Shown here: piece after piece, positions 1 through 64,000 of the stretch | Numbering within the stretch: the stretch's first letter is position 1 | How the letters are laid out: each line of letters begins with the position of its first letter | NCBI GenBank assembly: GCA_013150955.1 | Contig: JAADJD010000010.1 | Coordinates: 1 to 64,000 of the forward strand | Direction: 5' to 3' | Length of the DNA stretch: 64,000 nt | From: Calditrichota bacterium | GTDB taxonomy: Bacteria > Calditrichota > Calditrichia > RBG-13-44-9 > J042 | Notes under the pieces: generated by a model | What the model was told of the DNA's origin: nothing | The model's database searches: none | The model's input: only the letters and a program-made list of their open reading frames with translations | Position numbers and translations under genes: made by a program

Positions 1-84
1 CATTCCGAACAGAGAAGTTAAGCCCACCAGCGCCAATGGTACTGCCCCGGAAACGGGGTGGAAGAGTAGGTCGTCGCCAGGGCT
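1..84 (+). rRNA. rrf: 5S ribosomal RNA, 3' part
   Basis: The first 84 bases read as the 3' two thirds of a bacterial 5S rRNA. The conserved CCGAACAGAGAAGTTAAG block of loops B and C is followed by the CCAGCGCCAATGGTACT stem and the GAGAGTAGG-like loop E region (GAAGAGTAGGTCGTCGCCA). The 5' end lies outside the window, so the rRNA operon is upstream. The 3' end is set where the helix I complement should finish, just before the terminator hairpin, and is uncertain by a few bases. Confidence 0.95.
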
Positions 85-92
85 TAAGTGTT

Positions 93-119
93 GCGCCCCC
101 CTTGTGGGGCGCTTTTTTT
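93..119 (+). terminator. Rho-independent terminator of the rRNA operon
   Basis: A perfect 7-bp stem (GCGCCCC at 93-99, GGGGCGC at 106-112) with a short loop is followed at once by seven T residues (113-119). It lies 8 bases after the 5S rRNA end and is the expected terminator of the rRNA transcript. Confidence 0.93.
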
Positions 120-137
120 ATGCCAATTGCGCGTTTA

Positions 138-240
138 TCCCACATTTTGCATTCGCTTACGAATTACCCGAATTCACACGAACAACAATGATAATCCCAA
201 ATGATGCTTTCCACCACGAATCACGCGAATGAATTCGAAT
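138..240. repeat. Fragments of the dispersed intergenic repeat
   Basis: Two partial ends of the window-wide repeat lie in tandem. One starts near 138 (CCACATTTTGCATT, then ACGAATTACCCGAATTCACACGAA) and the other at 193 (AATCCCAAATGATGC, then CACGAATCACGCGAATGAA). Each carries the terminal CGAAT-rich motif but lacks the element's middle. They abut the full copy at 241. Confidence 0.8.
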
Positions 241-411
241 AATCCCAAATAATGCAATAAACTGCGAATCACGCGAATGAAACTAATAAATATCAATTAA
301 ATCGCGAATAAACCTCGAAACACATTTTCATCCAGAAATAATCCAATGTATTTTATTAATTCTATTAGTGTTAATTCGTGTAATTCGTGGTTCTAATGCG
401 TAATCTGGGTT
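241..411 (-). repeat. Dispersed intergenic repeat, full copy R1
   Basis: A full copy of about 170 bp. Its ends are imperfect inverted repeats: AATCCCAAATAATGC at the left and GCGTAATCTGGGTT at the right. Just inside are the complementary motifs CGAATCACGCGAATGA and TTAATTCGTGTAATTCGTGG. The asymmetric core reads CACATTTTCATCCAG then CCAATGTATTTTATT, which is the reverse of the core in copies R2, R3, R6, R8, R9 and R12. No open reading frame of its own is seen. Confidence 0.9.
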
Positions 412-453
412 AAAAGGGTCCCCGTTTCGGGATGGTTCCAGCCTCTGGAACCT

Positions 454-1149
454 TTACCGTTGGGCGTAAGCCGCTTCTTCGTCCACGGAGGCGAAAGATT
501 CGGGCTTCTTCCCTTTGTACAGGGTCATCGTTCCGAATATCGTTGGGATTTCATCAACAATAACTACATTCTGAAAACCAACCGCTTTCATGAGCTCGGG
601 CAGCATTCCCTTCACATTGTCCCCAGTAGTTTTAAATCCATCCAACAATTGAATTGAGTAAAACAGAAGGCGCATCAAAAAATTAACCGGTTTACCCCAG
701 TCGGCCACGTGAAGTTCCCCACCCGGTTTAAGAACGCGGAAAATTTCCCGAAACGTTTTTTCTTTATCCTCGCGCGTCAGATGATGGAAGAATAAACTGG
801 AAAGGCAGCGATCAAATTGATTGCTTTTGAAAGGCATCGGGAAGGAAAATGCCTGTACAAAAAGGATCGGGACGGCGCGTTGACGAGACTTCCGTCTGGC
901 AATGGTCAAAATATCCCGGTCCGCATCCAGTCCGAACACCTTTGCCCCGGGGACTTTCTCGCTGGCCCAAATGGCCAGGGTGCCCGTGCCAGAACCAACA
1001 TCCAGAATACGGTCATTGATGGCAATATGGGCCTGATCCAGTAATTGCTTTTTAAATCGCTTTTCCCGGATGGTCAGGCCAACGATGGGATCATACAGAT
1101 GGGTTAACCAGCGGTAGCGAAGCGCCGGGATATATTGCGTATTCTCCAT
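454..1149 (-). CDS. Class I SAM-dependent methyltransferase (UbiE-like)
   Basis: A 231-residue class I methyltransferase. The SAM-binding motif I, ILDVGSGTGTLA, lies near residue 48. It is followed by the acidic loop GLDADRDIL and the post-I/motif III elements FDRCLSSLFFHHL and EIFRVLKPGGELHVADWG, typical of the UbiE/Methyltransf_11 group. The ATG at 1149 has AGGAGACAGAA upstream. The substrate cannot be told: the family methylates quinones, lipids and small molecules, and no pathway gene is adjacent. Dispersed repeats flank it on both sides, so it is probably transcribed alone. Confidence 0.85.
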   Translation of the reverse strand: MENTQYIPALRYRWLTHLYDPIVGLTIREKRFKKQLLDQAHIAINDRILDVGSGTGTLAIWASEKVPGAKVFGLDADRDILTIARRKSRQRAVPILFVQAFSFPMPFKSNQFDRCLSSLFFHHLTREDKEKTFREIFRVLKPGGELHVADWGKPVNFLMRLLFYSIQLLDGFKTTGDNVKGMLPELMKAVGFQNVVIVDEIPTIFGTMTLYKGKKPESFASVDEEAAYAQR

Positions 1150-1168
1150 TTCTGTCTCCTTTGATCAC

Positions 1169-1313
1169 AAATTTTGCATTGCCCACGAATTACCGAATTC
1201 ACACGAACAAAAATAATAAAATCCATTGGATTGTGTCTGGATAAAAACGTGTTTCTGTGTTGATTCGCGGTTTTGTGAATATGTTTTGGATTCATTCGTG
1301 GGACTCGTGGTTT
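1169..1313 (+). repeat. Dispersed intergenic repeat, copy R2
   Basis: A copy with the core in forward orientation (TCCATTGGATTGTGTCTGGAT, then AAAACGTGTTT). Its left end (TTTTGCATTGCCCACGAATTA) starts about 20 bases upstream of the methyltransferase start codon. It joins copy R3 directly. Confidence 0.87.
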
Positions 1314-1512
1314 AACCCAGATTAAGCAATAGCCTACGAATTACACGAATTAAAACGAATAAAAATAACAAAATTCATTGGATGATATCTGGATGAAAAT
1401 GTGTTTTTTAGTTTATTCGCGATTTTGTAGATATTTTTTGGGTTCATTCGTGTGATTCGTCGTGTGATTCGCGGTTTAATACATTATTTGGGTTTAATGT
1501 ATTATTTGGGTT
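1314..1512 (+). repeat. Dispersed intergenic repeat, copy R3
   Basis: A full forward copy starting AACCCAGATTAAGCAATAG and carrying the core ATTGGATGATATCTGGATG. The right end is expanded by local duplication: TTCGTGTGATTCGT is followed by CGTGTGATTCGCGG, and ATTATTTGGGTT occurs twice. R2 and R3 form a head-to-tail pair. Confidence 0.88.
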
Positions 1513-1834
1513 GATCATGAATCGAAATTTTAGGGTCTGATGGATCATTTGTACTGAAAGCACCTTCATGCAAAGGTCTTGCGTTACAGGATGTGGCCAG
1601 GCGGATGGGGAAACGGGTGGTATCACAGATGGCTCAAAAGGCAGGGAAAGCTGCCCGGGAGTCAAATGAATGGATGTAATTGCGATCATGGCCATGCGAT
1701 AGATTAGAGAGCCGGTTATTTTAGCGTTCCGCTTTTATCCATGAAATCAACAATCGTCGCCCGTGTTTTCTCGGTGAATCTGGAAATATGTTGCGGTATA
1801 TCGGACGATTCGTGAAGAGATTCCAAAAAGGTGC
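1513..1834. other. Intergenic stretch without recognised feature
   Basis: These 322 bases lie between repeat R3 and the 3' end of the phosphohexomutase gene. Short reading frames here show no family resemblance and end in repeat sequence. No tRNA-like fold or strong terminator is seen. Confidence 0.5.
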
Positions 1835-3190
1835 CTATTTCAAAGCAGCAATTTCCTCTTTCAATTCCTGTAAAATTCTCCAGGCAATTTCTGGAGTCCG
1901 GGCTTCAACAATAATGCGCATGATCGGTTCCGTGTTGGACTTTCGAAAATGGATCCAGGAGTCGGGTCGATCAATACGCAGCCCATCGGTAAAATCCAGC
2001 TGCTGATCATGAAATTTTTCGGCAAAATGCTCGATGATCATGTCGGGATCAATGTTCCCGATGGGAGCTTTGTCTTTTAAGATGTAATATTGAGGCAACG
2101 TTTGTTTCAATTCCGTAATGGATCCGCCGAACTCCGCCAGAAATTGCAGGATTAAAGCTGTGGCTACCGGTGCATCCCGACCAAGATGAACGTCTGGCAA
2201 AATAACGCCACCGTTTCCTTCGCCACCAACCACGGCGTTCACTTCGCGCATCTTTTCCGCCACGTTAATTTCGCCGACTTTGGTCTTGAATAACAAACAA
2301 TTGTAGTATTGCACGATATCGTCGATGACCCGGCTGGTGGAGAGGTTCACCACCACATGTCCCAGTTTTTTGCTTAAAATGAATTTTACGGCCAAGGCCA
2401 GGGTATATTCTTCACCCAGGGGATTCCCATCGTTTCCGATAATGGCCAGCCGATCGACGTCAGGATCAACGGCAAGGCCCAGATCGGCTTTGTTTTCCTT
2501 TACAGCTACGGCCAGATCCACCAGATTTTGCGGCACGGGTTCCGGTGTGTGGGCAAAAATCCCACTGGGCTCCATATTGAGTCCGATAATTTCGCAACCG
2601 AAATGCTCCAGCATTTTGGGAATGATCAATCCTCCGGCTCCATTGACCGTATCCAGCGCGATACGAAATTTCCGGCTGCGGATTTTTTCCACATCGATGT
2701 AGGGGAGGTCATAAATTTTTTGAAGGTGATCGTCAATGGCATGGGGATAGGATTCTTCCTGTCCCAGTTCTTTCCAGTTGACGTATTGTTTTTTGCGGCT
2801 ATCCGCCCGCTGAAACAACTCGTAAATTTCTTTTTCTGGCAGGAACAGACCATCCGCTCCAATAAACTTGAGTCCATTCCATTGGATGGGATTATGACTG
2901 GCCGTGATGGCAATGCCCCCACCGGCTTTCATCAGTTCGGTTGCCAGCTGCGTGGTTGGGGTAGGGGTAATACCGATATCGATGACATCGCACCCGCTGG
3001 CGATTAACACGGATTTTACCAGGGGACGTAAAAAGCGCTGACTGATGCGTGGATCGCCACCGACCACAATTTTTTGACCCACACGGGTTTGGGCAAACGC
3101 ATGAACATATTTGGTCACCACTTCCGGGATCAGACTATCGCCAACAATTCCCCGAACACCGGATACACTGGTCATCAGATTTCGAATCAA
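1835..3190 (-). CDS. glmM: Phosphoglucosamine mutase / phosphomannomutase family protein
   Basis: A 451-residue alpha-D-phosphohexomutase, which moves phosphate between C1 and C6 of a hexose phosphate (GlmM: glucosamine-6-P to glucosamine-1-P for cell-wall UDP-GlcNAc). The N-terminal SVSGVRGIVG and the catalytic phosphoserine loop TASHNPIQWNG (near residue 99) are present. So are the metal loop DPDVDRLAI, the sugar-binding GEGNGGVI and the C-terminal phosphate site RKSNTEPIMRI. The start is TTG at 3190, with GAGGAGGTGTATT just upstream; no ATG fits this ribosome-binding site. Phosphomannomutases share these motifs, so glmM is the likely but not proven assignment. The gene lies downstream of the sigma-factor gene on the same strand with a 48-base gap. 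Confidence 0.88.
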   Translation of the reverse strand: MIRNLMTSVSGVRGIVGDSLIPEVVTKYVHAFAQTRVGQKIVVGGDPRISQRFLRPLVKSVLIASGCDVIDIGITPTPTTQLATELMKAGGGIAITASHNPIQWNGLKFIGADGLFLPEKEIYELFQRADSRKKQYVNWKELGQEESYPHAIDDHLQKIYDLPYIDVEKIRSRKFRIALDTVNGAGGLIIPKMLEHFGCEIIGLNMEPSGIFAHTPEPVPQNLVDLAVAVKENKADLGLAVDPDVDRLAIIGNDGNPLGEEYTLALAVKFILSKKLGHVVVNLSTSRVIDDIVQYYNCLLFKTKVGEINVAEKMREVNAVVGGEGNGGVILPDVHLGRDAPVATALILQFLAEFGGSITELKQTLPQYYILKDKAPIGNIDPDMIIEHFAEKFHDQQLDFTDGLRIDRPDSWIHFRKSNTEPIMRIIVEARTPEIAWRILQELKEEIAALK

Positions 3191-3238
3191 AATACACCTC
3201 CTCGTTCGCCGTTTGGTTCATTGGATGTCTGAGAATGG

Positions 3239-4093
3239 CTACAGGAATAATCGCAAATTCTGAGATCGAGATTGATGCCGCAGTCGCGTCAACGCACGCT
3301 CTTTGATCTGGCGGACGCGCTCCCGGGTCAGGCTCAGCCGTTCTCCAATCTCTTCCAGGGTATAGGGGCGTTCGTAATCAATACCAAAATACATTTTGAT
3401 GATTTTTTCTTCCCGGGGGGATAAGGTTTTGAGAACCCGGCGGATTTCTTCTCGCAGCGATTCCCGGATCAAATCACCATCGGGCATGGCACTATCGGGA
3501 TTCCGGATGATGTCCTTAATGGTGCCATCTTCCACCCGATGGATGGGTTGATCCAGCGAGATGTGATAATTGCCGCTGTTGAGGGCTTCGGTGACATCGC
3601 TGATGGAGATGTCCAGTTCCTGAGATATTTCCTCGAAGGTTGGTTCCCGGTTGTACTTTTGCTCCAGTTCTTTAACAACGTGATTGATTTTACTGATTTG
3701 TCCCACCCGATTCAGCGGCAGGCGCACCACCCGGGAATGCTCTGCAAGCGCCTGTAATATCGATTGCCGAATCCACCAGACGGCATAGGAGATAAATTTA
3801 AATCCCCGGGTTTCATCAAAGCGTTTGGCGGCTTTAATCAGTCCCAGGTTCCCCTCGTTGATCAGGTCAATCAGCGGCAGGCCCTGATTCTGGTACTCCT
3901 TGGCAATTTTCACCACGAAGCGTAGATTGGCCTGCACCAGCTTGTCTAACGCTTCCTGGTCGCCCTGACGAATGCGCTTGGTCAGTTCTATTTCCTCTTC
4001 GGGCTTGAGGAGGGGAATTTGACTGATTTCATTCAGGTATTTTTCAAGAGAAAATCGAGGGTTGCTGCGTGTAGATCGTGAATCCCTGGCCAT
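3239..4093 (-). CDS. rpoD: Primary RNA polymerase sigma factor (short FCB-type RpoD/SigA)
   Basis: A 284-residue sigma-70 protein. Region 1.2 (SLEKYLNEISQIPLL) is followed by region 2 with the core-binding and -10 recognition helices (DLINEGNLGLIKAAKRFDE, then FISYAVWWIRQSILQALAE). Region 3 follows, then region 4 with LTRERVRQIKERALTRLR. Region 1.1 and the long non-conserved region are absent, as in the primary sigma of Bacteroidota and relatives (about 286 residues). It is therefore most likely the housekeeping sigma rather than an alternative one. The ATG at 4093 faces a 270-base AT-rich upstream region. It supports placing the organism in the FCB group. Confidence 0.93.
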   Translation of the reverse strand: MARDSRSTRSNPRFSLEKYLNEISQIPLLKPEEEIELTKRIRQGDQEALDKLVQANLRFVVKIAKEYQNQGLPLIDLINEGNLGLIKAAKRFDETRGFKFISYAVWWIRQSILQALAEHSRVVRLPLNRVGQISKINHVVKELEQKYNREPTFEEISQELDISISDVTEALNSGNYHISLDQPIHRVEDGTIKDIIRNPDSAMPDGDLIRESLREEIRRVLKTLSPREEKIIKMYFGIDYERPYTLEEIGERLSLTRERVRQIKERALTRLRHQSRSQNLRLFL

Positions 4094-4364
4094 TCAGCTA
4101 ACCGCTGTAGTTTGTTGTAAGTTTAATGAAAACAAAAAATTAAGCACTCAACAAGGTTTTTCAATATAATAAAATCTTTCGGACAAGTCAAAGAAAAATC
4201 TTAAAAATATTCACTTTTTATTCCGTTCATTTTCCAGTATGCCGGTCCACAGGAACGGGATGGCTGGCATCCCCTTTTGTGCGGCTTCAACATTTCGTCT
4301 CCAATTCAACACCTGCCCATTTTCCTGGCTTTGGGTTTATCCGATTTGATGTTATATTTATGCA
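4094..4364. promoter_or_regulatory. Upstream region of the sigma-factor gene
   Basis: This AT-rich gap of 271 bases separates the sigma-factor start from the 3' end of the barrel gene. It must hold the sigma gene's promoter unless transcription reads through from upstream. No confident -35/-10 pair could be fixed by eye. Confidence 0.35.
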
Positions 4365-6041
4365 TTATTGTGCATTCTTTTCTTTTACACGAAACGTGTG
4401 ATCCCATTCCACCCAGACGTTCAGCCGAATGGTGGTGTCGTTAAACCGGTTGCCCGGTCGATGCAGGTAATTTCGAAATTGATCCCGTGTTACCTCCAGG
4501 GTAATGGTTGTAAATGGGAACGGGTTGTAAAACACAGCAAATCCAACCTCCAGGTGATTTTCCACCACCCCATAGGGGAAGGGCTCCGAGTAACCTTCTT
4601 CCACGGTGTACTGCAGGTAGTCTTTATTGAATTCTCCCTGAACGCTCCCTTCGCCCTGCCGGGTGTAATAAGTCAATAACTGGAGGCGAAGATCCGGGCG
4701 AATCCAGTAGTAAGCATTCAGCAGGAATCGTTCGAAATTGTTTCCCAGGTAATAACCGATGACCCGATTGCGATGCAGGTACTTTTCCCAGTCATTAATT
4801 GGGGCATTGTAGGTGCGGTTGCGGATTTGCACATACTCGAGGTGGAGTTGAGCCCCATTTATCTGAAAGGGCGATGCCCAGTTGGCTCCCAGAATAAGCC
4901 CCAGTTCGTTGGGCTCCAGGTCTCCGGGATCCTTCTTATCAATCTGAAAATCGTCAACCAGAAATTCCCCGTAAATCTCCACATTCGGAATTAAGTAGAT
5001 ATCCCAGTCGAAATCGAAAAAGGAATTGGCTGCCAATCCCACGTTATTTACGGTGTGGGCATAGTAAAGGGCAAAGGGGTTCATGTAGCCCAGTTCCCAG
5101 TTCTCATTGGGGCCACCGTACAGGATCACCTCACTAACGCCCAGATAAACTTTATTTTTAAAATTAAATTGCAATCGATGCCCGTTTAAGAAACGGTTGG
5201 CGTACGGTGCCAATGTCCGCGTCTGGGGAGTGGTGTTTCCCCGGGGATTCAGTTGAATGCCCCAGTAAGAAAAATGGACCATTCGGGTACCCAGACGGAA
5301 ATAATACATATCGAACGGTCGGCTGTTATCCGAGATCAGCAACTGGCCGCTGCGTCCGGGGCCAATCTGCAAGAAATCCCTTCCAATTTTGGCCTGCAAC
5401 CAGTCATTTTGAAAATTCAGGTACCCCTGCTCTGTGTAGGCGTAGATATTGCGGAATTTCTTGCCAATGTAGGTTGAATCCGGGCGGTTAAAAATACGCG
5501 AATTGTTCAGCAAAAAAATCCGGTTTCGCCAGTTGAGGGCCACAAGCGTGTGCAGGCGAAACTGGCTTTTCTGAGTGCGGGATTGAATACCGCTCAGCTC
5601 GCCGAATCCACCCAATTTGAGCTCGGGCGTGATGGTTTCCGGGAATAGCTCCCAGCGGAAGGTTTCCAGAAGCTCCCGGATCAGCTGTTGCCATTTTTCC
5701 GGCTCGGCCACAGCCAGCATCTGGATTTCGTTGCGAAATTCTTCCAGTAAAATACGCACCATCTGGCGTTCTCGGGGGGTAAGCGCCATTGCTTCTGCTT
5801 GAATGGTAACCAGAGCCCTGGCAATCTGCTGACGGGAAAAAGGGCGGTCGCTGTAATTCAAATCTGGCAAAAATCCCCGCACTTTCAGGTAGTCCAGATA
5901 GTGGTACACCCAGTGGTACGGGGGCAGGGTTTCCTGGGCAGAAAGTGGAAGGGTGGCGATGCTCATCAGTAATATGAAAAGGGTCAAAATGCTCATGCGG
6001 ATGCGTCTGGAGATTGAGGGAGACAAATCCTTATTGATCAT
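4365..6041 (-). CDS. Wzi-like outer-membrane beta-barrel protein
   Basis: A 558-residue exported protein. A basic N-terminus and hydrophobic segment (ILTLFILLMSIATLPLSAQ) form a signal peptide with likely cleavage after SAQ. The N-terminal 100 residues (WVYHYLDYLKVRGFLPDLNYSDRPFSR) look like the helical lead-in of capsule-assembly Wzi-type proteins. The remainder is rich in alternating aromatic strands (NWRNRIFLL, YIRPDLRLQLLTYYTRQ), as expected of an 18-strand-class barrel. In the Wzi family the barrel binds surface polysaccharide. Sugar-nucleotide genes lie immediately upstream, which fits an envelope polysaccharide role. Exact ligand unknown. The ATG at 6041 has AGAGG upstream. Confidence 0.7.
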   Translation of the reverse strand: MINKDLSPSISRRIRMSILTLFILLMSIATLPLSAQETLPPYHWVYHYLDYLKVRGFLPDLNYSDRPFSRQQIARALVTIQAEAMALTPRERQMVRILLEEFRNEIQMLAVAEPEKWQQLIRELLETFRWELFPETITPELKLGGFGELSGIQSRTQKSQFRLHTLVALNWRNRIFLLNNSRIFNRPDSTYIGKKFRNIYAYTEQGYLNFQNDWLQAKIGRDFLQIGPGRSGQLLISDNSRPFDMYYFRLGTRMVHFSYWGIQLNPRGNTTPQTRTLAPYANRFLNGHRLQFNFKNKVYLGVSEVILYGGPNENWELGYMNPFALYYAHTVNNVGLAANSFFDFDWDIYLIPNVEIYGEFLVDDFQIDKKDPGDLEPNELGLILGANWASPFQINGAQLHLEYVQIRNRTYNAPINDWEKYLHRNRVIGYYLGNNFERFLLNAYYWIRPDLRLQLLTYYTRQGEGSVQGEFNKDYLQYTVEEGYSEPFPYGVVENHLEVGFAVFYNPFPFTTITLEVTRDQFRNYLHRPGNRFNDTTIRLNVWVEWDHTFRVKEKNAQ

Positions 6042-6088
6042 AAGGACCTCTGTGGTTTTATTTCAGATTTCTGGATTATCCGGCAGGA

Positions 6089-7033
6089 TTATCGATCCTC
6101 TTCCGATAACACTTTTTCAAAGTACTGGATGGTGCTGACCAGCCCTTCGTCGATCTGAACACGAGGTTCCCAGCCCAGTTTTTCGCGGGCCAGGGTGATG
6201 TCGGGCTGCCGCTGCACGGGATCATCTTCCGGAAGAGGAAGAAATTTGATTTTTGAGCGTGAACCGGTTAAATCGATGATCTTTTCGGCCAGTTCCAGAA
6301 TGGTAAATTCCTGGGGGTTGCCCAGATTGACCGGTCCAATAAAATCGTCCGCATCCATCATTTTGAATATTCCATCCACCAGATCGTCGATGTAGCAAAA
6401 GGAGCGGGTCTGACTTCCATCCCCATAAACCGTAATGTCCTGATTGCGCAGGGCCTGAAGGATGAAATTACTGACCACCCGTCCGTCATTGATGGCCATT
6501 CTGGGACCGTAGGTGTTAAAAATGCGAATGATTTTGATATCCACCTTGCTCTGTCGGTAATAATCCATCATCAGGGTTTCGGCCACCCGTTTGCCTTCGT
6601 CGTAGCAGCTGCGGGGGCCAATCGGGTTCACATTGCCCCAATACGACTCCGGCTGCGGATGCACCTGGGGATTGCCGTAAACCTCTGAAGTGGAGGCCAG
6701 CATGATTCGCGCCTTAACCCGCTTGGCCAATCCCAGCATATTAATGGTGCCCATCACATTGGTTTTGATGGTTTTTACCGGGTTGTATTGGTAGTGAATG
6801 GGAGAAGCCGGACAGGCAAAATGGTAGATTCGGTCCACTTCCAGAAGAATGGGCTGGGTAATGTCGTGCCGAATCAGTTCAAACCGATGGTTGTCCATTA
6901 AATGCAGGATGTTGCGTTTGTTACCGGTAAAGAAATTGTCCAGGCAAATCACTTCGTTGCCCTGATTCAGCAGGTGTTCACACAGGTAGGATCCAATAAA
7001 GCCTGCACCTCCGGTGACCAGTGCCCGTTCCAT
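6089..7033 (-). CDS. UDP-glucuronate decarboxylase (UDP-xylose synthase), SDR family
   Basis: A 314-residue extended SDR enzyme that would convert UDP-glucuronate to UDP-xylose with bound NAD. The NAD-binding [16 protein letters not shown] is at residue 6. The catalytic Ser and YxxxK are in ASTSEVYG and [11 protein letters not shown], and the family signatures [28 protein letters not shown] and [17 protein letters not shown] are present. The start is the ATG at 7033, preceded by AAAAAAGGAGACAGC; a longer reading frame to 7126 adds 31 residues of non-family sequence and is rejected. UDP-xylose would feed surface glycan synthesis, in keeping with the Wzi-like barrel downstream. Confidence 0.9.
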
Positions 7034-7193
7034 GCTGTCTCCTTTTTTAAATATTATCAAAAATTTAGAAATCCACCGCAGGAAATGCAAAATGTAATTC
7101 CTTTTCTCCGATTCTGGAACGCCCAATCCGCCTTCACAGGGAAGGGAGGGATTCTCCGTTGGTTTTTTTCCACGATTGTTTTAATTTTGAACC

Positions 7194-7940
7194 ATGCAAC
7201 GATTGGCTACGGCGATGATACTGGCCGCGGGTTATGGTACCCGCATGCAAGATTTGAGCCGGGATGTACCCAAGCCCCTGTTACCCATGAATCACCTGCG
7301 ACTGATCGAAATTGCCCTCCATAAACTGGCAAACCAGGGTTTTCAACGGGTGGTGATTAATGTGCATTATATTGCCCGCAGCATTATGGAATTTCTGGGA
7401 GATGGGTCCCGTTACGGGGTGGAAATACTGTACAGCCAGGAAACCCATCTGCTGGATACCGGAGGTGGCATTGCGCATGCAGAACACTACTTTCGGGGAG
7501 AGACCATTCTTACCCTGAACGCAGATGTGATTAGCGATATCGATTTTCAGGCGCTTTACCATCACCATGTGCAACATCGGGCAGTGGCCACCATGGCGGT
7601 GTTTCCATCCCGGAATAACAGGGATTATCGGCTGGTCATCTATGATGACTGGAATCGGTTGAAAGGATTTTTACCTCGATCCCGGCCATTGCCGGAAAGC
7701 GACCTGACGGGCATCTTCATGGGCTATGCCATTCTTTCTCCGGCGGCACGAGCCTATCTGACGCCCCGTCCCCAATCGGTCATTGATGCGTTTTACCTGC
7801 CTGCCCTGCAAAATAAAGAGCCCCTGTTTGTGTACCCTTTTCGGGGACAGTGGTACGACGTGGGGGACAAATCCAGTTATTTAAACATTCGCCAGAAAAT
7901 TCAGGAGGGCCAGATTTCCCTGGAAACCATGATGCGTTAA
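7194..7940 (+). CDS. NDP-sugar nucleotidyltransferase (MurU / mannose-1-phosphate guanylyltransferase-like)
   Basis: A 248-residue nucleotidyltransferase of the NTP_transferase family. The signature MILAAGYGTRMQDLSRDVPKPLL begins at residue 8. GLT-type elements follow: NVHYIARSI, the substrate loop ETHLLDTGGGI and the metal aspartate in LNADVI. The C-terminus YPFRGQWYDVGDKSSYL is the usual family end without a left-handed helix domain. The short single-domain form resembles MurU-type N-acetylmuramate-1-P uridylyltransferases and small GDP-mannose pyrophosphorylases, which cannot be separated here. It is divergent from the UDP-xylose synthase gene with a 160-base shared upstream region. ATG at 7194 lacks an obvious ribosome-binding site. 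Confidence 0.8.
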   Translation: MQRLATAMILAAGYGTRMQDLSRDVPKPLLPMNHLRLIEIALHKLANQGFQRVVINVHYIARSIMEFLGDGSRYGVEILYSQETHLLDTGGGIAHAEHYFRGETILTLNADVISDIDFQALYHHHVQHRAVATMAVFPSRNNRDYRLVIYDDWNRLKGFLPRSRPLPESDLTGIFMGYAILSPAARAYLTPRPQSVIDAFYLPALQNKEPLFVYPFRGQWYDVGDKSSYLNIRQKIQEGQISLETMMR

Positions 7941-8092
7941 AGTTTTGTTTTGTAAAAAATTTCTCTTAATCACATTTGCTCAACCATCCCTCCGTTATTA
8001 TAGATTACCGCCTATGTTTGCCATCGTGGGTCTTTGAAACCATTGCCTGTTCACTTCGTGAATGTGTGGATTTAAAACTATCAGGAGGTGTT

Positions 8093-11000
8093 ATGAAAAT
8101 TCGCTACGCCTTGAGGAGGTCTCATTTCATCATCTGGTTGGCGCTGGGTGCATTTGGGCTGGCGCTGTTCTTTGCAACGCCTGAGGCGCGGGCACAGGTG
8201 GGGGATTACCGTCAGTATCGTCAGAATGTGCCCAAAACGCTATCGGCCAGTGGCTGGTTTAACAAAATGAGGCGAGCCGGGAAAATCCCCTCCACCGTCT
8301 TAAAGCAACCCATCACACCATCCGCTCCTTTTGGTGTGTCGGAAATCTTGCAACCGCTGGTAAGTTCGCCGTCCATGATCGGAAACACCACCATTGCCAT
8401 AAATTACGACGACAATGCGACCCTGAATGGGGGTTCCGCCACCATCCCCCCGGATCCCATCGCGGCGGTGGGGCCCAATCATTTTGTTTTGATGGTCAAC
8501 GTGGCCATCGAGTGGTACACTAAAGACCGCACCCGACAGAAGCAGGTCAATCTGGATGCGTTCTTTTCCGCCACTTCGCCACAATACGGATTGTTTGATC
8601 CCTGGATTGTTTACGATCAGTATGCCGATCGTTTTGTGATGATGGCGGTGGAACAGGATGATGGCAGCGAATCGTCCTATCTGCACATCGCCGTGTCCGA
8701 TGACAGCGATCCCAATGGCACCTGGTATTTTCAGAAGTTCAATGCGGTGGTGGCGTTTGGTACCACCAATACCTGGCCGGACTATCCCAAGCTGGGGGTG
8801 GGCCCGAAAGCCCTTTATATTACCGGAAACATGTTCGCCTTTTCGGGAGGTTTTCAGGGGACGCGGCTGTGGATTATCGATAAAGGGTTGGGCACGGGAG
8901 GCCTGTATGACGGTGGCACATCCACGGTGAATGTGTATGATCCCTCTACCGCAGCGGGATTAACGGATCAGGCATTTACCCTGCAACCGGCTCACATGTA
9001 CGGTACTCCGCCCGGAAACGTGGATAATTACCTGTTCAGCTCCCGCTGGGACGATGGTCAGGGGAATAACGATTTGATCGGAATTTTTCAGGTGGAGGAT
9101 CCATTGGGGAATGCGGGCGGTCCAACCTTCACCGTCAAGTTTGTGAATCCGGGTGAAATTCACAACAATTCGGCGGGGGTGCCCAATGCGCCTCAGCTGG
9201 GGGACAGCAATCACGACATTGACACCGACGATGGGCGTGCTATGTTCTGTGTGTGGCGGGACGGAAAGCTCTGGGGAGCATTTACCACCAATCCCAGTTC
9301 AGGCAACGAAGCAGGACAGGCCACGGCGTTCTGGTTTCGGGTGAATACAACCAACTGGTCGAATCCAGTCATTGAAGCCCAGGGATATGTGGATGGCGAG
9401 GACATTGCCGCCAGCACCTACACGTTTTATCCTGCCATTGTGCCCAATCAGGATGGCGATGCCGTGATTTGCTTTTCCGCTTCTGGCAGCAACATTTATC
9501 CCGGCGCATATTATGCGCTGATCAAAAACGATGTGCTGCAGAGTTCTGAGGTCTTAAAGGCCGGAGAAGATTCTTACTGGCGAACCTTTCTGGGGCCAAT
9601 AGGGCGCAATCGCTGGGGCGATTATGGATCTGCGGCACTGGATCCGGCGGACGATCTCACCTTCTGGCTGTTTCATGAGTACGCGCTTCCCCGCGCCACT
9701 CCCGATCCGCTTTTTGGGGAGTATGGACGCTGGGGCACCGCCTTTGCCCACGTGGGTACCATCGAAAGCCCCACTTACTTTTATGCCGATAACATCACCA
9801 GCACCTCTCTAACCCTGCACTGGAGTGGGCGTTCTGCGGAATTTAAGGTTACCCGGGACGGTACGGTGATTTACACGGGTGGGGATACCACGTTAACCGT
9901 CACCGGATTAACCGAGAATACGACCTATCTCTTTGTGGTGCGCGGAAAGTCTTCTGGCGAAAATTATTTTTCATCGGATTCGATTAAGCTGTCGGTCACC
10001 ACGCCGCCCGGTGGAGGCGCCACCAATCCCGTGGAGGTTGCCTCGGCAACGCCCACCGTTTCCGCAGGTGGGGGAACATCGGAGTTTGCAATTCGCAACA
10101 GCGGCGTCTGGTTAACGTTTCCCGGAGGCACTTCCACCGCCACCCAGTTTACGGCCTACAAAAAATCCGGCGATCCGGGCATTGTGGGGAGCCTGCCGTC
10201 CACGGTGGATCGCATTTCCAAAGATCGCAACTGGACGGTGGTGGCCTCCGCCGGCAGCAACGTGGGAACTTACAACATTCGGTTTGATTTGAGCGGGGTA
10301 CCGGGCATTACCAACTTTAATACCCTCCGCATACTCAAGCGGGCTGATGAAACCGCTGCCTGGCAGGATGTGGCCGCCGATCTGGGCGCCACGGTGACGC
10401 ATAACCAGCCGTACATCACGGTGTCTGGTTTAACTTCGCTCTCCGATTTTGCGATTGGTGCCTCGGGAGCCGACAACCCATTGCCGGTGATGCTCAGCAG
10501 CTTCCAGGCGCTGGCGGGGAACCAGGAAGTCATTCTCCAATGGACAACCCAATCCGAATTGAACAATATGGGCTTCATCATCGAGAAAGCCCTGAGCGAA
10601 GAGGGACCGTTCGAAGTGCTGGCCACTTATGAGGAATATCCCCAATTGCAGGGTCGGGTCAGTTCCACGCTACCGGTGCATTATGAATTTGTGGATCGGG
10701 ATGTTCAAAATGGCGTCACCTATTATTATCGCCTGGCCGATGTGGACGTCAACGGATGGAAAAATTACCATTCGGTGGTCAGCGCCACTCCCAATACCAT
10801 GAAGCAGGACATCGAACGGCGTTCAGCAGTGGCCACCGTCTTCAAACTGTACGGCAACTATCCCAATCCGTTTAATCCCTCCACACGGATTAAATTTTCG
10901 GTGCCTTCGAATGTCCCCCGCAAGCAAAAAGTGGTGCTGCGGATCTACGACAACCTGGGGCGGCTGGTAAAACACCTGTTTGAAGGCACCTTAAGCGGCG

Positions 11001-11125
11001 GGGTGTACGAAATTAGCTGGGATGGCACGGATCAGTTCAACCAGCCGGTACCGGCTGGAGTCTATTTTGTGCGCTTCCAGACTCGTTATTTAATTGAAAC
11101 GAAAAAGATGGTCTTGTTACGGTAA
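8093..11125 (+). CDS. Large secreted protein with Fn3 domain and C-terminal FlgD-like sorting module
   Basis: A 1010-residue exported protein of unknown activity. The signal peptide is at residues 1-34 (FIIWLALGAFGLALFFATPEARAQ). A long N-terminal region of probable propeller fold (about 70-540) has repeats such as PDPIAAVGPNHFVLMVN and DPWIVYDQYADRFVMMAVEQ. A fibronectin type III domain lies near 560-640 (LTLHWSGRSAEFKVTRDG, LTGLTENTTYLFVVRG). A further beta region follows. The last 90 residues form a FlgD-like Ig module: YPNPFNPSTRIKFSVP, RIYDNLGRLVK, GVYFVRFQT and ETKKMVLLR. Such C-terminal modules act as type IX-like sorting signals in FCB bacteria. The start at 8093 has CAGGAGGTGTT; a TTG frame 39 codons upstream is rejected. 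Confidence 0.88.
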   Translation: MKIRYALRRSHFIIWLALGAFGLALFFATPEARAQVGDYRQYRQNVPKTLSASGWFNKMRRAGKIPSTVLKQPITPSAPFGVSEILQPLVSSPSMIGNTTIAINYDDNATLNGGSATIPPDPIAAVGPNHFVLMVNVAIEWYTKDRTRQKQVNLDAFFSATSPQYGLFDPWIVYDQYADRFVMMAVEQDDGSESSYLHIAVSDDSDPNGTWYFQKFNAVVAFGTTNTWPDYPKLGVGPKALYITGNMFAFSGGFQGTRLWIIDKGLGTGGLYDGGTSTVNVYDPSTAAGLTDQAFTLQPAHMYGTPPGNVDNYLFSSRWDDGQGNNDLIGIFQVEDPLGNAGGPTFTVKFVNPGEIHNNSAGVPNAPQLGDSNHDIDTDDGRAMFCVWRDGKLWGAFTTNPSSGNEAGQATAFWFRVNTTNWSNPVIEAQGYVDGEDIAASTYTFYPAIVPNQDGDAVICFSASGSNIYPGAYYALIKNDVLQSSEVLKAGEDSYWRTFLGPIGRNRWGDYGSAALDPADDLTFWLFHEYALPRATPDPLFGEYGRWGTAFAHVGTIESPTYFYADNITSTSLTLHWSGRSAEFKVTRDGTVIYTGGDTTLTVTGLTENTTYLFVVRGKSSGENYFSSDSIKLSVTTPPGGGATNPVEVASATPTVSAGGGTSEFAIRNSGVWLTFPGGTSTATQFTAYKKSGDPGIVGSLPSTVDRISKDRNWTVVASAGSNVGTYNIRFDLSGVPGITNFNTLRILKRADETAAWQDVAADLGATVTHNQPYITVSGLTSLSDFAIGASGADNPLPVMLSSFQALAGNQEVILQWTTQSELNNMGFIIEKALSEEGPFEVLATYEEYPQLQGRVSSTLPVHYEFVDRDVQNGVTYYYRLADVDVNGWKNYHSVVSATPNTMKQDIERRSAVATVFKLYGNYPNPFNPSTRIKFSVPSNVPRKQKVVLRIYDNLGRLVKHLFEGTLSGGVYEISWDGTDQFNQPVPAGVYFVRFQTRYLIETKKMVLLR

Positions 11126-11150
11126 ACCAATCCCCATCAACCGAAACGAA

Positions 11151-11192
11151 AACAGCCGGTCGCCTGCTCAGAGGGCAACCGGCTGTTTTTTT
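11151..11192 (+). terminator. Rho-independent terminator
   Basis: A perfect 10-bp stem (AACAGCCGGT at 11151-11160, ACCGGCTGTT at 11178-11187) runs into a T tract. It lies 25 bases after the sorting-domain gene. The A-rich flank on the other side could also serve the converging lipoprotein gene. Confidence 0.9.
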
Positions 11193-11250
11193 GAAAGCGG
11201 AACGTGCAAAATACCGGTCAAATGGTGGTCTTCACCGGTTCATCAGGGAA

Positions 11251-12327
11251 TTAATCCACCCATTCAGCAATGAAGATGTTGGTTTCCCCCCGCTGTTTGT
11301 TGAACCGATTAGAGGCAAACACCAGGTATTTACCATCCCGGGTAAACATGGGGAATCCGTCGAAGGTACTGTTGTACGTTACCCGCTCCAGTCCGGTGCC
11401 GTCGATATTGATGATGTACAGGTCAAAATTCCGTCCGTTTTCGCTGAATGCGTTGGTAGAGAAAATGATGCGTTTATTATCCGGATGAAAGAAGGGGGCA
11501 AAACTGGCCGCATTCAGATTGGTGACCTGTTTCATGTTCTTGCCGTCGGCATCCATTACAAAAATTTCCAGTGTGGTGGGACGATACAGGTCTTCTTTGA
11601 CCAGTGCCTCATAATCTTCCAGTTCTTCTGCGGTTTTGGGACGACTGGCGCGGAATACGATCTTTTTGCCATCCCAGGAGAAAAACGCCCCGCCATCGTA
11701 GCCTTTCTCGAACGTGAGGCGGGTTTGATTGCTACCATCCAGATCCATGACGTAAATTTCGGGGTCTCCGTCCCGGGTGGAGGTGAACACAATTTTATCA
11801 CCCAGCGGGGAAACGGTGGCCTCGGCATCGTAAGCGGGGGAGTCGGTGAGTCGCTTAATGATCTGCCCGTCGGAAACCCGGGCCAGGAAAATGTCGAAGG
11901 AGTCGTACAGTTTCCAGACATAGCCTTTCGATCGATCCGGCGGTGGGGGACAATCCTCCCCGGCCAGATGAGTGGACGCGTACAGGAATGTGGAATCGCC
12001 GGGCAGGAAGTAGGCACAGGTGGTACGCCCCTTGCCGGTGGAAACCATCCGCTTGTTGCTTCCATCAATGTTCATGATGAAAATCTGGTCGCACTTCAAA
12101 TCGCCCACGGTGGCCTGGTAAATCAGCATCTGTTCGTTGAAGGAAAAATACGCCTCCGCATTTTCTCCACCGTTGGTCAACATTTTGATGTTTCGCAGAT
12201 GCTTTTCTTCAGGAAAGCGATACGGATCCTCCGCCGCCTGTTCGCCCTTCTTGCCGCATCCCAGCAGTCCGGCAATCAGGAAAATGCCCAGCCATGCGAT
12301 TCGCCGTTGGTTCTTGCCCTTCATCAT
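11251..12327 (-). CDS. TolB-like WD40/PD40 beta-propeller lipoprotein
   Basis: A 358-residue protein with a lipoprotein signal (basic MKGKNQRR, hydrophobic WLGIFLIA, lipobox GLLGC near residue 24). The rest consists of PD40-type propeller blades. Each carries a variant of 'FSWDGKKIVFRASR', 'SPLGDKIVFTSTRDGDPEIYVMDLDGSN' or 'FTRDGKYLVFASNR', the pattern of the TolB C-terminal propeller. It should be anchored in the outer or inner membrane, facing the periplasm. It lacks the TolB N-terminal alpha/beta domain and no tol/pal genes are nearby, so a sensor or binding role is as likely as a Tol role. Convergent with the preceding gene. Confidence 0.82.
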   Translation of the reverse strand: MMKGKNQRRIAWLGIFLIAGLLGCGKKGEQAAEDPYRFPEEKHLRNIKMLTNGGENAEAYFSFNEQMLIYQATVGDLKCDQIFIMNIDGSNKRMVSTGKGRTTCAYFLPGDSTFLYASTHLAGEDCPPPPDRSKGYVWKLYDSFDIFLARVSDGQIIKRLTDSPAYDAEATVSPLGDKIVFTSTRDGDPEIYVMDLDGSNQTRLTFEKGYDGGAFFSWDGKKIVFRASRPKTAEELEDYEALVKEDLYRPTTLEIFVMDADGKNMKQVTNLNAASFAPFFHPDNKRIIFSTNAFSENGRNFDLYIINIDGTGLERVTYNSTFDGFPMFTRDGKYLVFASNRFNKQRGETNIFIAEWVD

Positions 12328-12578
12328 TGGTCTGACCCTTTCTGTTAATCGATCTCGTTTTATTCGACGCTCTTAAATTAAGGTGTTTTTTAAAATAGAA
12401 GAACAGGATTTGAAAATTTTTAGCGGCAACTCCTTTAGTGATCCCTGCGTAAGTGCGAAATATGAAAGAAAATCCTGGAATCTGCAGGGGAAGGGACGTT
12501 CTGTAAAGGAATGGCTTTGTGATGCCGTAATTTTTTATTATAGTAGATTCCTGGGTGATGAATGGGGAGGAACCGCAC

Positions 12579-14672
12579 ATGGGTGCACTTCGAAATGGGT
12601 GGCTGGGAGGATTGCTGTTTGTAGCAATCCTGCTGGCAAAAGAGCCGATGGTCATTTTCCCGGAGCCATTGAGTCCCCGAAATGCCAATTATGACATTGT
12701 AGTGCGCCTGGCACCTGAAACCCGCATGTTGTTTGCCCGCGAGATTTTGACCTGGAAAAATATCTCTCCGCAACCGGCTACAGAACTCCAGTTTCATCTG
12801 TACCTGAATGCCTTCCGGAATAATCGATCGACTTTCATGAAAGAATCCGGGGGACGGCATCGGGGCCAGGAAATTGATGAGGAAGATGGCTGGGGATTTG
12901 TGGAGGTGCTGCGGATGGAGCGTATTTTGCAACCGGCAGATTTACCGGGGCGCCGGCTGGTGCATCTTTCGGACGACGAATGGGCCAGTCGGGTGGTCAG
13001 CCGGGATTTAACCGCAGCCATGCGTTACATCCAGCCGGATGATGGGAATCCCCACGATAAGACCGTATTGCGAGTCCCCCTGAACGAACCGGTGCTGCCG
13101 GGCGATTCCATCCGCTTACGCATCGATTTTGTAGCCCGGTTGCCACAGCCACCTTTTGCCCGTACCGGTGCCCGTGAGGAATACTTCTTCGTCGCCCAGT
13201 GGTTTCCCAAAATTGGTGTGCTGACGCCCGAAGGGTGGAATTGCCACCAGTTTCATTTAAATTCGGAGTTTTTTGCCGACTTTGGGGTTTACAACGTGTG
13301 GATGACGGTGCCGGAGGAAAATATCGTGGGAGCCACCGGACTGGAAGTGGAGGTAATCCGCAACGGGGATGGCACCGCCACCCATTTTTACCACGCCGAA
13401 GATGTTCACGATTTTGCCTGGACAACCAGCCCGGAATTCGTCGAGTTTCGGGAAAGGGTGCAGGACGTGGATGTCCGGTTGCTCATCCAGCCCGATCATC
13501 GGGATCAGGCGCAGCGGCACCTGGATGCCGCCCGGGTGGCCATTACCTATTTTCAGAACTGGTACGGCGATTACCCATTTCCCAATTTAACCATCGTGGA
13601 TCCCCGACGAGGAGCCGGCGGATCGGGCGGAATGGAATATCCCACGCTCATTACCGTGGGTACCCGCTATGGCCTACCCGAAGGTATTAAAATGGTGGAA
13701 GGGATCATCATTCATGAGTTCGGGCACAACTACTGGTATCATCTTCTGGCTTCCAACGAATTTGAGGAAAGCTGGCTGGATGAAGGCATCAATTCTTACA
13801 CCGAAGTGCAAATCATCCGCGATTATTACGGCAACCGGGCTAATTTGATGGATTACTTTGGGATTCAGATGGACGTGCTGCAGTTTCATCGGGCGCAGTA
13901 TCTGTCCGGCCCGGATTATGATCCGGTGGTGCGGAAGGCCTGGGAGTTTTATTCCCCAACCAGTTATGGCATCAATTCGTACTCCAAACCGGCACTGTTG
14001 TTGACCACGTTGCAGAACTATCTGGGCTGGGAAACCATGCTGCAAATTATGCGAACCTACGTGGAGCGATTCCGGTTTAAGCATCCCACCACCCGGGATT
14101 TTATTCAGGTGGCCAGCGAAGTTGCGGGGGAAGATTTAAGCTGGTTTTTTGATCAGGCGCTCTACCGCAATGCGGTTCTGGACTACAGCGTGGCGTATGT
14201 GCGCTCTAAGAAAGTTAAGAAACCCAGGGGCTATGATTTTACGCAGGAACTTCCTGAAGAAGCGCGTTCTCCGCTGACCGACAGTCTGCCACTGCAGGAA
14301 TCCATTTCGGATACGTTGGAAGAATCACAAACGCTGTACGAAACGGAAGTTCGGGTGCGCCGGCTGGGCGACTTTGTGTTTCCCGTGGAAGTGGAAATGG
14401 TGTTTGCTGATGGGGTGCGCATTCGTGAGAAGTGGGACGGGAAGGAACTGTGGAAAAAATATCGGTACGTTCGTCCCGCGCGCTTGCTGTATGCGACCGT
14501 GGATCCTGACCGGAAAATCCCCCTGGATGTGAATTACACCAACAACAGCCGAACCGTAAAGCCACAATACCTCGGATTGATCAAAGTGATGGTGCGTTAC
14601 CTGTTCTGGATGCAGTTTTTACTGGAGCAACCGGATATTTTAAATGGGTATGAATATTTCTTTCCCTTTTGA
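12579..14672 (+). CDS. M1-family zinc metallopeptidase, exported
   Basis: A 697-residue aminopeptidase N-type protein. An N-terminal hydrophobic segment (WLGGLLFVAILLA) suggests export. The M1 N-terminal beta domain occupies about 25-300. The gluzincin motif HEFGHNYW is at about residue 379, with the third zinc ligand in ESWLDEGINSY. A GAMEN-like exopeptidase loop precedes it (GGSGGMEYPTLI, here GGMEY). The C-terminal 150 residues diverge. The ATG at 12579 has GGGGAGG eight bases upstream; an earlier start in the same frame is less well placed. The downstream membrane protein gene is 39 bases away and likely cotranscribed. Confidence 0.9.
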   Translation: MGALRNGWLGGLLFVAILLAKEPMVIFPEPLSPRNANYDIVVRLAPETRMLFAREILTWKNISPQPATELQFHLYLNAFRNNRSTFMKESGGRHRGQEIDEEDGWGFVEVLRMERILQPADLPGRRLVHLSDDEWASRVVSRDLTAAMRYIQPDDGNPHDKTVLRVPLNEPVLPGDSIRLRIDFVARLPQPPFARTGAREEYFFVAQWFPKIGVLTPEGWNCHQFHLNSEFFADFGVYNVWMTVPEENIVGATGLEVEVIRNGDGTATHFYHAEDVHDFAWTTSPEFVEFRERVQDVDVRLLIQPDHRDQAQRHLDAARVAITYFQNWYGDYPFPNLTIVDPRRGAGGSGGMEYPTLITVGTRYGLPEGIKMVEGIIIHEFGHNYWYHLLASNEFEESWLDEGINSYTEVQIIRDYYGNRANLMDYFGIQMDVLQFHRAQYLSGPDYDPVVRKAWEFYSPTSYGINSYSKPALLLTTLQNYLGWETMLQIMRTYVERFRFKHPTTRDFIQVASEVAGEDLSWFFDQALYRNAVLDYSVAYVRSKKVKKPRGYDFTQELPEEARSPLTDSLPLQESISDTLEESQTLYETEVRVRRLGDFVFPVEVEMVFADGVRIREKWDGKELWKKYRYVRPARLLYATVDPDRKIPLDVNYTNNSRTVKPQYLGLIKVMVRYLFWMQFLLEQPDILNGYEYFFPF

Positions 14673-14711
14673 TAAATAATTTGGAAAAGCCAAGTCTGGT
14701 GGGGACGAAAA

Positions 14712-15641
14712 ATGGGTGTGATCATACAGACCTTGCATGTTGCTGCCCGGCAAATCTGGGCAAATAAACGCTGGGTGTTTTTCTTTTACGGGGTAAACTT
14801 GCTCATTGCAATGGTGCTAATGATCCCTTTTCAAAGTGCGGTAAGGACATTCGCTGGCAGAAGCTTGATGGGCAAAGCGCTTGCAGGCCGTTTTGACATG
14901 GATTTTTTGTTCGAATTGCTATTTTATCAGAAAAATCTTTTGCCCACATTAATGGGAATGCTGGTGGTGGGATTTGCGGTGTATTTGCTGGTAACGTTAT
15001 TCCTTTCCGGGGGCGCATACCGATTGTTTGTGGTTCAACGTCCTCTTTCGACCGCGGAATTCTGGGAGGCCTGCGGTCGGTACTTCTGGCCCTTTTTCCG
15101 ATTGGCCCTGGTGGCACTTCCCGTATTTGCTGCCTTGATGGCTGGTGCACATTATCTGGAAGTGCTCTTGCAACGTCTGTTGTTTGGGGAACTTCCGTAC
15201 GAATACATTTCGTATTGGGGGGCTCGCGTGCGCATGCTTCTGCGGGGTGTGGCTTTTTTGCTGGCGCTGATGATTTTCGACTACGCCCGGGTTCAGCTGG
15301 TGTTAAAGGAACAATCGCAGATTTTTGAGGCGCTACTGGGTGCCCTTCTCTTTATTAGAGATCATTTTAAAATCGCATTTGGCTACCTGTTTGTCCTTTC
15401 GCTGATTGGATGGCTGGCACTGGTAATTTACAATCAGATTGCTGACCTGCTTTTTGCCCCGCACTGGCTGGTTATTTTTGTGCTCTTCCTGTGGCAGCAG
15501 CTTTATATGATTTTCCGTCAGATGTTACGACTGGGATTGTATGCCGGGGAGGTTCATATTGCCCGCACAATGCTTCTCACCGGGAGCGGCCAGAACCCGG
15601 ATGGGGAGTTGCAAACGAATTCCCGTAAATCCCGCGAATGA
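14712..15641 (+). CDS. Polytopic membrane protein, unknown function
   Basis: A 309-residue protein that I cannot assign. Several hydrophobic helices are visible: WVFFFYGVNLLIAMVLMIP; TLMGMLVVGFAVYLLVTLFL; FFRLALVALPVFAALMAG; LLRGVAFLLALMIFDYA; IAFGYLFVLSLIGWLALVIY; and LFAPHWLVIFVLFLW. The pattern loosely recalls integral proteins annotated as glycerophosphoryl-diester-phosphodiesterase-associated or DUF4013-like. It follows the M1 peptidase closely, so the two probably form an operon. The last codons (TNSRKSRE) read in the CGAAT-type sequence of repeat R4, so the C-terminus appears to be supplied by the repeat. Confidence 0.7.
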   Translation: MGVIIQTLHVAARQIWANKRWVFFFYGVNLLIAMVLMIPFQSAVRTFAGRSLMGKALAGRFDMDFLFELLFYQKNLLPTLMGMLVVGFAVYLLVTLFLSGGAYRLFVVQRPLSTAEFWEACGRYFWPFFRLALVALPVFAALMAGAHYLEVLLQRLLFGELPYEYISYWGARVRMLLRGVAFLLALMIFDYARVQLVLKEQSQIFEALLGALLFIRDHFKIAFGYLFVLSLIGWLALVIYNQIADLLFAPHWLVIFVLFLWQQLYMIFRQMLRLGLYAGEVHIARTMLLTGSGQNPDGELQTNSRKSRE

Positions 15642-15811
15642 ATCTAAATAATGCGTTAAACCACGAATTACGCGAATGAATTCGAATCATATCAACAAAG
15701 TAACGAATATATCCGGGAAAACAGTTTCATCCAGATAGAATCAAGTGCATTTTATTGTTTTTATTGGTGTTCATTCGTGTAATTCGTAGGCTAATGCATA
15801 ATCTGGGTTAA
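15641..15811 (-). repeat. Dispersed intergenic repeat, copy R4
   Basis: A full copy in reverse orientation (core CAGTTTCATCCAGATAGAA, then GTGCATTTTATTG) ending GCATAATCTGGGTT. Similarity of the CGAATTCCCGTAAATCCCGCGAATGA type begins about 25 bases earlier, inside the 3' end of the membrane-protein gene. Confidence 0.88.
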
Positions 15812-15848
15812 AACGGTTCTATAATTTATTGTTACTATAAGAGTTGTC

Positions 15849-15955
15849 CACCCAGATAAATCCGGGTGTTAATGAATGATAATTTCGATTAACTCCTGGC
15901 TTCAGCCAGGAGAATAGATGACGTAACCGATTGATTCTTAACCGTTTTAACGGTT
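15849..15955. repeat. Cluster of three short palindromes
   Basis: Three hairpins lie within 107 bases: CACCCAGATAAATCCGGGTG (15849-15868), CTCCTGGC-TTCA-GCCAGGAG (15893-15912) and AACCGTT-TT-AACGGTT (15940-15955). None is followed by a T run typical of a terminator. They resemble REP-like palindromes. They sit between repeat copies R4 and R5, so they may be a separate mobile palindrome family. Confidence 0.65.
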
Positions 15956-15994
15956 TTCTAAACACCCGCTTTATCCTGAATTAGCACAACGGGT

Positions 15995-16074
15995 ACATTT
16001 TCATAAAGAAATCATCCAATATTCTATTTGTGTTCATTCGTGTAATTAGTGGTTCTCATACACAATCTGGGTTT
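15995..16074 (-). repeat. Dispersed intergenic repeat, partial copy R5
   Basis: Only the right half in reverse orientation is present: TACATTTTCATAAAGAAATC, then CCAATATTCTATTTGTGTTC, the ATTCGTGTAATTAGTGG motif and the end CACAATCTGGGTT. Confidence 0.8.
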
Positions 16075-16117
16075 AATTTACCGGTAAATCGGTATTTCTG
16101 CATTGTCCGTGCAGCGG

Positions 16118-19100
16118 TCACGGAGCCGCTGCGCCAGGATACACCACCGGTACTTCCTGCGATTGCACCAGTTGATTGAACCGGGGTACTTCTGTTTCCA
16201 GAACCTTTTGCAGGCGATCCAGCTGAATTTGCAGTCGTTGAGACAGTTCCTCAAATACAGCATAGTCCTGCCGGGTGGGGGCAGCATCGGCGCGTCCCAC
16301 CATGCTGGCCAGCGATGCCAGTTTGTTGTTGAGTTTGATGGGATGATTCAGGGCATCCTGAATGCTTTTGATTTTGGTTTGCACAATCTCGTTTTCGATG
16401 CGCGACAGGCGAGCCAGTAGGCTATCGGCCTCGGGTTTAATTTTCTGTCGGGCCGGATGCCCTTTAATGTTCTTCAGAAACCCGTTGATCTGGTCGCGAA
16501 TGGTTCGGATGGTGATTACGGCACGATGGGCATCGCTGATTCGATCCCGGATCTGGATGAGTAAATCGAACTGGGCCTGGAAATCCGCCTGCGTGGCCTG
16601 TACCCGGGGATCTTTGCGGATTTCGAACGATTCGGTCAGGGTATCACCCGCCACAATCAACCGCACCTGATATTGACCGGGTACGGCACGGGGGCCTCGC
16701 AGCGTCCCCGCCCAGATGATCGCCCCGGGCAGCTCCACCGCATCAGGATAGCGCATGTCCCAGACAAACCGGTTTAACCCTGCCTTGATGGGGAAGGTAT
16801 CCTTTTCCTTTTTACCGGATTTCCGGGATGCTTTGGCCGGTTTTTTGGGAACTTCCGGACGGAAGGTTTTAATCACCTGTCCACTGGCGTCCAGGATCTG
16901 AAGGCGTGCGGTGGTATCCGGCTTTTCTTTGAAGTAATAATGAATAAGCACCCCATTGGGTGGATTTTCTCCCAGGTGCCTGGGAGCCCGTCGCATGCGC
17001 CATCCGGGCATCCGGTACGCATGCCGGGGTTGGAAGAGGTGCACCGGCTTGCGGGCTATTTCGCTGGAAAACTGGTGGAGCGGTGTCAGATCGTCCAGTA
17101 CCCAGAAGCCCCGCCCGTGCGTGGCCACCACCAGGTCTTTTTCCCGGGCCTGAACCGCAATGTCGTGGATGGGGGTGTGGGGCAGGTTCAATTGCAGGGA
17201 ATGCCAGTTGGCTCCATCGTCGAAGGACACGTACACCCCTCGCTCTGTGCCGGCGTACAACAGGCCCTGGCGATTGGGATCTTCCCGTACCACCCGCGTA
17301 TATTCGTTGGAGGGAATTCCCCGGGTAATCCGCTTCCAGGTTTTGCCGTAATCGGTGGTTTTCAAAATGTAGGGTTGAAAATCATCCAGCTTGTAGCGGG
17401 TGGCGGCAATGTAGGCGGTGCCGGGATCAAAATGGGAAGGTTCGATGATGCTGATCAGGCTCCATTCCGGAAGATTCTTCGGGGTCACATTTTCCCAGGT
17501 CTTGCCCCCGTCCCGGGACAGGTGAACCAGGCCATCGTCGGATCCTGCCCACAGCAACCCTTCCTGCAGGGGCGATTCGGCCAGCGCAAAGATGGTGCAG
17601 TAGTATTCCACGCTGGTGTTGTCCCTGGTAATGGGGCCGCCGGATGGGCCCTGTTTTTCGGGATCGTTTCGGGTAAGATCTGGACTGATCACCTCCCAGC
17701 TCATTCCCTGATCCGTGCTTCGGAAGACATGATTGCCCGCAACGTACAGCACATCGGGATTGTGAGGGGAAATGATGATGGGAAACGTCCATTGAAAGCG
17801 GTATTTTAAATCGCCCGCCGGTGCTCCCATGGGATTTTCCGGCCAGACGGAAATGACCTTGCTCTGTCCGCTGCGATGGTCATATCGGGTCAGATAACCG
17901 CCGTAGCTACCCGCAAACACGATGTTTGGATCCTCTGGATGAACCGCAATGTAGCCGCTTTCCCCGCCACCCACGGCATACCAATCTTTTTCCCCAATGC
18001 CTGCGCCAATGGTTCGGCTGGCAATGCTTACCGTGGTATTGTCCTGCTGGGCGCCATAAATCCGGTAGGGGAATTGATTATCCACCGTAACGTGGTAGAA
18101 TTGTCCCGTGGGATACTTCTGGGATGTCCAGCTTTTTCCGCCATCGTAAGTAACATTGGCGCCCCCGTCGTTGGCGTTGATCATCCGCTTCGGGTTGTCC
18201 GGATCAATCCACAGATCGTGATTGTCCACATGAGGCACGGGAATGGTTTTGAATGTCTTCCCGCCATCGGTGGATTTGTGGAACCGAACGTTCAGAACAT
18301 AGACCGTTTCGGGGACTTTGGGATCGGCAAAAATATGGGAGTAGTAGAATGCCCGCTGGCGTAGATTCATATCGTCGCTGGTGCGGACCCAGGTTTTCCC
18401 CCCATCTTCAGAGCGGAAGACCCCACCCGCTTTTGCCTCCACAATGGCGTATACCAGATCCGACTGTGCCGGTGATACGGCAATGCCAATCTTCCCGATG
18501 ATGCCTTCGGGCAGCCCTTTGTTCCGGGTGATTTCGGTCCAGGTATCCCCGCCGTCGGTGGATTTGAATAAACCACTCCCGGGACCACCGCTGGTCATTC
18601 CCCATGGGGTACGATTAGCCTCCCAGAGCGCCGCGTAGATAATGCGCGGATTGTTCGGATCCAGTGCGATGTCCACCGCACCGGTTCGATCGTTCCGGTA
18701 CAAAATCTTCTCCCAGGTTTTGCCCCCATCCAGGGATCGGTACACTCCTCGTTCCGGATTGCGACCGAAAATGTGCCCCATTGCGGCCACGTACACAATG
18801 TTTGCATCGCGCGGGTGTACCCGAATCTTGGCGATGGTCTGGGTGTTGGTCAGTCCCATGTGTTGCCAGGTTTTTCCCTCGTCGGTGGATTTGTAAATAC
18901 CATCCCCGGGAGAGATGTTGCCGCGGATACAGGCTTCTCCCATTCCCACATAAATGACGTTGGGATCGCTGGGGGCAACGGCCACGGCTCCCACCGAGGC
19001 GGTGGCAAACGCACTGTCCGACACCGGAAACCAGCTAATGCCCCCGTCCTCGGTTTTCCACAATCCACCTCCGGTGGCGCCAAAGTAGTAAGTGTACAGC

Positions 19101-19321
19101 AAATCGGGATGTCCTGCCACGGCGATGGATCGACCGCCACGGTAGGGACCAATGGAACGCCATTTCAGGTCCTGAAAAAAGGCCGGGGGCACGTCTTTAG
19201 CAGAAGTTGGTTTCGCTGCCAGGGTGGGCGGAGGAACAAGCGCTGCTATTGCCCAGAGAAATGCAAACATCATCAATGCGTGTATCGTGATTTTCCGATG
19301 AAAACAAACAATGGCATGCAT
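16118..19321 (-). CDS. Secreted sortilin/BNR-repeat beta-propeller protein
   Basis: A 1067-residue exported protein. A signal peptide (ALMMFAFLWAIAALVPPPTLA) is followed by many BNR/VPS10-type blades carrying KSTDGGKTW, RSEDGGKTW, KTTDYGKTW or YVSFDDGANW (residues about 50-720). Then comes a C-terminal beta domain (ARLQILDASGQVIKTF) and a long helical tail (about 930-1060, IQIRDRISDAHRAVITIRTIRDQ). Such 'WD40/YVTN/BNR-like repeat' proteins are abundant in FCB bacteria; their activity is not established and no glycosidase residues can be claimed. ATG at 19321 has AAGGAGTACTCCTC. The S9 peptidase gene lies 58 bases upstream on the same strand, so they form an operon. Confidence 0.83.
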   Translation of the reverse strand: MHAIVCFHRKITIHALMMFAFLWAIAALVPPPTLAAKPTSAKDVPPAFFQDLKWRSIGPYRGGRSIAVAGHPDLLYTYYFGATGGGLWKTEDGGISWFPVSDSAFATASVGAVAVAPSDPNVIYVGMGEACIRGNISPGDGIYKSTDEGKTWQHMGLTNTQTIAKIRVHPRDANIVYVAAMGHIFGRNPERGVYRSLDGGKTWEKILYRNDRTGAVDIALDPNNPRIIYAALWEANRTPWGMTSGGPGSGLFKSTDGGDTWTEITRNKGLPEGIIGKIGIAVSPAQSDLVYAIVEAKAGGVFRSEDGGKTWVRTSDDMNLRQRAFYYSHIFADPKVPETVYVLNVRFHKSTDGGKTFKTIPVPHVDNHDLWIDPDNPKRMINANDGGANVTYDGGKSWTSQKYPTGQFYHVTVDNQFPYRIYGAQQDNTTVSIASRTIGAGIGEKDWYAVGGGESGYIAVHPEDPNIVFAGSYGGYLTRYDHRSGQSKVISVWPENPMGAPAGDLKYRFQWTFPIIISPHNPDVLYVAGNHVFRSTDQGMSWEVISPDLTRNDPEKQGPSGGPITRDNTSVEYYCTIFALAESPLQEGLLWAGSDDGLVHLSRDGGKTWENVTPKNLPEWSLISIIEPSHFDPGTAYIAATRYKLDDFQPYILKTTDYGKTWKRITRGIPSNEYTRVVREDPNRQGLLYAGTERGVYVSFDDGANWHSLQLNLPHTPIHDIAVQAREKDLVVATHGRGFWVLDDLTPLHQFSSEIARKPVHLFQPRHAYRMPGWRMRRAPRHLGENPPNGVLIHYYFKEKPDTTARLQILDASGQVIKTFRPEVPKKPAKASRKSGKKEKDTFPIKAGLNRFVWDMRYPDAVELPGAIIWAGTLRGPRAVPGQYQVRLIVAGDTLTESFEIRKDPRVQATQADFQAQFDLLIQIRDRISDAHRAVITIRTIRDQINGFLKNIKGHPARQKIKPEADSLLARLSRIENEIVQTKIKSIQDALNHPIKLNNKLASLASMVGRADAAPTRQDYAVFEELSQRLQIQLDRLQKVLETEVPRFNQLVQSQEVPVVYPGAAAP

Positions 19322-19379
19322 GAGGAGTACTCCTTCTCGCGTTTTGGTAAAACGATTTGTCCCTTTAATCGATCGGGTT

Positions 19380-21374
19380 TTATTTCATGTACTTCTTGAA
19401 CCATTCCCGCAGGTAAAGAATCTGATACATTTTATTGGACGGATGCCGCAGACCGATGGGATGATATTCATCGGCGATGCGGATCATGGCCGTGTCCACT
19501 TTCCGGAGCTTCAGCGCCCGGTAATACTGTTCGGTTTGCTCCATAGGGGTGCGCAGGTCTTTTTCCCCGGTGATGAGCAACGTGGGGGTGGTGACGTTTC
19601 CCACGTACATTAGGGGAGATCGTCGGAGGTGTTCCGACGGATCTTCCCAGGGAAGCTTTTTAAAACTGTAGTACCAGACGTGATAATCGGTGGTACCCAC
19701 AAAACTGAACCAGTTGGTTACCGGCTTCATCACCACTGCCGCAGCGAATCGATCGGTGTGTCCGATGATCCAGGAGGTAAGCACACCGCCTCCGCTACCT
19801 CCACAAACGAACAGGTTGTTTTCATCGATATATCCGCGGGCAATGACCTCATCCACTCCCTTCATCAGGTCATCGTAATCCTGACCCGGATAGTTGTTTT
19901 TGATGGCGTTGCCAAAGGCCTTTCCGTAGCCACTGCTTCCGCGGGGATTGGTATAAAGGACAACAAATCCATTGGCCGCATGATTCTGAAATTCGAATTT
20001 GAAGCTTACGCTGTACATGGCATGGGGTCCACCGTGAATGTACAATATGAGCGGGTATTTTTTATTGGGATCAAAATCCGGTGGTTTGACAATCCAGCCC
20101 TGAATTTTCATGCCCCCGACAGAATCGTACCAGAACTGCTCCACTTCTCCCAGCCGAACGCCTTCCAGCACGTCATCGTTCACCGCAGTCAGGCGCCGGT
20201 AATTGGGGCGCTTTTTCTCGAACACCACCACGTCACCGGGTTGCCAGTAAGAGGACTGAATGGCCACGATGCGATCCTTAGGACCGATGTGGACATCCGT
20301 CAGCACCTGCTGATCGCTGGTAATGTTTAAAATCTTCCCATCGCGGTTGACGTAGTACAGGTTCTGGGTGCCCCGATCCTGGGCCACAAAAAACAGCCCT
20401 TTCCCTTTCTCATCCCACTGCATCCACATGATGCGGCGGTCCAGTTCCGCGGTAAGATTCTTTGGAGCGCCACCGGTAAAAGGCATTAAATAGATGTCGG
20501 GAACATAATAGGTATCATCGGTCCTGTCATATCCCAGATAGGCGATGAATTTTCCATCGGGAGAAACCTGCGGATTGTAATCGGCGCCTTTCCGATGCGT
20601 TAGTTGTTCAATCTGCCCGGTTTTCAGATGAACCCGATAAATTTCGGATTCGCGGTATTCCCATTCCCAGTCCTCAGTCCGCAGGCCACTGAACAGAATG
20701 AACTCCCCATCGGGACTCCATCGGGGTGCCCCGTGATTGAACGGGCCAGAGGTAACCGGAATGGGAGTGCCACCGTCCGCCGGAACGCGGTAAATCTGGG
20801 AATAGCCGTTGGGAAGGTAGCCCATCCGGTCGCGGCGATAGTTCAGGTGGGTGATCACCCGGGGCGGATCGACCCACCGGGCACCTTCGGGACGCGGCAG
20901 TTTGACCCGCCAGGGGGATTCGCTGTTGTCGTACATATTGAACGCAATTTCGGTACCGTCCGGTGACCAGGCAATATTTCTGGGGGATTGGGTAACCCGG
21001 GTAATCTGCTGATGGCGTCCACTATCTATCCAGTACACAAAAATCTGCGTACCTTTGGGTTCGCCTTTTGCCAGGTAGGCAATACGGGATCCATCGGGTG
21101 ACCAGCGGGGAGAGGAGCCCTTCACCAGAAATTGTTTGTTGGATCCATCGCTGCGCATTAACCAGATTTCGTTGACGTAGCGATCGTTAATTTTATCCGT
21201 CCAGCGCCGCTGAAACACGATATATTTACCGTCCGGAGAGAACCGGGGCTGAGAGACCGTTTCCCATTCCAGCCATTTATCCAGCGTCAATCGCGAGGCG
21301 TCTGATGCCAGTGAGGCCAGGGATAATAGTAAAAGCCATAGCCATACCAACCGAAACTTAACACCCATCCGCAT
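19380..21374 (-). CDS. S9-family peptidase (prolyl oligopeptidase / acylaminoacyl peptidase type), exported
   Basis: A 664-residue serine peptidase. The signal peptide (LVWLWLLLLSLASLASDA) precedes a propeller of PD40 blades (FSPDGKYIVFQRR, WSPDGSRIAYLAKG, VSPDGKFIAYLGY), residues about 30-400. An alpha/beta-hydrolase domain follows, with oxyanion strand LILYIHGGPHAMY. The nucleophile elbow is CGGSGGGVLTSW, a GxSxG variant with Gly where GGSYGG is usual. The acid is in LLITGEKDLRTPMEQ and the His in DEYHPIGLRHPSNK. It would cleave peptides in the periplasm. The ATG at 21374 has AGGAGGTTTCCACC upstream. First gene of the operon with the BNR-propeller gene. Confidence 0.88.
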   Translation of the reverse strand: MRMGVKFRLVWLWLLLLSLASLASDASRLTLDKWLEWETVSQPRFSPDGKYIVFQRRWTDKINDRYVNEIWLMRSDGSNKQFLVKGSSPRWSPDGSRIAYLAKGEPKGTQIFVYWIDSGRHQQITRVTQSPRNIAWSPDGTEIAFNMYDNSESPWRVKLPRPEGARWVDPPRVITHLNYRRDRMGYLPNGYSQIYRVPADGGTPIPVTSGPFNHGAPRWSPDGEFILFSGLRTEDWEWEYRESEIYRVHLKTGQIEQLTHRKGADYNPQVSPDGKFIAYLGYDRTDDTYYVPDIYLMPFTGGAPKNLTAELDRRIMWMQWDEKGKGLFFVAQDRGTQNLYYVNRDGKILNITSDQQVLTDVHIGPKDRIVAIQSSYWQPGDVVVFEKKRPNYRRLTAVNDDVLEGVRLGEVEQFWYDSVGGMKIQGWIVKPPDFDPNKKYPLILYIHGGPHAMYSVSFKFEFQNHAANGFVVLYTNPRGSSGYGKAFGNAIKNNYPGQDYDDLMKGVDEVIARGYIDENNLFVCGGSGGGVLTSWIIGHTDRFAAAVVMKPVTNWFSFVGTTDYHVWYYSFKKLPWEDPSEHLRRSPLMYVGNVTTPTLLITGEKDLRTPMEQTEQYYRALKLRKVDTAMIRIADEYHPIGLRHPSNKMYQILYLREWFKKYMK

Positions 21375-21920
21375 GGTGGAAACCTCCTGATTAATCCATC
21401 ATGTTATGCTTGTTTAAAAGGTAATTGGGGATAGGGGTAAAGCCAATCCTTTGAGAGGAAGAAGTCAAAGGTGGGTCGTTCACCCGATCGCGCCACTGAA
21501 AAAAGACCTGCATGTACAGCTCCATTGCTAAAGATGCAAAATTAGAAAAGTTTTTGGGAAAATCAAATCGTAAATTCAGGGAATTCGATAAAAAACAGGC
21601 GCGCGGTGGATGGGAAGAGAACGGGCGCTGTAGAAAACGAGTTCCTGCCGCCGGGAATTTGCATGATTGCCCGGTTCCCCCGCTTCCGATCCGATCGAAA
21701 AGAAAATCGGTCCTGCGATCTCCCGATGCATGAATTTTCATTGTCTTCAAGAATTCGGTAAAATGCGGAAAATTTAACAAAATTCGATGATTAGCCATGC
21801 TTGCATTCCGAAAAATGCTTGTAAAAATAAAGTAATGGGTTATATTTTTATTCAGCATTTCCGATAATATACGGTTACGGTATGCGCAAGGTCCAGACAG
21901 GAAGCAGGGGTTAGACATCC
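21375..21920. other. Divergent intergenic region before the TonB receptor
   Basis: These 546 bases separate the S9 peptidase and TonB-receptor genes, which are divergent. They must contain both promoters. Short reading frames here show no family match. No B12-box, TPP or other riboswitch signature was recognised. Confidence 0.45.
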
Positions 21921-24167
21921 ATGCAAATGGGTCGACAGGGTTTGGTGGCGGTAGGGATATGGTTTTGGATTTTGATCCCCATTGTCCACGCTCAGGATAC
22001 CTCGCAGGTAAACATCTTAAAATTTTCCCTGGAAGAATTGATGCAGATCCAGGTGGCCACGGCTACCCGCTATCAAACTGTGGTTGCGGATGCCCCTGCG
22101 CCCATGTTTGTGATTACCGAACAGGAGATTCGGGAGCGGGGGTATCGGACGTTGTTGGACGTCCTGCACGACGTGCCGGGATTTGATTTCACCCATGTGA
22201 ATGGGTTGTATCCCCAGCTGGTGCATCAGCGGGGACTGCGCGGTAACAACAACCGCACCCTCATCTTCATCGATGGCGTGCCTGATCAAAATCTTTATGA
22301 AATGAACATGCTGGGGGCCAGCCTGGATTACGATCTGACCAATGTTAAACAAATTGAAATTTTGTACGGGCCGGCTTCTGCACTGTATGGCGCCAATGCC
22401 TTCAGCGGGGTGATTAACATCATCACCAAAACAGGGGAAGATTTACAGCAACAAAAGACCATTCAGTTTGGGGCAAGGATGTATGCCCAGGGGGTTCAGC
22501 GGAGTGGATTATCCGGCAGTTTTGCACTGGGGGGTATTCGTGAAAATGGCGATGTGAGCTGGGCGGTTACCGGGTTTCTTCGCCAGGATGACGGATATTT
22601 CTTTGGAAACGTGCGTGAATTTCTGGTGCGGCAACCGCCCCGGGGTACCGCATTTACCGTGAATTATGACAATTCCTGGGTGCGGGCTTACCAGTTGAAT
22701 CTTTACCTGCGATGGAAACAGCTGGAATTACGGGCCTACAACTGGTTGTATCGAATGGGACAGGGAACTTTCAATAACGGTTTCTGGGTGTTTGATCATC
22801 CGGTTCAGAATTTGAACGTTCAAACCCGCGATGGGGTGGTGCGGCGGGTCAATATCCCGGAAATTCAATGGGCGCCTCAGAATCAATCGATCCTGCTGGC
22901 CTATCAAACCGATCTCCGTCCCCGCTGGTTGTTGCGCTCCAGTTTCCTGTATCGCATTACCCACCTGCGCCCTCAATCGTTCGATGCGGAGCCGGGGCCG
23001 GTGGCGCAGAAGAGTCTTACAGTGGAAAAGGACACCATCCCGGGCGATAATTTATATGCGGTGTTTTATCGGCGATATTCGTACTCACTCCGGTCGGATC
23101 ACTGGATCCAGTGGGAACACGCCCCCGCAGGAAAACTCACCTTTGGGGTGCAGTTTGAAAAGATGAACGTACCGCTGGATTATGAAATACGCCCGTTGAA
23201 TCCCGTGCGCGGCGTTTTTGAAAACTGGCGGCTGCAACCCCGGGTGAAGATTCTGAATCTGGCTGCCTTTGCTCAGGAAGATTACCGCTTGAGTGCCAGA
23301 TGGTTGCTGTTTGCCGGGGTGCGCATCGACTATTACCAGTACGATGTGCAGGATCGGCGATACGGGGATGTGAATTATACCACCTGGAATCCCCGGGTGA
23401 GCATCATTTATCAGCCTTCTCCGGCCGCCTATGCCAAACTGTTTGTGGGCAGCGCTTTTCGCAGCCCAACGCCGTGGGAACTTTTCTCTTCCACGGCCTT
23501 CCGGATACCCAATCCCGATCTGAAGCCCGAAAAGAAGCAGACCGTGGAACTGGAATTGTTCTACACCTGGAAACATCTTCAATTGACCCTGAACGGTTAC
23601 ATTCAGCAGGCGCGGGATTTAATTGTGAATTCTGTGAGCACCGGGGAGGGTGACCAGACGCAAAATCAGAACATTGGAAAAGTTCAGGTTTATGGTGCCG
23701 AACTGCGGGCCCGCTGGAAGTGGGGGCAATCGCTATCTCTGGATGGAAACGTGACGTACCAGGATCCGCGCTACCGCTCCATTCCACCCCTGTTAATCCC
23801 GCGCATTGCAGCCCACGATGGCATCCATGTGCCCGATCTGGCGCGTTTTAAAGCCAATCTGATCGTGACCTATCGATGGTTGCCCGGAGTGCAACTGACC
23901 CTGCGGAACAACTGGGTGGGAAAGCGGGAAACCATCGCCACCAATCCCCTGCCAGAAGTGGACGGGTACTGGCGCATGCACGTGGTGGTGAACCTGGGGC
24001 GGGCGGGTCAGGACGGGATCAATCTGCAGCTGGGGGTGGACAATGTGTTTAACGTGGAGGCCTGGGATCCCGGGCTGCGAGCCGCTAATGGGTACCGGTT
24101 TCCGGTCATGCATCCCATTGGCGATCGATTTTTCTGGGTTCGCATACAATACTGGTTTACGTCTTAA
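21921..24167 (+). CDS. TonB-dependent outer-membrane receptor
   Basis: A 748-residue receptor. The signal peptide (GIWFWILIPIVHAQ) is followed by a TonB-box-like N-terminus and the plug domain (about 45-165) with APAPMFVITEQEIRERGYRTLLDVL, QRGLRGNNNRTLIFIDG and YGPASALYGANAFSGVINIIT. The rest is a 22-strand-type barrel ending in an aromatic residue region (FFWVRIQYWFTS). Substrate unknown. The gene heads a four-gene run with yfiR-like, hybrid kinase and secreted propeller genes, all on the plus strand with small gaps. This points to a sensory rather than purely nutritional uptake role. Confidence 0.92.
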   Translation: MQMGRQGLVAVGIWFWILIPIVHAQDTSQVNILKFSLEELMQIQVATATRYQTVVADAPAPMFVITEQEIRERGYRTLLDVLHDVPGFDFTHVNGLYPQLVHQRGLRGNNNRTLIFIDGVPDQNLYEMNMLGASLDYDLTNVKQIEILYGPASALYGANAFSGVINIITKTGEDLQQQKTIQFGARMYAQGVQRSGLSGSFALGGIRENGDVSWAVTGFLRQDDGYFFGNVREFLVRQPPRGTAFTVNYDNSWVRAYQLNLYLRWKQLELRAYNWLYRMGQGTFNNGFWVFDHPVQNLNVQTRDGVVRRVNIPEIQWAPQNQSILLAYQTDLRPRWLLRSSFLYRITHLRPQSFDAEPGPVAQKSLTVEKDTIPGDNLYAVFYRRYSYSLRSDHWIQWEHAPAGKLTFGVQFEKMNVPLDYEIRPLNPVRGVFENWRLQPRVKILNLAAFAQEDYRLSARWLLFAGVRIDYYQYDVQDRRYGDVNYTTWNPRVSIIYQPSPAAYAKLFVGSAFRSPTPWELFSSTAFRIPNPDLKPEKKQTVELELFYTWKHLQLTLNGYIQQARDLIVNSVSTGEGDQTQNQNIGKVQVYGAELRARWKWGQSLSLDGNVTYQDPRYRSIPPLLIPRIAAHDGIHVPDLARFKANLIVTYRWLPGVQLTLRNNWVGKRETIATNPLPEVDGYWRMHVVVNLGRAGQDGINLQLGVDNVFNVEAWDPGLRAANGYRFPVMHPIGDRFFWVRIQYWFTS

Positions 24168-24181
24168 ACCCGGATGGGACG

Positions 24182-24730
24182 ATGCGATTTCATCGGATTA
24201 CAACCGCCGTCTTCTACATGTTCCTGCTGGAAGTGTTATTGCTTGAGGGGCAGGGACAGTACGCCGAATATCAGGTGAAGGCGGCTTACATCGAAAAATT
24301 CACCCATTTCATCAAGTGGCCAAACCTGCCCGTGGCCGATGGGAAACATCGTTTTGTCATAACCATTCTGGGAGAAGACCCCTTTGGGCATTATATTGAT
24401 GAGTTGTTTGCCTCCGTTCGGGTCAAGAATCTGCCGGTGGAGATTCGCCGCATTCAGAAGGTGGACGAACTGGATAGCACCCACATCCTGTTCATTTCCC
24501 GTTCGGAGCGCAAACGGATTGACGCCATTGTGGAACGGGTGCGGCATCGTCCCATTCTCACCATCGGCGATACGCCCGGCTATTGCGAGGCCGGGGTGAT
24601 TCTGAACCTGTTTAAACGGGAAAATTACATTCGTTTTGAGGCCAATCTGGCCGCAATTGCCGATTCGGGTCTGGAGGTCAATTCCCGATTATTAAAACTG
24701 GCGAAAATTGTGGGAGCGGCAGAAAGGTAA
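24182..24730 (+). CDS. YfiR/DUF4154-family periplasmic protein
   Basis: A 182-residue exported protein of the YfiR family. The N-terminal hydrophobic segment (TAVFYMFLLEVLLLEGQGQ) is followed by the family core: YQVKAAYIEKFTHFIKWP, ITILGEDPFG, KVDELDSTHILFIS, LTIGDTPGYCEAGVILNLF and the ending SGLEVNSRLLKLAKIV. In Pseudomonas, YfiR is a periplasmic regulator of a membrane signalling protein. Here it stands between a TonB receptor and a membrane kinase, so it may couple ligand arrival to the kinase (inference). ATG at 24182; the next start codon is one base after its stop. Confidence 0.88.
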   Translation: MRFHRITTAVFYMFLLEVLLLEGQGQYAEYQVKAAYIEKFTHFIKWPNLPVADGKHRFVITILGEDPFGHYIDELFASVRVKNLPVEIRRIQKVDELDSTHILFISRSERKRIDAIVERVRHRPILTIGDTPGYCEAGVILNLFKRENYIRFEANLAAIADSGLEVNSRLLKLAKIVGAAER

Positions 24731-24731
24731 C

Positions 24732-27008
24732 ATGGCACGACTGGGTCAACAACAGACATTGCGGGAAAAGCTGGTGCTCATCATCGTCACGGTGGCGGTG
24801 CTTTCCAGCGGTATGGGGATCCTGCTCATTACCCTGCACGATTTGCGGTATTACCGCAACGATTTCGAACGCAACGTGCACACCCTTGCCCATGTGGTGG
24901 CCGAAAATGTGATCAGTGAACTGGTCTTCGAGGATCACGAACAGGCGCGCATTACCCTGTCGCATCTCATGTCGGTTCCCTACATCAACAAAGTGGTGAT
25001 TTTTGACAACCAGCAAAATGTCTTCGCACGTTTCTCCCGCGCACCGGACGACACCCTGGTGCAAATCCCCCTCACCACGGAGGGATCCTTATTTAAAGGG
25101 AATACCCTGTATTTGATGCACACCATCTTTCTGGACGATAAGGGGTACGGTAAGCTGTACATCGAAGCCAACACCGCTTATCTGGATCGCGTGCTGACGC
25201 AGCGCATGTACGACTTCCTGGTGGTGCTGTTTATCATTGCCATTCTGGCCTTTTTCCTGGCCTTTTATTTTCAGGGCTACATTTCCCGCCCGATCCTCAA
25301 CCTTTCCCGGGTGCTCAAACAAATTTCCGAGAGTCGGGATTTTTCCAAACGCCTGAAGCGACGGTCAGGAGGGGAGATTGGCGAGCTGTACGATGGTGTG
25401 AATCACTTGCTGGATACCATCCAGGCGCATGAGAAAGAGATCGAGAGCACGCTGGAAGAATTGAAACGGAGCGAATCGCGCTTCCGCTATATTTTCGAAA
25501 AATCCAACGACGCCATGTACGTGCTACAAAACGATAAGTTTGTGCTGATCAATCCGCGATTTGTGGAATTGTTCGAATATACTCAGGAAGAAACCACCGC
25601 ACCGGATTTTAACTTTTTAAAGCTGGTGGCACCCGAAAGCATCCCGGCGATTCAGGAGCGTTACGAACGGCGAATGCGGGGAGAAACCATCTCCAATCAG
25701 GTCACTTTCAAGGCCGTCTCCAAATCCGGTAAAAAGTACATTCTAACGGCCAGTTTATCGGAAATTGAATGGGGTGGAGAGCCGGCCATACTGGGAGTGT
25801 TGCGCGACATCACCGACCAGGTGAATCTGGAAAATCAGTTGCGGCAGGCGCAGAAAATGGAAGCCATTGGCAAGCTGGCGGGTGGGATTGCCCACGACTT
25901 TAACAACATCCTTACCGCCATCAATGGGCATGCCCAGCTGGCATTGCTGCGGGCCAATCAGGATGAAGCCACCCGGAAAGACTTGCTGGAAATTGTAAAA
26001 GGGTGCGATCTGGCCGCCAAGTTGACCCGCCAGTTGCTGGGATTCAGCCGAAAACAGATTGTGGAACTGAAGGTGATCAATATCAACGATGTGATTCGCA
26101 ACATGCAGAAAATGCTGCGGCGGCTGATCAGCGAGGATATCGATATCCAGTTGAAGCTGAATCCCGACGTTCCACCCATCAAGGCCGATCCGGGACAGAT
26201 TGAACAAATCTTAATCAACCTGATCGTGAATGCGCAGGATGCCATTCAGGCCAAGAAGGAACATCAGACCACCGATCGAATTATCATTGCCACCGATGCG
26301 GTGTTTCTTGACAAACGAACCTTCGGGATCCATCCCGTGGAACGGACGGGCTGGTTTGTGGTATTATCCGTTAGCGACACGGGCATCGGGATGACGGAAG
26401 AGGTGAAGAGCCGGATATTTGAACCCTTTTTTACCACCAAGAAGGAACGCAAGGGTACCGGTCTGGGACTTTCCATGGTTTATGGAATTGTGCAGCAAAA
26501 CAACGCCGATATTTACGTGTACAGCGAACCCGGCGAGGGCAGTACGTTTAAGATTTACTGGCCTGCCGAAACACGGGCGCAAAAGGCCGATAGCTTTTCG
26601 CCGGATCGCCTGCCCAGTGTGATCCGGGGGAACGAAACCATCCTGTTTGTGGAAGATGACGATGGCGTGCGGCATTTCGGCTGTGAAGCCCTGTCGTCCC
26701 TGGGGTATCGCGTGATTCAGGCGGCGAATGGAAAGGAAGCGCTGGAATTGTTCCGGAAACACAACGGCAAAATCGATATTCTGGTGACTGATACCGTGAT
26801 GCCACAGATGGGAGGAAAGGAACTGGCCGATCGGATTCTGGAAATGCGGTCGGATCTGAAAGTGCTGTTTGCCTCCGGCTACACCGATGAACAGATCGTC
26901 CACCATGGCGTGCTGGAAGAAGGCATATTTTTCATTCAAAAACCCTATACCATCGAACAACTGGCCAAAAAAATCCGCCAGGTTCTGGATGGGGATGGCC
27001 ATAGCTAA
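24732..27008 (+). CDS. Hybrid sensor histidine kinase with HAMP, PAS and receiver domains
   Basis: A 758-residue membrane kinase. Transmembrane helix 1 is near 14-36 (LIIVTVAVLSSGMGILLI). A periplasmic CHASE8-like sensor follows (37-158). Helix 2 (YDFLVVLFIIAILAFFLAF), HAMP (185-235) and PAS (about 248-360, FRYIFEKSNDAMYVL) come next. HisKA carries the H-box GGIAHDFNNILTAINGH (His near 389), and HATPase the boxes LINLIVNAQDAI, SDTGIGM and GTGLGLSMVYG. A C-terminal receiver (636-755) has VEDDDG, the phospho-acceptor in LVTDTVMP and lysine in IQKPY. The ATG at 24732 follows the yfiR stop by one base. No separate response regulator is adjacent, so output probably runs through a phosphorelay. Confidence 0.92.
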   Translation: MARLGQQQTLREKLVLIIVTVAVLSSGMGILLITLHDLRYYRNDFERNVHTLAHVVAENVISELVFEDHEQARITLSHLMSVPYINKVVIFDNQQNVFARFSRAPDDTLVQIPLTTEGSLFKGNTLYLMHTIFLDDKGYGKLYIEANTAYLDRVLTQRMYDFLVVLFIIAILAFFLAFYFQGYISRPILNLSRVLKQISESRDFSKRLKRRSGGEIGELYDGVNHLLDTIQAHEKEIESTLEELKRSESRFRYIFEKSNDAMYVLQNDKFVLINPRFVELFEYTQEETTAPDFNFLKLVAPESIPAIQERYERRMRGETISNQVTFKAVSKSGKKYILTASLSEIEWGGEPAILGVLRDITDQVNLENQLRQAQKMEAIGKLAGGIAHDFNNILTAINGHAQLALLRANQDEATRKDLLEIVKGCDLAAKLTRQLLGFSRKQIVELKVININDVIRNMQKMLRRLISEDIDIQLKLNPDVPPIKADPGQIEQILINLIVNAQDAIQAKKEHQTTDRIIIATDAVFLDKRTFGIHPVERTGWFVVLSVSDTGIGMTEEVKSRIFEPFFTTKKERKGTGLGLSMVYGIVQQNNADIYVYSEPGEGSTFKIYWPAETRAQKADSFSPDRLPSVIRGNETILFVEDDDGVRHFGCEALSSLGYRVIQAANGKEALELFRKHNGKIDILVTDTVMPQMGGKELADRILEMRSDLKVLFASGYTDEQIVHHGVLEEGIFFIQKPYTIEQLAKKIRQVLDGDGHS

Positions 27009-27026
27009 TCCGGGGATTTTACGGGC

Positions 27027-28340
27027 ATGCGCAGAATGGGTGTGATTGTTGGGATTCTTTTGGGCACTCCTCTGTTAATGGCACAATCCATTTCCCTGCC
27101 ATTTCATGAAGCCGATTCTCTGCGGAATCTGGACTGGACGTCCTATCCGGGAATGATGATGTTGAAGCATCGGTCGGGTGCATTTTTCAAATTGCCCAAA
27201 AATCCCATTTTTCGGCCTTCCCGGTCGGGCTGGGATCGCCAGGATGTGGCCGATCCATTTGTTGTGGTAACCCCGGAAGCGGTTCACCTGTATTACGATG
27301 GCGATGCCCGGGGACAGTATCGCCTGGGGGTTGCCCGGCTGGATTCCACCGGCTGGTTCTGGATCCGTCCCCTGCAACCTCTGCCCATCCAGTCCCCCCA
27401 AAACTGGGACGATTATCATCAGGTCGCGCCTTCCGTGCTGATGCATCCCCACCGCACCGTGATGTACTTTAGCGGAAACTGGCAGGATTCCGAACTGGGC
27501 TACCGATTGGGACGGGCGGTTTTCGTCAATGGGGAATGGCGGGTAGAACCGCCATCGCCCATCCTGGAACCGACTGCCGGAGGCTGGGATGGAGACGGTA
27601 CGGCGTACGCCTTTGTCATGTACGATCCGATTCGGCGGACGTATCGGATGTACTACACCGGATTTCAGGGGGTATTTTCCGCAATCGGGCTGGTGGAATC
27701 TTCCGATGGCGTCCGCTGGCAGGCAGGGGAAGCCAATCCCATTTTTTCCTCGCCACCGGGGGTGATTGCCCCGTTTGTGCAGTTTGATGGAGACACATAC
27801 TGGATGTATTACGTGCAGCTGGAACTCACCCGTGGATTTCGGACATCGATTTTTCGGGTGCAGTCTGCGGACGGCATTCGATGGCATTCTCCGGAGAAGA
27901 TTTTGAAGCCCGAAGCCCGCTGGGAAGGAGGACGCCTGATGCGACCGGTTCTGGCCTTTTTCGATCAGCGCATTCACCTGTTTTACTGTGCCCAACGGGG
28001 TTCCCGCTGGCGAATTGGGGAGGCCGTGGCCACCCCTCAATTTGTGGAAGAAGGGGTGTGGGTTTCCCGATCCATTCATCAGAATGTGGAAAAGATCCAA
28101 ATTGTGTATGAGCTGCCCATGGGTACCGCGCTGGAAGTGGATATTCGCTCTCCCGATAAACACGTGCAGATTCCCCTTTCCCGTTCCCATCGCAGTGCGG
28201 GATTGCGTCGCGGCGTTTACCGCACAGAAATCGATCTAAGTGCTCAGCAAATTACGGTACCGTTCCGGATTGGCCTGATCTTCCGCAGCGATCGCGCCGA
28301 TCGTTCGCCGGTGGTGTATCGAATCCATCTAATCCCCTGA
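27027..28340 (+). CDS. Secreted five-blade propeller protein (GH43/GH130-like fold)
   Basis: A 437-residue protein with a signal peptide (VIVGILLGTPLLMAQ). Blades are typical of the GH43/GH32/GH130 superfold: WDRQDVADPFVVVTPEAVHLYYDG, WDDYHQVAPSVLMHPHRTVMYFSG, WDGDGTAYAFVMYDP and YRMYYTGFQG. The aspartate in DVADPF lies where these families keep a catalytic or substrate-binding residue, but I cannot confirm an active triad. The C-terminal 90 residues form a separate beta domain. It follows the hybrid kinase by 18 bases and may act on the glycan sensed by the upstream receptor (inference). Confidence 0.72.
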   Translation: MRRMGVIVGILLGTPLLMAQSISLPFHEADSLRNLDWTSYPGMMMLKHRSGAFFKLPKNPIFRPSRSGWDRQDVADPFVVVTPEAVHLYYDGDARGQYRLGVARLDSTGWFWIRPLQPLPIQSPQNWDDYHQVAPSVLMHPHRTVMYFSGNWQDSELGYRLGRAVFVNGEWRVEPPSPILEPTAGGWDGDGTAYAFVMYDPIRRTYRMYYTGFQGVFSAIGLVESSDGVRWQAGEANPIFSSPPGVIAPFVQFDGDTYWMYYVQLELTRGFRTSIFRVQSADGIRWHSPEKILKPEARWEGGRLMRPVLAFFDQRIHLFYCAQRGSRWRIGEAVATPQFVEEGVWVSRSIHQNVEKIQIVYELPMGTALEVDIRSPDKHVQIPLSRSHRSAGLRRGVYRTEIDLSAQQITVPFRIGLIFRSDRADRSPVVYRIHLIP

Positions 28341-28341
28341 A

Positions 28342-28815
28342 CTACTGCGCACTCTCCGCCATTTCCTGCTGTTCCAGCCAGCGATCAATTGCCTGAATCA
28401 GATGGGATATGGCCCGGATGATGGCTTCCCGGTGCTCGGCGTCGATCTCTTCCAGAATCTCCCCGTGCAGTTCTTCGGAAACGTGCTTGATCTGGTGTAC
28501 CACGTCTTTGCCCTTTTCGGTCAGGCTGACGATGATTCCCCGGCGGTCGTAGGGGGCAATGTCACGCTTCACAATGCCCTTCTTTTCCAGCGAGGTCACG
28601 ATCCGGGTGACCCCTCCCGGGGTAATGTGCAGCCGTTCCGCCAGTGCCTTGACCGCCAGCTGATCATTGCTGAGAAACTGAAGGAGACAGTTAAATTCGG
28701 CAGGTGTAATGTTCATGCGTTTGACAATGACCATGTCCTTTGCGGTACACTTCTGGCGGAGGATAAACACCAGCTCCGCCATTTTCTCTGCCATTTGCTG
28801 ATGATTGGCCTTCAA
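28342..28815 (-). CDS. MarR-family transcriptional regulator
   Basis: A 157-residue winged-helix protein. ITPAEFNCLLQFLSNDQLAVKALAERLHITPGGVTRIVTSLEKKGIVKRDI is the MarR helix-turn-helix, with the wing DRRGIIVSLTEKGKDVV and a C-terminal dimerisation helix. The start is taken as TTG at 28815, with GGGAG eight bases upstream in the transcript; a longer frame reaching 28935 adds 40 unrelated residues, and the next ATG is seven codons in. It is convergent with the secreted propeller gene, one base apart. Target genes cannot be told from the sequence. Confidence 0.87.
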   Translation of the reverse strand: MKANHQQMAEKMAELVFILRQKCTAKDMVIVKRMNITPAEFNCLLQFLSNDQLAVKALAERLHITPGGVTRIVTSLEKKGIVKRDIAPYDRRGIIVSLTEKGKDVVHQIKHVSEELHGEILEEIDAEHREAIIRAISHLIQAIDRWLEQQEMAESAQ

Positions 28816-28981
28816 GGTACACTCTCCCTTCTTTATGCCCTCTACAATTAATATATTTATTTGATAAATATTTCTCAAACTAAAATTAAAATTGATCTCA
28901 AAAGTTGATCCAACCGAAATCATTACAGGTGGCAATATTTTGGATCCTCAGCCGGCCAGTGGGTTGAGGATGTCATCCATG

Positions 28982-29023
28982 AACCCGGATTATGCATTCG
29001 TAGGCTATTGCATAATATGGGAT
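28982..29023. repeat. Minimal internally deleted copy of the dispersed repeat (R15)
   Basis: Only the two ends are present: AACCCGGATTATGCATTCG joined directly to GTAGGCTATTGCATAATATGGGAT. About 130 bases of interior are missing relative to full copies, leaving a near-perfect palindrome. It lies in the 411-base gap between the MarR and Rrf2 genes, which otherwise shows nothing recognisable. Confidence 0.75.
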
Positions 29024-29226
29024 GAATGGGGCGAAATTCAGAAGGTGATGGAAGCAAAGCCCCATTCCGGACGGCGAGTGGAATCCGGGGGTGGATTTTC
29101 TCTGGACGGGAATAGGAAGGGAGGGGACACCTCTGCCCCCTGCTGGAACGATTGTCAGCAGAATTTTTTGCGTTTTCGGAATGGCCTTGACTTTCGGTCT
29201 ACCGGGTTAGCATTCCCGGCATCCCG

Positions 29227-29649
29227 TTAACCATGTTCATTTTGCAACAAATACTGCTTGACCTCTTCCAGGGTATGCTGCTCGGCCCACTGGCTGAAAT
29301 ATTCCTTCAGGTCGCGCCAGAAAAAATGCAGGGGGCATGGCTTGTCTTCGCTGCATTCTTCCCATCCAAAAACGCAGGTGGAGGGTTCGGTGTCGTAATT
29401 CACCGCTTTGAGCACATCAGAGAAGTAGATCTCTGACAGTGGACGGGCCAGTACAAAGCCCCCGCCGTGGCCTTTCTGGGAGTTTAGCAGTCCGGCCGCG
29501 ACCAGTCGCCGCATGATTTTTGACAGATAGTGCAGGGGAATCCCCGTTTCCTCGGATAAATCCCGTGCCCGTACCGGTTTATCTGGAGGATTCGCTGCCA
29601 GCAAGGCCATTACCCGTAGCGCATACTCCGCCGTTTGCGTGAGTCTCAT
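29227..29649 (-). CDS. Rrf2-family iron-sulfur transcriptional regulator (NsrR/IscR type)
   Basis: A 140-residue Rrf2 protein. The helix-turn-helix is RARDLSEETGIPLHYLSKIMRRLVAAGLL, and the wing motif KGHGGGFVLARPL is classic for the family. Three cysteines, C92-X6-C99-X5-C105 (TCVFGWEEC, DKPC), sit where NsrR and IscR bind a [2Fe-2S] or [4Fe-4S] cluster. It is divergent from the heme-copper oxidase cluster with a 277-base gap holding a strong promoter and two 20-bp palindromes. The simplest reading is an NO- or redox-sensing repressor of that cluster. NsrR, IscR and RsrR share this fold and cannot be told apart by sequence alone. ATG at 29649, GGGAGG upstream. Confidence 0.9.
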   Translation of the reverse strand: MRLTQTAEYALRVMALLAANPPDKPVRARDLSEETGIPLHYLSKIMRRLVAAGLLNSQKGHGGGFVLARPLSEIYFSDVLKAVNYDTEPSTCVFGWEECSEDKPCPLHFFWRDLKEYFSQWAEQHTLEEVKQYLLQNEHG

Positions 29650-29840
29650 GAAACGCCTCCCTGTTCATCACCAGTCCCGAACGTTACGTTATTTTTTCCC
29701 TGGAAGTTCCCCTGAGATAATTTAGCCTTTTTCCGAAGGATTATCCAGCGATTGTTCAAAATATTTTAAAAATATGGGCGAATGTGAAATGTTTACAGGC
29801 ATTGAATATTGCTCTTGAACAATTTTTCACAAAAATGTTT

Positions 29841-29893
29841 AATGGACTTGACAGTCTATTGATTTTTCCTTAAATTGGACATCGAGGTCTATT
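29841..29893 (+). promoter_or_regulatory. Paired 20-bp palindromic operators, candidate Rrf2 binding sites
   Basis: Site 1 (29841-29860) reads AATGGAC-N6-GTCTATT and site 2 (29874-29893) reads ATTGGAC-N6-GTCTATT. Site 1 is a perfect dyad apart from the spacer and the fourth and seventeenth bases. The two sites are in the same orientation with centres 33 bp apart, about three helical turns. Site 1 overlaps the -35 and site 2 begins within the -10 and extends over the expected start point, as for a repressor. Confidence 0.7.
29848..29876 (+). promoter_or_regulatory. Sigma-70-type promoter of the respiratory cluster
   Basis: TTGACA at 29848-29853, then exactly 17 bases, then TAAATT at 29871-29876. 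Transcription would start near 29883, about 44 bases before the ATG of the first oxidase gene. The -35 is the spacer of operator site 1. Confidence 0.72.
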
Positions 29894-29926
29894 AAAAGGC
29901 GATCTGGAATTTAATCGGGGATTATC

Positions 29927-31333
29927 ATGGAGCCCTACAAAACCTCCCGGCAGTGGTTGGGCATCGGCATTGGCGCGTTAATGCTGGCCGGTTTTCTTTC
30001 CTTTGTCCTGGTGATTGGAAGGGCTCCGCTGATTCATCATCTCATTACCGATCCCCAATTTGCCCGCCGTTGTCTGGTCATCCACGTCAATCTGGCCTTG
30101 TTTGTGTGGTTATCGGCTGTTCTGGCCAGTTTGTACACGCTGCTTCCCGGATATCGATCGAAACGCGGGGGAACGCTGGAGCCTCCGCATCTGGCCATGA
30201 TGGGAATCGCCCTGTTTATTATTAGCGGAATGTTTCCGGCGGCTGAACCCATCATGTCCAATTATATTCCGGTGCTGGATCATCCACTCTTTTTTATCGG
30301 AATGGGACTGGTTTTGCTGGCTCTGGTGGTTACTTACCTGCAGGCGCATCCATTTCGTGTTCGCGCCATTGTCGATAGAGATCATCCCATTTTACCGGTA
30401 TCCGTGCAACACGGACTGCGGTGGACGGCCATTGCCTTTCTGCTGGCCGTCATGACCCTGATCATTACCTGGTGGCGATTGTCCAATCAACTGGATGCCG
30501 CTTTTTATTACGATTACCTGTTCTGGGGGGCGGGGCATGTCCTGCAATCGGTGAACGTCATGGGCATGGTCAACGTCTGGCTCATTTTATTTTCTCGCCT
30601 GCCCGGTCGTCCCTGGCTGTCGCTTCGCCTGACCAATAGTTTATTTGCCCTGTTGTGGCTGCCGTTGTTGTATGCTCCCTACATTGCCTATCACGCCCCC
30701 AACACCGGGTTTTATTATTCCCAGTTTACCCGCCTGATGCAATTTGGCATTTTCCCCGGTGTGCTGGGGTTTCTTTTCGTCATGGGGTATGCGTATTTTC
30801 GCCGGGTATCGGCAGCGGATCGCCGACTGTTCTGGCAGCAAACCCCGGCGCTGGGCTTTCTGGCCAGCATCACCTTAATTCTTACCGGATTTCTTCTGGG
30901 CGCTTTCATTCGGACGTCGAATACGCTGGTGCCCGCCCACTATCACGCCGCCATCGGTTCCATCACGGTGATCTATATGGTGATGGTTTATCAGCTATTA
31001 CCGTTTTTTGGGTTTCCGGTACTTTCCCGGTTGTTGCAGCGAATGGCCAGCTGGCAGCCGGTGGTTTTCGGGTTTGGGCAGACCATCTTTGCCGTGGGGT
31101 TTGCCATGGCCGGACTCACCCGCAAGGTTTACGGCGCCGAACAGCAAATCCACACCCTGAAAGAATATGTGGGCATGGGGTTGATGGGGCTGGGTGGGCT
31201 GATGGCCATTGCCGGGGGAATTCTATTTATCTGGATTGTTACCACAGCCGTTTCGCCAGCAGTTCCTTTATTCATCATAAAAAAAAGGAGGGCATTATGG
31301 AAGGCAATCAAAAGCATCCCCTTCAGAAGTTGA
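29927..31333 (+). CDS. Divergent heme-copper oxidase subunit I paralogue
   Basis: A 468-residue protein with about 12 membrane helices that aligns by eye with the subunit I encoded downstream. The low-spin heme histidine in CLVIHVNLALFVW and both helix-X heme histidines in VPAHYHAAIGS are kept. The first copper-site His is present in WGAGHVLQSVNV. In helix VII the usual HH pair becomes YH (APYIAYHAPNTG), so one expected copper ligand is tyrosine. The cross-linking Tyr position in helix VI is Ser. It could be a second catalytic subunit with an unusual binuclear site, or a heme-bearing structural subunit. ATG at 29927 is 44 bases after the predicted transcription start. The 3' end overlaps the next small gene. 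Confidence 0.8.
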   Translation: MEPYKTSRQWLGIGIGALMLAGFLSFVLVIGRAPLIHHLITDPQFARRCLVIHVNLALFVWLSAVLASLYTLLPGYRSKRGGTLEPPHLAMMGIALFIISGMFPAAEPIMSNYIPVLDHPLFFIGMGLVLLALVVTYLQAHPFRVRAIVDRDHPILPVSVQHGLRWTAIAFLLAVMTLIITWWRLSNQLDAAFYYDYLFWGAGHVLQSVNVMGMVNVWLILFSRLPGRPWLSLRLTNSLFALLWLPLLYAPYIAYHAPNTGFYYSQFTRLMQFGIFPGVLGFLFVMGYAYFRRVSAADRRLFWQQTPALGFLASITLILTGFLLGAFIRTSNTLVPAHYHAAIGSITVIYMVMVYQLLPFFGFPVLSRLLQRMASWQPVVFGFGQTIFAVGFAMAGLTRKVYGAEQQIHTLKEYVGMGLMGLGGLMAIAGGILFIWIVTTAVSPAVPLFIIKKRRALWKAIKSIPFRS

Positions 31334-31443
31334 TGGACAATCCCTGGTTACTTCTGGCGTTAGGTTTGCTCATCCCCATTTTGTCGTACACCGCATGGGG
31401 GTGGTATCAGATTGTCAACATGGCGAAAGCACTGTTACCATAA
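31297..31443 (+). CDS. 48-residue single-helix membrane peptide, putative oxidase small subunit
   Basis: A small reading frame starting ATG at 31297, preceded by AAAAAAAGGAGGGCATT, and overlapping the end of the previous gene by 37 bases in another frame. It encodes a short basic N-terminus, then one hydrophobic helix (WLLLALGLLIPILSYTAWGWY), then a short tail. Heme-copper oxidases of the B family carry such one-helix subunits (subunit IIa of ba3). Position between two oxidase genes, good ribosome-binding site and clean transmembrane pattern support it; no sequence motif proves the family. Confidence 0.75.
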   Translation: MEGNQKHPLQKLMDNPWLLLALGLLIPILSYTAWGWYQIVNMAKALLP

Positions 31444-31461
31444 TTATCCAGGAGGACAACT

Positions 31462-31986
31462 ATGAGCATTAAAGTACCGGAATCCGATTGGTTTAAGCCC
31501 CCTGCAGGAAGCGAGCGGCTGTGGGTAGGGGTGGCGCTGGTCTGGTGTATGATCATGTTCCTGGCCATGCCCTACTGGCATTTTAAGGGAAAACAAAACG
31601 CGACCGGAGAATCGTATGCGGTGACGCCGGCAGAGTTTATGGAACGGGTCACCCGGTTTGTGGAGACCAACAAGGTGGGAGAAGAAAATGGCATTCCCAT
31701 TGTGGAGCCCTCTCCCGGTGGCGATGCATACCTGGTGGGTCAGATGTGGCGCTGGTATCCCATTCTGAAGTTAAAAGAAGGCCAGACGTATCGCCTGCAC
31801 ATCTCTTCGGTGGATTTGCAGCATGGGTTTTCGGTGTTGCCCATTAACATCAACTTTCAGGCGCTTCCGGGTTACGATCATGTCATTACCCTGACGCCTA
31901 CCAGTAAGGGGGTTTATCAAATCATCTGCAATGAATTTTGTGGCATCGGTCATCATTTAATGACAGGTCGAATCATCGTAGAATAG
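31462..31986 (+). CDS. Heme-copper oxidase subunit II with CuA centre
   Basis: A 174-residue subunit II. One N-terminal transmembrane helix (RLWVGVALVWCMIMFLAMPYW) anchors a periplasmic cupredoxin domain. The CuA ligands are all visible: the His in SSVDLQHGFSVLP and the CX3CX3HX2M-like motif CNEFCGIGHHLM. It receives electrons from a periplasmic donor and passes them to subunit I. The single-helix form matches B-family (ba3) subunit II. AGGAGGACAACT precedes the ATG at 31462. Order CuA subunit, catalytic subunit, SCO recalls the norSY-senC cluster known in Nitrosomonas (from memory). Confidence 0.93.
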   Translation: MSIKVPESDWFKPPAGSERLWVGVALVWCMIMFLAMPYWHFKGKQNATGESYAVTPAEFMERVTRFVETNKVGEENGIPIVEPSPGGDAYLVGQMWRWYPILKLKEGQTYRLHISSVDLQHGFSVLPININFQALPGYDHVITLTPTSKGVYQIICNEFCGIGHHLMTGRIIVE

Positions 31987-31997
31987 GAGAGAATGCC

Positions 31998-33719
31998 ATG
32001 GGTAACTTTTTAGAAGGTCGGTATCGCACCTGTAATACAACCGGGCTGCCGGTATGCCTGGATGCACAGTTTTTCATCCGGGCCCATGCGGTGGCCGCAG
32101 TGGTGTTTTTTCTGATTGGCGCGATTGCGGCTTTGCTGATCGCCCTGACGCGCTGGCAGGCCGTGCATCTGTTGTCTGCCATGTGGTTTTACCGCGTGTT
32201 AACCCTGCATGGCCTGAATATGTTGATTTTCTGGATTATTTCCTTTGAAATTGCCATTCTCTATTTTGCTGGAACCAGTCTGTTAAACACCCGCTTGTTT
32301 TCCCGAAAGGTGGCCTGGGTGGCCTACATTTTGATGGTGGTGGGTGCCCTGATGGTGGACTACATCGTGCTGATCGGAAAGGGCGACGTGTTGATGACTT
32401 CCTACGTGCCTCTGAAGGCGCATCCGCTGTTTTATCTGGGAATCATCCTGTTTGCCGTGGGCACGCTGACGGCGGTGTTCAACTTTTTTGCCACCATCTA
32501 CATTGCCCAGCGGGATAAGACCTACGAAGGATCCATGCCGCTGGTTGCCTTTGGGGCGCTGGCTGCGGCCATCATTGCTGTGCTGACACTGCTGCACGGT
32601 GCCACGGTCATGATCCCCAGCTTTCTGTGGTCGCTGGGATTGATTGAAAACATCGATGCCGGATGGTATCGGCTGGTCTGGTGGGGATTGGGACATCCGT
32701 CGCAGCAGATTAATGTGGCAGCCATGGTGGCGGTCTGGTATTTCCTGGCCACTTTGACCACCGGTGCCAAACCGTTGAACGAGACCGTATGCCGGGTGGC
32801 GTTTGTTTTCTACATTCTGTTCATCAATCTGGCTTCTGCACACCATCTGCTGGTGGATCCAGGCCTGAACGCCTCCTGGAAGATCTGGAACACCTCCTAC
32901 GCCATGTATCTGGCGGTGCTGGCTTCCATGATCCACGGCTTCACCGTGCCAGCATCCATTGAAGTGGCCCAGCGGCTGAAGGGATTTACCCGCGGCATTT
33001 TCAACTGGCTCACGTCCGCACCCTGGAGCGATCCGGGCTTTTCTTCCATGTTCATGTCCATCGTGATTTTCGGATTCATCGGTGGCATTACCGGCGTGAC
33101 CATCGGGACGGAACAGATCAACATCATTGCCCATAATACGCTGCGGGTACCGGGACATTTCCACGCCACGGTCGTGGGGGGTACCACGCTGGCTTTCATG
33201 GGCTTAACCTATTATGTGGTGCCACTGATCTTTCAGCGGGATTTTTATTTTAAGGGACTGGCCCGTATTCAGCCGTACATTTTCGCATCGGGTGTGGTGT
33301 TGTTGTCCATCGGAATGTCCTTTGCCGGTTCCTACGGTGTACCGCGGCGTCACTGGGATGTGAATTTTACCGGTGCACCCTTATCGGCCGGGTTCGATGC
33401 AGCGGCACATTTCATGCTGGGCTTGCTGGGCATTGGCGGAATCCTGGCATTCACCGGGGCGCTGATTTTCATTTTGCTGGTGGTAGCGGCGGTGTTCTTT
33501 GGTAAATCCCTTGCTGGACAACCCTTCAGCGGTTGGCAGCCTGCGGAGAAATTCAAACTGAGCATGGAAATTTTTGCCCGGAAAAAAGACGAAAAATTTG
33601 AAGAAATTGCCCACAAAGTACCTGGCACGGTGGTGCTGGTGTTTGTGTTGCTGGTATCGTTCATGGTGTATTACTTTGCCAACTGGAAAGCCCTGGCCGA
33701 TGTGTGGTACGTGCGTTAA
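31998..33719 (+). CDS. B-family heme-copper subunit I lacking the active-site tyrosine; probable NO reductase
   Basis: A 573-residue catalytic subunit with 12-14 helices. It aligns with Thermus ba3 subunit I: the heme His in TLHGLNMLIFW, copper His in WWGLGHPSQQI, HH in SAHHLLVDPG and heme histidines in VPGHFHATV. The residue four after the first copper-site His, the Tyr that cross-links to it in oxygen reductases, is Gln here (GHPSQQ for GHPIVY). No Tyr sits at the cbb3-type helix VII position either. Loss of both is expected of NO reductase lineages (sNOR/eNOR type), not oxygen reductases. The Rrf2 regulator and CuA subunit support that. The ATG at 31998 has AGGAGAGAATGCC; an upstream in-frame start is rejected. 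Confidence 0.87.
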   Translation: MGNFLEGRYRTCNTTGLPVCLDAQFFIRAHAVAAVVFFLIGAIAALLIALTRWQAVHLLSAMWFYRVLTLHGLNMLIFWIISFEIAILYFAGTSLLNTRLFSRKVAWVAYILMVVGALMVDYIVLIGKGDVLMTSYVPLKAHPLFYLGIILFAVGTLTAVFNFFATIYIAQRDKTYEGSMPLVAFGALAAAIIAVLTLLHGATVMIPSFLWSLGLIENIDAGWYRLVWWGLGHPSQQINVAAMVAVWYFLATLTTGAKPLNETVCRVAFVFYILFINLASAHHLLVDPGLNASWKIWNTSYAMYLAVLASMIHGFTVPASIEVAQRLKGFTRGIFNWLTSAPWSDPGFSSMFMSIVIFGFIGGITGVTIGTEQINIIAHNTLRVPGHFHATVVGGTTLAFMGLTYYVVPLIFQRDFYFKGLARIQPYIFASGVVLLSIGMSFAGSYGVPRRHWDVNFTGAPLSAGFDAAAHFMLGLLGIGGILAFTGALIFILLVVAAVFFGKSLAGQPFSGWQPAEKFKLSMEIFARKKDEKFEEIAHKVPGTVVLVFVLLVSFMVYYFANWKALADVWYVR

Positions 33720-33786
33720 TCGACAGTCGGGTTTTCAGAAGATAAAAAGGATGGATTCCGATGATTCCCTGGAAGGGACTCCCACA

Positions 33787-33831
33787 GAACTCCGCCAGAC
33801 CGGTTCCATGCCGGGGGCGGAGTTCTTTTTT
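33787..33831 (+). terminator. Rho-independent terminator within the respiratory cluster
   Basis: A perfect 10-bp stem (GAACTCCGCC at 33787-33796, GGCGGAGTTC at 33816-33825) is followed by six T residues. It separates the oxidase genes from the SCO and cytochrome b genes, so these may be two transcripts or be linked by partial read-through. The 252-base gap holds no other convincing gene. Confidence 0.85.
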
Positions 33832-33971
33832 GGGTTGGATTGTGCAGCGACCCTGTTCTGGTCAGGGCAGGGATGGGAATGCTCTCGTTTCATTCCAGGC
33901 GAAACGGCCTGGAAGGACGGTCTGGATGAATTTAGATAATCATTGAATCAGGTGACAGGTGAGGGGTAGCC

Positions 33972-34922
33972 ATGGGATTTTATAACCAGTTTCAGAAATT
34001 CATTATTAGCTGGCGTTTTGCGGTGTTAATGCTCTCGGTGCTTTTCTTCTTCACGCTTCTGATGATCCTGGTCATTTTGCTACCGACGGAATCCGGTGCG
34101 CTGGCGGCGTTTGCAGAGGACTTTAAAATCTGGTGTTTCCGCTACGATCCCGCGACCGGCACCATGGAATGGTCCTACGTGGTCATGTTCATGTTGCAGC
34201 CATTGTTGATTGGAACGGTCATTCTGGCGGTCTGGTGGAATCAGTTGCGCCAGGTGTTTCAGATGAATCGCCAGGGATTGTTTCCCTATATTGGGGGCGG
34301 TTTTATGGTGGTTCTGGTAGCGGCGGTGATTTTTGCGGTGGCGTTTCCGGTGGACAGTCAGGCCAGTCAGGAAGAGTTGCCCTTTCCTGCGGAACAGCTG
34401 CGAACGGAGTTTCGGGCACCCGATTTCACGCTAACGGATCATCGTGGCCAGACCATTCGACTTTCCGAACTGCGCGGCAAGGTGGTGTTGGTGACGGCGG
34501 TATATGCCAGTTGTGGACACACCTGCCCGCTGATCTTGCAGCAGGCCAAGCGGGTCTTTGCCCGGTTAACCGAAGCGGAAAAACAGCAACTGAAGGTGCT
34601 GGTGATTTCGCTGGATCCCGAAAACGATTCGCCAGAAATATTGCAGATGCTGGCTACCAATCAACAACTGGATGCACCGTACATCCATTTCCTTACCGGA
34701 GATCCAGAGCCGGTGAATCGGGCGCTGGACAACTATAGCATTTCCCGGCAGAAGGATCCCGAAACCGGGGTGATCAGTCATGCCAATTTGTTTATATTGG
34801 TGGACAAAGCCGGGCGGGTGGCCTATCGGTTTTCCCTGGGTCAGCAACAGGAAAACTGGTTGACCACCGCCCTGAAATTGCTGATTCATGAACCGGTAAA
34901 CACATCGACGTCAACGCTTTAA
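33972..34922 (+). CDS. SCO1/SenC-family protein with N-terminal membrane domain
   Basis: A 316-residue protein. Residues 1-130 hold three hydrophobic helices (FAVLMLSVLFFFTLLMILVILL, VVMFMLQPLLIGTVILAVWW, GGGFMVVLVAAVIFAVAF). A SCO thioredoxin-fold domain follows (about 145-310): FRAPDFTLTDHRGQTIRLSELRGKVVLVTAVYASCGHTCPL. The copper ligands are the CX3C pair (CGHTC, near residue 181) and the His in VISHANLF near 269. SCO proteins load copper into the CuA site of subunit II. Ordinary SCO has a single anchor, so the three-helix extension is unusual and might contact the oxidase or the cytochrome b encoded next. ATG at 33972 has GAGGGGTAGCC. Confidence 0.9.
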   Translation: MGFYNQFQKFIISWRFAVLMLSVLFFFTLLMILVILLPTESGALAAFAEDFKIWCFRYDPATGTMEWSYVVMFMLQPLLIGTVILAVWWNQLRQVFQMNRQGLFPYIGGGFMVVLVAAVIFAVAFPVDSQASQEELPFPAEQLRTEFRAPDFTLTDHRGQTIRLSELRGKVVLVTAVYASCGHTCPLILQQAKRVFARLTEAEKQQLKVLVISLDPENDSPEILQMLATNQQLDAPYIHFLTGDPEPVNRALDNYSISRQKDPETGVISHANLFILVDKAGRVAYRFSLGQQQENWLTTALKLLIHEPVNTSTSTL

Positions 34923-34935
34923 ACAGGAAGGCCCA

Positions 34936-37038
34936 ATGGAAACTCCAACGCTGTCGCGTGCGAAAAGGCGTGCCCCCGTTCAGTTACCGTTTCGGTCGGT
35001 TGGTGATGCGCGCTCGCATCCGCAGCTGGTTGGCGAACGGTTACTGCGCCAATGGAATACCCTGTTTATTCGATTGAATCAGTGGGTTAAGACGGCACTG
35101 CCCGATACGTTAAACCCCTTTGCCCAGATGGGGGCGGTGGCAAACACCACGTTTGTGATCGCTCTGATTTCCGGCATTCTGCTTCTGTTCTGGTATAGTC
35201 CCAGCATTCATTACGCATACGACTCGCTGGAGTCCATGCGCACCTCTTCCTTTCTGGGACAGTTGATGCGCTCCCTGCACCGTTACAGTTCCGATGCCTG
35301 CATCCTGTTCATGGTATTACATGCCTTTCAGGTGCTTTTTGCCGGGAAGTTTAGTGGGCCGCGCTGGCTGGCCTGGGTTTCGGGCGTGGTGCTGGCAGGA
35401 CTGCTCTGGGTGGATGGCTGGCTGGGGTACTGGCTGGTCTGGGATCAGCGTGCCCAGCTGGTGGCACTGGGTTCCGCCCGGATGCTGGATGTGCTGCCCT
35501 TTTTTGCCGATCCTCTTTCCCGATCTTTTTTAACCAATGAAAGTGTCAACTCCCTGCTCTTCTTCCTGGTCTTTTTTATGCACATGCTGATTCCTCTGGG
35601 CATCGGGATTGCTCTGTGGATTCACATCATGCGATTAAACCGTTCGGTATTTTTTACCCGGGCGAAATTAACCTGGGCCATTTTGATTTCGCTAACAATC
35701 TTATCGGTGATTTATCCCGCCACTTCGGCACCCCGCGCCGATATGCTCACCGTTCCCGACAAACTGACCATTGATTGGTTCTACCTGTTTCCGCTCTTTC
35801 TCACCGATCGGCTGGAGGGCGGCATGTTGTGGATGATAACGTTGGTGCTCACCGTTCTGGTTACCGCCGTGCCATGGTTGCTGCAAAGGCGGAAATCCCC
35901 GGTGGCCAGGGTGCTGGAAAGCCGGTGCAATGGATGCACGCAGTGCTACCAGGATTGCCCCTACAATGCCATTACCATGATGCCCCGTGCCGATCGGGAA
36001 GAACCGTACGCGTCGGTGGATCCTGCCCGCTGTGTGGGGTGCGGGATTTGCGTGGGCTCCTGCGATCCCGCAGGTGTGACCTATCCGTTACTGGAACCGC
36101 TGGATATCCGGCAGTGGATCAATCAGGTTCTGGAAGCGTCTTCGCCGGGGCAGACCCCGCCTTATCTGGCCTTTATTTGTGCCGAATCCGCCGGTGCCGA
36201 TCTGCAATTGAATGCAGCCGGAGAAAGTCCCGAATTACCCGGATATCGGATATTGCCGGTTCCCTGTGCCGGGTGGGTACATCCGTTGCTGATCGAACGC
36301 GCGGTACGCAAGGGTGCTGCCGGAGTGCTGATCGTCAGTTGCGATCTGGATCCTTATTGTCGCAAGGGAGTGGAGTGGACAGCCGAACGACTGGATGGAG
36401 AACGCAAGCCCGCCCTGCGAAAAGAAAAAGTAGGGGACACACCGGTGTACCATCTGCGTGTGGATCGCACCGAAAAGGATGCGTTTTTAAAAGCCGCACG
36501 GCAGTTCCAGCAGGAGGGCCGCATACCACAGCGATCTCCACGTAGCCGATTCTATCGCTGGACGGTGGCGGCGGTACTGGTGTTGGGACTGAGCCTGGCC
36601 ACGGTTGTTCCCAGCGATGCCTGGTATCCCACCGTTGTACCGGAACATCCGGAGGTGGTGGTGTCCTTCAAACATCCCGGTCAGCTGGTGGAGCAATCGG
36701 CGGCCACCCAGAAAAGCAATGACGAATTGTTACCCCACATGCGGGGTGCGGCATCCATCCAGCGGGTTCGGGTGCCTGTTAGAATGCGAATTTTTGTGGA
36801 TGGGAAGGAAGTGCTGAACAAATCCTATCGTCCCGGTGGCCTGTTTAATGATGGCACCAGCCTGGCCATTGAAAAGCTACCCATTCCCGAAGGGCGTCAT
36901 CGGGTGCGCATTGAAATTGGGGATAGCCCCGATCCCGACGAATGGAACTATGTGGATGAACGGGAAGTGGTGTTGGACAGCAATACCCGGCGCCATGTGG
37001 TGATGTTCGATAGGGTTAGTGGATTCAGGTGGTATTAA
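34936..37038 (+). CDS. Cytochrome b - 2[4Fe-4S] ferredoxin - MvhD fusion protein
   Basis: A 700-residue fusion. Residues about 50-325 form a bc1-type cytochrome b. Both heme pairs are HX13H (LHRYSSDACILFMVLH; FMHMLIPLGIGIALWIH). The Qo-site PEWY counterpart is IDWFY. Residues about 330-385 form a dicluster ferredoxin (CNGCTQCYQDCP, CVGCGICVGSCDP). Residues about 405-520 match the MvhD/FlpD hydrogenase delta domain (FICAESAGADLQ, PVPCAGWVHPLLIERAVRKGAAGVLIVSCD). A further helix (VAAVLVLGLSLATVV) and a beta-rich C-terminal domain of about 140 residues follow. It would join a quinone-reactive cytochrome b to a cytosolic electron-entry site. It sits 13 bases after the SCO gene. Confidence 0.88.
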   Translation: METPTLSRAKRRAPVQLPFRSVGDARSHPQLVGERLLRQWNTLFIRLNQWVKTALPDTLNPFAQMGAVANTTFVIALISGILLLFWYSPSIHYAYDSLESMRTSSFLGQLMRSLHRYSSDACILFMVLHAFQVLFAGKFSGPRWLAWVSGVVLAGLLWVDGWLGYWLVWDQRAQLVALGSARMLDVLPFFADPLSRSFLTNESVNSLLFFLVFFMHMLIPLGIGIALWIHIMRLNRSVFFTRAKLTWAILISLTILSVIYPATSAPRADMLTVPDKLTIDWFYLFPLFLTDRLEGGMLWMITLVLTVLVTAVPWLLQRRKSPVARVLESRCNGCTQCYQDCPYNAITMMPRADREEPYASVDPARCVGCGICVGSCDPAGVTYPLLEPLDIRQWINQVLEASSPGQTPPYLAFICAESAGADLQLNAAGESPELPGYRILPVPCAGWVHPLLIERAVRKGAAGVLIVSCDLDPYCRKGVEWTAERLDGERKPALRKEKVGDTPVYHLRVDRTEKDAFLKAARQFQQEGRIPQRSPRSRFYRWTVAAVLVLGLSLATVVPSDAWYPTVVPEHPEVVVSFKHPGQLVEQSAATQKSNDELLPHMRGAASIQRVRVPVRMRIFVDGKEVLNKSYRPGGLFNDGTSLAIEKLPIPEGRHRVRIEIGDSPDPDEWNYVDEREVVLDSNTRRHVVMFDRVSGFRWY

Positions 37039-37052
37039 GGCCTGAAGCATTA

Positions 37053-37220
37053 TTCCAGATTATGCATTAGACCACGAATTGCACGAATTAACACAAATAA
37101 AAATAATCAAATACATTAAATAAGATCTGGATGAAAATTTGTTTCAGGGTATATTCACGATTTTGTGGGTATGGTTTGGTTTTATTCGCGTGGTTTGTGG
37201 TTTAACGCTTTATTTGGGAT
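37053..37220 (+). repeat. Dispersed intergenic repeat, copy R6
   Basis: A full forward copy. It starts TTCCAGATTATGCATTAG, has the core ACATTAAATAAGATCTGGAT, then GAAAATTTGTTTC, and ends TTTAACGCTTTATTTGGGAT. Confidence 0.88.
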
Positions 37221-37433
37221 TATTCCTGATTTAAACCCGGAATTAAAATTGGAGGGCAGGGGAACCGGCGCACCTTCCCGCCCCGGGGACAACATTGCCT
37301 GAGGATGACAGCCTGATTCCTGAGGGAGGATTTCCACCCGCTTCATAGATCTAATCCCGGGAGATGTTTGCCGGGATTGGCGGATCAATCGCCATTATTC
37401 CGATGATGAATCACAGGCAACAATGCCTAAAAC

Positions 37434-37832
37434 CTAACCAAGAGGAAACATTTTTAAATTTTGAATTCTGGAGAAATGTTGAGTATTTAAGGTGGCCAAT
37501 GGTACGTCCAGTGTTATTGAGGTGGCAGCAATAAGTATATCCAGTACATTGATAAGCTTATTTTGACGCTTCAAATCACGATAAATTTCGGCGGCACATT
37601 CACTTTCCTGCATGCTAAATTCCACAATTAAAAATAAACTTAATAATTGCTTCATATCTCTTGACAGTTGTGGAGATGTTGCGCCGCAAAGAAGCTCGTA
37701 ATGGGTGATAATGGAAATGAACAAATGATCGCAGGCGTCAAATAAAGCATAGAGGTGGGTGCGGGATTTGTTTTGTTTCCTGAAGAAATCGATGATAATG
37801 GATGAATCGATTAATACTCCTCTGGCTCCCAA
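37434..37832 (-). CDS. vapC: VapC-like PIN-domain ribonuclease toxin
   Basis: A 132-residue PIN domain. Conserved acidic residues are in the N-terminal VLIDSSIIIDFF, the mid HYELLCGA, and NVLDILIAATSI, with the C-terminal LATLNTQHF strand as in VapC. These chelate the metal used to cut RNA. The start is TTG at 37832, inside the end of the antitoxin frame. The AAAAAGGGG at spacing 7 upstream supports it. No ATG is available near the domain start. The overlap ensures translational coupling with the antitoxin upstream. The base composition is AT-richer than most neighbours, as is common for transferred toxin pairs. Confidence 0.87.
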   Translation of the reverse strand: MGARGVLIDSSIIIDFFRKQNKSRTHLYALFDACDHLFISIITHYELLCGATSPQLSRDMKQLLSLFLIVEFSMQESECAAEIYRDLKRQNKLINVLDILIAATSITLDVPLATLNTQHFSRIQNLKMFPLG

Positions 37833-38053
37833 TGTGCCAGCCCCTTTTTGACCTGTTTAATTTCCTTTAAATCTTCATCACAATACGTTCCCAGACTATT
37901 CAAGATCCTTTTCCACTGCTTTCTTCTGGATTGATAACCTGGCATCAATATAATAATGTCGAATACCTGACCTTCCTTTAACGGGGGGATTTTGTCGATA
38001 ATTTTTAACCGTCCTTGACTGTCCACAGTTGCTTTTGTTTGTAACCACGCCAT
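37811..38053 (-). CDS. Antitoxin partner of the VapC-like toxin
   Basis: An 80-residue protein. The N-terminal half (KATVDSQGRLKIIDKIPPLKEGQVFDIIIL) looks like a small DNA-binding beta fold of AbrB/DUF-type antitoxins. The C-terminal half (KRILNSLGTYCDEDLKEIKQVKKGLAHWE) is charged and helical, as needed to wrap the toxin. The frame overlaps the toxin start by 22 bases. Function is inferred mainly from its place next to the PIN-domain gene. The ATG at 38053 lacks a strong ribosome-binding site. Confidence 0.75.
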   Translation of the reverse strand: MAWLQTKATVDSQGRLKIIDKIPPLKEGQVFDIIILMPGYQSRRKQWKRILNSLGTYCDEDLKEIKQVKKGLAHWEPEEY

Positions 38054-38164
38054 GGTAATTTTTGATTTTTGTTAATAATATTAAATTCGGAGTTCCTTTG
38101 CAAATTAATTTTTTGAATGGAAATAAACGATGGCTGATGTGCATCAGGATATTTGAATACCTTT

Positions 38165-38333
38165 AATCCAAATAATGCGTTAAACCACGAATCACACGAA
38201 TAAATCCGAATAATATCAACAAAATAGCGATAAAATCCCGGAACACATTTTTTATCCGGATATCATCAAACGGATTTTATTAATTTTGTTCGCGTTCATT
38301 CGTGTCATTCGTAGGCGGATGCATAATCTGGGA
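38165..38333 (-). repeat. Dispersed intergenic repeat, copy R7
   Basis: A full reverse copy beginning AATCCAAATAATGCG and ending GCATAATCTGGGAT, with core CACATTTTTTATCCGG, then CAAACGGATTTTATTAAT. It follows the antitoxin start region. Confidence 0.87.
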
Positions 38334-38478
38334 TAAAGATTTTGTTTGGTTTCCGGGGATTTGTGCGTATTGGGGTCCATTGACATGCATTCGGGGTCGA
38401 ATACCGAATTTGAGTTTTACTTGCCCAATCAGGGGGTGGACTCTTAACTTGCATTTAACCATACCAGTGAGGGGACAA

Positions 38479-39054
38479 ATGAGGGGTTTAACATTCTGGC
38501 TGGTGATTTTTCATCAACTATTGTTTCAGGGGATGTTTGGGATTCGCAACGTGACCCTGCGGCGAAAAATCGGACAACCTATTCGGGGGAAAAACATCGA
38601 GGCCCGATTGTCCATCATCTTTTTCGCCCTGTTTATCGCAATGGCCATTGGCATCAGTGCCTATCCGGGAGCACCAGGCACCTTTCGGGTCATGAGTCCG
38701 TCCCTTTCCATGGGATTGGGTGGGTTCCTCTTACTGATCAGCCTGTTTCTTTCTCTGGCAGCATTGATTGGATTGAGGGATTCCTGGCGTGTGGGAGTGG
38801 TGGATGGTCAGCGGACAGAACTCATCACCGATGGTATTTATCGATTGACCCGAAATCCTTATTTTGTATCCTACCTGCTGATGTTTTTCGGCTACACCTT
38901 GCTGCTCCAGAATGTCATCCTGCTGGTGCTGTCATGCATTGCGTTTGGGTTCATCCACTGGATGATTCGGAGGGAAGAGTCGTATCTGACCGAAGTACAT
39001 GGGGAACGATATCTGGAATATAAACGGCGGGTACCCCGTTATTTGTTCTTTTGA
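38479..39054 (+). CDS. Isoprenylcysteine methyltransferase-like membrane methyltransferase
   Basis: A 191-residue polytopic protein of the ICMT/PEMT family. Helices include LSIIFFALFIAMAIGISAY, GGFLLLISLFLSLAALIGL and VSYLLMFFGYTLLLQ. The SAM- and substrate-binding signature is at the C-terminus: TDGIYRLTRNPYFVSYLL and RREESYLTEVHGERYLEYKRRVPRYL. The substrate (lipid, isoprenoid or protein cysteine) cannot be told. The start is the ATG at 38479 preceded by TGAGGGGACAA; the frame extends upstream into repeat R7, but that part is not protein-like. A preceding 140-base region shows no other gene. Confidence 0.83.
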   Translation: MRGLTFWLVIFHQLLFQGMFGIRNVTLRRKIGQPIRGKNIEARLSIIFFALFIAMAIGISAYPGAPGTFRVMSPSLSMGLGGFLLLISLFLSLAALIGLRDSWRVGVVDGQRTELITDGIYRLTRNPYFVSYLLMFFGYTLLLQNVILLVLSCIAFGFIHWMIRREESYLTEVHGERYLEYKRRVPRYLFF

Positions 39055-39298
39055 CCGCTGAGGAGATTGAGTCTCTCGCTCCGGACAATTATCCGTCTGC
39101 CAGGCCCGGTCGAAAAGGGAATGCGGCTTTCCACTGCCAGCCACTCCATTCACTATCCGGAGCAACCATCCGGCCCACAATCATGAATTGGGCTAATTAA
39201 TCTTTGGTCTACCTGAATCCCGGCCGGGAATGGTACTCCACCAACTCCCACGTGCGGTCTCCTCCGGTTCCCAATCTGACAGCTTTTTTAACCTGTTT
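39055..39298. other. Intergenic stretch without recognised feature
   Basis: These 244 bases lie between the ICMT-like gene and repeat R8. No gene, tRNA-like fold or terminator was recognised. Confidence 0.45.
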
Positions 39299-39531
39299 AA
39301 CCCGGATAATGCGTTAGGCACGAATGACACGCATTAACACGAATAAAATTAAAAAAATACATTGGATTATATCTGGATGAAAATGTGTTTCGAGGTTTAA
39401 TCGCGATTTAATTGATATTTTGGGTTTTACTCGCGGGATTCACGGTTTCATGCAAAATTTATGTTTAACTATTTGTTGATATTTTTCAAATGTATTCACG
39501 GGATTCGTGACTTATTGCATTATTTGGGTTC
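39299..39531 (+). repeat. Dispersed intergenic repeat, copy R8 with extra right end
   Basis: A full forward copy (AACCCGGATAATGCG at the left, core ACATTGGATTATATCTGGAT) whose right end is followed by a second partial right end. The second one (about 39471-39531) reads TTGTTGATATTTTTCAAATG, then CACGGGATTCGTGAC and GCATTATTTGGGTT. Confidence 0.87.
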
Positions 39532-39576
39532 ATTTCCACCCACGCAGACCTTTTTTCTTTCGATTTCGGCCGTTCG

Positions 39577-40194
39577 TTAACAGTCTCCAGATCCTAACCA
39601 CCTGCGGGCATCCGCCATGGTGTCAATGTCCCGATGAATGCCCGGATCGTTTACCGGGACCTCAACGACCTGCTCGACAAAGCGCTGCATCAGCTGGCGG
39701 GCACCAGCATCCCCCTGCAGGGCGAGCAGTTCAGGGGTCAGTTTCTGGTGAACGATGACCGGATTTCCCCGGCGGCGTTGATACACTGGCAGGACGATAC
39801 CCGCATCTGGATGTTGCAGGAACACCTCGCAAAGGGCACGAATGGTCTGTGGCAGCACAAAGGGCATGTCTGCCAGGTAGAACAGGTAGCCCTGGACACC
39901 CCCTTTAACGGCCTGCACACCTGCCCGAATCGACGAAGATATTCCTGTCCGAAAATCGAGGTTCCGCACGATCTGAACAGGGCGGTTTTGCAGCAGGGGG
40001 AGCATCCGGTCGGCATCTTTCCCCAGCACCACAATCCGTTCCCGAAACGGCAACGCGCTCAGCCGATCCACCACGGTTTCCAGCACCGTGTCTTTTTCGC
40101 AGGGGAGCAGGAGCTTGTTTTGCTTTCCCATGCGGCGGGATTCCCCGGCCGCCAGAACAATGGCCACAATGGGCCAGCGGATGGTCGTGTTCAA
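39577..40194 (-). CDS. MocA-like molybdopterin nucleotidyltransferase
   Basis: A 205-residue protein of the NTP_transf_3 family. The signature IVLAAGESRRMGKQNKLLLP is followed by DADRMLPLLQN, FRTGISSSIRAGVQAV, the metal-binding YLADMPFVLPQTI and the product loop RRRGNPVIV, then GDAGARQLM. MocA makes molybdopterin cytosine dinucleotide, and YgfJ-type relatives belong to selenium-dependent molybdenum hydroxylase maturation. TTG at 40194 with AGAGG six bases upstream is the best start; upstream sequence in this frame runs antisense to selD. It is divergent from selD, which fits the selenium link, but the specificity is inferred. Confidence 0.82.
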   Translation of the reverse strand: MNTTIRWPIVAIVLAAGESRRMGKQNKLLLPCEKDTVLETVVDRLSALPFRERIVVLGKDADRMLPLLQNRPVQIVRNLDFRTGISSSIRAGVQAVKGGVQGYLFYLADMPFVLPQTIRALCEVFLQHPDAGIVLPVYQRRRGNPVIVHQKLTPELLALQGDAGARQLMQRFVEQVVEVPVNDPGIHRDIDTMADARRWLGSGDC

Positions 40195-40282
40195 ATGCAC
40201 CCTCTTCAGTACAATTTGTTTCAGTTGAATATACAACGGCAAAGCCTTAAATTGAAATTTCGGATGCAAAATTGGAGAAACG

Positions 40283-41377
40283 GTGAAAAAACAGAGCACC
40301 AATCTGGACCGCCAGGAAATTTTTAAACTGACCCACCTGGTGACCTGCGCCGGTTGAGCCTCCAAATTGGGTCCAGCGGAGCTGGACAGGATATTGCAGC
40401 AGCTACCGGAACAGAACGATCCGTCACTGCTGGTGGGACTGGCATCGCACGACGATGCCGGGGTGTATCGATTATCCGATGAACAGGTCCTGATTCAAAC
40501 GGTGGATTTTTTTACACCCGTGGTGGATAATCCCCGGGATTTTGGAAGGATTGCGGTGGCCAATGCGCTGAGCGATATTTACGCCATGGGCGGCCGGCCC
40601 ATCACAGCGTTGAATATTGTGGGCTTTCCGGCAGAACGGGTGGATCTGAACGTGCTGGGGGAAATATTGGTCGGAGGAATGGAAAAATTGGCGGAGGCGG
40701 GTGTAGCGCTTCTGGGCGGTCACTCAGTAAAGGATCCCGAACTTAAGTTTGGGGTAGCCGTGACCGGTCTGGCGCATCCCGACGAGGTGGTGACCAATGC
40801 CGGTGCGCGGCCGGGGGATGGCATTCTATTAACCAAACCACTGGGCAGTGGCATTTTGACCACCGCCCTGAAGAATAACCGGCTTTCATCAAAACAGCTG
40901 GAAGCGGTAACCCGGGTAATGGCTCAGCTTAATGACAGGGCGTCTCAGATAATGAAGCGGTACCAGGTCCACGCCTGCACCGATGTGACCGGTTTTGGAT
41001 TGCTGGGGCACTTGCTGGAGGTGGTTCGGGCCAGCGAGGTCAGCGCCCGGCTGTGGATGGACCGGATCCCCTTGCTGGAAGGCGCGTTGGAACTGGCGGC
41101 TCAGGGGCATCTTCCAGGGGGTCTGCAGGCCAATCGCCAATATGCAGAACCTCACGCCCGCATTTCGGAAGCCCTGTCCCCCGAACAAAAGGCGTTACTT
41201 TATGATCCCCAGACTTCGGGAGGACTGTTAATTTGTGTCCCCCGCCCGCACGTCCGGACGTGTCTGCAGGAGCTGAAGGCCGTTTATCCTCAATCCGCTC
41301 TGATCGGCGAAATTCGTCCACCAGCGGAGGTGGCCATCGAAGTGGTCCCCCGGTCAGAAACGCCACGGGGAATTTAA
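40283..41377 (+). CDS. selD: Selenophosphate synthase, selenocysteine-containing (in-frame TGA at 40355)
   Basis: A 364-residue selenide, water dikinase, making selenophosphate from selenide and ATP. The frame starts at GTG 40283 (GGAG upstream) and contains TGA at 40355-40357 as codon 25. The context LTHLVTC-A-G-U-A-S-KLGP is exactly the SelD active-site loop, where other enzymes have Cys or Sec before the Lys. After it come GLASHDDAGVY, QTVDFFTPVVD, ANALSDIYAMGG and DVTGFGLLGHL. Reading from the next start (40367) would lose the catalytic loop, so the TGA is translated as selenocysteine. A perfect hairpin follows 13 bases after the TGA. SelA, SelB and tRNA-Sec must be encoded elsewhere. Confidence 0.95.
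40371..40387 (+). promoter_or_regulatory. Candidate bacterial SECIS hairpin
   Basis: GTCCAGC (40371-40377) and GCTGGAC (40381-40387) form a perfect 7-bp stem around a GGA loop, starting 13 bases after the selenocysteine TGA. Bacterial SECIS elements sit within the coding sequence just after the UGA with a guanine in the apical loop. Whether it binds SelB cannot be shown here. Confidence 0.65.
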
Positions 41378-41389
41378 GAGGGGACTGGC

Positions 41390-41449
41390 ATGAACCATTT
41401 TTTTAAAATTGTGTTTCCATTTGCAGGACGTTTTAGGACAATTTGTTGA
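41390..41449 (+). CDS. Possible 19-residue phenylalanine-rich leader peptide
   Basis: ATG at 41390 has AGAGGGGACTGGC upstream and ends TGA at 41447. The peptide has five Phe in 19 residues (MNHFFKIVFPFAGRF). It lies in the 92-base gap between selD and mvaD. It could be translated for coupling, but nothing shows attenuator structure. It may be chance. Confidence 0.25.
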   Translation: MNHFFKIVFPFAGRFRTIC

Positions 41450-41469
41450 GCACAACAGGATGAACAATC

Positions 41470-42468
41470 ATGGAGATCGGGAAGAAAATCACCGCCCTGG
41501 CGCATCCCAACATTGCGCTGGTGAAATACTGGGGCAAACGTCAAAAACGGGGCAATTTGCCGGCGGTGGGATCCATTTCGATTACTCTGGATACGCTTTA
41601 CTCCCGAACCACGTTGACTCTGGACCCCTCACTGTCCAGCGATGTGTTTTATTTGAACGGCGCTCCGGGACCGGAAAATCAGCAGCGCCGGGTACAGACA
41701 TTTCTGGACTTATTTCGTCAGCGATCGGGTCAACAGGTATTTGCCCGGGTGGATAGCGAAAACAACTTCCCCACGGCTGCGGGATTGGCCTCGTCAGCAT
41801 CGGGATTTGCTGCACTGGCGGTGGCCGCCAATCGGGCGTTTCAGCTCGATTTATCGCCGCGGGAACTTTCGATGATTGCCCGTCAGGGATCCGGATCTGC
41901 GGCCCGATCCATTTTTGGAGGATTTGTGGAAATGCACGCCGGCGAAGATCCCGATGGCTCCGATGCGTTTGCAGAACCCCTGCTCCCTCCGGAAGCCTGG
42001 CCACTCCACGTGGTTATCTGCATTACCAGCACATCCGAAAAAGATATCGGCTCCACCGAAGGCATGGAACGGACTGCAAGCACTTCGCCATTTTACGAGG
42101 CCTGGGTGCAGGCATCGGTCAAGGATCTGGCCGAGATGCGACAGGCACTCCTGGCCCGGGACTTTGAGAAGTTGGCCGAGATTTCCGAACATAGCTGCCT
42201 GAAAATGCACGGCCTGGCCATGTCTGCCCGTCCGGGGATTGTATACTGGAACGGTACCACGGTGGAGCTGATGCATCACATTCGGCGGTTGCGCCATCAG
42301 GGGATTCCCGTATTTTTTACCATCGATGCGGGGCCCCAGGTGAAGGCCATTTGCCTGCCCGAGGCCCTGGAGCAGGTGCGCCGGGAGCTGGGGGGCATTC
42401 CCGGCGTACATCGTCTGTTTATTACCGGACTGGGTAAAGAAGCACGAATAATAGAGGACGATTCGTGA
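41470..42468 (+). CDS. mvaD: Diphosphomevalonate decarboxylase
   Basis: A 332-residue GHMP-fold enzyme that converts mevalonate diphosphate to isopentenyl diphosphate. Family motifs are ALVKYWGKR near the N-terminus, the phosphate loop NNFPTAAGLASSASGFAAL, GSGSAARSIFGGFVEM, the STEGMERT region and FFTIDAGPQVK. This decarboxylase set distinguishes it from the kinases of the same fold. First gene of the mevalonate operon. Its stop overlaps the next start codon (GTGA at 42465-42468). Confidence 0.95.
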   Translation: MEIGKKITALAHPNIALVKYWGKRQKRGNLPAVGSISITLDTLYSRTTLTLDPSLSSDVFYLNGAPGPENQQRRVQTFLDLFRQRSGQQVFARVDSENNFPTAAGLASSASGFAALAVAANRAFQLDLSPRELSMIARQGSGSAARSIFGGFVEMHAGEDPDGSDAFAEPLLPPEAWPLHVVICITSTSEKDIGSTEGMERTASTSPFYEAWVQASVKDLAEMRQALLARDFEKLAEISEHSCLKMHGLAMSARPGIVYWNGTTVELMHHIRRLRHQGIPVFFTIDAGPQVKAICLPEALEQVRRELGGIPGVHRLFITGLGKEARIIEDDS

Positions 42469-43541
42469 ATGCGACGACGCGGGCACCAGGGAAATTGATT
42501 TTGCTGGGAGAGTATGCGGTATTACGGGGTGCACCGGCACTGGTGACGGCGGTGGGACGTTACGCCCGGGTGCAGTTTCGCCCGGCATCCACTCCGCACA
42601 TTTGCCTGTCTGCACCGGAAATCGGGGTAAAGCAGGTGCTTCTGGAGGCAACCCCTCTGGGACAGGTTCGGTTTACCCATCCTCAGCCGCCGGAATGGGT
42701 TCGCAAAACCGCCTTTGTGCGTGCCGCCCTTGAAGTGGCCTGGCAGTGGTATCGGGAACGGGAAGTCGCCTTCCCCGCTTTTGAGCTCGACATTTCCACC
42801 CGCGAATTTTTTACGGATGACGGGCAGAAGCTGGGTCTGGGATCCAGTGCCGCGGTGACGGTCGCCATACTGGCAGGGCTTTTCGAAAATCTAATTCCGG
42901 GTGGCCGAACGTCCCCGGAATACGCGGAGTCCCTCCTGCTGGCGGCGCTTCAGGCGCATCAGCGGGCACAGGGACGCATGGGAAGCGGCGTGGATATTGC
43001 CGCCAGCACCATGGGACGGACGCTGGTGTACCGGATGCCCCCAATCCCCAACACGCTACCGGCCACCATTGAATATGTCCCCATTCCGACCAATCTCCAT
43101 ATGTTATTTGTGTGGACCGGGCAACCGGCCGCCACCCCGGAAATGCTTCAGCGGATCGAAGCATTTCAGCGACAATTTCCAGAAACGCATGCAAAGATTT
43201 TTGCCGAATTGATCGCACTCTCTGAACAGGGGGCGGATGCGTTCGTGCATCAGAACGTGGGTGCCTTTCTGGAGATTGTTGAACTCTATTATCAGATGTT
43301 CGTAAAACTAACCGAAAAAAGTCAGGCCCCGATAATATCCGATATACACCGGGACATTGCGGAACGGGTACGGCATCGGGGGGTGGTGTACAAGCCCTCA
43401 GGTGCCGGTGGTGGCGATTTTGGGATTGTTTTTTCCGACGATCTGGCCGAAATTGAACAGGCCAGAAACATGTTGACATCCGCTGGATACACCGTTTTTG
43501 ATTTACCGATTGATGTTGAAGGAGTGTACATAAATTCATAA
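42465..43541 (+). CDS. Phosphomevalonate kinase
   Basis: A 358-residue GHMP kinase. APGKLILLGEYAVLRGAPALV at the N-terminus, the ATP loop KLGLGSSAAVTVA, GSGVDIAAST and the C-terminal KPSGAGGGDFGI are typical of bacterial phosphomevalonate kinase (GHMP type). It phosphorylates mevalonate-5-phosphate. GTG start at 42465 overlaps the stop of mvaD by four bases, so the two are translationally coupled. The fusion gene downstream starts 16 bases after its stop. Confidence 0.92.
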   Translation: MNATTRAPGKLILLGEYAVLRGAPALVTAVGRYARVQFRPASTPHICLSAPEIGVKQVLLEATPLGQVRFTHPQPPEWVRKTAFVRAALEVAWQWYREREVAFPAFELDISTREFFTDDGQKLGLGSSAAVTVAILAGLFENLIPGGRTSPEYAESLLLAALQAHQRAQGRMGSGVDIAASTMGRTLVYRMPPIPNTLPATIEYVPIPTNLHMLFVWTGQPAATPEMLQRIEAFQRQFPETHAKIFAELIALSEQGADAFVHQNVGAFLEIVELYYQMFVKLTEKSQAPIISDIHRDIAERVRHRGVVYKPSGAGGGDFGIVFSDDLAEIEQARNMLTSAGYTVFDLPIDVEGVYINS

Positions 43542-43557
43542 CGCGAGGGAAGCAACA

Positions 43558-45828
43558 ATGGATCGTTCCAGAATACCTAAGTTTTACCAGTATTCGGTAG
43601 AAGAACGTTTACGCATCCTGCTGGAGCGGGACATCATTACCAAAGAAGATTATCAGATGCTGGTGAATGGTCGGCAGATTTTGACCAACGAAGCGGCCGA
43701 CAAGATGGTGGAGAACGTCATTGGCGTGTTCAGTTTGCCCATGGGCCTGGGGCTGAATTTTCTGATTAATGGCAAGGACTACGTGGTGCCCATGGTGGTG
43801 GAGGAACCATCGATTATTGCGGCCGTGAGTTCAGCAGCGAAAATTGTTCGGGCTGCGGGTGGTTTTAAAAGCGAGAGCACGGAACCCATCCTGATTGGTC
43901 AGATTCAGGTGGTCGATATTGAACACCCGTCGAAAGCGCAGCATGCCATCCTGCAAAATAAGGAGGAAATTTTAAATCTGGCCAACAGCCTGCATCCCAA
44001 CATGGTGGCCCGGGGTGGCGGTGCTAAGGATCTGGAAGTGGTGATTCATCCCAATGCTTCTCACCGGGGGGATATGGTGGTGGTCCACCTGTTGGTGGAC
44101 ACCCGGGATGCCATGGGAGCCAATCTGGTAAACAGCATGTGCGAAGGAGTGGCCTCGCTGATCGAAAAGATCACCAATGGAAAGGTGTTTTTGCGTATTC
44201 TGTCCAACCTGTCGGATCGGTCCATGGTGCGCACGGAGGCGGTGATCCCGGTGAAGTTGCTGGAGGGGAAAGGATACTCCGGCGAGGAAGTGCGGGATGG
44301 CATCATCCTGGCCAACGAATTTGCCGTGGTCGATCCCTATCGGGCTACCACGCATAATAAGGGGATCATGAACGGAATCGATGCGGTGGCGATTGCCACC
44401 GGTAACGATTGGCGCGCCATCGAGGCAGCGGCGCATGCGTATGCCGCCCGGGGAAATGCCTATACGGCGCTGACCCGCTGGTACAAAAACGATCAGGGGG
44501 ATCTGGTTGGCTATCTGGAGCTCCCGTTGAAAGTGGGCACCGTCGGTGGGCCGCTGCAATCCAATCCGGTGGTGCGCATCGCTCATCGCATTCTGGGGAT
44601 TCAATCCGCCAGGGAGTTGATGGAAGTGATGGGCGCGGTGGGATTGGCCCAGAATTTCGCCGCTCTACGGGCGCTCTCAACCGAGGGCATTCAACGGGGA
44701 CACATGAGTTTACACGCGCGAACGGTCGCCATGGCCGCAGGGGCTACGCCCGACATTTTTGATGAAGTCGTAGAACAGTTAATAGAAAGCGGCGAGATTA
44801 AAGTGTGGAAGGCCGAGGAAATTGTCAAAAAGATTCGATCCCGCAAGGAAAAGCCCCGGGTGCTGGTTACCGAAAAAGCCGAGAGTCCGCTGTCGTCCGG
44901 ATTCGGGAAGGTGATTTTGCTGGGTGAACATGCCGTGGTGTACGGGAGTCACGCCCTGGCTGCACCCATTCCACTGGCCATTCAGGCAAAAGTGGAAGAC
45001 AGCGATGACGGAATTCACCTGATCATCCCCCGATGGGGAGTGGAAGAAAAACTCCACATGAATGTGGAACACAAGTATTCCATTTACCAGTCGCTGGATT
45101 TAATTTTGAACGAACTGGGCCTGCGGGACAAGAATGTCCGAATTGAAGTTTTCCCACACATTCCCCGGGCTATGGGACTGGGAGGATCGGCTGCGCTGGC
45201 AGTGGCCATTATTCGGGCACTGGATCAGCATTTTGGATTAAACCTCAGCAACGAGGAGATCAACCGGCTGGCCTACGAGTCGGAAAAATTGGTGCATGGC
45301 ACTCCTTCTGGAATTGATAACACCATGGCAACATACGGTAAGTTTATCCTCTTTCAGAAAGGGGATCCGCCCAAAATGGAAGAAATTCGAGTACCCAAAC
45401 CCATTCCCATTGTCATCGGTCTCAGCGGGGTGGAGAGCCTGACCGCCAAAATGGTGGCCAAGGTTCGAGAAGCCTGGGAGAAAAACCAGTCGCTGTACAA
45501 CCGGATTTTTCAGGAAATTAACGAGCTGGTCCTTCAGGCGGTGGAAGCGGTTCAACAATACGATCTGGAAAGACTGGGCGAATTGATGAATATTAATCAG
45601 GGATTGCTGAATGCCCTGCAGGTATCCAGCTGGGAACTGGAAGAATTGATTGAGATTGCCCGCAATAATGGGGCCCTGGGGGCCAAGTTGACCGGTGGGG
45701 GCGGTGGCGGTGCCATGATTGCCCTCTGCCCGGATAACGCCGATGACGTGGCGGCTGCCATGCAACGGGCGGGATACAAAGCCATGGTAACCCAGATTGG
45801 AACAAAAGAAGGCGAGGACAATAAATGA
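43558..45828 (+). CDS. HMG-CoA reductase (class II) - mevalonate kinase fusion
   Basis: A 756-residue bifunctional enzyme. Residues 1-425 are a class II HMG-CoA reductase with the catalytic Glu in VEEPSIIAAVS, TRDAMGANLVN, the Lys in RATTHNKGIMNG, the Asp in ATGNDWRAIEA, GTVGGPLQSNP and the His in HMSLHART. A linker follows near 425-443. Residues about 443-756 are mevalonate kinase with FGKVILLGEHAVVYGSHALA, the ATP loop GLGGSAALAVA, GTPSGIDNTMATYG and TGGGGGGAMI. Reduction of HMG-CoA and phosphorylation of mevalonate are thus joined in one chain. No stop or frameshift separates the halves. HMG-CoA synthase is not in the window. Ends in ATGA overlap with idi. Confidence 0.95.
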   Translation: MDRSRIPKFYQYSVEERLRILLERDIITKEDYQMLVNGRQILTNEAADKMVENVIGVFSLPMGLGLNFLINGKDYVVPMVVEEPSIIAAVSSAAKIVRAAGGFKSESTEPILIGQIQVVDIEHPSKAQHAILQNKEEILNLANSLHPNMVARGGGAKDLEVVIHPNASHRGDMVVVHLLVDTRDAMGANLVNSMCEGVASLIEKITNGKVFLRILSNLSDRSMVRTEAVIPVKLLEGKGYSGEEVRDGIILANEFAVVDPYRATTHNKGIMNGIDAVAIATGNDWRAIEAAAHAYAARGNAYTALTRWYKNDQGDLVGYLELPLKVGTVGGPLQSNPVVRIAHRILGIQSARELMEVMGAVGLAQNFAALRALSTEGIQRGHMSLHARTVAMAAGATPDIFDEVVEQLIESGEIKVWKAEEIVKKIRSRKEKPRVLVTEKAESPLSSGFGKVILLGEHAVVYGSHALAAPIPLAIQAKVEDSDDGIHLIIPRWGVEEKLHMNVEHKYSIYQSLDLILNELGLRDKNVRIEVFPHIPRAMGLGGSAALAVAIIRALDQHFGLNLSNEEINRLAYESEKLVHGTPSGIDNTMATYGKFILFQKGDPPKMEEIRVPKPIPIVIGLSGVESLTAKMVAKVREAWEKNQSLYNRIFQEINELVLQAVEAVQQYDLERLGELMNINQGLLNALQVSSWELEELIEIARNNGALGAKLTGGGGGGAMIALCPDNADDVAAAMQRAGYKAMVTQIGTKEGEDNK

Positions 45829-46385
45829 CCGATCACCCACGGGTATCTTTTGATAGCGAAGAACTTATCCTGGTGAATGAACATGACCAGGTTGTCGGGT
45901 ATCTGGACAAGGCCAGTTGCCATCAGGGGCAAGGAATTTTGCATCGGGCATTCTCAATTTTCATTTTTAATGACAAAGGGCAGTTGTTGTTGCAGCAGCG
46001 CAGTGGCCAGAAGCCCCTCTGGCCACTGTTCTGGTCCAATAGCTGTTGTAGTCACCCGCGCAAGGGAGAAACCACCGAAGACGCCACCCAACGCCGTTTG
46101 CTGGAGGAGTTGGGATTTACCACGCCATTAACCTATCTTTACAAATTTATTTACCAGGCGCCGTTCGAGGACAAGGGGGCTGAACACGAGTTGTGCTATG
46201 TTTATGTGGGAAAATATTCCGGCCCCGTGAAGGTGAATCCCAACGAAATTGCTGAGTGGAAATTTATGGATGTGGAAGAACTGGACCGGGACATGGCCGA
46301 ACATCCGGAACGCTATACCCCCTGGTTTAAAATGGAATGGGAACGGATTCGGAAAGAATTCTGGGACGTGGTGCAATCCCTTTAA
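45825..46385 (+). CDS. idi: Isopentenyl-diphosphate isomerase type 1
   Basis: A 186-residue Nudix-fold isomerase interconverting IPP and DMAPP. The active-site signatures are the Cys in FWSNSCCSHPRKGE and the Glu in HELCYVY, within RRLLEELGF. It has the usual length of type 1 Idi. The ATG at 45825 overlaps the stop of the fusion gene by four bases (ATGA), so all four mevalonate genes form one operon on the plus strand. Confidence 0.95.
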   Translation: MTDHPRVSFDSEELILVNEHDQVVGYLDKASCHQGQGILHRAFSIFIFNDKGQLLLQQRSGQKPLWPLFWSNSCCSHPRKGETTEDATQRRLLEELGFTTPLTYLYKFIYQAPFEDKGAEHELCYVYVGKYSGPVKVNPNEIAEWKFMDVEELDRDMAEHPERYTPWFKMEWERIRKEFWDVVQSL

Positions 46386-46441
46386 ACCCGGATTTTGCAT
46401 TCACCCTGTGAATTCCATGAATTTACCACGAATGATAATAT
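46384..46441. repeat. Partial repeat end after idi
   Basis: The idi stop codon is followed by ACCCGGATTTTGCATTC and TTTACCACGAATGAT. This resembles the terminal motif of the dispersed repeat without the core. It abuts copy R9. Confidence 0.55.
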
Positions 46442-46614
46442 AAACCCAGATTATGCATTAGAACCGCGAATTACACGAATTAACACTAATAAAAATAACA
46501 AAATGCACTTGATTCTATCTGGATGAAAATGTTTCCCGGGAAATATTCGCTATTTAGTTGATATTATTTGAATTCATTCGTGTCATTCGCGGTTTAATGC
46601 ATTATTTGGGGTTA
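46442..46614 (+). repeat. Dispersed intergenic repeat, copy R9
   Basis: A full forward copy: left end AAACCCAGATTATGCATTAG, core GCACTTGATTCTATCTGGAT, right end TTTAATGCATTATTTGGGG. It sits between the convergent idi and bioY genes. Confidence 0.9.
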
Positions 46615-46647
46615 AACCAAAAGAGGTTCCTGTTGGGTTAAGAAATT

Positions 46648-46693
46648 GAAAAACAGAAAACCGCCGCTGTCGGAAAAATCAAAGCGGCGGTGT
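46648..46693 (-). terminator. Rho-independent terminator of bioY
   Basis: ACCGCCGCT (46660-46668) and AGCGGCGGT (46683-46691) form a 9-bp stem. On the minus strand it is followed by TTTTCTGTTTTTC. It lies 33 bases past the bioY stop. Confidence 0.8.
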
Positions 46694-46725
46694 TTCTATA
46701 AGTTGGTGAGAAGACTTCGATGGTG

Positions 46726-47307
46726 TCAGGATTTCTGCCGGTGTAATATTTTCCATCCCGTTGGCAGCAGAAACGCCACCAGGGCAATCTTTAACAAATT
46801 GCCGGGAATAAAAGGTAGAAGTCCCAGATGGATGGCACTTTCCACACCGCTGAAGGTGGCCAGGTAGGCAACTCCAAACAGGAAGATAAACACATCCGCA
46901 ATCACCAGGGCCAGCAGGGTGGTGTCAATGCGTCGGTGCCAGCCTTTTTCGGCCAGAAATCCTGCAATGTACGCGGCCGGTACAAATCCAATGAGGTAAC
47001 CCCCGGTGGGACCCAGCGCATAGGCCAATCCCGCTGCCCCATTTGCAAAAACCGGTAACCCCATCAGCCCTTCGGTTAAATAAGCAAGAACCGTTGCCGC
47101 TCCCATTCGGCTACCATACAACATGCCAATTAATAGCACGGCAAACGTTTGTCCCGTAACGGGTACCGGCGTAAACGGAAGCCGGATGGCCAGTTGGGAC
47201 ATGAGTGCAATGAACAAACTTCCCCCGATGACCAGGGCCAGATTGTATACCCTGGCCTGAGTTCGTTCCGCTGGCCGAAAAACATCTGCGTACGTTTGAA
47301 CGACCAT
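46726..47307 (-). CDS. bioY: BioY biotin transporter substrate-binding subunit
   Basis: A 193-residue S-component of an ECF biotin transporter with six helices. The family motifs are present: FTPVPVTGQTFAVLLIGMLYGSRMGAATVLAYLTEG, GLPVFANGAAGLAYALGPTGGYLIGF and the C-terminal LPFIPGNLLKIALVAFLLP. It imports biotin, possibly with ECF energising subunits encoded elsewhere. The ATG at 47307 has TTGGAGGACGGGA upstream; a longer frame adds 177 residues of repeat-like, proline-rich sequence and is rejected. Divergent from the GAF-domain gene. Confidence 0.93.
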   Translation of the reverse strand: MVVQTYADVFRPAERTQARVYNLALVIGGSLFIALMSQLAIRLPFTPVPVTGQTFAVLLIGMLYGSRMGAATVLAYLTEGLMGLPVFANGAAGLAYALGPTGGYLIGFVPAAYIAGFLAEKGWHRRIDTTLLALVIADVFIFLFGVAYLATFSGVESAIHLGLLPFIPGNLLKIALVAFLLPTGWKILHRQKS

Positions 47308-47474
47308 TCCCGTCCTCCAAATTAATCCCTTAAAATTTGAACTAAAAGATAAAAACAAAAGTGGTATTTTAAAACAGAAGAATGAAAAGAATGGGTCCAC
47401 AAAAATGGCGCGGCTTGCATCTGCTTCGCCAGAAGCGTATTTTCCATGGCAAAATAAGGAGAATGAGGAGAAAA

Positions 47475-47960
47475 ATGATGGTGATTCCAGCACAGGAAAA
47501 GGAAGCCATATTTGAAAAAATTCTGGCCCGGATTGAACAGGTGCTTCAGCTGCCCGTGTCGGTTGAAGAACGGTTACACCACGTCTGTGAGCTGCTGGCA
47601 GAGCAGGTTCCCTATTACCACTGGGTGGGATTTTATCTGGTGGATTCCCAATCGCCACGGGAACTGGTACTGGGGCCTTTTGTGGGAGAGCCGACGGAAC
47701 ACACCCGCATCCCGTTTGGGCGGGGAATTTGCGGGCAGGCGGCAGAACGCGGGGAAACGTTTGTGGTGCAGGACGTGAGCCAGGAAACCAATTACCTGTC
47801 CTGCAGTGTGCATGTCCGCTCGGAAATTGTGGTGCCAATTTTTAAGGAAGGCAAAATCGTGGGCGGGCTGGATATCGATTCTCATGATCTGGAACCGTTC
47901 AGCAAGGAGGACCAGATTTACCTGGAAAAGATCTGCGACAGGATCAGCCAGATTCTGTAG
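47475..47960 (+). CDS. GAF-domain protein, free methionine-R-sulfoxide reductase-like
   Basis: A 161-residue single GAF domain. YYHWVGFYLVDSQ, LVLGPFVGEP, GRGICGQAAERGETFVVQDV, the Cys in YLSCSVHVRSEIVVPI and GGLDIDSHDLEPFSKED match fRMsr (MsrC/YebR). That family reduces free Met-R-sulfoxide with two or three cysteines. At least two of them, in GICG and LSC, are here. The gene would fit an oxidative-stress role beside SOD and thiol peroxidase downstream. The ATG at 47475 has TGAGGAGAAAA. Confidence 0.85.
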   Translation: MMVIPAQEKEAIFEKILARIEQVLQLPVSVEERLHHVCELLAEQVPYYHWVGFYLVDSQSPRELVLGPFVGEPTEHTRIPFGRGICGQAAERGETFVVQDVSQETNYLSCSVHVRSEIVVPIFKEGKIVGGLDIDSHDLEPFSKEDQIYLEKICDRISQIL

Positions 47961-48032
47961 ATTGGGAAGAAACGTCAGGGCTATGGAAGGGAACTTTGAG
48001 GTGACGGATCCAACACAATGACCGGGAATTTT

Positions 48033-48196
48033 TAATCCAAATAATGCATGAAACCGCAAATCACCCTGATGAATCCGAAAGATATCAACAAAATAGCCAA
48101 TAAGACCCGGATCCCATTTTCATGTAGATATCATCACATGGATCTTGTTCATGTTAATTCGTGTAATTCGGTGGCGAGTGCATCATCTGAATTTAA
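48033..48196 (-). repeat. Dispersed intergenic repeat, copy R10
   Basis: A reverse copy: TTAATCCAAATAATGCATGA at the left, core CCCATTTTCATGTAGATATC, and the right end GAGTGCATCATCTGAATTT. It is more diverged than most, with a shortened TCTTGTTCATGTTAATTCG part. Confidence 0.83.
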
Positions 48197-48198
48197 AT

Positions 48199-48370
48199 AA
48201 ACCCAGATAATGCATTAAACCGCGAATCACGCGAATGAACACAAAAAATATCAATAAGATCACGAATAAACCTCGAAGCGAATTTTCATACAGATCTAAA
48301 TCAATGGATTTTGTTGTTTTTATTTGTGTTAATTCGTGCAATTCGTGGTTTAAAGCATAATTTGGTATAA
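48199..48370 (-). repeat. Dispersed intergenic repeat, copy R11
   Basis: A second reverse copy directly after R10: AACCCAGATAATGCATTAAA, then GCGAATTTTCATACAG, then CAATGGATTTTGTT, ending GCATAATTTGG. The two are head to tail. Confidence 0.88.
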
Positions 48371-48470
48371 ACAGCAAGTTGGATTAGAGGTTACCGAACG
48401 GGAAGCCGATTATTGATTTTAAAATGCGGGATTCGTATTTTGTTAAAAAAGAAATCCATAGGTGAAGTCA

Positions 48471-48893
48471 ATGCCAGTGGTTACAGTGGGAAAAACCTTA
48501 CGGGCCAAACTCGGGGAAAAGGGAGTGGAAGAGCTTGTGGAATTGCTTAATCAGGCTCAAAATGATCAGAAAGCAAATATTTTGCAGATCGTCGAGGAGA
48601 AATTTGAACGCCGCCTGTCCAGTGAACTGAGCCAGTTGAAAACGGAATTAATCGAACGCATGGAAGCCATTCGCACACAAACGCTTCAACGCGATGAGGA
48701 AATTCGTTCAGACTTACTCCGCAGAATGGAAGAGATACGCACAGAGTTAATCCAGAGAATTGAAGTAGCAAAAACGGAACTGATTCAACGAATGGAAGCC
48801 CAGCGAACGGAGCTCATCAAATGGATGTTTATTTTCTGGATTGGGCAAATGGGATTCATCCTGGGAATTCTGTTCACCTTCTTTAAACGATAG
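48471..48893 (+). CDS. Coiled-coil protein with C-terminal membrane helix
   Basis: A 140-residue protein. The N-terminal part (LRAKLGEKGVEELVELLNQA) precedes a long coiled coil of near-repeats of about ten residues (TELIERMEAIRTQ, SDLLRRMEEIRTELIQRIEVAKTELIQRMEAQRTELI). A final helix (WMFIFWIGQMGFILGILFTFF) ends in KR. The layout resembles DUF1640/LA_3696-type coiled-coil membrane proteins of unknown function. The ATG at 48471 is preferred over a GTG at 48462. It stands alone between repeats and the SOD gene. Confidence 0.75.
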   Translation: MPVVTVGKTLRAKLGEKGVEELVELLNQAQNDQKANILQIVEEKFERRLSSELSQLKTELIERMEAIRTQTLQRDEEIRSDLLRRMEEIRTELIQRIEVAKTELIQRMEAQRTELIKWMFIFWIGQMGFILGILFTFFKR

Positions 48894-48896
48894 GTT

Positions 48897-48930
48897 AAGA
48901 AAAAACGCCCGGATGTTGTATCCGGGCGCC
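48897..48930 (-). terminator. Rho-independent terminator of sodA
   Basis: CGCCCGGAT (48906-48914) and ATCCGGGCG (48920-48928) form a perfect 9-bp stem with loop GTTGT. On the minus strand it leads into a T tract, right after the SOD stop. Confidence 0.88.
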
Positions 48931-48942
48931 GCTGCAATGACC

Positions 48943-49557
48943 TTATCCTTTCAACTTCTGATACCGTTCGGCTACGGCCTTCCAGTTCACCACATTCCAC
49001 CAGTTCTCAATGTATTCCGGACGACGGTTCTGATATTTTAAATAATAGGCATGTTCCCACACATCCAATCCCATGATCGGTTTGTGTCCCTGCATCACCG
49101 GATTGTCCTGGTTTAATGTGCTGTAAACCTGCAATTTCCCGGCATCGTCAAACACCAGCCATGCCCAGCCGCTACCAAAATGATTGGCCGCCACATTGGA
49201 GAATGTTTCCTTAAATTGATCGAAACTACCAAACGTGGCGCTCAAAGCATCGGCCAGCTCCCCGGTCGGTGTGCCGCCGCCGTTGGGCGACATGATGGTC
49301 CAGAAAATGGAATGATTCAGGTGCCCACCCCCGTTGTTGCGAACAGCGGTGCGAATCTCTTCCGGGATGCGGTTCAAATCCGCCAGCAATTCCTCCAGCG
49401 GTTTTCCCTGCAGTTCGGGGAATTTCTCCAGAGCCGCGTTCAATTTCGTAACGTATCCACCATGGTGTTTTTGGTGGTGGATGGTCATCGTCTGCTCATC
49501 TATATAAGGCTCCAGAGCGTTGTATGCATACGGCAATTCCGGTAATGTATATGCCAT
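48943..49557 (-). CDS. sodA: Superoxide dismutase, Mn-type of the Fe/Mn family
   Basis: A 204-residue enzyme converting superoxide to oxygen and peroxide. Metal ligands are the His in [13 protein letters not shown], the His in [16 protein letters not shown], and the Asp and His in [11 protein letters not shown]. Gly in GGGH and Gln in STLNQDNP are the residue pair seen in Mn-dependent members (Fe forms have Gln and Gly reversed), so Mn is likely, although cambialistic use is possible. No signal peptide, so cytosolic. ATG at 49557 with GAGGAGG upstream. Confidence 0.95.
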
Positions 49558-49753
49558 GATGCGTCCTCCTCTTTATTGGTTTATTGAAACGGATATTCAA
49601 TATTACAGTGCCGGTATGGGCAAAGCAAGGGAAATAAAATGCCTACTTTTGACTCCGAAATGTGTTTGCTGAAATTGGGATATTGCTGTGATTTTGTTGT
49701 GATTCGCCTTAAATTTAGGGAACGAATGGTCAACGAAAACAACGGAGGTCATG

Positions 49754-50266
49754 ATGTCCAATTATAAACAGGTCACACTAAAAGGCAATCCGGTCACCCT
49801 GGTTGGGCAGGAGCTGAAGGTGGGAGACGCTGCACCGCCCTTTCAGGCCGTGGCTCAGGATCTGTCCCTGGTTGAGTATAAGACGTTTTCGGATCGCGTA
49901 ACGATCCTTTCTGCGGTTCCATCGCTGGATACAGCCGTTTGCGATCGGGAGACCCGCACGTTTAATCAGGAGGCTGCCCGGCTGTCTTCAGACATCGAAA
50001 TTGTTACCATCAGTATGGACCTGCCATTTGCCCAGAAGCGATGGTGTGGTGCGGCGGGAATTGATAAGGTGAAGGTCATTTCTGACCATCGGGATGCGGC
50101 GTTTGGTAATGCGTACGGGGTGTTGATTAAAGAATTGCGTCTGCTGGCACGGGCGGTGTTTGTGGTGGACAAACAGGGGATTATCAGCTATATTGAGGTC
50201 GTTCCCGAAATTGCAGAGGAACCCAACTACCAGGCCATCCTGGAAACGGCACAATCGCTGGTATAG
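49754..50266 (+). CDS. tpx: Thiol peroxidase Tpx
   Basis: A 170-residue atypical 2-Cys peroxiredoxin. The peroxidatic Cys is in SLDTAVCDRETRTFN and the resolving Cys in QKRWCGAAGI. SDHRDAAFGNAYGVLIKELRLLARAVFVVD is the family C-terminal block. It removes alkyl peroxides using thioredoxin. Two ATGs are adjacent (49751, 49754); GGAGG spacing favours the second. It stands near the SOD gene but on the other strand. Confidence 0.95.
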   Translation: MSNYKQVTLKGNPVTLVGQELKVGDAAPPFQAVAQDLSLVEYKTFSDRVTILSAVPSLDTAVCDRETRTFNQEAARLSSDIEIVTISMDLPFAQKRWCGAAGIDKVKVISDHRDAAFGNAYGVLIKELRLLARAVFVVDKQGIISYIEVVPEIAEEPNYQAILETAQSLV

Positions 50267-50274
50267 GCCAATCC

Positions 50275-50308
50275 CGCGGAGCGGCATCCTCCGGGCCGTT
50301 CCGCGTTT
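50275..50308 (+). terminator. Probable terminator after tpx
   Basis: CGCGGAGCGGC (50275-50285) pairs with GCCGTTCCGCG (50295-50305) over 11 bp with one G-T pair. It is followed by only three T residues, so strength is uncertain. The rest of the stretch to 50521 shows nothing recognisable. Confidence 0.6.
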
Positions 50309-50521
50309 CACTACGAGCGCTGAGAAAATCCGTTTATCCCTCATACTTTTCAGAACAATGCCGCTATGTTTTAGATGTTGCCCGTCCAGAAGCATCCTTT
50401 GATGGGATTGTTGGGGGAAGGCCCTGGAGCATTGAAACACAGAAATACCGGGTGGCAGAGGTAGCGGAGTCTGGCATGGATTTTCCGTTTGCTTTGAAGC
50501 CACCAATTCCGGTTGTAACAA

Positions 50522-50690
50522 TAATCCCAGATTATGCATTAGCCTACGAATTACACGAATTAACACAAATAAAATTAATAAAATCCATTGGATGAAATCT
50601 GGATAAAGATTTGTTCCGGGGTTTGTCCGCGATTTTGTGGATACTTTTTGTTTTATTCGTGTGATTCGTGGCTTAATGCATTATTTGGGA
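50522..50690 (+). repeat. Dispersed intergenic repeat, copy R12
   Basis: A full forward copy: AATCCCAGATTATGCATTAG at the left, core CCATTGGATGAAATCTGGAT, right end TTAATGCATTATTTGGGAT. It is one of the best-preserved copies in the window. Confidence 0.9.
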
Positions 50691-50830
50691 TGAACGCGAG
50701 AACAGGCCCGTCAGGAATGCGGGTATCCTGAAGCAAGCCATTGCGTATCGAAGCGCAACAATCGTCCCGGAGATCCCTGCTATCCTTTGCAATAGAACAT
50801 AAAAAAGTGTTTCCTTTTGTCGAGAAATCT

Positions 50831-50836
50831 TATAAT
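50831..50836 (+). promoter_or_regulatory. Candidate -10 box before the SDR-nuoB operon
   Basis: TATAAT at 50831-50836, about 30 bases before the ATG. No good -35 is seen at 17 bases upstream (TGTTTC), so this is a weak call. Confidence 0.35.
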
Positions 50837-50865
50837 ATTTGAAAGCTAAAAGGAAGGATGGGAGC

Positions 50866-51585
50866 ATGCTGGATAAGCCCGTCATACTGGTTACCGGAGC
50901 CAGCCGCGGAATTGGTAAGGCCATCGCCTTACGATTTGCCCAGGCGGGATTTGCCTGTGCTTTGACGGCGCGTAACGCGGCGAAACTGCAGGAGACGGCT
51001 CAACAGGTCACGGAGGCTGGAGCTCCCCAAACCCTGGTCATTCCCGCAGATTTAACCCGTGATGCCGATATTGATCGCCTGGCAAGAACCGTGCTGGAAC
51101 AATGGGGAAAGGTTGATGTGCTGGTAAATAATGCCGGTGTGCTGTTCCTCAAACCGTTTACAGAGCTGTCCATTGAAGAGTTCGACCAGATGATGGCCGT
51201 GAACATGCGCGCGGTGTTTTTGCTCACTCAAAAAATCGTTCCCGGCATGATCTCCCGAAGAACCGGAACCATCATCAATATCGCATCTCTTGCGGGGAAG
51301 AATGGATTTAAAAACGGTACTGGTTATGGCGCCACAAAGTGGGCACTGCGTGGGTGGGCCAGTTCTCTGATGCTGGAATTGCGGGAGTACGATGTTCGTG
51401 TGATCACCATTTTCCCGGGATCCGTCAATACCGATATGGCCGGTCAGCTGCCATCGGCGCCGTTACCGGAAACCCGTTTGCAACCGGAAGATGTGGCCCA
51501 TGCGGCTTTTCAGGCCTATGTATTGCCACAACGCGCCATGATGAGCGAAATAGATTTGCGACCCAGCAATCCCAAAAAAGGTTAG
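50866..51585 (+). CDS. SDR-family oxidoreductase (FabG-like)
   Basis: A 239-residue classical SDR. The cofactor motif TGASRGIGKAIA is at residue 9. NNAGVLF, the catalytic Ser in INIASLAGKNG and the Tyr-Lys in GYGATKWAL are present. NADP preference is likely (Arg after the glycine loop). Substrate unknown; 3-ketoacyl-ACP and sugar or alcohol reductases look alike at this level. The ATG at 50866 is ten codons inside a longer frame and has AGGAAGG upstream. nuoB begins 10 bases after the stop. Confidence 0.85.
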   Translation: MLDKPVILVTGASRGIGKAIALRFAQAGFACALTARNAAKLQETAQQVTEAGAPQTLVIPADLTRDADIDRLARTVLEQWGKVDVLVNNAGVLFLKPFTELSIEEFDQMMAVNMRAVFLLTQKIVPGMISRRTGTIINIASLAGKNGFKNGTGYGATKWALRGWASSLMLELREYDVRVITIFPGSVNTDMAGQLPSAPLPETRLQPEDVAHAAFQAYVLPQRAMMSEIDLRPSNPKKG

Positions 51586-51594
51586 GAGGCACAC

Positions 51595-52140
51595 ATGTCC
51601 GAAGTTTTGGGTGGAAAAAGTTTTATTACCACACGTGTCGATAAATTAGTAAACTGGGCCCGTAAAAATTCCCTCTGGCCCATGCCTTTTGGAACCGCCT
51701 GCTGTGCGATTGAGCTGATGGCGACCCTGGCATCGCGATTTGATCTGGCGCGATTTGGTGCCGAAGCCATCCGATTCACGCCCAGGCAATGCGATCTTAT
51801 GATCGTTGCCGGACGGGTGGCCATTAAGGAATTGCCCATTTTGAAGCGCATCTGGGATCAAATGCCGGAGCCCAAATGGTGTATCTCCATGGGTGCCTGC
51901 GCCAGTTCCGGTGGCATCTTCGATACCTACACGCTGGTTCAGGGAATCGATCGCTTCATTCCGGTGGATGTTTACATTCCCGGCTGCCCGCCGCGTCCAG
52001 AAGCGGTGATCGATGCCGTGATGAAAATCCAGAAATTGGTGGAAAACGACACCTGGCGCAATTATAAACAGGAACTGATCGAGAAGCGCCGACAGGGCCA
52101 GTTGTATGCCGGGCCCAATTTACCCTGGGCACCCAAATAA
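51595..52140 (+). CDS. nuoB: NADH-quinone oxidoreductase subunit B
   Basis: A 181-residue subunit that carries cluster N2 of complex I. Its ligand motifs are [20 protein letters not shown] and [11 protein letters not shown]; the double-Cys CC is present. In most bacteria nuoB lies in a nuo operon, but here it follows an SDR gene and precedes a terminator with no other nuo gene near. It could be a relocated core subunit or a paralogue. TAGGAGGCACAC precedes the ATG at 51595. Confidence 0.9.
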
Positions 52141-52178
52141 GGGGGAAGCCCACCGGACGGTTTGTCGATGTTCGAAAG

Positions 52179-52209
52179 ACCCATGCAGCCCGCTTCGCAT
52201 GGGTTTTTC
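52179..52209 (+). terminator. Rho-independent terminator after nuoB
   Basis: ACCCATGC (52179-52186) pairs with GCATGGGT (52197-52204), followed by TTTTC. It ends the SDR-nuoB transcript. Confidence 0.87.
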
Positions 52210-52313
52210 TTTAGTAAAAAATCACCGTCCATTCTGGAACGGTTTATCCGACCGGCCGGGTTGTCGAAAATGGCAAAACGGCCAGTTGAAAAAGCGAATC
52301 GATTGGAGGTCGT

Positions 52314-53834
52314 ATGATATCAATTTCGGTGGATCGCCGTCCCCTTCAGCAATTGAAAACCGGGGTGATGTTTATTCCGGTGTTGCAGGACGAGTTGAAA
52401 ATTCCCGAACCCATCGAGGCGTTTTTGAATGCCCGCAAGTTGTTCATTCGGGAGTGGCTCCAGGCCAGCCATTTTTCGGGAAAGCTGGAAAATTACCGCC
52501 TGCTGCCGACGGGACGTTCGGAATTCCCCTTTCTGGTTTGCCTGGGCATGGGCAAGTTGAACGATTGGGATATGGAGGCCGCCCGGCGCTATTTTGGGAA
52601 AGTCATTCACATTGCGCGGGAATTGAAAATGGATTGTCCCTCGGTATACTGGGATGATCAACTTCCCCGTCCCAAAGAGGACAGCATTTTCTTCCCCGAG
52701 ATTGTGGCCAGCATGGGAATGGCCGCCTTCCGGGTAACCGAGTTTCAGACCGAACGGGAGGATGATAACGATTTCGAATTGACCTCGGTGCAGCTGGTGT
52801 ATCCAGACGCACCGGATGAACTGGATGCGTTCATCACCGAAGGCCAGCGGATAGCCACGGCGGTGAATTTCGCCCGCCGCCTGGGCGAGATGCCGGGAAA
52901 CGTGCTGACACCCGAACGATTTGTGGAAGAAGTGCGTCAGTTGTCCGATAGCTATCCGGAGTGGAAGCTGAAGATTCTGGACAGGGAGCAACTGCAGGCC
53001 GAAGGGTTGAATGCCTTGCTGGCCGTGGCCGCGGGCAGTGCCCATGCCCCTTATCTGGCCATTATCCATTATGAACATCCCGATGCCGAGGAAACCATCG
53101 CGCTGGTGGGTAAAGGCGTTACCTTCGACAGTGGCGGGATTTCCATCAAGCCGTCAAAATCCATGGACGAAATGAAGTACGACATGTCCGGCGCCGGCGC
53201 GGTTCTGGCAACCATCAAACTGGTGACCGAGATGAAATTGCCCGTAAACGTGGTTGCCGCCATGCCACTGGTGGAAAATCTGCCATCCGGTAAAGCCACT
53301 CGTCCTGGAGATATTGTAAAAAGTTACAGCGGTATTACCATCGAAGTGTTAAACACCGATGCCGAAGGTCGAATGATTCTGGCCGATGCCCTGGCGTACG
53401 TCATCCGAAACTATCAGCCGCAGATTGTGGTGGATCTGGCCACATTGACCGGGGCGATTATAGTGGCATTAGGGCACCTGGCTGCGGGAATGTTCACCAA
53501 TAACGGGCAGCTGGCGGAAGAATTTCAGGAAGCGGGGCAGATTGCCGGGGAGTGGGTATGGCAGTTTCCCATCTGGAAGGAATATGGCGAGCTCATGAAG
53601 AGCCGCATCGCCGATCTGCGCAACATTTCCAGCAAGCCCGGTGCGGGTTCCATTACTGCTGCCAAATTTCTGGAAAAGTTTGTGGATGGCAAACCCTGGG
53701 TACACCTGGATATTGCCGGCACCGCCTGGGAAATGCCCGAACGATCCTATCGGGGTAAGGGAGCAACCGGCTATGGTGTCCGGCTGTTGTACCATTGGCT
53801 CAAGTTGTTTCATGGGCAGTCAACCGGGGAGTAA
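52314..53834 (+). CDS. pepA: Leucyl aminopeptidase (M17 family)
   Basis: A 506-residue cytosolic aminopeptidase with two bound metals. The metal and catalytic motifs are KGVTFDSGGISIKPSKSMDEMKYDMSGAG and NTDAEGRMILADAL; the domain also has VVAAMPLVENLPSGKATRPGDI and ATLTGAIIVALG. The N-terminal domain (about 1-160) is less conserved, as usual for M17. The ATG at 52314 has TTGGAGGTCGT. The redoxin gene follows after 3 bases. Confidence 0.93.
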   Translation: MISISVDRRPLQQLKTGVMFIPVLQDELKIPEPIEAFLNARKLFIREWLQASHFSGKLENYRLLPTGRSEFPFLVCLGMGKLNDWDMEAARRYFGKVIHIARELKMDCPSVYWDDQLPRPKEDSIFFPEIVASMGMAAFRVTEFQTEREDDNDFELTSVQLVYPDAPDELDAFITEGQRIATAVNFARRLGEMPGNVLTPERFVEEVRQLSDSYPEWKLKILDREQLQAEGLNALLAVAAGSAHAPYLAIIHYEHPDAEETIALVGKGVTFDSGGISIKPSKSMDEMKYDMSGAGAVLATIKLVTEMKLPVNVVAAMPLVENLPSGKATRPGDIVKSYSGITIEVLNTDAEGRMILADALAYVIRNYQPQIVVDLATLTGAIIVALGHLAAGMFTNNGQLAEEFQEAGQIAGEWVWQFPIWKEYGELMKSRIADLRNISSKPGAGSITAAKFLEKFVDGKPWVHLDIAGTAWEMPERSYRGKGATGYGVRLLYHWLKLFHGQSTGE

Positions 53835-53837
53835 TCC

Positions 53838-54320
53838 ATGAATCGCAGGGCTTTTCCGGAATTTCAATTACCCACGTTAGAAAATCGTGCAGTGACGCAG
53901 GCCGGGTTTCAGCAGCGGCCGGCTACCCTGTGCCTTTTTTTCAAAGGCAGTTGTGCAACCAGTCAACTGGTGTTGAATTTATTGCGGCAGTTGTGGGAAC
54001 GACAGGGATTGCCGGAAGAATGGGTATTGTTGATTTCTCAGGATAACGTACCGGAAACCCGGACGTTCGTGCAGCAGCATGGACTGTCTTTCCCTCTGGT
54101 TGTGGATTACCCGGATTACCGATTGTCCCGTGCACTGGATTTTCAGACGGTTCCTGCCATGTATCTGGTAGACCGGCAGAGTCGAATCCTGAACCACACC
54201 GAGGGATTCGTCAAACCGGAATATGAAATTTTATTGCAGCGATTGTTTGCGGAAAATGGGGTGCAAATTGTGGAACTGTTTGAATCGGGAGCGAATGTCC
54301 CTTTACTGAAGCCCGGCTGA
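53838..54320 (+). CDS. Redoxin-like thioredoxin-fold protein with a single active-site cysteine
   Basis: A 160-residue AhpC/TSA- or redoxin-type protein. FPEFQLPTLENRAV and PATLCLFFKGSCATSQLVLNLLRQLW are the N-terminal strand and the reactive helix. The site is GSCATS, so the usual CxxC is CxxS. The cis-Pro TVPAMYLVDRQSRIL is kept. This could be a 1-Cys reductant or peroxidase; the substrate is unknown. It begins four bases after pepA ends and is in the same transcript. Confidence 0.7.
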   Translation: MNRRAFPEFQLPTLENRAVTQAGFQQRPATLCLFFKGSCATSQLVLNLLRQLWERQGLPEEWVLLISQDNVPETRTFVQQHGLSFPLVVDYPDYRLSRALDFQTVPAMYLVDRQSRILNHTEGFVKPEYEILLQRLFAENGVQIVELFESGANVPLLKPG

Positions 54321-54323
54321 GCG

Positions 54324-54366
54324 CCCCGGCACCGGCATTTCGGGTAAATGCCAGCAACGGTTTTTC
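54324..54366 (+). terminator. Weak terminator-like hairpin after the redoxin gene
   Basis: GGCATTT (54334-54340) pairs with AAATGCC (54346-54352), and a five-T run follows 8 bases later. The T tract is offset, so this is uncertain. The remaining 150 bases up to the next gene show one more 7-bp hairpin (54399-54430) and nothing else. Confidence 0.4.
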
Positions 54367-54523
54367 GCATAATCTTGTGTGGGGAGGGAATGCAAAATCT
54401 CCGCAGGAATCATTCTGTCCCGATGCGGAGGGGCGGATCTCTTCTGGGTTTTTGTTAGATTGTTGAACAGGAATATAATCATTTTGGCGGGATGATCGAC
54501 TCTACATAAAGGAAAAAAGCTGG

Positions 54524-55330
54524 ATGGATATGTACGACATTCATAATCATCTGATTTATAAATTTGATGATGGTCCACGGAGCCTGGACGAAGTGGTGGA
54601 AATGCTGAAAATTGCCCGGGATCAGGGCATCACCCGCGTGTTCGCCACCTCCCACTTTCAGGAATTGATACCCGTGGAGCTGGAAGAAGACTATTTCCAA
54701 AAATTGACCGAATTGCAGGATCGATTGGAGCAGGAGAACCTTCCGGTACAGGTGTTTTCCGGAGCAGAGATATTCTTTCATCATTACATTAATGAGACGG
54801 TGAAGCGCAGTCGAGTGGGAACCCTGGCCGGCCTGGGAAAATACGTATTGCTGGAATTTCCCCTCTTCTTGATGCCCTCGGGGGTTCCGGATGCCCTGTT
54901 TAAACTGAAAATGGATGGATTTATTCCCATTATTGCCCACCCGGAACGCTACAGCAGCGTTATGGAAAATCCAGAAAAAGTTCTGGAATATTTGAAATAT
55001 GGGGCTTTGCTGCAGGTGAATGCGGGCAGTCTGGTAGGGGATTTTGGACGCCGGGTGCAACGGGTGGCCATGTGGATGATGGAAAATCGGCTGGTTCATT
55101 TTCTGGGATCCGATGCACACAATCCCACCACCCGAACGTTCCGGATGGCCGATGCCGTTGAGCATTTGAAACGACATGTGGATGAAGATTACGTTCGCGA
55201 TGTGGTCGAGCATTTCCCGGCAAAAATTTTGAAGAACGAGGACATCGAAAAGGTCAACATTCCCGAGCTGGAAGACCAACCGGGTTTCCTTTCCCGCTTG
55301 AAAAACAAGTTGTTTTCCCTGGGGCGTTAA
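54524..55330 (+). CDS. CpsB/CapC-type PHP-domain tyrosine phosphatase
   Basis: A 268-residue protein of the polymerase-histidinol-phosphatase superfamily. The metal sites are visible: YDIHNHLIYKFDDGPRSLDE, ATSHFQ, the Glu in SGAEIFF, IIAHPERYSS and FLGSDAHNPTTR. In Gram-positives CpsB/YwqE dephosphorylates the tyrosine kinase that controls polysaccharide chain length. Here it lies apart from the sugar genes, and no tyrosine kinase gene is adjacent, so the substrate is open. The ATG at 54524 has AAAGGAAAAAAGCTGG. Possible standalone gene. Confidence 0.87.
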   Translation: MDMYDIHNHLIYKFDDGPRSLDEVVEMLKIARDQGITRVFATSHFQELIPVELEEDYFQKLTELQDRLEQENLPVQVFSGAEIFFHHYINETVKRSRVGTLAGLGKYVLLEFPLFLMPSGVPDALFKLKMDGFIPIIAHPERYSSVMENPEKVLEYLKYGALLQVNAGSLVGDFGRRVQRVAMWMMENRLVHFLGSDAHNPTTRTFRMADAVEHLKRHVDEDYVRDVVEHFPAKILKNEDIEKVNIPELEDQPGFLSRLKNKLFSLGR

Positions 55331-55441
55331 CCCCTCGCTGATTGTTTTCCCCTGAATGAAAAATTTTAAATTCTTGATTATATTCCCCTTTTTCGCTCAT
55401 ATTTTGATGATGCCAGTTAAATCAAGCGAGAGAGGTTCATT

Positions 55442-57136
55442 ATGAGTGTGATACCATCCGAATACCAGCCGCCGATTTCTTGTGAAGAATTCATCGCCAG
55501 AGCATCCGGAGATGATGAAGAATCTTTTGAAGTGGGTGTATTGTTTGTCGGTGCCGGGCCGGCCAGTCTGGCGGGTGCAATTCGCCTGGCGCAACTCTTG
55601 CAATCTGCACCCGAAGTTCAGGAGCAGCTGGGCGAGATGCCCATCGTGGTGCTGGAGAAGGGTAAATATCCCGGTGCCCATTTGTTGTCCGGAGCGGTTG
55701 TCAATCCCAGTGCGTTCTTTAAGCTTTTTCCAGATTTAAAACCGGAGGATTTTCCTTTCTACGGTCCGGTTGAAGACGAAGCATTTTACTTTTTAACCGA
55801 GAAGAAAGCGTTTAAACTTCCCCTCATGCCGCCGCCCATGCAGAATCATGGCAACTATGTGGCGTCCTTAAGCAAAATTGGTCAATGGCTGGCGGAAAAG
55901 GCAGAGGAATTGGGGGTGATGATTTTCCCCGAAACCGCCGCCGTGAAGGTTTTAGTGGAAGACAACCGGGTAGTGGGGGTTCGCACAGACGATAAAGGAT
56001 TGGATCGGGATGGAAAACCGATGAGCAATTACGAACCCGGCTCCAACATGCTGGCGAAGGTGACCGTGGTGGGAGAAGGTACCCTGGGACACCTGACGCA
56101 AACCCTGCTGGAATATTTTGGCATCAGCCGGGAAAATCCACAGATTTACGCCCTGGGGGTAAAGGAAATCTGGGAAGTGCCCCGTCCCCTGAAACGGGTG
56201 GTGCACACCATGGGCTGGCCGCTTAGACTGGCCCGAAAGTATCGGGAATTTGGGGGTAGCTTTATCTATCCCATGGGGGAAAATAAAGTCTCGCTCGGCT
56301 TGGTGGTGGGCATGGATTACGCTGATGCCTCCCTGTCGGTTCACGATTTACTGCAGCAGTTTAAACAACATCCACTGGTTCGCGAAATACTGGAAGGCGG
56401 AAAGCGTCTGGAGAAGGGCTGGGGAGCCAAGACCATTCCGGAAGGTGGATTTTATTCCCTGCCCAGGCAGTTGCATGTACCGGGGGCTTTGTTTATTGGT
56501 GATGCAGCTGGCTTTGTGAATGTCCCGGCTTTAAAAGGGATTCATTATGCCATGTGGTCAGGAATACTGGCAGCGGAAGCGATATTTGATGTGCTGAAGG
56601 CAGGGCTGGATCCCCAATCAGAAAACACCCTTGCCCGTTTTGATGAAAACGTTCGGAATAGTTTTATCTGGATAGACCTTTACCAGGTGCGCAATATGCG
56701 TCAGGCCTACCAGTACGGATTTTTTGCCGGTAGTTTACTGGCGGGATTCATGACACTCACCAGAGGTCGTTTTCCGGGATGGAAAATACCCACCCTGCCG
56801 GATGGAGCGCACCCGGTTTTCAAAGGCACCCGTCAGTATCCCAAACCGGACAATCAGTATACATTCGATAAGCTGTCCAGCGTGTACGCCAGTGGCAATC
56901 GCAGTCGGGATACCATGCCCAATCACATCCGCATTCGCACCGATGTTCCGGAGGAAATGGGCGATTTGTGGGTCAACATGTGCCCGGCGCTGGTGTATGA
57001 GTGGGCAGAAGAAAATGGTCAGCGGAAGTTGACCATTAATGCGCCGAATTGTATCCATTGTGGTGCCATCACCGCCAAGGGCGGCCGCTTTACGCCACCC
57101 GAAGGTGGCAACGGCCCGGAGTATGAGGAGACGTGA
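55442..57136 (+). CDS. Electron-transfer flavoprotein:quinone oxidoreductase, altered iron-sulfur site
   Basis: A 564-residue ETF-QO, taking electrons from ETF to quinone in the membrane. FAD motif GAGPASLAGAIRLAQ, SGAVVNPSAF, LGLVVGMDYAD and GDAAGFVNVPALKGIHYAMWSG are present. The C-terminal iron-sulfur domain has CPALVYEW and NCIHCGAITAKGG. Mitochondrial-type enzymes keep CVHCKTC here, giving four Cys; this protein lacks the last one (Ile). The cluster would need another ligand or be a 3Fe-4S type. The thiolase and fadJ-like genes further on fit a fatty-acid oxidation context. ATG at 55442. Confidence 0.9.
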   Translation: MSVIPSEYQPPISCEEFIARASGDDEESFEVGVLFVGAGPASLAGAIRLAQLLQSAPEVQEQLGEMPIVVLEKGKYPGAHLLSGAVVNPSAFFKLFPDLKPEDFPFYGPVEDEAFYFLTEKKAFKLPLMPPPMQNHGNYVASLSKIGQWLAEKAEELGVMIFPETAAVKVLVEDNRVVGVRTDDKGLDRDGKPMSNYEPGSNMLAKVTVVGEGTLGHLTQTLLEYFGISRENPQIYALGVKEIWEVPRPLKRVVHTMGWPLRLARKYREFGGSFIYPMGENKVSLGLVVGMDYADASLSVHDLLQQFKQHPLVREILEGGKRLEKGWGAKTIPEGGFYSLPRQLHVPGALFIGDAAGFVNVPALKGIHYAMWSGILAAEAIFDVLKAGLDPQSENTLARFDENVRNSFIWIDLYQVRNMRQAYQYGFFAGSLLAGFMTLTRGRFPGWKIPTLPDGAHPVFKGTRQYPKPDNQYTFDKLSSVYASGNRSRDTMPNHIRIRTDVPEEMGDLWVNMCPALVYEWAEENGQRKLTINAPNCIHCGAITAKGGRFTPPEGGNGPEYEET

Positions 57137-57221
57137 GAAAGGAACCGATTGGATTTCTTTTTACATCAATAAAGGCTGTAATGGCAATTAATGTGGGCCT
57201 TTAAGGCAGAAAATGTCTATA

Positions 57222-57401
57222 TAACCCAAATTATGCAATAAACCGCGAATCACGCGAATGAAACCAAAAAATATATACAAAATCGCGAATAAACCCTGGA
57301 ACACATTTTCATCCAGACACAATCCAATGTATTTTATTGGTTTTATTGGTATTAATTCGTGTAATTCGTAGGCTATTGCTTAATCTGGGTTAATCTGGGT
57401 T
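57222..57401 (-). repeat. Dispersed intergenic repeat, copy R13
   Basis: A full reverse copy: AACCCAAATTATGCAATAAAC, then CACATTTTCATCCAGACACA, then CCAATGTATTTTATTGG, with its right end TAATCTGGGT duplicated. It closely resembles copy R14. Confidence 0.9.
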
Positions 57402-57479
57402 AAATTAAAATTTGTGATCAGAATTTTAAGCCTACTCTGGTTGACATGATTAACGGAGGAGGTTGACCCGATTGCTACT

Positions 57480-58163
57480 TTGAAACAGAGCATTTTAAAT
57501 TTTGCCCAGGATCGTAAATATTTTCAAATCTCGCAACTAAAAGCCCTTTTGACATCCAGAAATATTTCTTTTGCTGAAGATAGTATCAAAAAAATTGTTT
57601 ATTATCTAAAAAAGGAAGGAAAAATATTCAGCGCCGGAAGAGGATGGTACTCTACCATTGACCATCCTTTTGTTCTTGATAAAAAACCGGTTCAGGAGAT
57701 TGTGGACTATCTTGATAAAGAATTTCCACTAATGTATTTTTCCTGCTGGAGCACGGAACAATTAAAATTATTCTACCATCACATTCAGGTCCGATTTGTT
57801 ATTTTTATATATTCGGAGACAGATTATCACCCTTCTATTTATGAGCGTCTCAGGCATAAATATTCCTCGGTCTATTTGAATCCCGGAAAACGCGATGTTG
57901 AATCGGCATTTATTTTCGATCATAAGACAGTCATTATTCGGCCCAGCATCAGCGAAGAACCGCAGGTCAATCACTATGCGACGATTGAGAAGATTTTAGT
58001 GGACTTGTTTATTGAAGGAAAAAAACTCCAGTTGCTTGATGAATGGGAATATCAGCAGGTGTTTCAGAAAATCGTTGATAACTATCGTGTGAACATGGCC
58101 AAATTGATTCGTTACGCAAACAGAAGAAATGTAAAAAAGGAGATGCTTTCAATTATCCACTAA
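57480..58163 (+). CDS. AbiEi-type antitoxin-like protein
   Basis: A 227-residue protein. The N-terminal part (FAQDRKYFQISQLKALLTS, KIVYYLKKEGKIFSAGRGWYS) is a winged helix like AbiEi/DUF6577. The rest, with VQEIVDYLDKEFPLMYFSCWSTEQL and DVESAFIFDHKTVIIRPS, matches the antitoxin body. It should bind DNA and repress the pair. The listed start is TTG 57480; an ATT at 57471 lies 8 bases after a near-perfect GGAGGAGG and may be the true start. The composition is AT-rich compared with most neighbours, as expected of an acquired defence module. The partner gene follows. Confidence 0.8.
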   Translation: MKQSILNFAQDRKYFQISQLKALLTSRNISFAEDSIKKIVYYLKKEGKIFSAGRGWYSTIDHPFVLDKKPVQEIVDYLDKEFPLMYFSCWSTEQLKLFYHHIQVRFVIFIYSETDYHPSIYERLRHKYSSVYLNPGKRDVESAFIFDHKTVIIRPSISEEPQVNHYATIEKILVDLFIEGKKLQLLDEWEYQQVFQKIVDNYRVNMAKLIRYANRRNVKKEMLSIIH

Positions 58164-58200
58164 TGGCAAATTCGTTGGTTGTTTGCCATTAGTGGATAAT
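58152..58200 (+). promoter_or_regulatory. 19-bp perfect inverted repeat at the antitoxin-toxin junction
   Basis: ATTATCCACTAATGGCAAA (58152-58170) and its exact complement (58182-58200) enclose an 11-base loop. The left arm contains the antitoxin stop codon TAA (58161-58163) and the right arm the start region of the toxin. In RNA it would form a very stable hairpin over the toxin start. No T run follows, so it is not an ordinary terminator. Confidence 0.85.
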
Positions 58201-59262
58201 CCGTGGCATATGATCCATCCGAAATGTTTTACGGAAGAATGGATTCTTCTGAAAAGAGATCAGATAGGCCGCGTTGATCCCACCTTGCTGGAAAAATGTA
58301 TCTATGCGTTTGAGCTTTTAGCTCAACTGGTAACGAAAGGGCTGATTTTTATTTTCAAAGGCGGTACCAGTTTAATCTTGTTGCTTTCGGAGTTTAGAAG
58401 GCTTTCCATCGATGTGGACATTGTATGCAATGAAAAACGGGAGAAGATCGAATCCATTTTTAACGCTGTGGTGAGCGATTCGCCTTTTTCCCGCTGGCAA
58501 GAAGATGTTCGAATGCCAACACGAATTCCTAAGAGCCATTTCCGATTTTATTTTCATTCAAATGTCAACAATCGTGAGGATTATGTTTTACTGGATATTT
58601 TGAAGGAGTCCATGAATTTTCCACATGTTCAATCGGTTCATGTCAATCTGCCATTTTTTATTTTAATGGAGGAGGTTTGGGTAACCGTTCCAACGATAGA
58701 AGGGTTGGTTGGGGATAAACTGACTGCATTGGCCCCCTGGACAATTGGAATCCCATTACAGGAAGATCGTTCTATGCAGTTGATTAAACAGGTTTTCGAT
58801 TTAGGGGAATTATTTGTTCATATTTCAGACTTCCATGAAATTTTCGATTCTTACAATGTAATCCATTCTTTGGAAAACAAATATCGGAATACCTCTTTTA
58901 CAACATCTGAAACACTGCAGGATACGATAGACATTTGTTTTCTGATCTCGCAAATGGGATTAAGGGGTGGTGTGGAAGACGAGTCCACAAGAATTTTAAT
59001 GAGGCGAATCCGGAGTCATTTGATGGGTGTAAACTATCATCTGGACGATGCCAGAATTTCAGCATCTCGTGCCGCATTAATAGCAAAAATATTGCAGAAA
59101 GAGTCGTTCCCTCCTCCTTTTTCTATTGTTTATAATTCCGAGGTGCTTGATCAAATTCGCAACGTTAGCTTAACGGGAAATCTTTTTGTATTGAACCGAT
59201 TAAAGTCAATTGCACCAGAAGCTTTCTATTATTGGTATTTGATTTTCCGGTTGGAAGGATAA
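58183..59262 (+). CDS. AbiEii-type nucleotidyltransferase toxin
   Basis: A 359-residue protein of the AbiEii family. FKGGTSLILLLSEFRRLSIDVDIV is the nucleotidyltransferase GGTSL and DID/DVD motif. EGLVGDKLTALAPWTIGIP is the conserved Lys motif of the family, and the C-terminus is all-helical. Type IV toxins of this family transfer nucleotides to tRNA or other targets. The start is not settled: TTG 58183, GTG 58192 and ATG 58210 are in frame and no ribosome-binding site is seen. The first two lie inside the hairpin. Confidence 0.83.
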   Translation: MPLVDNPWHMIHPKCFTEEWILLKRDQIGRVDPTLLEKCIYAFELLAQLVTKGLIFIFKGGTSLILLLSEFRRLSIDVDIVCNEKREKIESIFNAVVSDSPFSRWQEDVRMPTRIPKSHFRFYFHSNVNNREDYVLLDILKESMNFPHVQSVHVNLPFFILMEEVWVTVPTIEGLVGDKLTALAPWTIGIPLQEDRSMQLIKQVFDLGELFVHISDFHEIFDSYNVIHSLENKYRNTSFTTSETLQDTIDICFLISQMGLRGGVEDESTRILMRRIRSHLMGVNYHLDDARISASRAALIAKILQKESFPPPFSIVYNSEVLDQIRNVSLTGNLFVLNRLKSIAPEAFYYWYLIFRLEG

Positions 59263-59353
59263 AAAATGTATTTAATGGAAATGGAGGATCCAAAACTTAT
59301 TTTTTTGTATTATATTTTGTTTGGCAAAAAGAAGGATCAGGTATTTTAGTAAA

Positions 59354-60193
59354 ATGGAGCAACTCAAATTAGCCGCCCGTAATGCCCGCAAAAAAACGAT
59401 TGTCCCGGTAAAACAGGTGCGTATTGGTGAGGGCTTTGTGGTCATTGCCGGGCCCTGCAGTGTGGAAAGTGAAGAGCAAATGCTGATAACGGCCCGCATG
59501 GTAAAAGAAGCCGGTGCGGATATGTTGCGCGGTGGGGCCTTTAAGCCGCGAACCTCCCCGTACGCGTTTCAGGGATTGGGACTGGAAGGATTGAAGATTC
59601 TGGAAAAGGCCGGCCGGGAAACCGGTCTGCCCGTGGTAACCGAAGTGGTGGATCCAAGAGATGTAACCTGGGTCTGTGAATTTGCCGATGTGCTGCAGAT
59701 CGGAACCCGAAACATGCAAAACTTTGCCCTGCTTAAGGAGGTGGGAAAGGCGAATAAACCGGTGCTGTTAAAACGAGGCATGTATTCTTCGTTAAAGGAA
59801 TGGCTCTACAGCATTGAATATATTCTGAATGCGGGCAATCCCCATGTCATCCTTTGTGAACGAGGCATCCGCACTTTTGAGACCTACACCCGAAATACCC
59901 TGGACATCAGCGCGGTGCCGGCCATGAAGGAGCTTACCCATCTTCCGATCATCGTAGATCCCTCTCATGCCACGGGACGGGTATCCATGATCGAATCCAT
60001 GAGTCTGGCAGCCGTTTCTGCCGGTGCCGATGGTTTGCTGGTAGAAGTGCATTTTAAACCGGAGATCGCCCTGTCTGACAAAGATCAGCAGTTAAATCCC
60101 CGGCAGTTTAAACAGATGATGTGGAAATTGCGCAAACTGGTGCAATTTCATCAGCAACTGGCAAAACAGAAATCACCACGGGGGGAGACATGA
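59354..60193 (+). CDS. 3-deoxy-7-phosphoheptulonate synthase (type I beta)
   Basis: A 279-residue DAHP synthase joining PEP and erythrose-4-phosphate, the first step of the shikimate pathway. [13 protein letters not shown] holds the metal Cys. [45 protein letters not shown] and [10 protein letters not shown] follow. It has no ACT or chorismate-mutase domain of its own, so regulation may pass through the CM-PDT protein encoded next. ATG at 59354; a TTG 11 codons before is less likely. It overlaps pheA by four bases. Confidence 0.93.
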
Positions 60194-61242
60194 ATCTTGA
60201 AGAAATCCACAAACTTTTAAGGAAGATTGATTATCGATTGATCAAATTACTGGACGAACGGATGGAGCTCTTGTTGAAGCTCACCCGTTTGCAGCAGGAA
60301 AATCAGGCCGCCTCCGATGTAAACGGCTTTCAGGATGCGGAAAAATATTCTCAGGGACTCATCCGGCCGGAATTCTACCGCCGCCTGTATCGGGAAATTT
60401 TAACGGAAAGTAAAAAATTGCTGGATCGGGATTTCAAACTGATTGCTTTCCAGGGGGAACACGGAGCCTACAGCGAGGTTGCCGCACGGGTCTGGGATGA
60501 ATCGTTAATTCCCATCCCCTGCACGGAATTCACCGAGATTTTCGAGGAAGTGGAAGCTGGCGTCTTCGATTACGGAATTGTTCCAGTGGAAAATAATACC
60601 GGAGGGCAGGTCAATCAGGTCAATCAACTGGTGCTGGGAACCTCTTTGCATGTGATCGGTGCGGTTGAGCTGCACATTCATCACTGCCTGCTGGCTCCAA
60701 AAGGAACCGATTACCGAGAATTGCACAGTGTGTATTCCCACACTCAGGCACTGGAACAGTGCCGCCAGTTTCTGGCACGCAATAAACTTCAGCCGGTACC
60801 CTATTACGATACCGCCGGAGCCGCTCGAATGATTGCCGAAAATACCCCACCCTCAGCCGCTGCTATTGCCAGTAAGTTGGCCGCAGAGTTGTACAATCTG
60901 GAAATCATTAAAGAAAACATCGAGGATTTTCCCCACAACATCACGCGGTTTCTCATCTTTGCCCGACAGCCTCGAAACGAACCGGGGGAAAAATGCTCCA
61001 TCGTCTTTTCCACGGAACACAAGGCCGGTACCCTGTTTCGTGTGCTGGAGGTTTTTGCCCGTCGGGGAATCAATCTGACCCGTATCGAGTCCATGCCCAA
61101 TTTGCGGGGCAGCTTCGCCTTTTTCCTGGATTTTGAGGGCGATCAGAACGACAGGCCGGTAAAGGAGGCGTTGCAGGAAGTTCAAAAATTGACCACCGAT
61201 TTCCGCATGCTGGGTTGTTATAACGAAAAGCGCGGGCAGTAA
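60190..61242 (+). CDS. pheA: Bifunctional chorismate mutase / prephenate dehydratase
   Basis: A 350-residue three-domain protein. Chorismate mutase type II helices are at 1-85 ([23 protein letters not shown]). Prephenate dehydratase is at about 92-265 ([35 protein letters not shown], and the TRF motif in NITRFLIF). The C-terminal ACT domain is at about 280-345 ([29 protein letters not shown]), where phenylalanine binds. It makes phenylpyruvate from chorismate. ATG at 60190 overlaps the DAHP synthase stop (ATGA), so the pair is a coupled aromatic operon. Confidence 0.95.
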
Positions 61243-61261
61243 CCTCTGCCAGGGGTGGTGT

Positions 61262-61398
61262 GGGGAAAGGGGGATAGGGAGATAAGGGAATAAGGGGAAT
61301 AAGGGGAATAAGGGTATAAGGGAATAGGGGGATAAGGGAAAGGGTATTGGGGATGGAGGAATAATGGAATAATGGAATAATGGGGTATAGGGGAATGG
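61262..61398 (+). repeat. Purine-rich degenerate tandem repeat
   Basis: Irregular tandem units of the form GGGGAATAA, GGGATAAGG and GGAATAATG run for about 135 bases. The plus strand is purine-rich with very few C. It looks like a minisatellite-type low-complexity tract. Confidence 0.85.
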
Positions 61399-61407
61399 AA
61401 AATTCCT

Positions 61408-61527
61408 CACTGCCCACTGCCCACTGCCAACTGCCTACTGCAAACTGGGATATATACTGCCTACTGCATACTGCAAACTTGGATACATACTGCCCATTGC
61501 CGACTGCTCACTGCCAACTGTCCACTG
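61408..61527 (+). repeat. CTGCC-type degenerate tandem repeat
   Basis: Seven-base units such as CTGCCCA, CTGCCAA, CTGCCTA and CTGCAAA repeat over about 120 bases, broken by a small insert (GGGATATATA type). A shorter array of the same units follows at 61587-61616. Reading frames here give low-complexity translations and are not genes. Confidence 0.85.
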
Positions 61528-61586
61528 AACCCCGGCCCGACTCTCCAGAATCCTTGTTCGACTCAGGCGTAAAGCCTGCGGCTATC

Positions 61587-61616
61587 ATTGCCCACTGCGC
61601 ACTGCCCACTGCCAAC
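61587..61616 (+). repeat. Second short CTGCC-type array
   Basis: TTGCCCACTGCGCACTGCCC and flanking units repeat the motif of the larger array 60 bases upstream. The spacer contains a small hairpin (CAGGCGTAAAGCCTG). Confidence 0.75.
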
Positions 61617-61732
61617 GGTTAACTGAAATGCTACTTTTGGTGTATTGCGGCATTTTTTCCGATTTCTGGATTTGTCCATAAAGGTTTTTTATGTAAATTC
61701 TTTCACAACAGAATTGGAAGGAGAATCCGATC

Positions 61733-63031
61733 ATGTCCACTACACCAGCGTTGCCCCCCGTGGTCTTCATCGATGGCGTTCGCATCCCTTTTCAGCGATC
61801 CAGCACCGGTTATCGTGATTTTACCTCTTACGATCTGGCGCGCCTGGCCATCAAGGCGTTGCTGGAAAAAACCGGGATTTCCCCGGAAGCAATCGATTGG
61901 GTGCTATTGGGTTCGGTGATTCAGAATGTGAATACCCCAAACGTGGCGCGGGATGCGGCACTGGCCGCGGGTATTCCCCGGCACGTCCCTGCGGTAACCG
62001 TTACCCAGGCCTGTATTTCTGCCAATAAGGCCATCACAACGGGAATGGATCTGATTCGAACCGGTCAGGCGCGGGTGGTCATTGCCGGGGGTACGGAAAG
62101 TTTAACCGACGTCCCCATTCGGTTTCGCCGGCGCTTTCGACAGAAGCTGGTGGAGGCGCAAAAATATCGGGGGCCAGGGGATTATCTAAAATTCTTCAAG
62201 GGATTGCGTTTGAAGGATCTGTTGCCCGAAATCCCGGCCGTGGCCGAGTTTACCACCGGAAGAACCATGGGAGAAGATTGCGACATGCTGGCCGCCCGAA
62301 TTGGGGTCTCCCGCCAGGAACAGGACGAATATGCCCTGCGCTCACACCTAAATGCTGCCAGGGCCATCGAAGAAGGATTGCTGGCGGATGAGGTTGCCCC
62401 GGTGCACGTTCCCCCGGATTTTACGCTTATCGATCGCGATAACGGGCCCCGTGCGGATACCACCCTGGAAAAGCTGGCCAAGCTCCGACCCGCGTTCATC
62501 AAGCCGCATGGAACCTTAACTGCTGGAAACTCATCCTTTTTAACCGATGGTGCGGCCGTAACCTTAATTATGGCCGAGGAGACAGCCAGGGCGCTGGGAT
62601 TGACACCGAAAGCTTATTTGCGGGACTATGTGTATACCGCACAGGATCCTTATGAGGAACTATTATTGGGCCCCGCCTACGCCACCCCGAAGTTACTGGA
62701 TAAAACAGGCCTATCGTTAAAGGACATTGATGTGTTCGAGTTTCACGAGGCGTTTGCAGCGCAAATCCTGGCCAATCTAAAATTGCTGGCATCGGATACC
62801 TTTGCGCGGGAGAAACTGGGACGCGACAGGGCGGTGGGCGAAATTCCCATGGAGAAATTTAACACCCTGGGCGGGTCGCTTTCGTTGGGACATCCATTTG
62901 GGGCTACCGGGGCCCGTCTGGTGACCACCGCGGCAAATCGATTGATCCGGGAGGACGGGCAATTCGCCCTGGTTGCCGCCTGTGCCGCCGGGGCCATGGG
63001 GAATGCCATTCTGCTGGAACGCTACGCCTGA
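61733..63031 (+). CDS. fadI: Acetyl-CoA acyltransferase (FadI-like thiolase)
   Basis: A 432-residue thiolase of the beta-oxidation beta-subunit type. The acyl Cys is in VTQACISANKAITTGMDLI. GGTESLTDVPIRF, ALRSHLNAARAIEEG, the GNSSFLTDGAA loop, the His in EFHEAFAAQIL, FNTLGGSLSLGHPFGATGARL and the second Cys in VAACAAGAMGNA are typical. The length and insertion after SLTDVPIRFRRRF (about 150-190) are as in FadI. It cleaves 3-ketoacyl-CoA. The start ATG at 61733 has GGAAGGAGAATCCGATC. The fadJ-like gene follows after repeat R14. Confidence 0.92.
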   Translation: MSTTPALPPVVFIDGVRIPFQRSSTGYRDFTSYDLARLAIKALLEKTGISPEAIDWVLLGSVIQNVNTPNVARDAALAAGIPRHVPAVTVTQACISANKAITTGMDLIRTGQARVVIAGGTESLTDVPIRFRRRFRQKLVEAQKYRGPGDYLKFFKGLRLKDLLPEIPAVAEFTTGRTMGEDCDMLAARIGVSRQEQDEYALRSHLNAARAIEEGLLADEVAPVHVPPDFTLIDRDNGPRADTTLEKLAKLRPAFIKPHGTLTAGNSSFLTDGAAVTLIMAEETARALGLTPKAYLRDYVYTAQDPYEELLLGPAYATPKLLDKTGLSLKDIDVFEFHEAFAAQILANLKLLASDTFAREKLGRDRAVGEIPMEKFNTLGGSLSLGHPFGATGARLVTTAANRLIREDGQFALVAACAAGAMGNAILLERYA

Positions 63032-63161
63032 AAATGCGGCTCCGATAGCTATAATCCATTATTGTTTAACAAAAAGCCAATGGAGTTGAGATGGCATTTC
63101 CTATTTATCGATTTGAGCCGCTGTTTAAACACGCTTGGCCGCGGATGAATCGGTCTATCAT

Positions 63162-63334
63162 TAAACTCAAATTTTGCAATAAACCGCGAATCACGCGAAT
63201 GAAACCAAAAAATATCTACAAAATCGCGAATAAACCCTGGAACACATTGTCACCCAAACACAATCCAATGTATTTTATTGGTTTTATTTGTGTTAATTCG
63301 TGTCATTCGTAGGCGATTGCATAATCTGGGTTAA
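63162..63334 (-). repeat. Dispersed intergenic repeat, copy R14
   Basis: A full reverse copy: AAACTCAAATTTTGCAATAAA, then ACACATTGTCACCCAAACACA, then CCAATGTATTTTATTGG, ending GCATAATCTGGGTT. It occupies most of the 339-base gap between the two beta-oxidation genes. Confidence 0.9.
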
Positions 63335-63370
63335 AGCAACCACGTTCAGTATGAAATGATGGAGGTTTCG

Positions 63371-64000
63371 ATGAACATTTTAACCTTGGAAAAGCAGGAC
63401 AATATCGGCATTGTCTGGATGGACTATCCCGGAGAAAAAATCAATAAAATTTCCCGGGAACTGGTGGATGAGTTCAAACAGATACTGGATACGCTGGAGG
63501 CGGACGATTCGGTTCAGGCGGTGATTTTAATCAGTCGCAAGCCTGACAACTTTATTGCAGGTGCCGATCTGGACATGATTCAGTCCATCACCGAACCGGG
63601 GGAAGCCGCTGCGATCAGTCGTGCGGGACACCAGCTATTGAATCGCATGGCCGCATTTCCCAAACCGGTGATTGCAGCCATCAACGGGGCTGCCCTGGGT
63701 GGTGGACTGGAGGTGGCCCTGGCCTGTCATTATCGTCTGGCCACCACGCACCGCAAGACCGTGCTGGCGCTGCCAGAAGTGCGTCTGGGATTACTCCCGG
63801 CTGCCGGGGGAACTCAGCGATTGCCGCGACTGGTTGGACTACAACGGGCGCTGGACATGATGCTGACCGGTCGAAATGTGTACCCCCGTCAGGCAAAGCG
63901 CATGGGGCTGGTGGATGAATTAATCCATCCCTATGGCTTGCTTCCGGCGGCGATGAATGTGGCCCGGCAGTGGAAACAGAAGCCTGTAGCCCGAAAGCGG
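63371..64000 (+). CDS. fadJ: FadJ-like enoyl-CoA hydratase/3-hydroxyacyl-CoA dehydrogenase, N-terminal part
   Basis: The first 210 residues of an open frame that runs off the window. The enoyl-CoA hydratase/crotonase domain is clear: the oxyanion loop FIAGADLDMI, INGAALGGGLEVALACHYRLA, the catalytic LPEVRLGLLPAAGGTQRLPRL, and TGRNVYPRQAKRMGLVDELI. A C-terminal dehydrogenase domain is expected beyond the edge because the gene follows fadI. ATG at 63371 with TGGAGGTTTCG. Together with fadI and ETF-QO it supports fatty-acid oxidation. Confidence 0.9.
   Translation, partial: MNILTLEKQDNIGIVWMDYPGEKINKISRELVDEFKQILDTLEADDSVQAVILISRKPDNFIAGADLDMIQSITEPGEAAAISRAGHQLLNRMAAFPKPVIAAINGAALGGGLEVALACHYRLATTHRKTVLALPEVRLGLLPAAGGTQRLPRLVGLQRALDMMLTGRNVYPRQAKRMGLVDELIHPYGLLPAAMNVARQWKQKPVARKR

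Follow-up and report, generated by a model that had tools for sequence, protein, structure and literature searches.

The window analysed here, that is, the entire 64,000-nucleotide stretch of DNA, contains a divergent promoter region between a regulatory gene and a respiratory gene cluster. On the reverse strand, positions 29227 to 29649 encode a 140-residue protein of the Rrf2 family, and the genes of the cluster lie on the forward strand, starting at position 29927. The first of these (29927-31333) encodes a membrane protein of 468 amino acids, a paralogue of haem-copper subunit I in which the haem histidines are kept and the two CuB histidines of helix VII are missing. It has no sequence match in Pfam, NCBIfam or the PDB; among its relatives, the histidines of helices II, VI and X are present in 63 out of 63, and the first histidine of helix VII in 0 of the 63 aligned, in a stretch which, it should be noted, aligns poorly. 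This paralogue accompanies most eNOR-type clusters (relatives in L051-L130), possibly as a second haem subunit. It is followed by a gene for a 48-residue membrane protein with a single helix (KHPLQKLMDNPWLLLALGLLIPILSY; 31297-31443), for which tblastn gives matches at the equivalent place in almost every one of the 80 loci described below, and then by genes for a cupredoxin (CuA) subunit II with the motif CNEFCGIGHHLM (31462-31986; PF00116, with a domain match to TIGR02866), haem-copper subunit I (31998-33719; PF00115, 227 bits, the start being set by orthologs), an SCO1/SenC-type copper assembly protein (33972-34922; PF02630) and, as the last conserved gene, a fusion of cytochrome b, ferredoxin and FlpD (34936-37038; PF00033, PF12838 and PF02662). 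The fusion ends the cluster in most related loci and is a possible electron donor.

What kind of enzyme does this cluster encode? In alignment, subunit I has HPSQQ where ba3 oxidase has HPINY or, in other words, a glutamine replaces the cross-linked tyrosine. A glutamine at this position defines eNOR (PMC8756737), and it is present in 72 out of 72 subunit I homologues, in all of which the six histidines that bind haem and CuB are invariant as well. What is more, the gene for the cupredoxin subunit II lies directly upstream of that for subunit I, as expected of eNOR. In these respects the host cluster is like eNOR, and it differs in adding the CuB-less paralogue of subunit I and the cytochrome b/ferredoxin/FlpD fusion. 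Judging from these features, it is probably a NO-reducing respiratory operon of the eNOR type. As for the rest of NO metabolism, the host genome encodes a clade-II NosZ (882 bits), no hcp was found in it, no nitrite reductase in it scores above the NirK cut-off, and cytochrome d1 is represented by a weak and partial match alone. With such a gene complement, the reduction of NO to N2O and further to N2 is thus plausible in this organism.

The promoter of the cluster carries two 20-bp palindromes, 33 bp apart, exactly where the original prediction had placed them. The first, AATGGAC-TTGACA-GTCTATT (29841-29860, forward strand), contains the -35 element TTGACA as its six-nucleotide spacer (29848-29853) and is followed, 17 bp after this element, by the -10 element TAAATT (29871-29876). 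The second, ATTGGAC-ATCGAG-GTCTATT (29874-29893, forward strand), starts within the -10 element and covers the start point, as predicted from the position of the -10. The palindromy is imperfect: complementary bases are found in 6/7 arm pairs of site 1 and in 5/7 of site 2, or in 7/10 pairs of each full 20-mer. The two copies are, in turn, identical at 13 out of 14 arm bases, a likeness that first-order shuffling of the intergenic stretch equalled in 4 out of 4000 trials and that no second pair in the 64-kb window approaches. Searching the 4.07-Mb host genome by sequence pattern, we found two exact matches to TGGAC-N6-GTCTA and, with at most one mismatch, two matches to AWTRGAC-N6-GTCYAWT, in both cases the two sites at this promoter, which is the only target detected in that genome. 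Chance origin of the pair was considered and rejected. When three mismatches are allowed, the 64-kb window contains 8 matches for 9.7 expected, which is no more than chance would give, so it is the exact matches and their conservation that carry weight. An Rfam search at the promoter gave no match, and no tandem repeat was found. A further imperfect dyad, TTGAACAATTTTTCACAA, is present at positions 29815-29832 of the window, with its centre some 60 bp upstream of the predicted start; it is kept in a genome of the same genus (G001), absent from G003 and G012 (see below), and could be an activator site.

The product of the divergent gene belongs to the Rrf2 family beyond doubt, the domain extending along its full length and scoring 109.5 bits against PF02082 (cut-off 30) and 119.4 bits against TIGR00738 (cut-off 73.3). 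As originally stated, it has three cysteines in the expected region, C92-x6-C99-x5-C105, and in alignment the C-x6-C-x5-C pattern recurs in the Rrf2 orthologs at the cluster loci (a pattern that additionally required a following proline misses five of these). Among the named models of NCBIfam, IscR (TIGR02010) gives the highest score, 81.5 bits with an equivalog cut-off of 207.55; the NsrR model (NF008240) gives 40.4 bits with a cut-off of 182, and the protein likewise stays under the cut-offs of the models for RirA, CymR and the Xanthomonas SUF regulator. Two of its orthologs score 34.5 and 52.7 bits against the NsrR model, again below 182. A profile built from nine orthologs, applied to 491 genomes from two other groups, separates a set of orthologs (171-223 bits) from the paralogs (at most 122 bits), and sites of the present type lie near 6/9 orthologs as opposed to 1/51 paralogs, with some of the nine being loci that are also counted below. 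On these sequence comparisons, we treat the protein as a separate subfamily.

Within the order, three further genomes have the orthologous cluster and, divergent to it, an Rrf2 gene: G001, which is of the same genus, G003, of the same family, and G012, of a different family. Their Rrf2 orthologs are 86%, 79% and about 51-55% identical to the host protein, respectively. The operator pair is retained in all three. Its two sites are 33 bp apart in G001 and in G012, where they read AATGGACTTGATTGTCAATT and ATTGGACAAAATTGTCCATT, and 44 bp apart in G003, i.e. 11 bp further than in the host, with a second site (AGTGGACAACGAAGTCCATT) that is more symmetric. The spacing of 33 bp recurs in L060/L188 (apparently the same locus, met twice), L065, L068 (from the cultured Fodinibius halophilus), L102, L189 and L190, while L052 and L087 have 32 bp and L067 has 31 bp. 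In L066 the spacing is 43 bp which, like the 44 bp of G003, is approximately one helical turn longer. Spacings of 49-50 bp, off the helical phase and with weaker matches, occur in L076, L081 and L191 and count against the paired-operator reading favoured below. The sites are also tied to the promoter elements. In particular, TTG stands at a constant position in the spacer of the first site in all of the 18 promoters examined, and TANNNT follows at a spacing of 17 bp in 8/18, with any other spacing seen in at most 2. It is the -10 count that is the independent part of this result, because the 18 promoters were picked with TTG in view. Attachment to the -35 and to the start point would alone be enough to set the 33 bp; the cases with 43-44 bp, longer by a single turn, suggest an additional role for rotational phase.

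Are the palindromes linked to this particular regulator? To address this question, subunit I homologues were gathered from 84,980 species genomes, giving 80 loci, 72 of which have enough upstream sequence. Counting as a site any match at 12 or more of the 14 arm positions within 400 bp upstream of the cluster, and as an Rrf2 ortholog any protein with at least 44% identity, we found a site in 16 of 23 loci with the ortholog and in 1 of 49 without it (Fisher P = 9e-10). This single exception is L052, whose contig begins 24 bases before its first site, which is why its neighbouring gene is not seen; several of the 7/23 ortholog-bearing loci that show no clear site have weak variants of it. It should be noted that the loci are not phylogenetically independent, the ortholog-negative ones being mostly from Verrucomicrobiota. 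This bias is partly answered by the loci titled Myxococcota, Deltaproteobacteria or Proteobacteria, where the counts are 10/15 and 0/6, respectively (P = 0.012). The consensus was chosen after viewing the sites of the host's order, and two of the 23, namely G001 (L064) and G003 (L051), belong to it; the choice was made independently of all other loci. A position-weight matrix, partly built from the test loci, was used solely for describing pairs.

Several controls bear on the same question. The true half-site reaches 13/14 in 15 of 25 regions, as compared with at most 1/25 for any of 150 permuted half-sites, and replacing the N6 by spacers of 3, 4, 5, 7 or 8 gives 0 regions among the related loci. 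The loci, 1.33 Mb in total, contain 19 strong sites, of which 18 lie upstream of the cluster and 1 elsewhere, and in three large genomes (G061, G063 and G064) the genome-wide matches are at the cluster only. In L066, L069, L084 and L085 the Rrf2 gene is located beyond the opposite end of the cluster, and the site is still upstream of the latter. Given the co-occurrence together with the permutation and spacing controls, the association of the palindromes with the divergent Rrf2 protein is therefore strong at the level of sequence. The search upstream of orthologous clusters, which the original prediction had proposed as its own check, thus found the palindrome present, and the call of a candidate operator for the divergent regulator appears to be right and better supported than had been claimed. 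The confinement to one phylum was too narrow, as loci bearing the titles Balneolaceae, Fodinibius, Bacteroidetes and Myxococcales/Deltaproteobacteria have such sites as well. Upstream of the cluster in L071 and L074, with no Rrf2 ortholog nearby, stand the related palindromes AACAGATCTCTAGATCCATT and AAAAGATCTCTAGATCTATT; possibly, they belong to the same regulator, encoded elsewhere.

Since the palindromes accompany one Rrf2-type gene in several phyla, they are very likely the binding sites of its product, a protein that would hold the operon off until a signal arrives, and this signal is probably nitric oxide. In mechanistic terms, one Rrf2 dimer on site 1 would occupy the -35 element itself and a second one on site 2 would cover the start point; as 33 bp is approximately three helical turns, the two would sit on one face of the DNA and might bind together. 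Polymerase would thereby be blocked and the eNOR-type NO reductase cluster shut off. The three cysteines would hold an Fe-S cluster, damage to which by NO would probably make the protein release the DNA. We infer NO sensing from the glutamine of eNOR in 72/72 homologues and from a site found in one genome before a hemerythrin gene. On the other side, the lack of hcp and of a nitrite reductase above the NirK cut-off in the host genome counts against this reading. Altogether, we put the probability that the divergent Rrf2 protein uses the palindromes as paired operators, and shuts the eNOR-type cluster until NO damages its Fe-S cluster, at about 0.72. The broader proposal, namely that an undescribed Rrf2 subfamily is a dedicated NO-responsive repressor of eNOR in several phyla, with a fixed promoter design (one operator centred on the -35 and one at the start point, whole turns apart), we also favour, with somewhat less confidence.

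How far does the resemblance to known Rrf2 regulators go? Like NsrR, the protein studied here has the Rrf2 fold, three clustered cysteines, a palindromic operator over the promoter and a target linked to NO removal, and a NO response of the regulator is plausible given the eNOR-type enzyme. The label "NsrR-like" of the original prediction holds by analogy only: the score against the NsrR model is far below its cut-off, the NsrR consensus gATGyAT-N5-ATrCATc (PMC1274295) has another half-site and an odd dyad, whereas the present AATRGAC-N6-GTCYATT has an even one, and NsrR has a regulon, as opposed to the one dedicated target in the host genome. The case of RsrR from Streptomyces venezuelae warns against taking likeness to NsrR, in an Rrf2 protein, for NO sensing. 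Namely, RsrR was annotated as NsrR and turned out to sense redox state, not NO, through a [2Fe-2S] cluster (PMC5015018). It resembles the present system in its Rrf2 family membership, in having two operators between divergent genes and in its proposed block of polymerase, and differs from it in its 11-3-11 repeats, 1 bp apart, and in its hundreds of sites (PMC5015018). One can accordingly imagine the same regulator and operators responding to redox state, oxygen or Fe-S supply, as with RsrR or IscR, and the fact that IscR outscores NsrR as nearest named model, both far under cut-off, as well as the lack of hcp in the host genome, would agree with this. However, the one conserved target carries the active-site glutamine of eNOR, and a hemerythrin target is added in one genome (G065); we consider a signal other than NO unlikely, if still the most serious alternative. 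IscR itself also differs from the present system in its target, Fe-S assembly. Whatever the signal, the protein could also activate from these sites, or both activate and repress, and both roles have been proposed for RsrR (PMC5015018). With the -35 inside operator 1 and the predicted start inside operator 2, as in the well-kept examples, one would nevertheless expect a block of polymerase, and a consensus -35 needs little help; we regard this option as improbable. It is this geometry, and it alone, that speaks for the repressor role originally assigned to the protein.

The remaining alternatives concern the identity of the protein that binds. A NO regulator of the Crp/Fnr family, such as HcpR or DNR, might occupy the sites and leave the Rrf2 gene a mere bystander. 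These regulators also have NO-related palindromes, the HcpR site TTGAC-N4-GTCAA (PMC1274295) is similar to the GAC...GTC core, and the host genome encodes four Crp-type proteins. That said, they are of another protein family, both half-site and dyad spacing are unlike (the window sites have AATGGAC and ATTGGAC arms around N6, in place of TTGAC-N4-GTCAA or TTGAT-N4-ATCAA), and the site follows the Rrf2 ortholog in cis, also in those loci where the two stand at opposite ends of the cluster. Crp/Fnr binding is thus highly improbable and was rejected, as was the gene for a MarR-type regulator at 28342-28935 (reverse strand). The latter encodes a DNA-binding protein and adjoins the Rrf2 gene; it is, however, not beside the cluster in G003, where the flank is visible (the G001 contig ends short of this position), and the chance that its product is the cognate regulator is in our view close to nil. 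Paired operators of the Rrf2 protein, relieved by NO, remain the reading we prefer.

If correct, this reading has several consequences. Reductases of the eNOR type are widespread, and we know of no described regulator for them; neither a published eNOR regulator nor a link between eNOR and Rrf2 was found in the literature searched, outside of which most subscription papers fall. A regulator together with its operator and a fixed promoter layout would allow a concrete test in phyla that are for the most part uncultured, and the Rrf2 family would gain a distinct DNA specificity. Moreover, eNOR-type reductases are often mislabelled as oxygen-reducing oxidases (PMC8756737), and an Rrf2 ortholog accompanied by AWTRGAC-N6-GTCYAWT would be a sequence tag that helps to separate NO reductase clusters from oxidases in genomes.

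Beyond the cluster, few further targets come into question. The clade-II nosZ of the host (C61 46748-49337, L237), like that of G001 (C14, L238), is immediately preceded by another Rrf2 paralog, with no copy of the motif, and a distinct Rrf2 protein may control N2O reduction. The host nosZ was considered as a second target and, having its own Rrf2 paralog upstream and no matching site, was rejected. The additional one-mismatch matches examined in G003 and G001 (L133 and L135), as well as one in G065 (L146), are inside coding sequence. The hemerythrin case mentioned above is a further site in G065, AATAGATAGCATGGTCTATT, which lies before a hemerythrin-domain gene (L156, C66 1501-2602) that is followed by an Rrf2 paralog with the same C-x6-C-x5-C. 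Finally, in G047, which is outside the phylum by its kinship label and has no clear site upstream of its oxidase cluster, a perfect 20-bp site (L019 2106-2125) is flanked by genes for a protoporphyrinogen oxidase and for a radical SAM protein related to haem b synthase; the Rrf2 ortholog is 1.2 kb away from this site.

What the first reader, a model, noticed from the sequence alone, without database searches (positions are those of the whole stretch)
31998..33719. B-family heme-copper subunit I with tyrosine replaced by glutamine
The protein matches ba3-type oxidases at every heme and copper ligand but has GHPSQQ instead of GHPxxY. The helix-VII tyrosine of cbb3 is also missing. The cross-linked tyrosine is required for O2 chemistry, so this is most probably an NO reductase of the sNOR/eNOR kind. 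The CuA subunit and SCO gene order echo norSY-senC.
Basis: partly seen in the sequence, partly recalled or inferred. Interest (0 to 1): 0.8.

Follow-up and report, generated by a model that had tools for sequence, protein, structure and literature searches.

The report
A known-type nitric oxide reductase (eNOR)
This gene looks like an oxygen-respiring enzyme, but the tyrosine needed for oxygen chemistry is a glutamine, which marks it as eNOR, an already described family of respiratory enzymes that turn toxic nitric oxide into nitrous oxide; the less ordinary part is the neighbouring gene, a copper-less copy of the same fold whose role is unknown.

Summary
The 573-aa protein at 31998-33719 has every heme, CuB and propionate residue of a B-family heme-copper subunit I, but GHPSQQ replaces GHPxxY, and the helix-VII tyrosine of cbb3 is absent too. 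It is eNOR, a described NO reductase family (PMC8756737, PMC11388526). Gln at this site is the published eNOR diagnostic. 91 of 91 relatives from about 20 phyla carry it, 16 of 16 B-family oxidases have Tyr, and the Gln sequences form one clade that includes the probable Rhodothermus marinus eNOR. A CuA subunit and a 48-aa membrane subunit lie upstream, SCO and cytochrome b-ferredoxin genes downstream. The genome has separate aa3 and cbb3 oxidases, no cNOR or qNOR, and a NosZ. Less expected is the gene at 29927-31333: a complete heme-copper subunit-I fold that keeps all heme-side histidines but has lost both helix-VII CuB histidines (64 of 64 homologs). It travels with eNOR operons and, in Gammaproteobacteria and Aquificota, with heme A/O synthase, SCO and SURF1 genes. 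I found no description of it; a biogenesis or accessory-heme role is likely but unproven.

The parts
29227..29649 (-). Rrf2-superfamily regulator, divergent from the operon
   Evidence: Pfam Rrf2 1.7e-31; TIGR00738 above cut-off, NsrR and IscR models far below cut-off; an Rrf2 gene lies in 31/80 related loci
29927..31333 (+). P2: heme-copper subunit-I paralog without CuB ligands, 468 aa
   Evidence: AlphaFold model pLDDT 90; PDB heme-copper subunits I at Z 29-31; H53, H204, H338, H340, R399, K400 in 64/64 homologs, helix-VII HH lost in 64/64; dN/dS 0.14
31297..31443 (+). 48-aa single-helix membrane subunit, overlapping the end of P2
   Evidence: homolog at the same place in 77/80 eNOR loci and in the probable R. 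marinus locus
31462..31986 (+). eNOR subunit II with CuA site, 174 aa
   Evidence: COX2 1.4e-7; CNEFCGIGHHLM; present in 79/80 loci
31998..33719 (+). eNOR catalytic subunit I, 573 aa (H233, Q236, Q237)
33972..34922 (+). SCO family protein with an N-terminal membrane part; CuA maturation
   Evidence: SCO1-SenC 1.1e-24; present in 67/80 loci
34936..37038 (+). cytochrome b N-terminal domain + 2x[4Fe-4S] + FlpD domain, 700 aa; likely quinol/electron input
   Evidence: PF00033 2.8e-23, Fer4_7, FlpD; homolog in 70/80 eNOR loci

Best explanation
The gene encodes the catalytic subunit of an eNOR-family nitric oxide reductase, in an operon with its CuA subunit, a small membrane subunit, an SCO copper chaperone and a cytochrome b-ferredoxin protein. 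Electrons are expected to pass from CuA to the low-spin heme b (H71/H389) and on to the high-spin heme (H387)-CuB (H233/H282/H283) site, where 2 NO are reduced to N2O. Without the cross-linked tyrosine the site lacks the extra electron and proton donor needed to split O2, which is the superfamily rationale for NO rather than O2 reduction. Shown here: ligand set, Gln diagnostic, clade, operon. Inferred: electron path, substrate, physiology. The cell probably uses it to respire or detoxify NO, with N2O passed to the genome's own NosZ.
For: Gln is the published eNOR marker and the subunit II gene lies directly upstream. 91/91 relatives keep Q236/Q237, while 16/16 B-family oxidases have Tyr. The Gln clade is one side of a branch (SH-aLRT 99) that holds close relatives of the probable R. 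marinus sequence, itself 45% identical to this protein. That genome was identified from its chromosome length, 3,261,604 bp = 3,386,737 minus a 125-kb plasmid. PMC11388526 says eNOR is biochemically characterised and B-family derived. A conserved operon core is found in 80 loci. The own genome has separate aa3 and cbb3 oxidases and no other COX1-family gene, so no cNOR/qNOR, and a NosZ at 882 bits. The Thermus plasmid relative lies beside Rrf2, DUF542 and hemerythrin genes; DUF542 and hemerythrin are typical of NO stress from general knowledge.
Against: No activity was measured. The primary eNOR paper (Murali 2024) was not readable here. NirK and NrfA were below cut-off and the one NirS-domain hit is weak (28 bits), so the source of NO in this organism is unknown. 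eNOR has its own invariant tyrosines (Y272, Y301, Y304) whose distance from the binuclear site I could not measure.
Confidence: 0.92

Rival explanations
1. It is an unusual ba3-type oxygen reductase in which Gln, or another eNOR-specific tyrosine (Y301/Y304 on helix VIII, or Y272 on helix VII), replaces the cross-linked tyrosine.
For: All heme, CuB and CuA ligands of a B-family oxidase are kept; Y272, Y301 and Y304 are eNOR-specific and conserved.
Against: Separate clade from oxygen reductases; the family includes a biochemically characterised NO reductase; the genome already has aa3 and cbb3 oxidases.
Confidence: 0.04
2. It is one of the other B-family-derived NORs (sNOR, gNOR, bNOR, nNOR) rather than eNOR.
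For: sNOR also has CuA and SenC neighbours; no reference sequences of these families could be put in the tree.
Against: sNOR and bNOR have Asn and gNOR has Asp at this site; here Gln is invariant in 91/91.
Confidence: 0.03
3. It is a relict protein with no catalytic role, since a CuB-less paralog sits beside it.
For: A degenerate paralog exists next door.
Against: Subunit I is among the most constrained genes of the operon (dN/dS 0.022) and keeps all metal ligands.
Confidence: 0.01

Closest known systems
eNOR, B-family-derived NO reductase (Hemp and Gennis 2008; PMC8756737; Murali 2024 as cited in PMC11388526)
   Same: Gln for Tyr, all metal ligands, CuA subunit directly upstream, 48-52-aa small subunit, same clade
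   Different: 45% identical to the probable R. marinus enzyme; this operon adds the CuB-less paralog P2, SCO and a cytochrome b-ferredoxin-FlpD protein that were not found at the R. marinus locus
sNOR (norSY-senC)
   Same: B-family origin, CuA subunit, SCO/SenC nearby
   Different: Asn instead of Gln at the active site (Table A4 of PMC8756737)
ba3-type B-family oxygen reductase (1xme, 7deg)
   Same: fold and all heme/copper ligands
   Different: Tyr to Gln; T312 of the K channel is H313 in all eNORs; about 26-34% identity
Known cytochrome oxidase assembly proteins (Sco, CtaK, PCuAC, Cox11/CtaG, CtaA, CtaB, Surf1, CtaM; listed in PMC9145763)
   Same: P2 homologs lie among CtaA, CyoE, SCO and SURF1 genes in Gammaproteobacteria and Aquificota
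   Different: none of the listed factors is a subunit-I paralog

Membership tests
eNOR | Gln in place of the cross-linked active-site Tyr | tested here: met
   Q237; 91/91 relatives Gln, 16/16 oxidases Tyr
eNOR | heme b, high-spin heme and CuB ligands intact | tested here: met
   H71, H233, H282, H283, H387, H389
eNOR | CuA subunit II encoded directly upstream | tested here: met
   31462-31986; CuA gene in 79/80 related loci
eNOR | same clade as the biochemically characterised enzyme | tested here: met
eNOR | reduces NO to N2O | not testable with these tools
   needs purified complex or deletion mutant
sNOR | Asn at the active-site position | tested here: not met
   Gln; residue table in PMC8756737
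gNOR | Asp at the active-site position | tested here: not met
   Gln
bNOR (CuANOR) | Asn at the active-site position | tested here: not met
   Gln
nNOR | diagnostic residues and clade | not tested
   no reference sequence or residue table was available
ba3-type oxygen reductase | helix-VI Tyr cross-linked to a CuB histidine | tested here: not met
   GHPSQQ
cbb3-type oxygen reductase | helix-VII Tyr six residues before the HH pair | tested here: not met
   Ile/Leu in 91/91
cNOR/qNOR | active-site Glu (Table A4 of PMC8756737) | tested here: not met
   Gln at the site; closest solved relatives are ba3-type proteins

The most novel reading that the evidence does not exclude
The upstream gene 29927-31333 (P2) belongs to a widespread, undescribed family of CuB-less heme-copper subunit-I paralogs. 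It is related to eNOR, kept the heme sites and lost copper, and works as a heme-delivery or assembly partner (or accessory diheme subunit) of eNORs and aa3 oxidases, sitting next to heme O/A synthases, SCO and SURF1 in several phyla.
Probability: 0.4. Interest if true: 0.65.

Novelty: new member of a known kind. Interest (0 to 1): 0.42.

Why it matters
It adds a well-supported eNOR to a little-studied phylum. It also shows that proteins like this, annotated as cytochrome c oxidase subunit I (the plasmid relatives are labelled cbb3-type), are probably NO reductases that standard NOR surveys miss, which bears on N2O budgets. The operon partner P2 would matter more if confirmed: a respiratory enzyme fold stripped of its copper and retained across several phyla beside heme-synthesis genes would be a new type of oxidase/NOR biogenesis or accessory factor.

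Tried and rejected
Oxygen reductase: rejected on residues, tree and the presence of two other oxidases. C-family-like tyrosine on helix VII: absent. sNOR, gNOR, bNOR: rejected on the diagnostic residue only; I searched Aquificota and Gammaproteobacteria for gNOR/sNOR references, but the other B-family subunits I that I read had Tyr, so none could be added to the tree. P2 as an eNOR-only subunit: weakened by solo copies and cox/CyoE-linked copies and by its absence from the R. marinus locus and from some close eNOR operons (L027, L049, L053, L056). P2 in the literature: searches on CuB-less homologs and on assembly factors found nothing. The intergenic ORF 33751-33939 is poorly conserved. Murali 2024 (PNAS) was not held.

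Full report
1. Observation. The reading frame 31998-33719 (+) gives a 573-aa protein with one Pfam match, COX1, E 5e-67. Its closest solved relatives are B-family oxidases, 7deg and Thermus ba3 1xme. Aligned with 106 relatives it keeps H71, H233, H282, H283, H387, H389, R450 and R451, while the residue four after H233 is Gln. The helix-VII position that carries the cbb3 tyrosine is Ile/Leu in all 91 Gln sequences.

2. Family. A tblastn search of named plasmids found the nearest named relatives, at 48-53%, in Defluviimonas, Thermomicrobium roseum and Thermus thermophilus, all GHxxQQ; Tyr-bearing oxidases come at 25-34%. A genome-contig scan returned 80 loci at 55-95% identity from about twenty phyla, and every one has Gln-Gln. 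In an IQ-TREE tree the Gln sequences form one side of a branch (SH-aLRT 99) apart from the oxidases. PMC8756737 defines eNOR by exactly this Gln, describes a cupredoxin subunit II directly upstream, and lists Asn for sNOR and bNOR, Asp for gNOR and Glu for cNOR/qNOR. [quoted passage not shown] One genome of the Rhodothermia search has a chromosome of 3,261,604 bp; the published R. marinus genome is 3,386,737 bp with a 125-kb plasmid, so this is very probably R. marinus. Its protein is 45% identical, has GHGSQQ, and follows a small-subunit gene and a CuA gene in the same order. Membership in eNOR therefore rests on tested features; NO turnover was not testable.

3. Setting. The operon reads P2, 48-aa subunit, CuA subunit II, subunit I, SCO, cytochrome b-[4Fe-4S]-FlpD protein, with a divergent Rrf2 regulator. 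Across 80 loci CuA is found in 79, the small subunit in 77, cytochrome b in 70, SCO in 67, P2 in 42, and CyoE and Rrf2 in 31 each. The own genome (4.07 Mb, 99.7% complete) has three COX1-family genes: this one, an aa3-type and a cbb3-type. It has a Sec-dependent NosZ at 882 bits. NirK and NrfA are below cut-off, and the one NirS-domain hit is a weak 28-bit match. In its phylum only 4 of 40 sampled genomes carry the gene, while relatives at 70-77% lie in other phyla, which suggests lateral transfer. The NO source is not known, so detoxification or use of external NO/N2O is as likely as full denitrification.

4. Mechanism. By superfamily chemistry electrons enter at CuA, pass to the low-spin heme and reach the high-spin heme-CuB centre. 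The missing Tyr removes the extra electron/proton donor used in O-O cleavage. eNOR-wide signatures near the site are Q236, Q237, N239 and H313, the last at the K-channel position T312 of ba3.

5. The neighbour P2. The gene 29927-31333 has no Pfam or NCBIfam match of its own, but 18 of 25 homologs match COX1 (best E 3.5e-18). The family profile finds ba3 at E 1e-13. The AlphaFold model (pLDDT 90) aligns to heme-copper subunits I over about 415 residues at Z 29-31. In 64 of 64 homologs the four heme-side histidines and the RK propionate pair are kept and both helix-VII CuB histidines are gone; 61 of 64 keep the eNOR-type Gln three after H204. dN/dS is 0.14, so it is functional but evolves faster than subunit I at 0.022. 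It forms its own clade beside eNOR. In Verrucomicrobiota all 8 genomes with P2 have an eNOR-scoring gene about 1 kb away; in Rhodothermia 9 of 11 do. It also stands outside eNOR operons: next to CtaA-CyoE in Aquificota, and among SCO, CtaA, CyoE and SURF1-like genes or beside coxA in Gammaproteobacteria (CtaA and SURF1 named from their sequences). In Nitrospirota and Rokubacteria the order is eNOR-P2-CyoE. A biogenesis role (heme o/a handling) fits this best; an accessory diheme subunit or an NO sensor is not excluded. A 2022 review of bacterial oxidase assembly proteins lists no such factor (PMC9145763), and other searches found nothing. Because the main eNOR paper could not be read, I do not claim that P2 is new, only that I found no description. 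Genome-wide absences are soft, because the first look scores only a few candidates per genome in the larger searches.

6. Verdict. The finding itself is an ordinary but correctly spotted member of a known family. The P2 partner is the part worth following.

Noticed in passing
window 29927-31333: CuB-less heme-copper subunit-I paralog (P2), conserved beside eNOR operons and, in other phyla, beside heme O/A synthase, SCO and SURF1 genes; function unknown.
   Followed up: yes
L018:14983-16668 (Thermus thermophilus plasmid), L098:10007-11671 (Aquificota): These eNOR subunits have GHFK on helix X: the histidine that should ligate the low-spin heme is lysine.
   Followed up: no
window 34936-37038: Fusion of cytochrome b N-terminal domain, two [4Fe-4S] clusters and an FlpD domain, conserved in 70/80 eNOR loci; possible electron input that bypasses a Rieske protein.
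   Followed up: partly
G067:C7:146431-147747 (L161:8917-10239): A second P2-family gene in an Aquificota genome (next to CtaA-CyoE); the genome search counted one TAG in the match, but a 440-aa frame reads through in the fetched locus.
   Followed up: no
own genome G000:C61:46748-48574: NosZ well above cut-off, while NirK and NrfA are below cut-off and the NirS-domain hit is weak: possible N2O-terminating partial denitrifier.
   Followed up: partly
window 37434-38053 (-): PIN-domain-like toxin with a small upstream gene, probably a VapBC-type pair, judged from sequence only.
   Followed up: no

Follow-up and report, generated by a model that had tools for sequence, protein, structure and literature searches.

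Downstream of a CuA-containing heme-copper enzyme and an SCO chaperone, a Calditrichota bacterium encodes a single protein that joins a cytochrome b to a ferredoxin and an FlpD domain, and we asked what such a protein does at this place. The window, that is, the whole stretch of DNA analysed, comprises 64,000 nucleotides (positions 1 to 64,000 of contig JAADJD010000010.1). As set out below, the upstream cluster encodes, by sequence, an eNOR-type nitric oxide reductase and not a CuA oxygen reductase. The fusion is a real, ancient and near-constant gene neighbour of eNOR in many bacterial phyla, and it probably supplies this enzyme with electrons during N2O formation.

Table 1. Genes of the eNOR cluster in the window and domains of the fusion protein.
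Feature	Position	Strand	Remarks
Divergent Rrf2-family regulator	29227..29649	-	Cys92/99/105; Pfam Rrf2
Heme-copper-like paralogue	29927..31333	+	without the CuB HH pair
Small single-TM protein, 48 aa (LMDNPWLLL...YTAWGW)	31297..31443	+	conserved directly upstream of CuA
eNOR subunit II	31462..31986	+	complete CuA motif CxExCxxxHxxM; Pfam COX2
eNOR subunit I (heme-copper)	31998..33719	+	Gln at H233+4; HH at 282-283
SCO/SenC family copper chaperone, N-terminal membrane part	33972..34922	+	Pfam SCO1-SenC
Cytochrome b - 2[4Fe-4S] ferredoxin - FlpD - TM - beta-domain fusion protein	34936..37038	+	700 aa
Cytochrome b domain	35095..35883	+	residues 54-316; Pfam, conservation, Foldseek to cytochromes b
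2[4Fe-4S] ferredoxin domain	35905..36072	+	residues 324-379; eight invariant Cys
FlpD/MvhD domain	36163..36516	+	residues 410-527; four Cys; Pfam FlpD (PF02662) 40.9 bits, cut-off 22.3
TM helix and C-terminal beta domain, family unknown	36547..37035	+	helix at residues 538-561

The original prediction of cytochrome b, ferredoxin, MvhD/FlpD, a helix and a beta domain in one protein was borne out: the reading frame is intact from ATG to stop, and Pfam matches Cytochrome_B (residues 54-235, E 2.8e-23), Fer4_7 (330-376, 2.3e-9) and FlpD (411-526, 2.4e-10) in this order. An AlphaFold2 model built from 10 sequences had a mean pLDDT of 79.7. The cytochrome b domain consists of four N-domain helices followed by helices E and F, and Foldseek aligned the model with solved cytochromes b over ~280-300 columns, so the likeness extends past the four-helix b6 half. 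As in cytochromes bc1/b6f, the four-helix part carries two HX13H pairs (H115/H129 and H216/H230); these heme pairs had been predicted, and all four His are invariant in 31 homologues. GYWLVWDQ corresponds to the motif that cytochrome b6 has on its Qo side. The PEWY motif of bc1/b6f is missing, and IDWFY stands in its place (ef-type loop IDWFYLFP), as had also been noted. Within this loop Asp280 is kept in most homologues, and the residue that follows it is variable (Trp in 19/31).

The eight ferredoxin Cys are invariant in the 31 homologues. The FlpD domain has four of the usual six Cys, which are conserved in ~29 of the 31 proteins and have all disappeared from one Opitutales homologue (L028). 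This loss of the FlpD Cys, set against ferredoxin Cys that are never lost, suggests that the indispensable redox site on the inner side is formed by the ferredoxin clusters, FlpD being a partly dispensable adaptor. By homology to cytochrome b topology, ferredoxin and FlpD would lie on the inner side of the membrane, and the C-terminal hydrophobic helix would place the beta domain outside. Six loci (L031, L081, L082, L083, L086 and L126) encode the TM-beta part on its own, in the gene that follows directly downstream. The beta domain had no Pfam match, and its AlphaFold model (pLDDT 83.7) had no match to a PDB fold below E 1e-3, the best structural matches being weak ones to Ig-like carbohydrate-binding modules.

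A Gln in place of the cross-linked active-site Tyr is diagnostic of eNOR (PMC8756737). In subunit I encoded in the window this residue is Q237 (GHxxQQ), four positions after a CuB His, and it is invariant in 20 of 20 aligned subunits I, which identifies the neighbouring enzyme as an eNOR-type nitric oxide reductase. A CuA subunit II is encoded directly upstream, and its CuA motif is complete in the window and in 27 of 27 relatives. Thus, of the predicted position 'downstream of a CuA oxidase and SCO', the adjoining CuA enzyme and SCO were confirmed, but the Gln marks the enzyme as eNOR instead of an oxygen reductase. No gene for a Rieske protein or cytochrome c1/f was found among the cluster genes of the window, and no Rieske protein was noted in the eNOR loci listed. 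The cluster is preceded by the Rrf2 regulator with its three Cys, relatives of which recur in other loci; this would fit a possible role in NO or Fe-S sensing.

Further genes were seen in and around such clusters. The heme-copper-like paralogue of the window retains the heme ligands H53, H338 and H340 as well as H204 with Q207, had no Pfam or NCBIfam match and is conserved in 13 eNOR loci, sometimes adjoining CtaA/CtaB. Three eNOR subunits I (L089:8770-10440, L117:8806-10491 and L118:4530-6212) read GHFKGT where others have GHFHxT, so that Lys takes the place of the presumed His ligand of the low-spin heme. In a Planctomycetota locus, a large lipoprotein-like protein that contains He_PIG and Kelch repeats (L025:3893-6295) is encoded immediately upstream of eNOR, with equivalents in L026, L027, L029 and L048. 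An apparent fusion of SCO in L055/L056 was rejected, as the long ORF lies in GC-rich DNA and is read in a different frame from the SCO gene that it overlaps. Elsewhere in the window, a 756-aa ORF (43558-45828) resembles HMG-CoA reductase joined to mevalonate kinase and lies in a putative run of mevalonate-pathway genes (41470-46385).

How could the fusion serve eNOR? We give somewhat better than an even chance to the view that it is a dedicated electron-input module, which would oxidise quinol at a Qo-like site and hand the electrons to CuA. The cytochrome b part would sit in the membrane beside the eNOR core, presumably in a physical complex, and its outer-side Qo-like site would oxidise a quinol, possibly menaquinol, without Rieske protein or cytochrome c. 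Electrons from this site would pass directly to the CuA of subunit II, with the beta domain as a candidate docking piece on the outer side. The two b hemes and the inner-side chain of 2[4Fe-4S] clusters and FlpD would link the Qo-like site with a cytoplasmic redox partner, and would most likely accept the second, low-potential electron of the quinol. The observations behind this scheme are the domains, the ligands, the topology by homology, the conserved neighbourhood and the co-occurrence described below. In line with it, the predicted new electron route into a terminal reductase is plausible given the adjacency to eNOR, although this reductase is not an oxygen-reducing one.

The main alternative, which we regard as unlikely, is a transmembrane wire, in which a cytoplasmic donor (ferredoxin, an NADH enzyme or an HdrA-like flavoprotein) would pass electrons through FlpD/ferredoxin and the b hemes to CuA without any oxidation of quinol. 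The inner-side position of the Fe-S domains, the retention of FlpD Cys in most homologues and the exchange of electrons with HdrA by FlpD domains elsewhere are consistent with a wire, as is the HdrA/MvhD/hydrogenase set of the window genome. However, the Qo-type residues are conserved (WD170 in 31/31 and Asp280 in 29/31 homologues) and would be superfluous for a plain wire, the clusters contain no conserved gene for a cytoplasmic partner, and the Opitutales protein has none of the FlpD Cys. The link of MvhD to hydrogenase and heterodisulfide reductase that had been drawn in the original prediction was not seen at these loci, and the FlpD domain has lost two Cys; in the window genome such genes occur only elsewhere, on contig C40, as an HdrB/HdrA, MvhD and hydrogenase small and large subunit cluster with an FlpD of its own (L130:5555-11614). 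For the quinol-oxidising module, a Rieske-free, quinone-based bifurcation could be envisaged, in which CuA and NO would receive one electron of the quinol, while the second would travel via the b hemes to ferredoxin/FlpD. We hold this to be doubtful; if true, the large energy of NO reduction would yield low-potential reductant in the cytoplasm.

To follow the partnership across genomes, we used protein and profile searches, which detected the fusion in at least five phyla. Relatives at 79, 67 and 53% identity occur in the family and order of the window's genome, and homologues were also found in Planctomycetota, Verrucomicrobiota (Opitutales), Nitrospirota, a deltaproteobacterial bin and other lineages. 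A complete plasmid of Defluviimonas sp. SAOS-178_SWC, with the cluster WP_347309649-WP_347309655, encodes cytochrome b, ferredoxin and FlpD in one protein of 526 aa, and the next gene codes for the beta domain; directly behind these genes and those of eNOR comes a hemerythrin gene (L126:16089-16493). The search for the same domain order and for adjacency to heme-copper enzymes was positive on both counts: in 31 loci the fusion adjoins the CuA and subunit I genes of eNOR, usually directly behind SCO. The common neighbourhood could have been transferred as a cassette.

Two whole-genome surveys with separate profiles for fusion and eNOR support this partnership well. Among 385 genomes, 14 had both, four only the fusion, three only eNOR and 364 neither (Fisher p 1.4e-19); among 246, the respective numbers were 12, one, one and 232 (Fisher p 2e-18). 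The fusion-only genome of the second survey (G207) carries part of an eNOR subunit I gene next to the fusion, where the contig ends, and in three of the four in the first (G363, G505 and G397) cytochrome b-ferredoxin and FlpD are instead encoded by separate genes, which adjoin a CcoN-like gene and that of a further cytochrome b. eNOR without the fusion was found in four genomes (G058, G454, G071 and G141), in one of which (G141) c-type cytochromes adjoin eNOR, so the enzyme can work otherwise; since fusion-linked members served to build the eNOR profile, it may miss more distant eNOR. In a tree of the cytochrome b domain the eNOR-linked set lies on one side of a branch with support of 96/99, and this set includes one protein (L033, genome G088) from a short contig on which no eNOR gene is seen. 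Across 27 loci, cytochrome b distances track those of eNOR subunit I (r=0.92).

These data bear on a further alternative, that the fusion is an independent quinone-linked dehydrogenase riding in a denitrification cassette while eNOR is fed by cytochrome c or cupredoxins as usual. The genomes with eNOR alone, the c-type cytochromes adjoining in Planctomycetota loci and two distant cytochrome b-ferredoxin-FlpD proteins that are not beside eNOR all speak for it. We nevertheless consider it improbable, given the near one-to-one co-occurrence across phyla, the single well-supported group with correlated divergence formed by the eNOR-linked proteins and a window cluster that is without cytochrome c. 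The two distant proteins (L084:8741-10588 and L087:4230-6311) come from genomes that carry the eNOR-linked form too. Split cytochrome b-ferredoxin and FlpD genes were seen in L085, L088 and L090, clustered with a second cytochrome b, a diheme cytochrome c, a CcoN-like subunit and a Rieske-like ORF without Pfam match, possibly a second kind of complex made from the same modules. In seven genomes (G047, G370, G444, G468, G490, G499 and G306) the eNOR-linked form was the only PF00033 cytochrome b found; each of the seven encodes NrfD-type proteins and may therefore possess an alternative complex III. Two Rieske/cytochrome b loci of the ordinary kind occur in the window genome.

A CuA oxygen reductase as the upstream enzyme, with the fusion feeding oxygen respiration, is very improbable. 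Subunit I does fall in COX1 and the Defluviimonas copy is annotated as an oxidase, but the replacement of the cross-linked Tyr in every aligned subunit is the published mark of eNOR, and there is linkage to NirS and NosZ. NosZ of the window genome scored 882 bits, above the family cut-off; in the same genome the search for NirS gave a weak beta-propeller match and that for NirK stayed below the cut-off. NirS is encoded next to the eNOR cluster in the Planctomycetota locus L025 (Cytochrom_D1, 423 bits), and in several other loci heme-c ORFs of NirS-like size occupy the corresponding place. An assembly error or chance fusion is ruled out by many independent genomes and the complete plasmid, the same domain order in close relatives, in other phyla and on that plasmid showing that the join is no artefact.

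In many little-studied phyla, eNOR has only recently been recognised as a source of N2O, and a proton channel has been ascribed to it. A cytochrome b-Fe-S protein as its near-constant partner would be a concrete and testable answer to the question of its electron supply, and extends the range of cytochrome b complexes by one that has no Rieske protein. The fusion also provides a marker that separates eNOR clusters from misannotated oxidases and, if it bifurcates, would represent a new means of saving energy from denitrification.

Compared with known systems, the cluster resembles the eNOR of PMC8756737 in the active-site Gln of subunit I and in the CuA subunit II directly upstream. There eNOR is described as a two-subunit CuA enzyme, with no mention of a cytochrome b-ferredoxin-FlpD partner (PMC8756737), and the open literature searched contained no account of the linkage; Murali et al. 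2024 (PMC11214002) lies outside this comparison. Already known are eNOR itself and the set of cytochrome b6, Fe-S (DMSOR_beta-like) and FlpD domains in one ORF, RME88945.1 (Table A3, PMC8756737), which in contrast to the fusion adds a cytochrome c (C1) homologue and is listed as a domain co-occurrence, unlinked to eNOR. With bc1/b6f cytochromes b the fusion shares two bis-His b-heme sites, the WD motif, an acidic residue in the ef-loop and the fold, whereas it differs in a cluster without Rieske or cytochrome c gene, in IDWF for PEWY and in its fused inner-side Fe-S domains. The order of ferredoxin and FlpD is that of the HdrA2 C-terminus; unlike MvhD and HdrA2, however, the fusion lacks the flavoprotein part, has four instead of six Cys and is joined to a cytochrome b. 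Finally, anammox Rieske/cytochrome b complexes are proposed to make NAD(P)H (PMC12954380); these contain Rieske proteins, which the fusion does not, but share with it the idea of an inner-side redox output.
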